From: Cellvibrionales bacterium
Lineage (GTDB): Bacteria; Pseudomonadota; Gammaproteobacteria; Pseudomonadales; GM7GCV1
Reading direction: 5' to 3'
Length of the DNA stretch: 33,788 nucleotides
NCBI GenBank assembly: GCA_014323765.1
Contig: JACONM010000012.1
Location: 76,814 to 110,601, forward strand
This document shows positions 1 through 33,788 of the stretch, piece after piece. Numbering within the stretch: position 1 is the stretch's first letter; each line of letters starts with the position of its first letter. A program made the translations under genes and the position numbers. The notes beneath the pieces are model-generated. The model saw only the letters and a program-made list of their open reading frames with translations. It was not told the DNA's origin and did no database searches.

Positions 1-739
1 CTTGGCGCAACCCCCGCTTGATCTGCGCCAAATCAAATTTCGGCAGCAACAGCACCCGGCAGGCGGCGAGCAAGGCGCAATGCATGGCCACAAACAGCCC
101 GTGAACGTGAAACAGGGGCAGGGCATGCAACAGCACATCCTCCGCACGAAAGGCCCAAAGCGAGCGCAACACCACAGCATTGGACGCCAAATTGCCGTGG
201 CTGAGCATGGCCCCTTTGGGGCGACCGGTGGTTCCGGAGGTGTAGAGCAGGGCGGCCAGATCGGCATCGGAACGTGATGCAATTTGCGCGATGGGCTCGG
301 CCTGTTCGGCGGCTCGTTCCAGTGCTTGCGGGCTGGTAGCATCGCCCAGAGTGCGCACCTCCGTGCCGGTCTTCGCTTCCGCACAGAGTGCCATCACGCT
401 GGGCGCGGCGGCTGGCGCACAGACCAACAGATGCGGCGCGGCATCGGCGATAAAATACTGGAGTTCGGCGGCAGTGTAGGCCGTATTGAGCGGAATAAAA
501 ATCGCCCCAAGCCGCAACACCGCCAGATAAAGCGCGGCCATGTCCGGCGATTTAGCGGCCTGCACCATGACCCGGCTATCCGCCGCAATGCCCTGCGCCC
601 GCAACGCGCCCGCCAGCTGCGCCGTGCGCCGCTCCATGACAGCAAAGCTGTGCTCGCCGCCATCATCGGGGAGCTGCAAAAAGACGGCCTCCGGCGCATG
701 GGCGCAAGCATCGGCAAAGTGGGCACAGATATTGGTCAC
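1..739 (-). CDS. Malonyl-CoA synthetase-like acyl-CoA synthetase (N-terminal 246 residues, cut by window edge)
   Basis: AMP-forming acyl-CoA synthetase of the ANL superfamily, which would activate a carboxylic acid to its CoA thioester through an acyl-adenylate. The reverse-strand frame is open from a GTG at 739 to the window edge; a stop at 743-745 leaves that GTG as the first start, with a GGTGG Shine-Dalgarno-like run upstream. The AMP-binding P-loop YTSGTTGRPKG lies at residues 166-176. The stretch LPLFHVHGLFVA (about 208-219), followed by LPKFD, resembles MatB/ACSF3-type malonyl-CoA synthetases more than long-chain FadD, so malonate is the favoured but unproven substrate. The catalytic C-terminal domain lies outside the window. 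A perfect 16-base palindrome sits about 60 bases upstream. Confidence 0.7.
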   Translation of the reverse strand, partial: MTNICAHFADACAHAPEAVFLQLPDDGGEHSFAVMERRTAQLAGALRAQGIAADSRVMVQAAKSPDMAALYLAVLRLGAIFIPLNTAYTAAELQYFIADAAPHLLVCAPAAAPSVMALCAEAKTGTEVRTLGDATSPQALERAAEQAEPIAQIASRSDADLAALLYTSGTTGRPKGAMLSHGNLASNAVVLRSLWAFRAEDVLLHALPLFHVHGLFVAMHCALLAACRVLLLPKFDLAQIKRGLRQ

Positions 740-799
740 GCGCTATCCACCGCAAATTCGCTGACGAATCGGCGCAAATCTGGTCCGCATAAAACTTCG

Positions 800-815
800 C
801 ATAATATATATTATG
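800..815. promoter_or_regulatory. Perfect 16-base AT palindrome upstream of acyl-CoA synthetase
   Basis: CATAATATATATTATG is its own reverse complement. It lies 61 bases upstream of the acyl-CoA synthetase GTG start, where an operator or the -10 region of its promoter would be expected. A dimeric repressor site is a reasonable guess, but no regulator gene is visible nearby. The wider gap 745-1031 holds this palindrome, a candidate + strand promoter and no convincing gene. Confidence 0.4.
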
Positions 816-918
816 TTAAATTATGGATTCAGTTGGACAAGGCAGCGGGCTGGGCGGGCTGCATTGGGGCATCTGGCACGCTGATTGTACGAAATCGCAC
901 ACAACCCTCGTCCGCTTT

Positions 919-947
919 TTGTATCGCACAATGCTCGTAGGTGCTAT
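919..947 (+). promoter_or_regulatory. Candidate sigma70 promoter for the ankyrin locus
   Basis: TTGTAT (919-924), a 17-base spacer and TGCTAT (942-947) fit a sigma70 promoter reading toward the signal-peptide ORF at 1032. This would give a leader of roughly 80 bases. The match is moderate and rests on the hexamers and spacing alone. Confidence 0.35.
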
Positions 948-1031
948 GGTACCCACCAATCAAATGCCGGCACGATCGACCTGAGTCTCCACAATGTTGA
1001 TGCTCACCGTTCCAATAAGGGTCGCTGAAAA

Positions 1032-1097
1032 ATGAATAGACTGAAAACAATCCTGGTACTCAACACTTTGTCGTTGGCGATCGCGTGTAGAGCGTGA
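1032..1097 (+). CDS. 21-residue signal-peptide-like ORF overlapping the ankyrin gene
   Basis: ATG at 1032 opens a 21-codon frame ending in TGA at 1095-1097. The peptide has a basic start (MNRLK), a hydrophobic core (ILVLNTLSLAIA) and then Cys, so it looks like a Sec or lipoprotein signal peptide (AIA before C; the -3 residue is not the usual Leu of a lipobox). It ends exactly where the ankyrin frame begins, with a GTGA overlap. It may be the severed export signal of the ankyrin protein, separated by a -1 frame change, or a coupled leader peptide. Confidence 0.5.
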   Translation: MNRLKTILVLNTLSLAIACRA

Positions 1098-1741
1098 CGG
1101 CACCGATCCCGCCGGCAGATAAAGCGGCACTAGACGCAGGCACTAGCACAGAAGATGGAAATCTGGACCAACCTACGCAGGACAAGTGCAACTACCTCGT
1201 CGGACTAGCAGCCATGGTATTCACGGCGGCGGACATTCAACGCTGCGTTGATCGGGGCATCGATATTGAAAGACGAGATGCTATGGGTTGGACACCCTTG
1301 CATGGGGCGGCGGCATACGGTTCAGCGGATACGGTTCGGGCACTTTTGAAGGCTGGTGCAGAAATAGATGCGCGGACGACAAACGATGCCGAAACACCAT
1401 TACACAAAGCCGCGTGGTTCGCCAAGCCGGATATCACCGCCGCACTGCTGGATGCGGGGGCGGACCCGAATGTGCGGAAGGACAACGGTTACACCCCGCT
1501 ACACTTCGCCGCAATACTCACTGAGTTACATTTTCCCGGCCAGAGCCGCGCCGAAGTCATGCGGCTTGCACCGAGCAAAGCAAAAATCGTCAGGGCACTG
1601 TTGAGTGCGGGAGCCAATCCACGGGCACGGGATGATATGTATGGCGACCAGCCTGCGGATCTGGCGGCAAAAACGCTGTTGCGGACGCATCCGGTGAACC
1701 TCGAACTGGATGAAGCCCGACGCAATTCTCGCACCCATTGA
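1094..1741 (+). CDS. Ankyrin-repeat protein, 215 residues
   Basis: The protein carries about four ankyrin repeats, a protein-binding fold. Clear units are at residues 62-94 (GWTPLHGAA...VRALLKAGAEIDAR), 97-129 (ETPLHKAA...LLDAGADPNVR) and 131-180 (GYTPLHFAA...VRALLSAGANPRAR), the last with an insertion of about 17 residues; a degenerate fourth begins at 181. The GTG at 1094 is the only start possible, because a stop lies at 1088-1090 in this frame. The reading frame directly before it, one base out of phase, encodes a signal peptide, so the intact product is probably exported. Its partner is unknown; ankyrin proteins may act in symbiont-host contact or inside the envelope. Confidence 0.75.
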   Translation: MTAPIPPADKAALDAGTSTEDGNLDQPTQDKCNYLVGLAAMVFTAADIQRCVDRGIDIERRDAMGWTPLHGAAAYGSADTVRALLKAGAEIDARTTNDAETPLHKAAWFAKPDITAALLDAGADPNVRKDNGYTPLHFAAILTELHFPGQSRAEVMRLAPSKAKIVRALLSAGANPRARDDMYGDQPADLAAKTLLRTHPVNLELDEARRNSRTH

Positions 1742-1814
1742 GATTTAGGGAACGGGGCTTGTTTGACCGCGGTTTCTCGACACCCTGCCCTATTCCACTC
1801 TAAGCCACACCGAA

Positions 1815-1970
1815 CTAGGAATCGCTCAGCGTACCCCAATTTTTGGCCCCGATTTTGTAATCGCAACCAAACTGGAACATGGGATGCACCGCATCGATCA
1901 TCGCAAACCCATCGCTGTTGACCGCCCCCACGGTTTTATCGCTCTGATGCAGGCGGTGAACATGTGTAGC
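1815..1970 (-). pseudogene. Possible C-terminal remnant of an unidentified gene
   Basis: In the 344-base gap 1742-2085, the reverse strand keeps an open frame of about 50 codons ending in TAG at 1815-1817. Its composition is protein-like (for example DGFAMIDAVHPMFQFGCDY, then KIGAKNWGTLSDS) and differs from the low-complexity translation upstream of it. No credible start lies before the coding-like part. It could be the tail of a decayed gene. I do not recognise the family, and chance coding likeness is possible. Confidence 0.25.
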
Positions 1971-2015
1971 TAGTTTAGTGGTTGGTAGAGGGTATAGCGC
2001 ATTTCTGGTTTCTCT

Positions 2016-2067
2016 GGTTGCGGGGCTGGGCGGGCTATGGCAGCCGTGCTTGTTGGTGCCCGCAACC
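2016..2067. repeat. Nested inverted repeat downstream of purC
   Basis: GGTTGCGGG (2016-2024) pairs perfectly with CCCGCAACC (2059-2067), and an inner GGCTG/CAGCC stem (2024-2028 with 2041-2045) can form inside it. It starts about 20 bases past the purC stop codon. It could structure the purC 3-prime end, but it has no T-tract, so a rho-independent terminator is not supported. Confidence 0.4.
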
Positions 2068-2085
2068 CGGCGCACTGTAATAGCT

Positions 2086-3192
2086 TTAGGCAATCAGGCC
2101 GTATTGGCTGTGCAGCACATCGATAATTTCGGCCCTAGGGTTTTCTATTTTTTTCAATGGCTTGCCGGTAATTTTTCTTGCCATATCTAGGTAGATAGCC
2201 GACAGATCCAAAAGCATTTTCGGCGGTAGTTTCGTCTGTGCCGCCAGTGCGGTGCGCTCTGGCAAGCGGGCGGGGTTAAGCAAAATATCCGGATCATCAG
2301 AAAAGTGCCGGCACAGGGCCTGGCGGAAGCCCTCCTTGGAATTTTCTACCACCCTGCCCTGCCGGTATTGCGCCGCATCCCAGAGGCGCGAGGAATCCGG
2401 GGTGCCGACCTCGTCTATGCAGATCAGCCGCTCGTGGCCGGCGACATCGGTGGCGTAGCCAAATTCAAATTTGGTATCGACCAAGATTTGCCCGATATTG
2501 TCAAGTTCCGCGCTGATCAGGGCAAACCCCTGCCGCAATAGCCGCTCATAGCGTTCGATATCCGCCGCCGCCTTGAAATTGAAAGCGGCGCGATGGGCCA
2601 GCAGCTGGCGGCGCGTGACGGGCGCATCCTCCTGTTCCGCCACCCCCGCCACGCCGCGTACTCGGCCTTTGGTCGATGGCGTGAGCAGCAATTCGGGCAG
2701 GCATTCATGCGCTTGCATGCCATCCGCCAGCCGCATACCGCCGAACTCGCGCTCGCCCGCCTGATAACGGCGCCACATAGAGCCGGTCAAATACTGGCGC
2801 GCAATCGCTTCGATCCGCACCGGTCGCGCCCGTTGCACCACCCACACATAGGGATGCGGCACCTCCAAAATAGGGCTGTCGGCCAGCCCCTGTTGCGCAA
2901 AGCGGGCAAACCAATACTGTGCGATGGCATTGAGTGCGCCCCCCTTGCCGGGCACCCCATTCAGCCCGCCCTGCCCTTTCCACAGGCATTCAAACGCCGA
3001 CAGGCGGTCACTGATGACCATCACCGCCAAAGGCGCATCGGCGACCACCGGGTAATCGCGGGCGGCGATCAGGCGGCGACTGTCCACCGCATCCAGCCAA
3101 TAGACCGAGCGCACCTTGCCACGATGTACCGGCAACGCCGTTTTGATCGGCAAATCATCGCTTGCCGCCAGTAGCGACCGGGCGTGGCGCAT
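2086..3192 (-). CDS. purC: Phosphoribosylaminoimidazole-succinocarboxamide synthase (SAICAR synthetase)
   Basis: Cytosolic enzyme of de novo purine synthesis that ligates aspartate to CAIR using ATP. At 368 residues it belongs to the long gammaproteobacterial form rather than the 237-residue E. coli form. Visible family motifs are GKVRSVY, the MVISDRLSAF region, ITGSMW-like LTGSMWRRY, LLTPSTKG, VDTKFEFGY and DEVGTPDSSRLWD. The start is taken at ATG 3192 (MRHARSLLAASDDLPIKT), which aligns with family N-termini; the frame extends 31 codons further to a TTG but that stretch looks non-coding. No strong ribosome-binding site is seen. The gene stands alone and is divergent from the RRM gene. Confidence 0.95.
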   Translation of the reverse strand: MRHARSLLAASDDLPIKTALPVHRGKVRSVYWLDAVDSRRLIAARDYPVVADAPLAVMVISDRLSAFECLWKGQGGLNGVPGKGGALNAIAQYWFARFAQQGLADSPILEVPHPYVWVVQRARPVRIEAIARQYLTGSMWRRYQAGEREFGGMRLADGMQAHECLPELLLTPSTKGRVRGVAGVAEQEDAPVTRRQLLAHRAAFNFKAAADIERYERLLRQGFALISAELDNIGQILVDTKFEFGYATDVAGHERLICIDEVGTPDSSRLWDAAQYRQGRVVENSKEGFRQALCRHFSDDPDILLNPARLPERTALAAQTKLPPKMLLDLSAIYLDMARKITGKPLKKIENPRAEIIDVLHSQYGLIA

Positions 3193-3280
3193 CGAATCAG
3201 TGAATAATGGGGTGAAGCGGCTAAAAATTCCCGCTCGCCAGCTAAGCCAGCCGGGGCGGCGGCAGGGGGGAAGCGGATTG

Positions 3281-3303
3281 TGCAAAAATAAACCAATTTT
3301 GCA
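3281..3303. promoter_or_regulatory. TGCAAAA inverted repeat between purC and the RRM gene
   Basis: TGCAAAA (3281-3287) and TTTTGCA (3297-3303) form a perfect 7-base inverted repeat with a 9-base spacer in the divergent purC/RRM intergenic region (3193-3451). It might be an operator or a promoter-proximal structure. No clear sigma70 promoter was found for either gene in this gap. Confidence 0.3.
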
Positions 3304-3451
3304 ACAATTTGCCGCCGCAATTAGGTACTATGCGCCCCTGAGTTGCCCAGTGCGGCTCAATCAACCGCAACCGCGGGCATTGCCAATAAATTTTCTTGGG
3401 CTGGTTTTTGGTAATGATGTCGATAAGGCCCAGAACATTTGAGACTGACCA

Positions 3452-3694
3452 ATGAAACTGTATGTAGGCAACCTGCCCTATCGTGTGCGGGACGAGGATC
3501 TGCGCAAAACTTTCGCCCCCTATGGCGAGGTGATCGATGCCGTCGTGATTATGGAACGCGATTCCGGTCGCTCCAAGGGCTTCGGCTTTGTGGAAATGAA
3601 CGACTCCGATGCCAAGGCCGCCATCGAAGCCCTCAACGACAAAGACATGGACGGGCGCCCCCTGCGCGTCAACGAGGCCCGACCGCGGCGTTAA
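3452..3694 (+). CDS. Small RRM-family RNA-binding protein
   Basis: An 80-residue single RNA-recognition-motif protein. RNP2 is LYVGNL (residues 3-8) and RNP1 is KGFGFVEM (42-49), both with the aromatic residues that stack on RNA bases. The rest follows the beta-alpha-beta-beta-alpha-beta order and ends in the basic tail NEARPRR. Bacterial proteins of this size act in the cytosol, often in stress or cold adaptation, by binding mRNA; the target here is unknown. The ATG at 3452 follows a 150-base or longer leader. A GC-rich hairpin follows the stop. It is divergent from purC and convergent with the helicase fusion. Confidence 0.9.
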   Translation: MKLYVGNLPYRVRDEDLRKTFAPYGEVIDAVVIMERDSGRSKGFGFVEMNDSDAKAAIEALNDKDMDGRPLRVNEARPRR

Positions 3695-3708
3695 GCCCCC
3701 GCCAAACC

Positions 3709-3732
3709 TGCGCCCCGCCAATAAGGGGCGCA
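3709..3732 (+). terminator. 8-bp GC hairpin after the RRM gene
   Basis: TGCGCCCC (3709-3716) pairs perfectly with GGGGCGCA (3725-3732) across an 8-base loop, starting 15 bases after the RRM stop. No T-tract follows on this strand, so it may stabilise the transcript or act with the next hairpin rather than terminate by itself. Confidence 0.45.
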
Positions 3733-3762
3733 GTGAAAACTCTAAAATACTGCAAATAAAAT

Positions 3763-3790
3763 CGATAATAAATTGATTTTTATCGGTATT
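3763..3790 (+). terminator. Weak hairpin with T-rich tail between converging genes
   Basis: CGATAA (3763-3768) pairs with TTATCG (3780-3785), followed by GTATTTTT. It lies between the converging RRM and helicase genes and reads as a weak terminator for the + strand. The stem is short and AT-rich. Confidence 0.3.
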
Positions 3791-3820
3791 TTTGTGTTTT
3801 AGATCAGTCAATAGCGGTGG

Positions 3821-6800
3821 CTAGCCTGCAGAATCCGCAGGCTGAAAAGTTAGCTCAGGCAAGACGGTTTCCCATCTGTCTCGCCGGCAGAGTTGGGCGT
3901 AGGCTTCTTCGTTATCGCTCTTGCGCCAGTGGACGATGGCACCTACCTGACCGGAGATAAATCGGTACCCCTTGGGCGGTTGCCATGATTTCGCCATGCG
4001 TCCAAGAACGCGGCCTTCGTTATCCAGCAATATCCAGCACGGTTTCTCGAAAACGAGGCTCAGGGTATCGCCAACCTTGGCGGTGCTTACCGCTGCATGC
4101 ACTTCGTGCGAATCCCGCTGGCGACCCGCAAAAGAAAGGTCGACAACCTTGAGATTGGGCAGCTGATATTTGGTGGTGGGCAAAGCAGTATTTTTGTCGA
4201 GCGCAGGAACCACTCGCCTCTTCAGTATTGAATTTGAATTGGTTGGCACAAGGGGATGCTCCCCCGATGTCAGAACCGTCAAACTCTGCTGTGCCCGGGT
4301 CATGGCCACGTAGAACAGGCGGCGAGGCGCAGCGGTATCTTCTCCTGTCGATACTCGCTTCCAGTCCCCGTTCAGGATGACAACATGCTCAAACTCCAAC
4401 CCCTTGGCACGATGCGCGGTTAGCAAAAGCAGTCCGCGCTGTTCGCTACGGGTGTCCCGCGACCATTCTGCGAGCCATTCGATGATGTCCGGGGCCGGCA
4501 TCTTTTTATCCCCCAGTTCCCGAGCGAGTTCGGCTACACCTTCGGCGAGCAGCTCCACCCAACTGTTGTGCGGTTGCTCATTGAGAGCGGCTTTAACATC
4601 TTCAGTGCCTAGCAATGCGCCCTGTTCTTGGTGCAGTCGGGAGACTAGACACTGCATCTCCCGTAACCTCCAAACGCTAGGCAATTGCTCATTAGCCATT
4701 TTGACATCAATCTGCTTTGCTTCGGCGTAGGCACGGACCGCATCCAGAGCTTTCCATCGGCGGGAAATTATGGCAGCACGGGACCAGTTCCAATTAGGAT
4801 CAAGACGGGATAGGCGAGTCAATTCATCAATGGCTGCGACGGCTTGTGCCATATCGTCTGGCGGGACATCCAACAGGTGCACCCGACCATGTGCCACGGG
4901 GTCCATGTGCTCTAGGCGACCACCCTTAGGTTCGGACACCCGGGCCTGATTGATTCTGATCTCTTGCCCAACCTTCATGCGATCGGGTGCTTGGTCTATA
5001 ACCTGATTGGCCGCCCCGATAATATGGGCGGTTGAGCGGTAATTCTCGATGAGAAAAGTGGGCTTTGCTTTGTAATCTTCCTCAAATCGGCGGATGAATT
5101 TAACCGATGCACCAGCGAAGGCGTAGATATTTTGGTCGTCGTCGCCTACAGCAAACAGGCTGAGCTTCAGGTCGGCATCTTTCAGCGAACGGCCCGCCAC
5201 AGCAGCGATGAGCGCGTATTCTTCTGCGCCGATATCCTGATATTCATCCACCAGAATCCAGCGAAACCCTTGAATAAGGCTCTCGCGCTGCGCCTCGGCT
5301 TCTGACTTTGTCAGCCCCTCGGGGCTAAGCCGGCGCACTGCCTCCACGAGGATATTGTCAAAATCTTCCGTGCTGGCCTGCGTCCCTGAGAAACTGGCAC
5401 CGACCAGTTTCATCGCTAGGGAATGGCAGGTCGAAACCATAACGCCCGCTGCGTCATCCCCGACTAGGACCCGTAACCGTACGCGGATTTCGGCGGCGGC
5501 ATGGCGATTGTAGGCCAGCACCAGAATGCTGCGTGGATCTTCCCGCTTCATGCGCAACAGATAGGCGATGCGATGCACCAGAACGCGAGTCTTGCCGGAG
5601 CCGGGACCCGCCAACACCAACATATTGGTCTGGCTACGGTCATCAGTGACGATGTCTTGCTGCGCTTTGTTGCCTAGATCGTCGACAATAGCACCCCAAG
5701 ATTTGCCGGTGGTCTGCCGTCTGGCTTCATGCGCCTTACCAGGCATCCAGCGTTTCATAAACTGATTGCGACTTAACGAGAAGTAATCCTCAGCCAAGCG
5801 TTCAGCATCCTGTATATTTTTCAAACCAATTTGCGCGTAGGTTGCCATTACATGGGTTTGCAACGTCTGTTCGGCGTAATGCTCTTCCAGCGGCACAAAA
5901 TCAGCCTGGGTGAATTGTCCCCCTTTGGGCTTGAGATGCACCGTTATGGCGGGGCGAAACACGGTCAACCCTTTACCCAGCATAAGAATGCCCTGTTCGT
6001 GCATCCACAGCAGGGAGCGTTCCAGCAGCTTGCTCATATCACGCAGGCCACTAGACTTTAGAATGGCATCCTGGGTGAGCTGCGCTAAGAGAGTGCCGAG
6101 GGTGGTGTCGACCTGCAAATCTTTACCGTGCGCGCCCTTGTCAAGCTGCTTGGTCAGAAATTTCAGCAGAATTTGCGCCGCCCGCCAGCGCAGTTCGGCG
6201 GTCTTCGAGAGCGTTTTCCAGGAACGCTCGAGTGTAATGTTCAGGGTATCGCGGCTGAGTTTGCGCAGCCGGATATTCCCTTTGCCGCCATCCTGCCCAC
6301 GGCCATCTCGCGCTATCCCACGTACTAGCTTGTCCAGTAGATCGGGACGGGCGTTGGAATGACCCTGATCGCGCAGGTGCTGGCACGTTTTCGACAGGTG
6401 CATGGGCAGGGGTGTATTTTTATCAGCATCTGGTACCAGTTCGCACAGCAGGGCAATGAGGGCGCGTTCAAGACTGGTCGCTCGTTCCAAACGGTCGAAT
6501 GAAGACTGCGCTACGCCAACATGGACAAAAAACGTGACTGCAATTTCGTTGCGTGCAATCCCAAGGCTTTCAAGGTTAGTCATCGCCTTGGTCAAGGTGT
6601 TGATTGACAGCCCGCTGAGATTACAGAGCTGATCGGTCGAAATTCCCTCATCCGCTGGGGCTTGAATCAGGTGCCGCACGATAGCCAGCAGCTTGCTACC
6701 GTGCGCTGCGGTGATTCCAGCACCCGCCAGCCGCTTTTTGGCTTCCTCCACTGTGTGAACCTGTAAGGATGAAGGGAACACCTGCACCCGATTCTCTTCA

Positions 6801-8950
6801 CGCGAGACCAGTTTAGCTTCTTCCAGCCAAGAGACGGCCGTCTTGACTCGGGTGTCGTCTGTGGCACTGTCGCGCTCAAATTCTCGCTCTTTCTCGAAGC
6901 GAACGATCTCGCCGGGAGTAGCAACGACTTCGCCGCTTTTGCGCATGTGTTCATCGAGACGGCGTAGTGCCCGTAAAATAGCCCCGATTTCGTGCCGGGT
7001 AAGGCGAGAGTTAGCAGTCAGCCGAAACTGACGCTCTACATCATCGCTTGCAAATAGCAGCACACAGTCAGCCTCTTCTCGATCGCGCCCGGCGCGCCCG
7101 GCTTCCTGCAGGTAGTTTTCTAAGGACCCAGGAATGTCGGCATGTACCACCAGCCGGATATCGGACTTATCGATGCCCATTCCGAAGGCGTTAGTTGCCG
7201 CGATTACCCGCAGACCCCCGTCCCGAAATTGATCTTGGACCTCCTGTTTGTCCTCCGCTCCCAGCCCGGCATGGAAATAGGCCGCATCCTGTTGTTGCGA
7301 CTTCAAAAACTCAGCAACGCGCTCGGTGTCCCGGCGGGTAGCGCAGTAAATCACCGCGCCGGATCTGTCCTGTGGGGGAAGCGATTCTTCGATAACTCCC
7401 AAAACATCGGCCAGCTTGCTCTTCTCAGTAGTCAGGCGGACGGCAAAATGCAAGTTTTGACGGGATGCTCCGCCATCCAGCGACAGCAGCTCAACTCCGG
7501 TGCGAGAGCGAAAATGCTCCACGATATCTGCCACCACCGCAGGCTTGGCCGTGGCGGTAAGGCAGAGAATTGGGGCAGGGGGTTGGTCGCCTGAAAATTC
7601 CTTGATGAAACGCCCTAAATACCGGTAATCCGGGCGGAAATCGTGTCCCCATTTCGACACACAGTGGGCCTCGTCAATCGCCCATAAACCGACTTCGCGT
7701 TGCGCCAGAACGGCCCGGATGGAAGGGCTGCGCAGCTGTTCCGGCGAGATGATAAGAATGGCGGCATCACCCATGCGCACTTTATCCAGCGCATCCTGCC
7801 GCTCCGGCATGGACAGCATGCCGTTAATAGTAACGGCGCAGGAAATGCCCGCCCGCTCCATCCCCTGTACCTGATCTGCCATCAAGGCGACTAGGGGCGA
7901 GATGACCACAGTCAGCGCACCGATCCTGTCAAAGCGCGACAGTGCAGGCACCTGATAGCACACCGATTTGCCAGTGCCGGTAGGCAGAATACCGAGCAAG
8001 CTGGTGGCGGACATGGCCTCGTCAACAATGCGCTCTTGCAGAGACCGGCCATCAGAGTCGCTCGGCTCTGGCCGGAAGCTATCGAAACCAAACCATCTTT
8101 GCAACGCACGGACTGGGTCATGTTGCTCAACACACCAATCGCAGTCCGGATCCTTGCAAGATGTATCCCGAAGATGCCGGACGATCAACGATGCCTCGCG
8201 GAATTGCGCCCGAACCCATGGCGGCATGACCGAATCTCCGCCCGCCACGGTGATCCATGACAGCGCATAAGCCATAGGCCACCCATTGCGTGGATTACTG
8301 AGCCGCGACAGCGTCTCTTCCGCTCGCTTGTTGCAGGTGCGCGTGTTTAACAGATGGCGGATAGCGGCAACCGCCTCTTGGTGCGAAGGGCAATCCGCAT
8401 GCCGAATATATCTGAAGACGGCATCAAAGCCGCCTGAGCATTCCATTCGGGTGGTCAGATAGTGATAGGCAGCAAGCGCATTGGGTTCGATTTTTTCAAG
8501 ATCCTGCAAGGCATCCAGCTGGTTAGCCAGCACCTCGAAAACTAGGCGGGCATCTAGTTCCGGATCATTTTTATGCCCCACCGCCAAGCGGCCATCCTGA
8601 TAGTGTTTAACTAGGCGATGATAGGGGTTGCGCGGGAAGGCGAGTGGGTTCAGCCAGAGCGTATCAATCGGTGCCTGCATGCATTGCGCCAGCCTAGGTC
8701 TGGCGGCGAACAGGTGCTGCATATCGTAGTGCAGGAAATTGTGACCGACTGGGTGGGCGATGCCAGCGACGGCCTTTTCCAGAAGATCGAGATCTTTTTG
8801 CGACAAGTCAGTCGATGACTTTAGGGCGGGCCGGTCATCGTTATACACCGCGGCAAAGGCAAATATCCTAGCCTTTTTGGGATCCACCTCCAGATCGATG
8901 GATAGGCATTGGGAAAGAAACGCAGTATGGCGACTATTTGTACTGTTCAT
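3821..8950 (-). CDS. Exonuclease-RecQ-UvrD fusion helicase, 1709 residues
   Basis: A three-enzyme DNA-processing protein. Residues 15-140 look like a DEDDh 3-5 exonuclease (D19 and E21, D76, H126 with D133). Residues 285-640 are a RecQ helicase: GTGKS at 325-329, DEAH at 426-429 followed by the RecQ aromatic loop HCVSKWGHDFRPDY, and motif VI QEAGRAGRD near 615-623. Residues 1105-1560 are a UvrD/PcrA-type SF1 helicase: GPGSGKT 1115-1121, DEYQD about 1235, GDDDQNIYAF about 1269, TAHRAKGLEF 1511-1520, FYVAMTRA about 1546. The middle (650-1100) has winged-helix-like and Gln-rich stretches that I cannot assign, and the last 100 residues look like a small beta domain. It starts 34 bases after the dcyD-like gene on the same strand. 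A repair or anti-phage role is inference. Confidence 0.93.
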   Translation of the reverse strand: MNSTNSRHTAFLSQCLSIDLEVDPKKARIFAFAAVYNDDRPALKSSTDLSQKDLDLLEKAVAGIAHPVGHNFLHYDMQHLFAARPRLAQCMQAPIDTLWLNPLAFPRNPYHRLVKHYQDGRLAVGHKNDPELDARLVFEVLANQLDALQDLEKIEPNALAAYHYLTTRMECSGGFDAVFRYIRHADCPSHQEAVAAIRHLLNTRTCNKRAEETLSRLSNPRNGWPMAYALSWITVAGGDSVMPPWVRAQFREASLIVRHLRDTSCKDPDCDWCVEQHDPVRALQRWFGFDSFRPEPSDSDGRSLQERIVDEAMSATSLLGILPTGTGKSVCYQVPALSRFDRIGALTVVISPLVALMADQVQGMERAGISCAVTINGMLSMPERQDALDKVRMGDAAILIISPEQLRSPSIRAVLAQREVGLWAIDEAHCVSKWGHDFRPDYRYLGRFIKEFSGDQPPAPILCLTATAKPAVVADIVEHFRSRTGVELLSLDGGASRQNLHFAVRLTTEKSKLADVLGVIEESLPPQDRSGAVIYCATRRDTERVAEFLKSQQQDAAYFHAGLGAEDKQEVQDQFRDGGLRVIAATNAFGMGIDKSDIRLVVHADIPGSLENYLQEAGRAGRDREEADCVLLFASDDVERQFRLTANSRLTRHEIGAILRALRRLDEHMRKSGEVVATPGEIVRFEKEREFERDSATDDTRVKTAVSWLEEAKLVSREENRVQVFPSSLQVHTVEEAKKRLAGAGITAAHGSKLLAIVRHLIQAPADEGISTDQLCNLSGLSINTLTKAMTNLESLGIARNEIAVTFFVHVGVAQSSFDRLERATSLERALIALLCELVPDADKNTPLPMHLSKTCQHLRDQGHSNARPDLLDKLVRGIARDGRGQDGGKGNIRLRKLSRDTLNITLERSWKTLSKTAELRWRAAQILLKFLTKQLDKGAHGKDLQVDTTLGTLLAQLTQDAILKSSGLRDMSKLLERSLLWMHEQGILMLGKGLTVFRPAITVHLKPKGGQFTQADFVPLEEHYAEQTLQTHVMATYAQIGLKNIQDAERLAEDYFSLSRNQFMKRWMPGKAHEARRQTTGKSWGAIVDDLGNKAQQDIVTDDRSQTNMLVLAGPGSGKTRVLVHRIAYLLRMKREDPRSILVLAYNRHAAAEIRVRLRVLVGDDAAGVMVSTCHSLAMKLVGASFSGTQASTEDFDNILVEAVRRLSPEGLTKSEAEAQRESLIQGFRWILVDEYQDIGAEEYALIAAVAGRSLKDADLKLSLFAVGDDDQNIYAFAGASVKFIRRFEEDYKAKPTFLIENYRSTAHIIGAANQVIDQAPDRMKVGQEIRINQARVSEPKGGRLEHMDPVAHGRVHLLDVPPDDMAQAVAAIDELTRLSRLDPNWNWSRAAIISRRWKALDAVRAYAEAKQIDVKMANEQLPSVWRLREMQCLVSRLHQEQGALLGTEDVKAALNEQPHNSWVELLAEGVAELARELGDKKMPAPDIIEWLAEWSRDTRSEQRGLLLLTAHRAKGLEFEHVVILNGDWKRVSTGEDTAAPRRLFYVAMTRAQQSLTVLTSGEHPLVPTNSNSILKRRVVPALDKNTALPTTKYQLPNLKVVDLSFAGRQRDSHEVHAAVSTAKVGDTLSLVFEKPCWILLDNEGRVLGRMAKSWQPPKGYRFISGQVGAIVHWRKSDNEEAYAQLCRRDRWETVLPELTFQPADSAG

Positions 8951-8984
8951 GCGAGAAAGTCCACGCCTTGCATCCCATTAGACC

Positions 8985-9986
8985 CTAGCCGGATGGGGTC
9001 GCATGCTGGTCGTACTCCTCCGCCTGCGCCAGCATGCCGTAGATGCCGCCGGTGTGGATGAATAGGATATTGCCGCCGAGCCGGTTTGCCGCTATTTCCG
9101 CCAGCATGCCGTGGAAGGCTTTGCCCGTGTAGACCGGGTCGAGCACCAGCCCCTCGGTGCGCGCCAGCTGCTCGATGCAGGCGAAAACAGCCCGCCCCGC
9201 TTTGCCGTAGCCGGCCCCGATGTAGTGGTCCAGCACCCGCACATCGAGCGCATCGGGAGCGCACGGTTGCCCATAAAGTTGCCCCCAAGCGTGGAGGTCC
9301 TCGCGCACCTTGCGCTGAAAATAGGCCGCATCATCGCAGACGGCGATGCCGGTGACCTGCGCCCTCGGCAGATACAGGTGCGCCCCCAGCGTTAGGCCCG
9401 CTTGGGTGCCGCCGGAGCCGGTCGCGGTGATAAGGTGGTCGAAGGTCACCCCTTGCTCTTCTTGCTGCGCGGCGATTTCCTTAGCCGCCGCCAGATAGCC
9501 CCAAACCCCCACCCCATCGCTGCCGCCAGTGGGGATAAGCCAAGGCTTGAGTCCCCGCTCGCGGTAGTCGGCAGCGGTTTCCGTGAAAATAGAATCGAGC
9601 TGGTCGCGATAGTGATCGGGCGCAAAATAGCGGATTGTGGCCCCGGCAACTCGGCTGAGCAGCAAATTGCCTTCTGCACGTTTCGGCTCTGCGCCGCGCA
9701 GCAGCAAATGCACTTTGAAGCCAAGCCGCGCACCCAAAATGGCCGTCGCCCGGCAATGATTGGACTGCACGCCGCCGCAGGTTATCAGCACCTGCGCCCC
9801 CGCGGCCCGCGCCCGGGCGAGAATAAATTCCAGCTTGCGCACCTTATTGCCGCTGCTCGCCAGGCCAGTCAGGTCATCGCGCTTGACCCAAATGTTGCAA
9901 TCCAGATTTTGTGCGATGCGCCTCAACGGCTGAATGGGGGTCGGCAGGCGAGCCAGCCGTAGACGCTTGGGGAAAACCAGATTCAT
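8985..9986 (-). CDS. dcyD: D-cysteine desulfhydrase (PLP enzyme of the ACC deaminase family)
   Basis: A PLP-dependent fold-type II enzyme of 333 residues that would split D-cysteine to pyruvate, ammonia and sulfide. The cofactor lysine is K51 in SGNKVRKLEF, followed by GGVQSNH at 71-77 and the PLP-phosphate loop TATGSGGTQAG at 187-197. The residues that separate the two activities are Thr287 (DPVYTGK) and Thr312 (HTGG); true ACC deaminases carry Glu and Leu there, so the desulfhydrase assignment is preferred. It starts at ATG 9986, 99 bases after yajC on the same strand, and precedes the helicase fusion by 34 bases. Confidence 0.85.
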   Translation of the reverse strand: MNLVFPKRLRLARLPTPIQPLRRIAQNLDCNIWVKRDDLTGLASSGNKVRKLEFILARARAAGAQVLITCGGVQSNHCRATAILGARLGFKVHLLLRGAEPKRAEGNLLLSRVAGATIRYFAPDHYRDQLDSIFTETAADYRERGLKPWLIPTGGSDGVGVWGYLAAAKEIAAQQEEQGVTFDHLITATGSGGTQAGLTLGAHLYLPRAQVTGIAVCDDAAYFQRKVREDLHAWGQLYGQPCAPDALDVRVLDHYIGAGYGKAGRAVFACIEQLARTEGLVLDPVYTGKAFHGMLAEIAANRLGGNILFIHTGGIYGMLAQAEEYDQHATPSG

Positions 9987-10064
9987 AGCGGCGGTAACGG
10001 CGGCACTGCTGCTTTTGGATTAAATGCGCCTTAAGTGCGCCCCGCTTCAAGCGCAACGACTAGC

Positions 10065-10082
10065 GGGGGCAGACCAGCCCCC
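10065..10082 (-). terminator. GC hairpin just after yajC
   Basis: GGGGGC (10065-10070) and GCCCCC (10077-10082) form a perfect 6-bp stem with a 6-base loop, starting 4 bases past the yajC stop. No T-tract follows on the minus strand, so complete termination is doubtful. Confidence 0.35.
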
Positions 10083-10085
10083 AAT

Positions 10086-10436
10086 TCACCCCTGCCCAAT
10101 GCCCTTGAGGGTGCCCTTCGGCAGCACCGCATGCACCGCCACGCGCTGAAATTGCAGGGTAACCGAGCCAGTGTCTAGGGTCAGGTAATCATCACTCAGC
10201 GCACTAATGCGTCCCAGCAGCCCGCTGCTCAACACAATTTCATCGCCCTTGTTCAGACCGTTGACCAGCTCTTGGTGCTCTTTCTGCCGCTTGCGCTGCG
10301 GGCGAATTAGCATGAAATACATGATCAGAAACAGCCCGGCAAACATCAGCAAAGACGGCCACATGCTGGCATCCGTGGCCGCTGCGGAACCGCCCGCATC
10401 TTGCGCCATAGCGGCGGGAAACAAAAAATCTAGCAT
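10086..10436 (-). CDS. yajC: Preprotein translocase subunit YajC
   Basis: Small inner-membrane partner of SecDF that assists SecYEG protein export. The 116-residue product has one membrane segment at about 25-42, followed by the signature RPQRKRQKEHQE and KGDEIVLSSGLLGRI, and ends with VLPKGTLKGI. The start is ATG 10436: AGAGGG lies 9 bases upstream, while the TTG at 10454 overlaps that signal. It follows bcp by 18 bases. In many relatives yajC precedes secD and secF; here a D-cysteine desulfhydrase follows instead, so secDF must lie elsewhere. Confidence 0.93.
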   Translation of the reverse strand: MLDFLFPAAMAQDAGGSAAATDASMWPSLLMFAGLFLIMYFMLIRPQRKRQKEHQELVNGLNKGDEIVLSSGLLGRISALSDDYLTLDTGSVTLQFQRVAVHAVLPKGTLKGIGQG

Positions 10437-10454
10437 GGCGTACAACCCTCTCAA

Positions 10455-10934
10455 TTAACGGTTTTTGGCGTTATCAGCAAGCCAAGCCAGCACATCTTGG
10501 TCGTGCGTCTTGGTCCGCACCCGGTCCATACTATGCGCCACCCTGCCCTGCTCATCGATAATAAAAGTGGTGCGCAGAATGCCCATGTATTCCCGCCCCA
10601 TGAACTTTTTCAACCCCCAAACGCCGTATTGCTCCGCCACGGCATGGTCCGCATCGCTGAGCAGCCGCACCGCCAGCCGATGCTTTTCCGCAAATTTGGC
10701 CAGCCTAGCGACCGGATCCGGACTAATGCCGATGGCCAGCGCGCCTGCCGCCTCCAGCGCAGCATGCTGCTCGCTCAGCCCGCAGGCTTGCACCGTACAG
10801 CCGGGGGTCATGGCCTTAGGGTAAAAATACAGCACCACCCAGCGACCGCGGCAGTCGGCTAGGGTGCAAAGATCGCCATGCTGATCCGCCAAACTAAAGT
10901 CCGGTGCCGGGGCACCAATTTGCGGAAATGCCAT
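10455..10934 (-). CDS. bcp: Thioredoxin-dependent peroxiredoxin Bcp
   Basis: Cytosolic thiol peroxidase that reduces hydrogen peroxide and organic peroxides, recycled by thioredoxin. In 159 residues the peroxidatic cysteine is C46 in TPGCTVQAC and the resolving cysteine is C51, the spacing of the atypical 2-Cys BCP group. FYPKAMTPGCT and the late FIIDEQGRV strand are typical. The ATG at 10934 is preceded by GAGGG with good spacing. It leads a two-gene unit with yajC and lies just downstream of the mdh terminator. Confidence 0.95.
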   Translation of the reverse strand: MAFPQIGAPAPDFSLADQHGDLCTLADCRGRWVVLYFYPKAMTPGCTVQACGLSEQHAALEAAGALAIGISPDPVARLAKFAEKHRLAVRLLSDADHAVAEQYGVWGLKKFMGREYMGILRTTFIIDEQGRVAHSMDRVRTKTHDQDVLAWLADNAKNR

Positions 10935-10971
10935 GCTTTTCCCTCGCTAGTCACAGCGCATTTGCATAATT

Positions 10972-11011
10972 AAAAAAGACCCGGCACCCCAAAGGAGTAA
11001 AGGATACCGGG
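10972..11011 (-). terminator. Rho-independent terminator of mdh
   Basis: On the minus strand CCCGGTATCC pairs with GGGTGCCGGG (10-bp stem with G-U pairs, 11002-11011 with 10980-10989) and is followed at once by TCTTTTTT. It is placed about 80 bases past the mdh stop and before bcp, and is the cleanest terminator in the window. Confidence 0.8.
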
Positions 11012-11039
11012 CCAAAAACTGGCAGCCGCTGGCAGTCGA

Positions 11040-11067
11040 CTGGAGGCGGCTATCCATATGCCTCCAG
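11040..11067 (-). repeat. 8-bp hairpin in the mdh 3-prime region
   Basis: CTGGAGGC (11040-11047) pairs perfectly with GCCTCCAG (11060-11067) over a 12-base loop. It lies between the mdh stop and the terminator, so the mdh transcript should end in two consecutive hairpins. A neighbouring CTGGCAG repeat near 11020-11036 adds more pairing options. Confidence 0.45.
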
Positions 11068-11091
11068 CGGCGGGCGGCAAGCCTAGCAGAC

Positions 11092-12072
11092 TTAGGGCAG
11101 CAAATGTTGCACCGCGGCGCACTCATCGCGCAATTCCTGTTCACTAGCCTGCATCCTAGCGCGGGAGAACTCGTTAATCTCCAGCCCCGAAACAATCTCC
11201 CACTGGCCAGCGGCGCAACGGCAGGGGAAGGAATAAATCAGCCCTCCCTCAATGCCGTAGCTGCCATCGGCGTAGACCCCCATACTCACCCAGTCATCGG
11301 CGGCAGAACCCAGCACCCAATCGCGCATGTGCTCCACCGCCGCATTGGCCGCCGAGGCCGCCGAGGACAGACCCCGCGCCGCAATAATGGCCGCGCCGCG
11401 CTGCTGCACCGTGGGGATAAAATCCTGCTCGTACCAGTCGCCATCCACCAATTCCATTGCCGACTGCCCCGCCACCTGCGCATGGTGAATATCCGGATAC
11501 TGAGTCGCCGAGTGATTGCCCCAGATCGCCACCCGTTTGACTTCCGTGCTGTGGCGACCGGTTTTGCGCGCCAGCTGGCTCAGGGCGCGATTGTGATCTA
11601 GGCGCGTCATGGCGGTGAACTGGCGCGGGTCCAGGTCCGGCGCATTGCGCTGAGTGATCAAGGCATTGGTGTTGGCCGGGTTGCCGACCACCAGCACCCG
11701 GATATTGCGGTTGGCGCGCTCATTTATCGCCCGCCCCTGCGCAGAAAAAATGGCGGCGTTGGCCTCTAACAAATCCTTGCGTTCCATGCCCGCACTGCGC
11801 GGGCGCGAGCCGACCAGCAAGGCATAGTCGGCATCCTTGAAGGCGACATCGGCATCGGCGGTTTGCCGCACATCCGCCAGCAGCGGAAAGGCGCAATCTT
11901 CCAGTTCCATCGCCACCCCCTTGAGCGCATCCAGCGCGGGGGCGATTTCCAGCAGCTGCAAGATGACCGGCTGCTCAGGCCCTAGCATCCGCCCGGCGGC
12001 AATCGCCGTGAGCAACGAGTAGCTAATCTGCCCGGCCGCGCCGGTAACGGTTACACGAACAGGTGTTTTCAC
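11092..12072 (-). CDS. mdh: Malate dehydrogenase
   Basis: NAD-dependent oxidation of malate to oxaloacetate in the TCA cycle. The 326-residue protein begins with the Rossmann glycine motif [13 protein letters not shown] and belongs to the cytosolic-type (type 2) MDH group rather than the 312-residue E. coli form. Substrate-binding arginines lie in [13 protein letters not shown], the NAD site shows [10 protein letters not shown], and the catalytic pair is seen in TRLDHNRA and [10 protein letters not shown]. The start is GTG at 12072 with an AGGGAG ribosome-binding site. A TATAAT -10 box lies upstream, in a promoter divergent from tRNA-Ala. It is a single-gene unit, ended by its own terminator. 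Confidence 0.95.
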
Positions 12073-12118
12073 GGGGGCTTCTCCCTACGTCTCGATGGGT
12101 TGCGCAACAATCGGGCGC

Positions 12119-12124
12119 ATTATA
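12119..12124 (-). promoter_or_regulatory. mdh -10 box
   Basis: TATAAT on the minus strand, about 47 bases before the mdh GTG start. The -35 region is poor (GTTACA at a 17-base spacing). It is back to back with the tRNA-Ala promoter. Confidence 0.5.
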
Positions 12125-12152
12125 GGCAAACCGGGCAAAATTGTAACCGCCG

Positions 12153-12181
12153 TTGACAGGTGCCGCGAGTACACATAAAAT
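12153..12181 (+). promoter_or_regulatory. tRNA-Ala promoter
   Basis: TTGACA (12153-12158), a 17-base spacer and TAAAAT (12176-12181) make a near-consensus sigma70 promoter 13 bases before the tRNA. The GCGCCCCC just after the -10 is a GC-rich discriminator, as at stable-RNA promoters under stringent control. Confidence 0.85.
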
Positions 12182-12194
12182 GCGCCCCCATTCT

Positions 12195-12270
12195 GGGGCC
12201 ATAGCTCAGCTGGGAGAGCGCAACACTGGCAGTGTTGAGGTCGGCGGTTCGATCCCGCCTGGCTCCACCA
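12195..12270 (+). tRNA. tRNA-Ala (anticodon GGC)
   Basis: A full cloverleaf of 76 bases: acceptor GGGGCCA with TGGCTCC, D-arm GCTC/GAGC, anticodon stem CAACA/TGTTG with loop CTGGCAG, T-arm GGCGG/CCGCC with TTCGATC, and an encoded CCA. The anticodon GGC reads alanine GCC/GCU codons, and the acceptor carries the G3:U70 pair that defines alanine identity. It stands alone. An AT-rich nuclease pair begins 11 bases beyond its 3-prime end, a common place for integrated DNA, but I found no second copy of the tRNA end to mark an attachment site. Confidence 0.97.
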
Positions 12271-12280
12271 ATTTTCCGCC

Positions 12281-13438
12281 TCAGTCGTCGTCGGGCAGAT
12301 AATCGCCCACCCTACCCTGCAGTTTCTGCTTGACATGCCGCAACGGCTCAGCGAACGCCTTTTCCATTTTTAGCATGCTGTCCACCATAAAGGCTTGCAT
12401 GGAATCCCATTGTTCTTTTTCCAGAATGTCGCCCTGAATTTCGGCTTTAATTCGACAGAAACGTCTTTCCGGTACAGGCGGTTCCCATTCCAATGCGCCA
12501 CCAAAATCTTGCTCTATTTGCTCCCGGTATTTAGAAAGCTCGGTAAAAATAAATCGATTTATCTCCTTATTTCTGTGCTCAATGACTAGTGATGTGCGCA
12601 CATATTTTCTTCGAGCAGAAAAAGTTAAATAAACGCCGCCGATTCCAACAGCAGCATTTATCCAAGAGCGAACACTAGGGGCAACATTCCGATTTCGAAA
12701 TAGATCTGAATCAGTGGCTTTCACCTTATCGATCAAGCCAACCCAAAACTCCGTGCGAATATCCTGTCGATGTTTTATCTCGGCCTGCGAATTGACCTCA
12801 TCCCGTGCCTTTTCCGCCATGCCTATCATGTAATCTTCCGCATCTTGGGTCGGAATAATTTGTTCAAAATTTAAAACAGGCATTTCCTCCATTAAATGAA
12901 GCGTTGCACGAAAGCACTGAATGCGAATTTTGAAATTAAGCAACCAGAGTACCGTCGAGGTTACTTCCTTACGAAACTTTGCCGCGACCAGAATAACACG
13001 CTGCGTCACTCCCTCATTCAAGATCAGGTTTTCATAGTCTTCATCCAAAAATTCAGCCAGATTTTCTTCCGCCTTTTCACTCTTGCCTTGACCATCGAGA
13101 AATTCCTGATAAATTTTTCGGATATTTTCTTTAGACAGACTCGAGCAATAAGAGGCATATTTCAACGCCTGCCAAGTAACATCTCGCCCGCTGTCGTCTA
13201 GCTTGTTTTCGATAACAACTAGAGAGCCATTCTTATCCAAAGTAAGCAGGTCTAGCCGCTCGCGAGTATTAAAAAAGCCGGCAAATTCTTTCTGAATGAT
13301 CAGCAGGTCTTCACCAAAGACACCGGGCTCCTTAGCGATCCATTCTTGAAGGTGATCACGTTCCATAAAACCAAGCTCGGCAAAGGAGGACTCCCGAAGC
13401 TCTTCGATACTGTTTTCTGTACGATTTATTTTGTACAT
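12281..13438 (-). CDS. PD-(D/E)XK nuclease with DUF4268 domain, 385 residues
   Basis: A probable DNA-cleaving protein. The N-terminal 120 residues carry a PD-(D/E)XK core: RLDLL (D63), VVIENK (E77, K79) and QALKYA (Q90), the last typical of nucleases in the NucS/DUF91 neighbourhood. Residues of about 225-365 match DUF4268 (FWVGLIDK, PSVRSWINAAVGIGGVYLTF, EINRFIFTELSKYREQIEQDFG, LEWEP). It starts at ATG 13438, inside the last codons of the upstream gene (13-base overlap), so the two are translationally coupled. Local GC is near 40 percent, well below the neighbours, which suggests acquisition beside tRNA-Ala. A restriction or anti-phage role is inference. Confidence 0.8.
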   Translation of the reverse strand: MYKINRTENSIEELRESSFAELGFMERDHLQEWIAKEPGVFGEDLLIIQKEFAGFFNTRERLDLLTLDKNGSLVVIENKLDDSGRDVTWQALKYASYCSSLSKENIRKIYQEFLDGQGKSEKAEENLAEFLDEDYENLILNEGVTQRVILVAAKFRKEVTSTVLWLLNFKIRIQCFRATLHLMEEMPVLNFEQIIPTQDAEDYMIGMAEKARDEVNSQAEIKHRQDIRTEFWVGLIDKVKATDSDLFRNRNVAPSVRSWINAAVGIGGVYLTFSARRKYVRTSLVIEHRNKEINRFIFTELSKYREQIEQDFGGALEWEPPVPERRFCRIKAEIQGDILEKEQWDSMQAFMVDSMLKMEKAFAEPLRHVKQKLQGRVGDYLPDDD

Positions 13439-13827
13439 GATGCGTCCACCCTCTCCAAAAATAACACGGAGCTAACATCGCCCGCCCGGTGCGCCTTGAT
13501 CGCATGCCGCTCGATTTCTTGTTCGTCAAAACTTTGACGTTTGACTCGATAGTAACCGACATGCTTACGCTTTTCTCCTCGCTTCTGAGTGAATGCGGGC
13601 ACAGGATCAATTTGCGATGCAAATTGCTTGGCTGTCCTTTCGATTTTTGGTCCCCAGCCAGGCAAGATGACATAGGGCGCGTTCGGATTGCTGCATGGGC
13701 AACAACGGACACAGGCCGCAATAACTTTTCCGTCCATAGTCGGAAGGTAAGATTGCAAATCGCCCCCTCCAAGCTGATCGCGTATTTCCTGCCGCGTATA
13801 GCACTCACCCAACTTAAATTCACCCAA
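13426..13827 (-). CDS. Small protein coupled to the nuclease; possible modified-DNA reader domain
   Basis: A 133-residue protein with the segment FKLGECYTRQEIRDQLGG, then QSYLPTMDGKVIAACV and HVGYYRVKR. The G-E-x-Y-x-R-x-x-I pattern and the closing YYRV strand recall SRA-like domains that sit beside HNH nucleases in McrA-type restriction proteins, but this is from memory and tentative. Four cysteines (ACVRCCPCSN) might bind a metal. The start is TTG 13827, with GGGAG upstream; no ATG gives the conserved N-terminus. It overlaps the DUF4268 nuclease by 13 bases and lies 60 bases after the MFS gene. Confidence 0.6.
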   Translation of the reverse strand: MGEFKLGECYTRQEIRDQLGGGDLQSYLPTMDGKVIAACVRCCPCSNPNAPYVILPGWGPKIERTAKQFASQIDPVPAFTQKRGEKRKHVGYYRVKRQSFDEQEIERHAIKAHRAGDVSSVLFLERVDASCTK

Positions 13828-13887
13828 GATCCGCTCCCACTAGTTAGCCAACCCGCCCATTGTAATGCAAAATTCCACGAACAACAC

Positions 13888-15072
13888 CTAGCTCCCCGCA
13901 AAATCTCGATGCCGCAGTGCCAACCACCCCATGAGCAGGGCCACCGCTGCCACCAGCGCGGCCAGATAAAACAGCGCTGCGCCGAGCGGTTCCCACAATA
14001 GCCCGCTCAGCAAGGCACCCGCGACCGCCCCCACCCCGTAGCCGGCGGAATTAAACAGGGCCTGCCCCCTGCCCTGCTGCGCCGGTGGGAAAAGACGCTG
14101 AATCTGCTCGATCATGCAGGCGTGAAATGTGGCAAAGCTAAAGGCATGCAACGCCTGAGCAAAAATCAACAGCGCGATATGGTCCGGGAAAGCCCCGGTA
14201 ATCATCCAGCGCAACACGGTCAAAACCATACTCAGCAACAATAAATTGCCAACCCCCAGCCAGCGATAAAAGCGCGACACATAAATAAAAACAAAAATCT
14301 CGGCCCCGATAGCAACCAGCCAAAATAGACTTACCGCCATTAGCGGATAACCAAAATCCGCCAACAAAATACTAAAAAAATTGTAATAGGGTCCAAAGCT
14401 AATTTGCATCAACACCACCGCCAGCAAATAAACCCAGACATGCCGCCGCATTAAACTAGCGCGGAAACTCTGTTTTATCCGGTGCCCTGCCCTGCCCTGC
14501 GCATCAGCTCCTTGCGCTCGACTCGCCGCCCGGCTCGGCACCGCTAAGCTACTCCCCCACAGCAACAATAAAAGCACCGCGATAAGCCAAGGAAATCGGG
14601 CAATCGAGACCCATTCAAACAGCAGCCAGCCGCACAGCACCGCTAAAATAAACCCCACCGATCCCCACAGGCGCACCCGCCCATAATGGTTCGCCGCCCG
14701 ATGCCCCAAATAATGCATGGTCAGCACTTCAAACTGCGGCCCCACCGCGCTCCAGAAAAAACTAAATGGCAGCAATACCAGCGTTATCAACCAAATATCG
14801 CGCGCCCAAATCAACCCCAAAATAGCAACGAAGGCACAAAAACAACCGTGGCGAATAACTTGCAAGCGCCGCCCGCTGGCATCGCTGAGATACCCCCAAA
14901 TACCGGGCGCAATAATTCGGGCGGCACTAAAAACCGCACCAGTAAGCCCGATTGCCAGTGCTCCATGCCCCAAATGCTGTACATAGAGCGGCCAATAGGG
15001 GATCCAAGCCCCCACACAAGCAAAATAAAAAAGATAAAACGACGACAGCCGCCAATAGGGCGCACGACTCAC
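13888..15072 (-). CDS. MFS transporter (MFS_1-like / HcaT-type), 394 residues
   Basis: An inner-membrane transporter of the major facilitator superfamily with about twelve hydrophobic segments and a basic central loop (near 180-210, [21 protein letters not shown]). The early motif [16 protein letters not shown] is the MFS loop-2 signature. It is closest in look to the nucleoside-symporter/HcaT-like branch. The substrate is unknown. It starts with GTG 15072, overlapping the aroC stop by GTGA, so it is translated with chorismate synthase; export or uptake of an aromatic compound is a reasonable but untested guess. Confidence 0.85.
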
Positions 15073-16163
15073 GAGGGCGACAAAGCAGGCGCATAGGCCC
15101 CATCGCGACCGGTCTGCCCGCGATGGCGCAAAAAATGGTCCAGCAAAATAATGGCCAACATGGCCTCGGCAATGGGCACGGCGCGAATGCCCACGCAGGG
15201 GTCGTGGCGGCCTTTAGTCACCACCTCGACTGGCCGCCCCGTTTTATCTATGGTTTGCCCCGGCTGCGCAATACTCGAGGTGGGTTTAAGCGCAAGGCTA
15301 ACTAAAATATCCTGACCGCTGGAAATGCCGCCCAGCACTCCGCCGGCATTATTGCTGGTAAAACCGTCCGCCGTCAAACCATCGCGGTGTTCGCTGCCGC
15401 GCTGCTCAATACAGTCAAAACCTGCGCCAATTTCCACCCCCTTGACCGCGTTAATCGACAGCATCGCCTTGCCAATATCGGCATCCAGGCGGTCGAACAC
15501 CGGCTCGCCCCAGCCGGGCGGCACCCCCGTGGCGATAACCTCCACCCGCGCCCCGATGGAATCGCCTGCCCGCCGCAAAGCATCGATAGTTTTTTCTAAT
15601 TCCGGTACCAGTGCCGCATCCGGACAAAAAAAGGCATTGTCGTTAATCGCCGCCCAATCCACAGTGCGGATTTTTAATGCACCCATCTGGCTTAAATACC
15701 CGCGAATTTCCACCCTGCAAAGTTCGCGCAACACCTTTTTAGCAATTCCCCCCGCCGCCACCCGCATGGCCGTCTCACGCGCCGAAGATCGCCCGCCGCC
15801 GCGGTAATCGCGAATGCCGTATTTCTGCCAAATGCTGTAATCGGCATGCGCCGGGCGGAATAGGTCTTTAATGGCACTGTAATCCCGCGATCTCTGATCG
15901 GTATTTTCGATCAGCAACCCAATAGGTGCCCCCGTAGTCCGTCCCTCAAAAACCCCGCTGAGAATGCGCACCCGGTCGGCCTCGCGCCGCTGCGTGGTGT
16001 ATTTGGACTGCCCGGGCCGCCGCCGATCCAGATCCGCCTGCAAATCCGCCTCAGTCAACGCAATGCTCGGCGGGCAACCGTCCACCACCGCGCCTAAGGC
16101 CGGGCCGTGGCTCTCGCCGAAGGTGGTCACCGCGAACAGGCGACCAATGGAATTGCCAGACAT
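15069..16163 (-). CDS. aroC: Chorismate synthase
   Basis: Final shikimate-pathway enzyme, converting EPSP to chorismate with reduced FMN. The 364-residue product shows the three family signatures: [17 protein letters not shown] near the start, the [17 protein letters not shown] loop with FRPAHADYS and [17 protein letters not shown], and the C-terminal [17 protein letters not shown]. The start is taken at ATG 16163 ([10 protein letters not shown]), which has GGGG upstream and matches family N-termini; an upstream start would add 13 residues of no family likeness. A TATAAT box lies 48 bases upstream. It overlaps the MFS gene downstream by 4 bases. Confidence 0.96.
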
Positions 16164-16210
16164 CTCACCCCGCCCTTTTCTAGAAACCGACCGATGAACC
16201 ACAGGCGCAC

Positions 16211-16216
16211 ATTATA
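16211..16216 (-). promoter_or_regulatory. aroC -10 box
   Basis: TATAAT on the minus strand in the short gap between the divergent aroC and folE genes. The -35 region is weak (ATTCGG at a 17-base spacing). It gives a leader of about 40 bases. Confidence 0.5.
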
Positions 16217-16240
16217 CGTAAGTCTTCAACCGCCCGAATA

Positions 16241-16849
16241 ATGGCAAGGCCATCTGTTAGCATGCGCACCCCTGTCGCCGACCCCCGCCGCCAACCCGCC
16301 CAGATCATGGAAGACGAATACCGCCGCATCCTTGCCGCCATGGGCGAAGACCTCGCTCGCCCCGGCCTTGCCGACACCCCCAAGCGCGCTGCCAAGGCCA
16401 TGGAATTCCTCACCCAAGGCTACCGCAAATCCCTCGATGAGCTGGTCAACAACGCGCTTTTCCCCTCGGATTGCAGTGAGATGGTCATCGTCAAAGATAT
16501 CGAGCTTTTCTCACTCTGCGAACACCACCTACTGCCCTTCATCGGCAAGGCGCACGTCGGCTACATCCCCAACGGCAAAGTGCTCGGCCTGTCCAAAGTA
16601 GCCCGCATCGTCGACCTATTCGCCCGCCGCCTACAAATTCAGGAGGGCCTGACCGCGCAGATCGCCCAAACCTTGCTGGAGGTTACCGCCGCCAGCGGCG
16701 TCGCCGTAGTCATCGAAGCCAAACACCTGTGCATGATGATGCGCGGGGTAGAAAAGCAAAACTCCAGCATGAAAACCTCAACCATGCTCGGCAGCTTCCG
16801 CGATGACCAAGCCACCCGCACCGAATTCTTGCAGCTGATTCGCAGTTAG
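16241..16849 (+). CDS. folE: GTP cyclohydrolase I
   Basis: Converts GTP to 7,8-dihydroneopterin triphosphate, the first step to folate. It is a homodecameric zinc enzyme of the cytosol. The zinc ligands are visible: C93 and H96 in LCEHHLLPF, and C164 in HLCMMMRGV. The substrate loop [15 protein letters not shown] and the [14 protein letters not shown] tail are typical. The start is ATG 16241 (202 residues); ATG 16262 is a possible alternative, with an AAGG further upstream, and neither has a strong ribosome-binding site. It is divergent from aroC and ends 20 bases before the convergent sixA stop. Confidence 0.96.
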
Positions 16850-16868
16850 GCAGTCGAACCGGGCAGAT

Positions 16869-17318
16869 TCAGTCCGCCGGGTTTTGCTGCCAAACTAGTT
16901 CGGCGCAGCCGCGGGCCATGGGGTCGGCGTTTAGGCAGGCTAGGCTGGCGGTGGGCATCCATAGATCGGTGCCGGTGAGGTGTTTGACTAGGGTGCTGCA
17001 AAAGGGCTGGTGGGTGGCGATTAGCAGGTCGCCAGCTGCATCGGGTAGGGTTTTTAGGAAATCTTCTGGCGTGGACCAGGGCGCAATTTGGGCGCATTCT
17101 TCCACCGCCCCTTTGAACCCCAAAATCTCGGCGGCTAACTCGGCGGTCTGGCGGGCGCGTGTCAATGGCGAGGAGTGAATGGCGGTCAGCCCGGCCAACT
17201 CAGTTTGCCGCGCTTGCACCACTCGTTTTACATCTTCGCGCCCGCGGGGGCGGAGTTCGCGTAGCGCATCCGGTGTGCCCTGTTCGGCCTTGCCGTGGCG
17301 CAATACGAAGAGGTTCAA
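16869..17318 (-). CDS. sixA: Phosphohistidine phosphatase SixA
   Basis: A histidine-phosphatase-superfamily protein of 149 residues that removes phosphate from histidine of phosphotransfer (HPt) proteins and of nitrogen-PTS components. The catalytic motif LRHGKAE puts R7, H8 and G9 at the start; HSSPLTRARQTAE (48-60) and LIATHQPF (H103) complete the active site. It starts with TTG 17318, which overlaps the upstream DUF4389 stop by TTGA. There is no independent ribosome-binding site, so translation should depend on coupling. Confidence 0.9.
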   Translation of the reverse strand: MNLFVLRHGKAEQGTPDALRELRPRGREDVKRVVQARQTELAGLTAIHSSPLTRARQTAELAAEILGFKGAVEECAQIAPWSTPEDFLKTLPDAAGDLLIATHQPFCSTLVKHLTGTDLWMPTASLACLNADPMARGCAELVWQQNPAD

Positions 17319-17638
17319 GGGCTAGGAGCGGACTCGTCCGCCGCCAAATCTTCGGATGGAAATTCACGGAAGGGGAACGGCTTTTCATCGCGGACGAAGC
17401 AACAGTACAGCACAATTTGCCGGAAGTAGGTGCTCAGATTGGCGGCAAAGCGCGACAGGTGCTGGTTCGGGGTGCCAGAAAACAACACCAGCACGGCTTG
17501 CACCAAAATGATCGCACCCAGCACCCAGCCGAGCAGCATGAGTACCAGCCAATAAAAAACGGCGATCAATAGCAGTCGCAGCCAGGTGCTTTTGTTGAGC
17601 AGCGAATGGCGGATGCTAGGCTTCGATTGGTCAGTCAT
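17315..17638 (-). CDS. DUF4389 membrane protein, 107 residues
   Basis: A small inner-membrane protein of unknown role. Residues 20-55 form two adjoining hydrophobic segments (RLLLIAVFYWLVLMLLGW and VLGAIILVQAVLVLF), followed by the family stretch SGTPNQHLSRFAANLSTYFRQI and ERPFPF-like EKPFPFREFP. The start is ATG 17638. It is translationally coupled to sixA downstream, a pairing that hints at a shared membrane signalling job, not demonstrated. A TATAAT box sits about 33 bases upstream. Confidence 0.88.
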   Translation of the reverse strand: MTDQSKPSIRHSLLNKSTWLRLLLIAVFYWLVLMLLGWVLGAIILVQAVLVLFSGTPNQHLSRFAANLSTYFRQIVLYCCFVRDEKPFPFREFPSEDLAADESAPSP

Positions 17639-17670
17639 GGTCGGGTTCCGGAAGTGGGAAATTTTGGCGT

Positions 17671-17676
17671 ATTATA
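17671..17676 (-). promoter_or_regulatory. -10 box for the DUF4389-sixA unit
   Basis: TATAAT on the minus strand within a 13-base odd palindrome, GCGTATTATACGC (17668-17680 on the + strand). The -35 region is not recognisable. It lies in the gap after htpG. Confidence 0.45.
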
Positions 17677-17699
17677 CGCTGTCGCGGCTTGTATAGCAC

Positions 17700-17740
17700 C
17701 GGTTTTGGCAGGTTGCGTGGGGCGGTTTTTGCCTGGTTGC
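17700..17740. repeat. Imperfect 17-18-base direct repeat after htpG
   Basis: CGGTTTTGGCAGGTTGC (17700-17716) and CGGTTTTTGCCTGGTTGC (17723-17740) differ at only a few places and lie side by side just past the htpG stop. Their role is unknown; a small local duplication is the simplest reading. Confidence 0.4.
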
Positions 17741-19867
17741 CTAGAGGTCGAACAGCAGCTTGTTGATGCGGCGCACGTAGCCGGTCGGGTCGGCCAGCTG
17801 CTCGCCTACCGCTAGGCTGGCCTGATCGAACAGAATTTCGATCAAGTCGGCGAAGCGGCTTGCGTCCGCGCTTTCGGTGTTCGCATCGTTCGCATCCTTG
17901 TCCTTGCCGGCGCCCGCGGCCTCGGTGCCGCCCTTGGTGGCGTCTTTGATTTCACCTAGGCGGGCCAGCAGCGGGTGTTTTAGATTCAACTCCAATATCG
18001 GCTTAGCCTCCGGCACTTCCTGCCCGGCGGCTTGCATGATGCGGCGCATTTGCATTCCCATATCCTGCTCGCCGATCACCAGACAGGCGGGCGATTCCAC
18101 TAGCCGGCTGGAGGCGCGCACCGCGGCCACCCGCTCGCCCAGATAATCGGCGATGCGCTCGATGAGCGGGTCTTTTTCCGCTTTGTCGCTGCTCTTTTCC
18201 GCCCCCTCCGCGCTGGCCTTTTGTAGGTCGGGCAGTTCGCCGCGGGCGACATCTTGGAAGACCTTGCCCTGATAATCGGGCAGGTGGCTCATCAGCCACT
18301 CATCGATGCGATCGGTCAGCAGTAGCACCTCGCAACCGCGGGCGCGGAAGGCTTCCAGTAGCGGGCTCTTGACCGCCACACCGAAAGAATCGGCCACTAG
18401 ATAGTAGATTTTCTCCTGCTCCTCCTGCATGCGTTCTAGGTATTGGTCCAGCGAGTGCCGCTGTTCGGGCGCGTCATCATGGGTGGAAGCAAAGCGCAGC
18501 AGGGCGGTGAGTTTTTCGAGATTGGTGGGGTCTTCGACTGGGCCTTCTTTGAGGACTTGACCGAAGGCATCCCAAAATTTCTGGTAATCGGCCGGTTTGT
18601 TTTTCGCCATTTTGCCGAGCATATCCAGCACTCGCTTGGTCAGGGCGGTCTTGATGGAATCGACTTCTTTCGACTGTTGCAGCAGTTCGCGCGAGATATT
18701 GAGCGGCAGGTCGTTGCAATCGACGATGCCTTTGACGAAGCGCAAATAGAGCGGCAGAAATTGCTCGGCGTGGTCCAAAATAAAGGTGCGGCGGACGTAA
18801 AATTTCAGGCCGCGGGGGGCCTCGCGCTGCCAAAGATCGAAGGGGGCCGCGGCGGGTAGATACAGCAGGCTGGTGTAATCCAGTTTGCCTTCTACGCGGT
18901 TGTGCGACCAAGCCAGCGGTGGCTCGGGGTCGTGCGCGATGTGGCGGTAAAACTCGCGATATTCTTCATCGCTGACCTCTGTCCGCGAGCGGGTCCAGAG
19001 GGCTTTGACGCTGTTGACTGGGGCAAATTCGGGCGATTCTGGGCGGTCTTTTTCCTCGCCGTGAAAGGGCTTGGCCATCTCCACCGGAATGGCGATGTGG
19101 TCGGAGTATTTTTTCACGGTCGCCCGCACTGACCAATCGTTGGCGAATTCCGCCGCGTCCGGTTTCAGGTGTAGCACCACCCGGGTGCCGCGTTGGGCTA
19201 GTTTGGCGGGGCGCAATTCGTAGTCGGCCTCGCCGGAACAGGCCCAATGCACGCCCTCGGTTGGCTTGGCCCCGGCGCGGCGGGTGAATAATTCCACCCG
19301 CTTGGCGACGATAAAAGCGGAATAAAACCCCACCCCGAATTGGCCGATGAGCGCGGCATCTTTTTGCTGGTCGCCGGTTAGTTTTTCTAAAAATTGCGCG
19401 GTGCCGGAGCTGGCGATGGTGCCGATATTGGCGATGACTTCCTCCCGCGACATGCCGATGCCGTTGTCGGTCACGGTGATGGTTTTGGCTGCTGGGTCGA
19501 GTTCGATGCGGATGCGCAGGTCGCTGTCGCCGGCGTAGATATCGCCGTTGTCGAGGGCCTCGAAGCGCAGTTTGTCGCAGGCGTCGGCGGCGTTGGAGAC
19601 CAGCTCGCGGATGAAAATTTCGCGGTTGCTGTACAGCGAATGGGTCATCAGGCGTAGCAGCTGCTTGGCTTCGGCCTGAAAGACGTGGGTCTCGGCGGTG
19701 GGGTTTGCTGTGGTTTTGGTGGCAGCCTCGGGCTTGGGCTTGGCCGTGGATTTCGGCGCAGTCTTGGGGGTGGCTTTGGATTTGGCGGGTTTGGGTTTAA
19801 CCGGGCTGTTCGGCTTGGGGCTGGAAGCGGATTCAGGCGTGGATTTTGGAGTTTTTGCGGACATCAT
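17741..19867 (-). CDS. htpG: Chaperone HtpG (Hsp90) with basic N-terminal extension
   Basis: Cytosolic ATP-dependent Hsp90 chaperone that remodels late-folding clients. In 708 residues the GHKL ATPase domain starts at about 60 ([20 protein letters not shown], then [18 protein letters not shown]) with DNGIGM and [11 protein letters not shown]; middle and C-terminal dimer domains follow ([23 protein letters not shown]). Residues 1-59 are extra: Lys, Pro, Ala, Ser and Thr with almost no other residues, like a histone-H1 tail; typical HtpG starts near residue 55 of this protein. No internal start could exclude the tail, and the ATG at 19867 has AGG at a good distance. A sigma32 promoter precedes it. 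Confidence 0.95.
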
Positions 19868-19897
19868 GCGAGACCTGTGGCGGCGGGCAGGTTCACT

Positions 19898-19925
19898 TTA
19901 TGGGCACCAATCGCGCAATTTCAAG
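19898..19925 (-). promoter_or_regulatory. Sigma32 (heat-shock) promoter of htpG
   Basis: On the minus strand CTTGAAA (19919-19925), a 13-base spacer and GCCCATAA (19898-19905) match the sigma32 -35 and -10 elements closely. It lies about 30 bases before the htpG ATG, so heat-shock control of htpG is directly supported. Confidence 0.8.
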
Positions 19926-19971
19926 CGGGCGCGGGCGCACCGTGGCGAGGGGGCGGCAGAGTAAAATACCG

Positions 19972-20001
19972 TTGCCATGAATGCGCCTTCTGCCCTATAT
20001 T
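19972..20001 (+). promoter_or_regulatory. Sigma70 promoter of the CBS gene
   Basis: TTGCCA (19972-19977), an 18-base spacer and TATATT (19996-20001) read toward the CBS-domain gene, giving a leader of about 37 bases. It is divergent from the htpG heat-shock promoter. Confidence 0.5.
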
Positions 20002-20044
20002 TAGCGGCACACCCCCTGCGCCCCACCCTGCATCGGAGCCTGCA

Positions 20045-20467
20045 ATGCCAAGCAACAAACCCTTTTTCGTCAAAAGCTGTATGCGGGAAAACCCCGCCAA
20101 AGTGCTGGAATCGGCGGAGATCTACGATGCCATCCGCATTATCCTCGACCACGGCCTATCGGGCCTGACCGTGGTGGATGAAGAAAACAACGTCAAGGGG
20201 GTGGTGTCTGAGCTCGACTGCCTGCGCGCCGTCATCGGCAGTGCCTACAACGAAAGCAGCTATCGGGTCGGCACGGTCAGCGAATACATGTCCCACCCCG
20301 TGGATGCCTGTCACCCGGAGGATTCCGCCTTCGAAGTCGCCCAAGATATGCTGGCCAAAAACCAACGCCGCCGCCCGGTGGTCAAAGACGGCAAGTTAAT
20401 CGGCCAGGTCAGCTGCCGCAATGTGCTCTGGGCGATTGGTAACTATACGGGGGCTTTGGAGGATTAG
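20045..20467 (+). CDS. Tandem CBS-domain protein, 140 residues
   Basis: A stand-alone pair of CBS domains, which usually bind adenine nucleotides and act as energy or redox sensors for a partner protein. The first spans residues of about 10-65 (VLESAEIYDAIRIILDHGLSGLTVVDE, VKGVVSELDCL) and the second 77-135 (DSAFEVAQDMLAKNQRRRPVVKDGKLIGQVSCRNVLWAI). The start is ATG 20045, with GGAG 6 bases upstream; the frame is open much further up, but that stretch is not protein-like. The partner is not evident among neighbours. Confidence 0.88.
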   Translation: MPSNKPFFVKSCMRENPAKVLESAEIYDAIRIILDHGLSGLTVVDEENNVKGVVSELDCLRAVIGSAYNESSYRVGTVSEYMSHPVDACHPEDSAFEVAQDMLAKNQRRRPVVKDGKLIGQVSCRNVLWAIGNYTGALED

Positions 20468-20495
20468 TGGCGGGGCTGTTCAGCGCATTGGCGAG

Positions 20496-20540
20496 CTAGG
20501 CGATCTCATTTAGCTATAATTGCACTATTCTAGGCGACCT
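20496..20540 (+). promoter_or_regulatory. Direct repeats flanking the -10 box of the rloAB operon
   Basis: CTAGGCGATCT (20496-20506) and CTAGGCGACCT (20530-20540) match at 10 of 11 positions and are 34 bases apart, close to three helical turns. A TATAAT box (20515-20520) lies between them, and the likely start site falls just before the second repeat. The arrangement looks like an operator pair for a repressor of the rloAB genes. The -35 element is not recognisable, which suits a regulated promoter. Confidence 0.55.
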
Positions 20541-20562
20541 AATTCATTCTAAGGAATGCAAG

Positions 20563-21870
20563 ATGCTGATCAGCTGTACGCTCGAAAATTGGATGTCTTT
20601 CCGAGATCAGGTTACCTTTTCCATGGTTGCCAGCCGGGAGCGTCAACACAATGATAGGGTTCCTAGGATCGATAAATATAAAACGCGAGTGCTGCCCATC
20701 GCGGCTATTTATGGTGGCAATGCGTCGGGGAAAAGTAATTTTTGTACGGCTTTGCAGTTTGCCCGTACCCTAGTCGTTGAGGGCGTACGGTTCGATAGCC
20801 CCATTCCGGTCGAGCCATTTTTGCTCGATGCGGAGACAGCTGAACAACCCGTGAAATTTTCTTTCGAGTTACTGGTTGGTGAGACTATTTATGAATTTAG
20901 TTTTGCGGTAACCGGTAAAGAGGTGTTGGAAGAAAAGCTGATAAAGATTGGTAAAACTGATGAAGAAGTGCTCTATCACCGATGTGAAGGTCAACCCAAT
21001 TTTGCGGAATCCTTAGCTGATCAGGATTTTCTAAAATTCATCTTTAAAAGCGCAGCAAAAAATCAGTTATTGCTTACCAGTCTAGTCTCTCAAAATGCCG
21101 ATGCCTTCAGTCCGGTCTACAGCTGGTTCAAGGATCATCTCGTGTTGGTTGGCCCCGATAGCTATTTGCAGAATATTGATGCGATCTTTGATGCCCCAAT
21201 CGGGGAAATGTTAGATCTTCTCGATACTGGCATTACCCGTTTGAGCTTCGAAAAAATCTCCTTCGATAGTCTTCCCGATTCAATAAAAAGATTTTTACGG
21301 GAACATGTTCAAGAAGGATCTACTCGGAGAATACCGAATGAACCAATTTATGCGAGTCGTCAGAATGGCAAGTTTATCGTGCAGAAACTAGTAACCCATC
21401 ATCCAAAAGCAGATGGGACGGAAACTAAATTCGATCTGTATCAGGAGTCAGATGGCTCGCAACGGCTTATTGAAATACTACCTGCATTTTTTGATGTCTC
21501 TTCTTCGGGTAGCAAAAAAGTCTATGTTATTGACGAACTAGATCGAAGCCTCCACACGCTACTGGTGCGTCACTTAATCGAGATGTACTTAGCTGACTGC
21601 TCCAACAAAACTCGCTCTCAGGTGTTGCTAACCACCCATGATGTGCTGCTCATGGATCAAAAACTGTTGCGTCGCGATGAAATGTGGGTCACCGAGCGGA
21701 ATCTCAGCGGTGCTTCGACGCTTTTTTCTTTTAGCGAATACAAAGATGCGCGTCGCGACACAGATATTCGAAAAAGTTACCTTCAAGATCGTCTTGGTGG
21801 CACACCACAGATTGTGCTGAATGAAAGTTTCACCGCTCTCACGACCGAAGAAGGCGCAACCAATGGCTAG
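20563..21870 (+). CDS. RloA / AbiLi-like AAA-family ATPase, 435 residues
   Basis: An ATPase of the ABC/SMC-like AAA_21 group (COG1106), found in anti-phage loci as the first partner of RloB. The Walker A is GGNASGKSN (51-59), the signature-like ESDGSQRL lies at 295-302, the Walker B VIDELDRS at 322-329, and the switch TTHD at 357-360. It starts at ATG 20563 with AAGGA well spaced. The gene overlaps the rloB-like start by 8 bases. Its GC is near 40-45 percent, unlike the CBS gene upstream. By family knowledge the pair resembles AbiL (AbiLi/AbiLii) or RloA/RloB; activity is not proven here. Confidence 0.85.
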   Translation: MLISCTLENWMSFRDQVTFSMVASRERQHNDRVPRIDKYKTRVLPIAAIYGGNASGKSNFCTALQFARTLVVEGVRFDSPIPVEPFLLDAETAEQPVKFSFELLVGETIYEFSFAVTGKEVLEEKLIKIGKTDEEVLYHRCEGQPNFAESLADQDFLKFIFKSAAKNQLLLTSLVSQNADAFSPVYSWFKDHLVLVGPDSYLQNIDAIFDAPIGEMLDLLDTGITRLSFEKISFDSLPDSIKRFLREHVQEGSTRRIPNEPIYASRQNGKFIVQKLVTHHPKADGTETKFDLYQESDGSQRLIEILPAFFDVSSSGSKKVYVIDELDRSLHTLLVRHLIEMYLADCSNKTRSQVLLTTHDVLLMDQKLLRRDEMWVTERNLSGASTLFSFSEYKDARRDTDIRKSYLQDRLGGTPQIVLNESFTALTTEEGATNG

Positions 21871-22464
21871 GAAAAAGCAGCGGCGCATGGTTGCAAGACA
21901 CCCTGTTAAGAGGCGTTTTCGTACACTGTTTGTTATTGCAGCCGAAGGCAGCAAGACTGAGCCACAATACTTTCGAATGATTCGTTATCTAAGCCCAGAT
22001 AACCGTGTAGATATTGTTAAAAAAAGCTGGACAGCGACCCATTACGAGTATTAAAACGAATGCAAAATTACCTTCAAAGAAAAAATATGCAAAGCGGCGA
22101 TCAGGCATGGCTTGTGGTGGATAAGGACCATTGGAGAGACGAACAGTTACTCGAGTTACATGCGTGGACTAAAGAGAATGATGCCTACCATCTTGCCCTC
22201 AGCAACCCCTGTTTTGAGCTTTGGCTGTTACTGCATTTTGAAGACGGGGTTGGTGGTACATCGGCGAGCGACTTGCGGCGCAAACTGCGGCAGCATCTGC
22301 CGGATTACAATAAAGACATTGGCCCTCGCCAGATAAGCCGTACACAGATCGATGCGGCCATTGACCGCGCTCGCCAGCTTGACCAGCCTCCCTGTGGCGA
22401 CTGGCCGCGTACTGCGGGGCGTACCACGGTTTATCGGCTTGTCGAGAATATCTTGCAACCCTGA
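21863..22464 (+). pseudogene. RloB / AbiLii-like gene split by a -1 frame change at an A7 run
   Basis: The RloB partner is read in two frames. Frame 1 (ATG 21863, AAGG upstream) gives FRTLFVIAAEGSKTEPQYFR and continues to the A7 run at 22019-22025, then runs into a stop at 22052-22054. The -1 frame continues as KLDSDPLRVLKRMQNYL, then WLVVDKDHWRDEQL, LALSNPCFELWLLLHFEDG and onward to TGA 22462-22464; these are the conserved RloB (TOPRIM-like) motifs. One added A, or -1 slippage on A AAA AAG, restores a 200-residue protein of normal make-up. It may be a disrupted gene, a sequencing homopolymer error or programmed frameshifting. Confidence 0.8.
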
Positions 22465-22488
22465 AACCGCTATTTTCTCTGAGCGGTT
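22465..22488 (+). terminator. Hairpin after rloB
   Basis: AACCGCT (22465-22471) pairs perfectly with AGCGGTT (22482-22488), directly after the rloB stop, with a 10-base T-rich loop. No T-tract follows, so it is only a candidate terminator between the converging rloAB and HEPN/MNT operons. Confidence 0.4.
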
Positions 22489-22501
22489 GGCATGCAGGAT
22501 C

Positions 22502-22873
22502 TTATATTGGCAAGCCCTCTCCGGCGACTAGCTCGGCCTGTTTTAAGACCATTTTTACTGTGCCTGGTTGTCCCTTTTTATACCAAATCACCCCGTGCTT
22601 GTTAATATGGTTTTGTAGTTTTTGGCTGGTTATTTTTTGATAGATCAGTAGATCGATCTTTTGCGGCATATCCAGATCCTCTATTTCCAGAGAGATTTTG
22701 GCTTGCTCGATGAAGGTGAGGCGGTTGCCGAATAGGGCGATGTCTAGGTCGGATGTGGGTCTGAAAGTGCCTGCGGCGCGGCTGCCGAATAGTACGGCTT
22801 TTTCTACTTCCGGGTGAGCAGATAAAACCCGAATAATGCCTTGGCGGTATTTATCTTGGATGCCGTCGGTCAT
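22502..22873 (-). CDS. MNT-family nucleotidyltransferase antitoxin (MntA-like), 123 residues
   Basis: A minimal nucleotidyltransferase, the likely antitoxin of a HEPN/MNT pair. The catalytic signature is FGSRAAGTF (G30, S31) and SDLDIALFG, with metal-binding D42 and D44; a third acidic residue is D74 in KIDLLIY. In the characterised MntA/HepT system the enzyme adds AMP to a tyrosine of the HEPN toxin. The start is ATG 22873, which overlaps the HEPN stop by ATGA; an upstream TTG-like start would cross the partner gene. It is coupled to the HEPN gene. Confidence 0.88.
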   Translation of the reverse strand: MTDGIQDKYRQGIIRVLSAHPEVEKAVLFGSRAAGTFRPTSDLDIALFGNRLTFIEQAKISLEIEDLDMPQKIDLLIYQKITSQKLQNHINKHGVIWYKKGQPGTVKMVLKQAELVAGEGLPI

Positions 22874-23292
22874 TTTTTGTCCGCCTCTTTTTGCAACCGT
22901 TCGCACAGGCGACCGAACATGGGCTGGTAAATTTCTTGAATGCGCTGCAAGATGTCTTGGGCTAACTGTTCGTTGTAGGTGTGGCTGGTCAGGTTGCGTT
23001 CTTTTAGGCTGGCTAAAAAATGTTCCGTGTCCTGTTCCGGCAAAATATCGACTGCAAAACTTCTTTGGATAACTTCACGTGGGGTTTTGTCTTGGTACCC
23101 CTGCATCAGGAGCCAGTCTTTTAGGGTGTTCCATGCCAGCTCGTGGGTGTATTCGAAGCGTTGAATAAATCCCTCGCGCTCTAATAAGGAGTAGTTGCTT
23201 AGATCTTGCCCGGCGATTTCTGCCAGCTTGCGATAGGCATTCTCAAAATTGGCGAAACGTTGTTGCCAGCGGGGTTCGGCGGCAGCGTTCAT
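22870..23292 (-). CDS. HEPN-type toxin / nucleotidyltransferase substrate-binding protein, 140 residues
   Basis: An all-alpha protein of the NTase substrate-binding family, the probable HEPN toxin (RNase). The segment FIQRFEYTHELAWNTLKDWL at 42-61 is typical. The catalytic motif R99-N-L-T-S-H104-T-Y106 fits R-x4-H-x-Y, in which R and H cleave RNA and the tyrosine is the AMPylation target of MntA. It is upstream of and overlapping the MNT gene, the order of known HepT-MntA modules. No strong ribosome-binding site is seen before ATG 23292. It lies 59 bases past the sucD stop, on the same strand. Confidence 0.85.
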   Translation of the reverse strand: MNAAAEPRWQQRFANFENAYRKLAEIAGQDLSNYSLLEREGFIQRFEYTHELAWNTLKDWLLMQGYQDKTPREVIQRSFAVDILPEQDTEHFLASLKERNLTSHTYNEQLAQDILQRIQEIYQPMFGRLCERLQKEADKK

Positions 23293-23320
23293 CGTTTTAC
23301 TCTAGGCTATTGTGGCCGTG

Positions 23321-23358
23321 CGGTTTTTTACCGGGCTTTTACTGGTTTTTTTTACCAG
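23321..23358. repeat. Two short hairpins with T-loops at the sucD end
   Basis: CGGT/ACCG (23321-23324 with 23330-23333, loop TTTTT) and CTGGT/ACCAG (23342-23346 with 23354-23358, loop of seven T) stand in tandem at the sucD 3-prime end. The second overlaps the last sucD codons. They may help end the TCA operon, but neither has a T-tract on the minus strand. Confidence 0.3.
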
Positions 23359-24224
23359 CCAGTTAGTTTGCGTAGGCCCTCGCCTATTTCGGCTAGGCTG
23401 CGGACTGTGGTGACTCCGGCGGCTTCTAGGGCGGTGAATTTTTCTTCGGCGGTGCCTTTGCCGCCGGCGATTATTGCGCCGGCGTGGCCCATGCGTTTGC
23501 CGGGGGGGGCGGTTACGCCGGCGATGTAGGCTAGGACTGGCTGGCGGATGTTTGCTTTGATGTAGTCGGCGGCTTCTTCTTCTGCCGTGCCGCCGATTTC
23601 GCCGATTAGGACGATCGCCTCGGTCTGGGGGTCGTCTTTGAAAAGCTGCAATATCTCGATGAAGTTGCTGCCGGGGATTGGGTCGCCGCCGATGCCGACG
23701 CAGGTGGACTGGCCGAAGCCGGCGTCGGTGGTTTGTTTGACTGCTTCGTAGGTTAGGGTGCCGGAGCGGGAGATGATGCCGACTTTGCCGGGGCGGTGGA
23801 TCTGGCCGGGCATGATGCCGATTTTGCACTCGCCGGGGGTGATCACGCCAGGGCAGTTGGGGCCGATCAGGCGCACGCCTAGCTGGTCGCATTTGACCTT
23901 GACTTGCAGCATGTCGAGGGTGGGGATGCCTTCGGTGATGCAGACGATGAGCTCGATGCCGGCGGCGGCGGCTTCCAGAATCGAATCTTTGCAAAAGGCG
24001 GCGGGGACGTAGATGACCGAGGCGTTGGCATTGGTGGCTTGCACCGCTTCGGCGACGGTGTCGAACACTGGCAGATCGAGGTGGGTTTGTCCGCCCTTGC
24101 CGGGGGTGACCCCGCCGACCATTTGGGTGCCGTAGGCGAGAGCCTGTTCGGAGTGAAAGGTACCTTGGGCGCCGGTGAAGCCTTGGCAAATTACCCGGGT
24201 GTTTTTGTCGACTAGAATGCTCAT
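23352..24224 (-). CDS. sucD: Succinyl-CoA synthetase alpha subunit
   Basis: Alpha subunit of the TCA enzyme that turns succinyl-CoA, phosphate and NDP into succinate and NTP. The 290-residue protein has the CoA-binding Rossmann start ([18 protein letters not shown]), [16 protein letters not shown], and the phosphorylated histidine H247 in [10 protein letters not shown]. It starts at ATG 24224, only 5 bases after the sucC stop, with AGGAG inside the sucC end. It is the last gene of the sdhAB-lpd-sucCD set; the HEPN/MNT pair lies just beyond. Confidence 0.97.
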
Positions 24225-24229
24225 CGGTG

Positions 24230-25426
24230 CTACTCCTGCGCTTGGCTGGGGGTTTGGCCCGCTGCGTTGACCACTAATTTGGCGGCCTCGGTTAGCGAGG
24301 TGGCCGCTTGGATATTCAGTCCGCTTTTGGCCAGCACTTGCTTGCCCTGGTCGGCATTGGTGCCTTCCAGCCGCACCACCACTGGCACACTTACGCCGAC
24401 TTCGGCGACTGCGCCCACTATGCCTTCCGCGATCATGTCACAGCGCACAATGCCGCCGAAAATGTTGACCAGCACCGCTTTGACGTTGGTGTCGGATAGG
24501 ATGATTTTGAATGCCTCGGCGACGCGCTCGCGGTTGGCGCCGCCGCCGACATCGAGAAAATTGGCCGGCATGCCGCCGTGTAGCTGGACCATATCCATGG
24601 TGCCCATTGCCAGCCCCGCGCCGTTGACCATACAGCCGATGTTGCCATCTAGGGCCACATAATTTAGCCCCCACTGCGCCGCCTGCGCCTCGCGTTCATC
24701 GGCTTGGCTGGGGTCGGCCATCTCGTGCAGGTCGGCGTGGCGGAACAGGGCGTTGCTGTCGATGACCAGCTTGGCATCTAGGCAGTGCAGATTGCCGTCG
24801 GTTTTGATGACTAGCGGGTTGACCTCGCACAGGGCGACGTCTTTTTCCAGAAACAGCTTTACCAGTCCCATGAAGATGCCGACGAATTGTTTGACTTGGG
24901 GGCCGGCTAGGCCCAGTTTGAAGGCGATTTGGCGGGCTTGGTAAGGTTGCGGGCCGGTTAGGGGGTCGATCGGGGTTTTGAGGATTTTTTCTGGCGATTC
25001 GTGCGCCACCTTTTCGATTTCTACGCCGCCTTCGGTGGAGGCCATGACCACGATGCGGCGGCTGGCGCGGTCGATGACGGCTCCTAGGTAGAGTTCTTCG
25101 GCGATGGCGGTGCAAGGTTCGAGCAGGATGCGTCCCACGGGTTGGCCGCGGGCGTCGGTCTGATAGCTGACTAGGCGGTTGCCGAGCCAGTGGCGGGCGA
25201 ATTGTTCGATTTCGGCGCGGCTGGAGACTCGTTTGACCCCGCCGGCCTTGCCGCGCCCGCCGGCGTGAACCTGCGCTTTGACCATGAGATCTGGTTCGTC
25301 CGATTCGGCTCTCAATTCAGATTCAGCGGCGATCGCCTCTTGCACTGTAGCGGCGGCGATGCCGGGCGATACGGGCAGGCCGTACTGGGCGAAGAGTTGC
25401 TTGGCTTGATATTCATGCAAGTTCAT
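24230..25426 (-). CDS. sucC: Succinyl-CoA synthetase beta subunit
   Basis: Nucleotide-binding beta subunit, partner of sucD. The 398-residue ATP-grasp protein opens with [16 protein letters not shown] and has [29 protein letters not shown], the Gly-rich [11 protein letters not shown], and the C-terminal [15 protein letters not shown]. It is about ten residues longer than the E. coli form. It starts at ATG 25426 with AGGA 7-8 bases upstream, 33 bases after the lpd stop, and ends 5 bases before sucD. Confidence 0.97.
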
Positions 25427-25459
25427 AGTGATTTCCTGTTTAGAAAATTGGAGTGGACA

Positions 25460-26941
<1,482 letters not shown>

Positions 26942-27649
26942 TTAGCGGGTCAGCAGCATAGACCGGATGTGGCCTATGGCTTTGGTGGGGTTTAGCCCTT
27001 TGGGGCAGACGGCGACGCAGTTTTGGATGCCTTGGCAGCGGAATACCGAGAAGGGGTCGCGCAGGGCATCGAGCCGCTGTTGGGTCGCGGTGTCGCGGCT
27101 GTCGGCGATGAAGCGGTAGGCTTGTAGCAGGGCGGCGGGGCCGAGGAATTTGTCGGGGTTCCACCAGAAGGATGGGCAGCTGGTCGAGCAGCAGGCGCAT
27201 AGGATGCATTCGTAGAGGCCATCGAGGCGGGCGCGTTCGGCGGGCGATTGGAGGCGTTCGGTTTGCGGTGGTTTTTCGGCGTTTATTAGGTAGGGTTTGA
27301 TCTTGGCGTATTGGCGGTAGAACTGCTCTAAATCCACCACTAGATCGCGGATGACGGGCATGCCGGGCAGCGGGCGTAGTACTAATTTGCCGCGGCGGGT
27401 TACTTCATCGATCGGGGTGACGCAGGCTAAGCCGTTTTTGCCGCCCATATTGATGCCATCGGAGCCGCACACACCCTCGCGGCAGGAGCGGCGGAAGGAC
27501 AGGCTGGCATCCTGCGTTTTGAGCATTTCCAGCACATCGAGCACCATGAGGTTTTTGCCGCCGGTGTCGAGCTGGTAATCCTGCATGCGCGGCTCGGTGT
27601 CGGTGTCGGGGTTGTAGCGATAAATGCTGACTTTTAAGGGGTTTGACAT
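26942..27649 (-). CDS. sdhB: Succinate dehydrogenase iron-sulfur subunit
   Basis: Carries electrons from SdhA toward quinone. The 235-residue protein has the [2Fe-2S] site SCREGVCGSDG, then CILCACCSTSCPSFWWN and CQGIQNCVAVCPKGLNP for the [4Fe-4S] and [3Fe-4S] clusters. The start is ATG 27649 (MSNPLKVSIYRYNPD), with AGGAG 8 bases upstream; a start 46 codons earlier is possible but not protein-like. It follows sdhA by 35 bases and is followed by lpd after 12. The quinone-binding anchors SdhC and SdhD are not encoded near it. Confidence 0.96.
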   Translation of the reverse strand: MSNPLKVSIYRYNPDTDTEPRMQDYQLDTGGKNLMVLDVLEMLKTQDASLSFRRSCREGVCGSDGINMGGKNGLACVTPIDEVTRRGKLVLRPLPGMPVIRDLVVDLEQFYRQYAKIKPYLINAEKPPQTERLQSPAERARLDGLYECILCACCSTSCPSFWWNPDKFLGPAALLQAYRFIADSRDTATQQRLDALRDPFSVFRCQGIQNCVAVCPKGLNPTKAIGHIRSMLLTR

Positions 27650-27684
27650 GGTGTTGGCTCCTGTTCTGGCTCTCGATGGATGGC

Positions 27685-29460
27685 TCAATAGGTCCGCGCC
27701 ATGGGTTCGAAAGTATCGACCTGTTTGGGCAGCATGTTGACTTGGCGGCGGCGTACCTTTTCGCCATCTTTTACGCCGTCTTTCCAATACATGGAATGCG
27801 CGAGCCAGTTTGCGTCATCGCGCTCGGGGTAGTCCTCACGTGAGTGAGCACCGCGGGATTCGGTGCGGGCGGTGGCGGATTCGGCGGTGGCTTGGGCGGT
27901 CTCGAATAGGTTTTGCACTTCTAATGCTTCGATACGGGCGGTGTTGAAGACGTTGCTGTGGTCGGCTAACCCGACATTTTCTATCCGTTCGCGCAGGGCT
28001 TGCAATTCTTGCCGGCCGCGTTCCATGTCCGGGCCGCTGCGGAAGATGCCGAAGCAGTCTTGCATGATTTTTTGCATGGCGGTGCGTAGTTCGGCGGCGG
28101 ATTCGCCTTCTGGGTTGGCATCCAGCCGGTGTAGGCGGGCGGTGGCGGCTTCGATGTCGCTTTCGGCGGGCGGGTCTAGGGCGATGCCGTCGGCTAGGGC
28201 TTCTTGCAAATAAAGGCCGGTGGCGCGGCCAAAGACGACGAGGTCTAGCAGTGAGTTGCCGCCTAGGCGGTTGGCACCGTGGACGGAGACGCAGGCGATC
28301 TCGCCGCAGGCGTACAGCCCGTCGACTATTTGGTCTTGGCCGGCTTCATCCTGGGTCAGGGCTTGGCCATGCACATTGGTGGCGATGCCGCCCATCATGT
28401 AGTGGCAGGTGGGGACTACGGGGATCGGTTCGCGGGTGGGGTCGGCGTGGGCGAAGGTTTTGGCGAGTTCTTGGATGCCGGGGAGGCGGGCGTTTAGCAC
28501 TTCCTCGCCGAGGTGGTCGAGTTTTAGGAGCAGGTGGTCGGCTTGATCGCCGCAGCCGCGGCCTTCACGGATTTCGGTGAACATGGAGCGTGCTACTACA
28601 TCGCGTGAGGCTAGGTCTTTGGCGTTGGGGGCGTAGCGTTCCATGAAGCGTTCGCCGGTGCGATTGACTAGGTAGCCGCCTTCGCCGCGGCAGCCTTCGG
28701 TGACCAGCACCCCGGCGCCGTAGATGCCGGTGGGGTGGAATTGCCACATTTCCATATCCTGCACTGGCACCCCGGCGCGTAGGGCCATGCCGATGCCGTC
28801 GCCGGTGTTGATGTGCGCGTTGGTGGTGGAGGCGTAGATGCGCCCGGCGCCGCCGGTGGCGAGGACTGTGGCCTTCGATTGCACGAAAATGCGCTCGCCG
28901 GATTCGATGTCGATGGCGATGACCCCGGCGACCTGCCCGCGGGCGTTGCGGACCAGGTCGACGGCAAACCATTCGTTGAAGAAGGTGGTCGCGTTTTTGA
29001 CGTTGTTTTGATAGAGGGTGTGGAGCAGGGCGTGGCCGGTGCGGTCTTCGGCGGCGCAGGTGCGTGCGGCTTGTCCGCCCTCGCCGTAATTTTTTGATTG
29101 GCCGCCGAAGGGGCGTTGGTAGATGCGACCGTTGTCGAAGCGGGAAAACGGTAGCCCCATGTGGTCGAGCTCCATGATGGCGGCGGGGCCTTCTGAGCAC
29201 ATGTATTCGATGGCATCTTGGTCGCCGATGTAGTCGGAGCCTTTGACGGTGTCATACATGTGCCAGCGCCAGTCGTCGTTGGGGTCGGCGGCGGCGATGG
29301 CGCAGGTGATGCCGCCTTGGGCGGAGACCGTGTGCGAGCGGGTGGGGAAAACCTTGCTGATGACGGCGGTCTCGAAGCCTGATTGCGCCAGCTGCAAGGC
29401 GGCGCGTAACCCGGCTCCGCCGCCGCCGATAATTAGGCCGTCGAATTGCATTTTCTTCAT
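27685..29460 (-). CDS. sdhA: Succinate dehydrogenase flavoprotein subunit
   Basis: Oxidises succinate to fumarate with covalently bound FAD, on the inner face of the membrane. In 591 residues: FAD motif [14 protein letters not shown] (12-25), the flavinylated H43 in [10 protein letters not shown], and the active-site stretches [15 protein letters not shown] and [12 protein letters not shown], then [27 protein letters not shown]. The start is ATG 29460, with GGAG 11 bases upstream; an ATG three codons later is possible. It is the first gene of the unit, behind a TTGAGT/TAAAAT promoter and a leader of about 125 bases. No sdhC or sdhD lies between that promoter and sdhA. Confidence 0.97.
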
Positions 29461-29592
29461 CGGGGGGTGCTCCGGGCTGGTTGCGAGGGGGTCGCGGGGC
29501 GGGGGCGGACTGGGCGGCAGAATAGTCGATACGCGGGTTGGGAGGCGATAGGGGCGGTGGCGGCGGCGAGTGCCGCGGTGTTGAGGGGCGGC

Positions 29593-29621
29593 ATTTTAGC
29601 GGCTGGGGGCGGCAAACTCAA
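29593..29621 (-). promoter_or_regulatory. Promoter of the sdhA operon
   Basis: On the minus strand TTGAGT (29616-29621), a 17-base spacer and TAAAAT (29593-29598) make a good sigma70 promoter. It should drive sdhA-sdhB-lpd-sucC-sucD with a G-rich leader of about 125 bases. The 306-base gap 29461-29766 holds this and the divergent gltA promoter, and no gene. Confidence 0.7.
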
Positions 29622-29695
29622 CCGGGCCACTTTCGTGCTGGTCCCGGTGCTAGATGGCGGTCGCTGGCGGGCGCATTCGGTAGCGGATGATCGGC

Positions 29696-29701
29696 TATAA
29701 T
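29696..29701 (+). promoter_or_regulatory. gltA -10 box
   Basis: TATAAT, 65 bases before the gltA ATG. No good -35 is seen (GCATTC at a 17-base spacing), so the promoter may need an activator. It is divergent from the sdhA promoter 75 bases away. Confidence 0.55.
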
Positions 29702-29766
29702 CGCCCGTTCCATCGGCTGGCATGCCTTGAGTGCCCGGTCGCAGCGACACTGAGACGGAGAGACCC

Positions 29767-31053
29767 ATGAGCGACCGCAAGGCCCGACTGAGCATTGATG
29801 GCTGTACCCAACCTATTGAATTGGCTGTTCATTCGCCCACTTTGGGGCCGGATGTGATCGATGTTGGCGACCTTAGCGGGCATGGGTTTTTCACCCATGA
29901 TCCGGGGTTTACCTCTACGTCGTCATGCGAATCTAAGATCACCTATATCGATGGCGATAAGGGGGTTTTGCTGCACCGGGGCTATCCCATTGAGCAGCTG
30001 GCGGCGCAGTGTAGCTATTTGGAAGTAGCTTATTTGCTGCTAAATGGCGAGTTGCCGAATGCGGCGCAAGGGGCCGAGTTCAGTAGCGCGATCAGTCGGC
30101 ATAGCATGGTTACCGAGTGGCTGCGGGATTTTTACAACGGCTTTCGCTATGACGCGCACCCGATGGCGATGCTTTGCGGGGTGGTGGGGGCACTTTCTTC
30201 TTTTTATCACGACTTGCTGGATATTCACGATGCCGAGCATCAGCAGATCACCACGCACCGGCTGCTGTCGAAAATGCCGACTTTGGCGGCCATCGCCTAC
30301 AAGCACAGCATCGGTCAGCCGGCCCTTTATCCGCGCAATGAGCTGGATTACACATCCAATTTTCTGTACATGATGTACGGCACCCCCTGCGAGACTTATG
30401 AGGTCGACCCGGTGGTGGCGCGGGCTATGGACCGCATTTTTATTTTGCATGCCGACCATGAGCAGAATGCATCGACTTCTACGGTGCGCTTGGCTGGTTC
30501 TACGGGGGCTAATCCCTTCACCTGCATCGCCGCCGGGGTTGCCGCGCTGTGGGGACCGTCGCACGGGGGGGCTAATGAGGCGGTCATTCATATGTTGGAG
30601 GAAATCGGCGATATCAAGAATGTGGATTCGGTGGTAGCCCGCGCTAAGGATAAGGATGATCCCTTCCGGCTGATGGGCTTTGGGCATCGGGTGTATAAGA
30701 ACTTTGACCCGCGCGCTACGGTGATGAAGCAGACCTGCGATGAGGTGTTGGAGGCGCTGGGTGTGTCCGACCCGTCTTTGGAAATTGCCAAGCGGTTGGA
30801 GGAGATCGCCCTAGAGGATGATTATTTTATTGAGAAGAAGCTGTATCCGAATGTGGATTTTTATTCCGGCATTATTTTGCGGGCTATTGGGATTCCGCTG
30901 AATATGTTTACGGTGATTTTTGCGTTGGGGCGCACTGCGGGCTGGTTGGCGCATTGGAATGAGATGATTGCTGAGGGCAGTAAAATTGGGCGCCCTCGGC
31001 AGCTTTATACTGGGCCGGCTAAGCGGGATGTTAAGCCGCTGGGGGAGCGGTAA
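29767..31053 (+). CDS. gltA: Citrate synthase
   Basis: Type II (hexameric, NADH-sensitive class) citrate synthase that condenses oxaloacetate and acetyl-CoA. The 428-residue length matches E. coli. Catalytic residues are H266 (GPSHGGAN), H307 (GFGHRVYK) and D364 (NVDFYSG). The start is ATG 29767 ([12 protein letters not shown]), with GGAG 6-7 bases upstream; an upstream in-frame start would add 12 residues. It is divergent from the sdhA operon, the classic arrangement, and ends before a T-tailed hairpin. Confidence 0.97.
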
Positions 31054-31085
31054 GGCCTGCCCCCCTGCCCTATTCTGATTCTTTG

Positions 31086-31113
31086 GTCGCCGGTTGGCGG
31101 CGGTTTGTTTTTT
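31086..31113 (+). terminator. Rho-independent terminator of gltA
   Basis: GTCGCC (31086-31091) pairs with GGCGGC (31096-31101) over a GGTT loop, followed by a T-rich run to 31113. It lies about 33 bases past the gltA stop and before the converging surface-protein gene. Confidence 0.65.
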
Positions 31114-31149
31114 GCGGCTGTGCTCCACGCCTTAATTTTGGGTGCGGTA

Positions 31150-33788
31150 TCAGGGGGCTTCCACAATGCGCAGACGGTAGTCGTTGACGATGCTCTCGGT
31201 GTCGCCGCTGCCGGTGGTGGCGCGGAGGAAGATGGGGCGGGTGCTGGTGCGGTTGGCTTGGTTGACTATGAGCATGTTGCTGCCGACTGTGACTTGCTTG
31301 GTGGTTATTTCTTCGGGGTCGTGGTGGACATTCCAATTTAGGGTTAGGGTGGTGCCGTTGCTTAGGGTGAAGGTGGCGGGGAGGTTGATGTTGCCGGTGA
31401 TGGATTCGACGGTGTCACCGTCAGTTAGCTGGATGTCGCTGGCGGTGGTGCCGATTTGGGGGGTGGTGGTAGTACGTTGGTTGGGGATTAGGGTGCCGCA
31501 TTGGATGCCGATCGATGCGAAGTTGGCGCAGTGGTCGATATTGTCTGCGGCGTTGCTGGTACCATCGTAGTCGTTATAGACCAGAGCCGGCGGTTGATTA
31601 TTGTCGCCGAAGTTCCAGGCACCTAAGGCGTTGCTGGCGGCGGCGTTCCATTCTGAGCCGGCGTTGGTGGCGGTGAGAAGTATGGGGTTGGCGACCGGGG
31701 CTGCCGTCTCGCTGCGCACGGTCTCGCCAGTGGCGGTGCCGAAGCCGTAGCTGGCGGTGTCGTTGCTGGTATTAAACTGAAAACCCACTAGTCTGCCGAC
31801 TGTGCCACCCCCATCCCTACCGTCCACTGCGCCAGTCGCGTAGCTTGCGGTGATGCTGCCAGTGCCGAACTGAATGCCGACTAGACCGCCCGCCCAATCT
31901 AGGCTATCCCCGCCCGTCACCGCGCCAGTCGAGTAGCTCGCAATGATGGTGCCGCTACTACTGCTGCCCACTAAGCCGCCCACATAATTTCTAATTCCAT
32001 CCCCACCGTTTACAGTGCCGGTGGCGTAGCTGGCTACAATGCTGTTGCCACCAAGCCTGCTCTGAAGGCCCACCAAGCCGCCCGCTATGTTGGTCGCATC
32101 GGCAGGCGGCCCACCAGCCGTTTCAGATAGTGCGCCAGTGGCGTAGCTGGCGACGATGGTGCCACCAGAAAGCTGGGTGCCCACTAAGCCACCCACCCGA
32201 TCTCCGCCCGCCCCACCGTCCGCCGTAACGCTCGCGTGGCTGGCAGTGATGGTGCCATCTTCCTGCGTCCCCACTAACCCTCCCACGTTATCGTTGGCTC
32301 TGCCGCCCCCACCGTTCACGGCCCCGCTTGCATGGCTGTTGATGATGTTTCCCTGAGACTGGTAGCTCATCAGCGAACCCACGTGGGCATGACTACTGCC
32401 GCTGCCCGTATAATCCGCTAGGGCTTCCTCTAAGCCCAGATTGCGAATGGTGGCGTTGCTTGTGTAGCCCCCAAACAGCCCGATTCTTAGCAAGTCTCGG
32501 CGGATGGCGAGGTTACGAATGACAAAGCCATTGCCGTCAAGGGTGGCGGTGAAGGGGTTGTCATCGTTGCGGGTGTTCTCGCCGCATCTGCCGTTGCTGC
32601 CGCAGTCGCCGATGGGGAGCCAGCCGCCTTGGGCGACTAGGAAGTAGGGGTCGGCGTTGTCGTCGGGGTCTAGGGCGCGGGTGGTGGTGTCCCATGTTCT
32701 GCCGTCGCCATCGGCATCGAAGTCTAAGTCTTGGGTGAGTTCGTAGCCGGTGCAGCCGCCTTGTTCTGGGCAGCCGAAGGTGATACCGGTGGCATCAGCA
32801 CTGGTTTTGTAGCTGGTGCCGGCTAAGTTGTAGCGCATGTTGTGGAGCATGGTTAGGGTGTCGATTTCGATCAGGCCGTCGCCGTCTATGTCGGCTATGG
32901 TGGCGCGGGAGATAATTTCTAGGGTGTGGGAGATGCTGGCAGCGCGGTAACCGCCGCCTGCGGCGACGCTGGCGATGATTTTGATTTGTCCGGCGGCTTG
33001 GGCGGTGAGTGCGCCGGTGTTGGTGTTGATGGTGGCTAGATTGGTGGGTTGGTCGTCGGTGCCGGTGACGGACCAGGTGATGGGGGCGGTGCTGTTGGTG
33101 GTGGCGGTGAAGGTGTGAGTGGTGCCTGATACTAGGCTGGCGGGTGGGGTGCCGGTGAAAGCGAGGGTGGAGTCGCGTAGGGTGATGGTTAGGGTGATGC
33201 TCTGAGTGGCGGCGGTGTGAGTGGTGGTTTGAGGGACGCTGATGGTGACTGTGGTCGAGCCGGCGGCGATGGGGGTTAGGGTGGCGGTGCGGTTGGTACC
33301 GGCGGTGGTGGCGATGCTGGGGTTGGAGGTACGCCAGCTGATATTGGCGGGGGAGGTGCTGGTGGCGGTTAGGGTGAGAGGGCCGTCTGCGAGTGGAATG
33401 TCGGTCTCAACGGCACCGAAGGCTAGGGTGGTGGGTAGGCGAGTAATGGTTAGGGTGTGGGTGATGCTGGCGGCGCGGTAACCGCCGCCTGCGGCGACTT
33501 GGGCGGTTATTTTTACTTGGCCGGCGGCTTGGGGGGTGAGCACGCCACTGCTGGTGTTGATGGTGGCTAGATTGGTGGGTTGATCGTTGGGGGCGGTGAC
33601 GGACCAAGTTATTGCGGTGGTGCCGCGGGTGGTGGCGGTGAAGGTGTGGGTGGTGCCGGCTACTAGGCTGGCGGGTGGATTATTGGTGAAGGTTAGGTTG
33701 GGGTTTTGTTGGGTGGTGGTGGCAGTGCTGCTGCTGTTGTTATTGTTGGTGTCGCTGGCGTTGTTATCGTTGTTATTGTCCCCCCCCC
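31150..33788 (-). CDS. GLUG/Ig-repeat surface or secreted protein (C-terminal 879 codons, open at window edge)
   Basis: The frame is open from the TAG-type stop near 31150 to the window end, so the N-terminus and any signal peptide are not visible. From the N-terminal side: an Asn/Ser/Thr-rich linker, two Ig-like (Big-type) domain pairs at about 33436-33696 and 32905-33165 (both with PASLV.GTTHTFTATT and GGGYRAASI.HTL), the acidic DIDGDGLIEIDTL (calcium-binding-like) with a following domain having CPEQGGCTGYE, then about seven GLUG units (VGGLVG...SYATG) between 32390 and 31720, and a C-terminal Ig-like tail. GLUG and Big domains are typical of adhesins and extracellular proteins. No C-terminal anchor is seen. 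It is convergent with gltA. Confidence 0.8.
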   Translation of the reverse strand, partial: GGDNNNDNNASDTNNNNSSSTATTTQQNPNLTFTNNPPASLVAGTTHTFTATTRGTTAITWSVTAPNDQPTNLATINTSSGVLTPQAAGQVKITAQVAAGGGYRAASITHTLTITRLPTTLAFGAVETDIPLADGPLTLTATSTSPANISWRTSNPSIATTAGTNRTATLTPIAAGSTTVTISVPQTTTHTAATQSITLTITLRDSTLAFTGTPPASLVSGTTHTFTATTNSTAPITWSVTGTDDQPTNLATINTNTGALTAQAAGQIKIIASVAAGGGYRAASISHTLEIISRATIADIDGDGLIEIDTLTMLHNMRYNLAGTSYKTSADATGITFGCPEQGGCTGYELTQDLDFDADGDGRTWDTTTRALDPDDNADPYFLVAQGGWLPIGDCGSNGRCGENTRNDDNPFTATLDGNGFVIRNLAIRRDLLRIGLFGGYTSNATIRNLGLEEALADYTGSGSSHAHVGSLMSYQSQGNIINSHASGAVNGGGGRANDNVGGLVGTQEDGTITASHASVTADGGAGGDRVGGLVGTQLSGGTIVASYATGALSETAGGPPADATNIAGGLVGLQSRLGGNSIVASYATGTVNGGDGIRNYVGGLVGSSSSGTIIASYSTGAVTGGDSLDWAGGLVGIQFGTGSITASYATGAVDGRDGGGTVGRLVGFQFNTSNDTASYGFGTATGETVRSETAAPVANPILLTATNAGSEWNAAASNALGAWNFGDNNQPPALVYNDYDGTSNAADNIDHCANFASIGIQCGTLIPNQRTTTTPQIGTTASDIQLTDGDTVESITGNINLPATFTLSNGTTLTLNWNVHHDPEEITTKQVTVGSNMLIVNQANRTSTRPIFLRATTGSGDTESIVNDYRLRIVEAP
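32905..33696 (-). repeat. DNA-level tandem repeat inside the surface-protein gene
   Basis: Two Ig-like units, roughly 32905-33165 and 33436-33696, keep near-identical DNA (for example the block GCGCGGTAACCGCCGCCTGC in both), about 531 bases (177 codons) apart. Repeats of this kind recombine easily and often break assemblies; the window ends in eight C just beyond. Confidence 0.6.

Follow-up and report, generated by a model that had tools for sequence, protein, structure and literature searches.

A Cellvibrionales RloAB/AbiL operon with rloB split between two reading frames at or near an A7 run

The RloAB operon and its closest described relatives

RloAB, or AbiL (AbiLi-AbiLii), is recognized by a fixed gene order in which an AAA_21 ATPase gene is followed, with an overlapping start, by a gene for a PF13707 protein, and in intact relatives this second, effector gene is whole. 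PARIS (AriA-AriB) likewise joins an AAA ATPase to a Toprim nuclease partner, and RloB has itself been described as related to OLD/Toprim domains in a statement that draws on HHpred (PMC10440598). By analogy with AbiL and with AriA/AriB of PARIS, the RloA of an intact system, an ABC-type AAA ATPase, would serve as both sensor and restraint, while RloB, a Toprim-like nuclease, would be the toxic effector that aborts infection.

The window, by which we mean the whole stretch of 33,788 nucleotides analysed here, is part of a contig in a 1.88-Mb, 40-contig genome of a Cellvibrionales bacterium that is 91.6% complete. On its forward strand, rloA (abiLi; 20563..21870) encodes an intact AAA_21 ATPase of 435 aa with a Walker A motif, GGNASGKSN, and a Walker B motif, VYVIDELDRS, that matches the PADLOC AbiLi model with an E-value of 6e-78 and Pfam AAA_21 with an E-value of 2e-35. 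The protein also matches the AriA model of PARIS (E 8e-32), but far better AbiLi, and the AriB models matched neither piece of rloB, so that the AriB effector expected of PARIS was not found at this locus. The start codon of rloB (abiLii), ATG 21863, overlaps the rloA stop, and the gene continues in two pieces on the same strand. The first (21863..22054) comprises 63 codons and a TAA at 22052-22054 and holds the EG.KTEP motif with the putative Toprim glutamate; the second (22021..22464), in the -1 frame, comprises 147 codons, ends with a stop at 22462-22464, and holds the DKD and SNP.FE.W motifs. The first piece aligns to positions 1-29 of the PF13707 profile (E 2e-4) and the second to positions 42-195 (E 3e-30), with AbiLii model E-values of 1e-4 and 3e-18, respectively. 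Because these are consecutive parts of the profile, the pieces represent one protein split over two frames. The earlier note, made from the letters of the window, had named an RloAB/AbiL operon whose RloB motifs go on in the -1 frame, and the PADLOC and Pfam matches on both genes, together with the open reading frames, uphold it on each point. No second RloB was found in the whole assembly, which contains the same two pieces only.

The locus therefore has the AbiLi/RloA-type ATPase upstream and the PF13707 protein directly downstream that characterize RloAB/AbiL, but its RloB does not occupy a single continuous frame, and for this reason we file it as a broken copy and not as a working RloAB system. 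When the break was mapped onto an AF2 model of the homologue L039 (pLDDT 78), it fell in the loop that connects strand 2 with helix 2 (residues 52-57). E26, with which strand 1 ends, lies before the break, and D85/D87, which follow strand 3, lie after it. Both Toprim-like motifs (the glutamate and DxD) are thus present in rloB, but in different frames. The L039 model has a Toprim-like order of strands and helices; a PDB fold search with the RloB model returned no match at E ≤ 0.001 and a PDB sequence search returned none, so the Toprim assignment draws on the motifs, on the order of the strands, and on what PMC10440598 states from HHpred. In AriB, the Toprim mutation E26A abolishes activity (PMC12409363). 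Since the break separates E26 from the DxD motif, a truncated 63-residue product is, by this comparison, very unlikely to have activity.

We give almost no credence to a split but working RloB, assembled from two separately produced pieces, of which the second would come from re-initiation at ATG 22060. That ATG, the first in the second piece, lies 5 nt past the 0-frame stop, a distance compatible with re-initiation, but it is preceded by no Shine-Dalgarno-like sequence and encodes a Met that the nearest RloB homologues have at an internal position, so it is no new start. Moreover, the split would run through the Toprim-like core, with strand 2 on one side and strand 3 on the other, and no homologue is split at that point.

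The frame transition and the A7 run

Both frames are open from 22021 to 22051 (+ strand), between a -1 frame stop (TAA, 22018-22020) and the 0-frame stop, and the frame switch could lie anywhere in this interval. A run of seven A at 22019..22025, followed by G and read in the 0-frame as GTT AAA AAA AGC, is the likeliest place for it, as judged from homology, though not a proven one. The earlier note had set the break exactly after an "A AAA AAG-type" run at 22019-22026; there is indeed a run there, but A AAA AAG is read only in the -1 frame, after the shift, and the position is less exact than was claimed.

One of the three readings in the same note was programmed frameshifting or transcriptional slippage as a control on a toxic effector. 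Either process, a -1 ribosomal frameshift or slippage during transcription of the A7 run, would yield a small, controlled amount of RloB. We consider this very unlikely, even though the run sits at the overlap of the frames, the coding sequence downstream of the break is conserved, and tssM of Citrobacter rodentium provides a precedent, being likewise interrupted near a poly-A tract with its remainder in another frame and rescued by slippage (PMC4256274). The tssM tract has 11 A and its slippage has been demonstrated (PMC4256274), whereas the rloB run has seven and shows no conserved or experimental sign of slippage. The canonical -1 slippery heptamer, X_XXY_YYZ, was sought at the run and is not there in frame: the phase is wrong, the 0-frame giving T_AAA_AAA and then A. 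With a -1 slip at both lysine codons, the tRNA in the P site would have to pair with UAA, which sets the run apart from A_AAA_AAG sites of the dnaX/IS type. Around the run, no stimulatory RNA structure better than that of shuffled sequences was detected (z = -0.08), and no Shine-Dalgarno-like sequence was found upstream of it. Seven A also fall short of the run of about nine or more A/T that we required for transcriptional slippage, the usual slippage length being nine; in many bacteria, selection against slippage becomes evident once A/T runs reach a length of nine, with a threshold that varies among them (PMC1088944).

Neither the site nor the break is conserved. All 30 aligned intact RloB homologues (23-53% identity) pass through the junction in one uninterrupted frame; a copy from an AT-rich Geminocystis plasmid keeps a continuous frame with A runs of seven and eight nearby, and the others have at most six A near the junction. 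Each of 11 RloB matches on viral contigs is a single continuous segment, and the closest relatives, which themselves lie on viral contigs, are whole (57-60% identity over the length of RloA, about 53% for RloB). RloB was found in 22 of 392 genomes in an order-level scan, an internal stop being listed only in L097 besides the window copy. In L003, L004, and L010-L029, rloA lies directly upstream of all 22 full-length copies, which confirms the operon. A conserved break was thus looked for and found in none of the 30 aligned, the 11 viral-contig, or the full-length order-level copies. Such a comparison of homologues had been proposed in the earlier note, and the uninterrupted frame without a homopolymer at this point is one half of an outcome that it had named as refuting its claim, the other half being the lack of a frameshifted product. 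Searches for same-species copies, comprising a plasmid DNA search, a viral scan with the window RloB, and an exact junction scan of viral contigs, yielded none, and a scan of genome contigs for RloB relatives yielded only L006, at 47% identity.

A reversible or leaky switch at the A7 run, through phase variation or low-level slippage that would silence toxic RloB in most cells and allow it in a few, appears quite unlikely; were it real, a defence toxin would be controlled by the length of a run. For phase variation in particular, in which the A-run would change length reversibly in the population and the sequenced allele would be an OFF state, one may point to a homopolymer that lies within the coding region of a defence gene with a cost, to a frame that depends on run length, and to the conservation of the downstream sequence. 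We nonetheless regard it as highly improbable: seven A make a short contingency tract, homologues have no such tract, and many ordinary genes in this genome contain A7/T7 runs in continuous frames.

The run itself is unusual in an AT-rich operon such as rloAB but not extraordinary. When rloA was shuffled synonymously, a run of at least seven A appeared in 3.4% of shuffles, with 1.5 runs of at least six A per gene, and rloA itself contains three A6 runs. Homopolymers are natural hot spots for indels, so nothing out of the ordinary is needed to explain why a frame break coincides with a run.

Assembly artefact or genuine lesion

The true rloB frame could also be continuous and the consensus wrong at the homopolymer. 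This reading has several points in its favour: the break coincides with a homopolymer, rloB shows no decay elsewhere, and the assembly is fragmented, with 20-N gaps. In addition, a survey of older genomes (PMC3711429) expects sequencing errors to outnumber real indels among singleton frameshifts that homology confirms. We hold the artefact to be possible but disfavoured. In a 387-kb sample, consisting of 20 stretches of the same genome and the window, 48 coding A/T runs of at least seven lie in continuous frames; this count favours intact genes and should not be read as an error rate. A further break at a homopolymer could not be confirmed anywhere in the sample, and rloB is the only conserved gene seen to be broken within the window.

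A frameshift scan by coding potential over the 387 kb produced many raw candidates, which were checked with Pfam. Pfam confirmed a break in just one conserved gene, for a Mur ligase, where the sequence has a 20-N scaffold gap; the other candidates tested turned out to be neighbouring but distinct genes, interruptions at N gaps, or frames that lack Pfam matches and resemble antisense shadows. Poly-G/poly-C stretches of 11-23 either adjoin 20-N gaps or lie at the end of a contig (L044:3708-3766, L051:2237-2247, L053:15404-15466, and L054:1-21). These are probably two-colour short-read artefacts of the assembly, and their resemblance to such artefacts suggests that the genome was assembled from short reads, which rarely miscall A7.

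Among the three readings in the earlier note, then, an indel in the homopolymer is best supported and sequencing error is the weaker one, while programmed frameshifting or slippage finds no support in the phase and length of the run, in its surroundings, or among homologues.

Conservation, origin and genomic surroundings

We think it probable that the locus is a laterally acquired RloAB operon in which rloB was recently inactivated by an indel at or next to the A7 run. The lesion would have arisen by slipped-strand mispairing and the resulting rloB allele would be null; loss of a costly effector may have been neutral or favoured, with rloA remaining. The earlier note had seen no other decay in the protein, and this was essentially right. 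The C-terminal piece retains 64 of 85 columns that are invariant in the reference clade, compared with 58 of 85 in the intact L006 copy, which lies at a similar distance, though 5 of 30 more widely conserved columns have changed. The ratios of RloB to RloA identity are 0.77-1.01 for the window and 0.73-1.09 for intact pairs. With no measurable decay in either the columns or the identity ratios, the lesion is recent, if it is real; recency is judged here from conservation alone, the closest rloB relatives found having at most about 60% identity.

The GC content is 45% for rloA and 50% for rloB, compared with 60% for the sampled genome, and RloB was found in none of the relatives searched, one congener and three family genomes. 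In three family genomes (L079, L080, and L081), the htpG-sucD interval contains different genes, including repeated ORFs that start with 'ILFGVQATGNGHITRAR' and are glycosyltransferase-like, which marks the interval as a variable spot. The composition, the absence in relatives, and the variable spot point to lateral acquisition of rloAB.

Decayed copies occur elsewhere. In L097, which belongs to the same order and carries RloAB of the same clade, rloA is cut after residue 63, and the copy has a substituted DxD motif, an in-frame TGA, and a frame change. The RloB of L098 has an internal loss, and in L033 and L005 only C-terminal RloB remnants are left and rloA is absent. As in the window, the RloB coding sequence in these four copies is interrupted or truncated, but their lesions are larger and lie at other positions, and rloA, which is cut or missing in L097, L033, and L005, is intact in the window. 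Lesions at a different place each time are what is expected of inactivation and not of a programmed site.

The kind of operon is already known, and the broken copy is most likely an ordinary case of recent gene inactivation. Under the inactivation by indel that we favour, it would be a clear example of a two-gene toxic defence system that dies effector first, through a homopolymer indel, with the ATPase left intact. For annotators, the locus should not be counted as a working AbiL/RloAB system, nor should it be cited as a frameshift-controlled effector without reads.

Convergent to rloAB is a HEPN-MNT-like gene pair (22502-23292, - strand), a putative separate system with a low GC content of 47-49%. 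It consists of a minimal nucleotidyltransferase (MNT; 22502..22906, - strand; Pfam Polbeta, E 6e-19; GC 47%) and a nucleotidyltransferase-substrate-binding (HEPN-like) protein (22870..23292, - strand; Pfam PF08780, E 9e-34; GC 49%). With this low-GC pair beside rloAB, the htpG-sucD interval holds two accessory systems. Farther away in the window, the reverse strand encodes a 385-aa DUF4268 protein (12281-13438; GC 44%) that matches the PADLOC candidate defence family PDC-S11 (E 2e-147), and a 1709-aa protein (3821-8950) with RecQ/DpdF-like and UvrD/GajB-like helicase parts in one frame. At the N-terminus of HtpG, also on the reverse strand (17741-19867), an Ala/Lys/Pro-rich extension adds about 60 residues; the family relatives match from residue 63 onwards, and the extension reflects either a wrong start or an unusual N-terminus.
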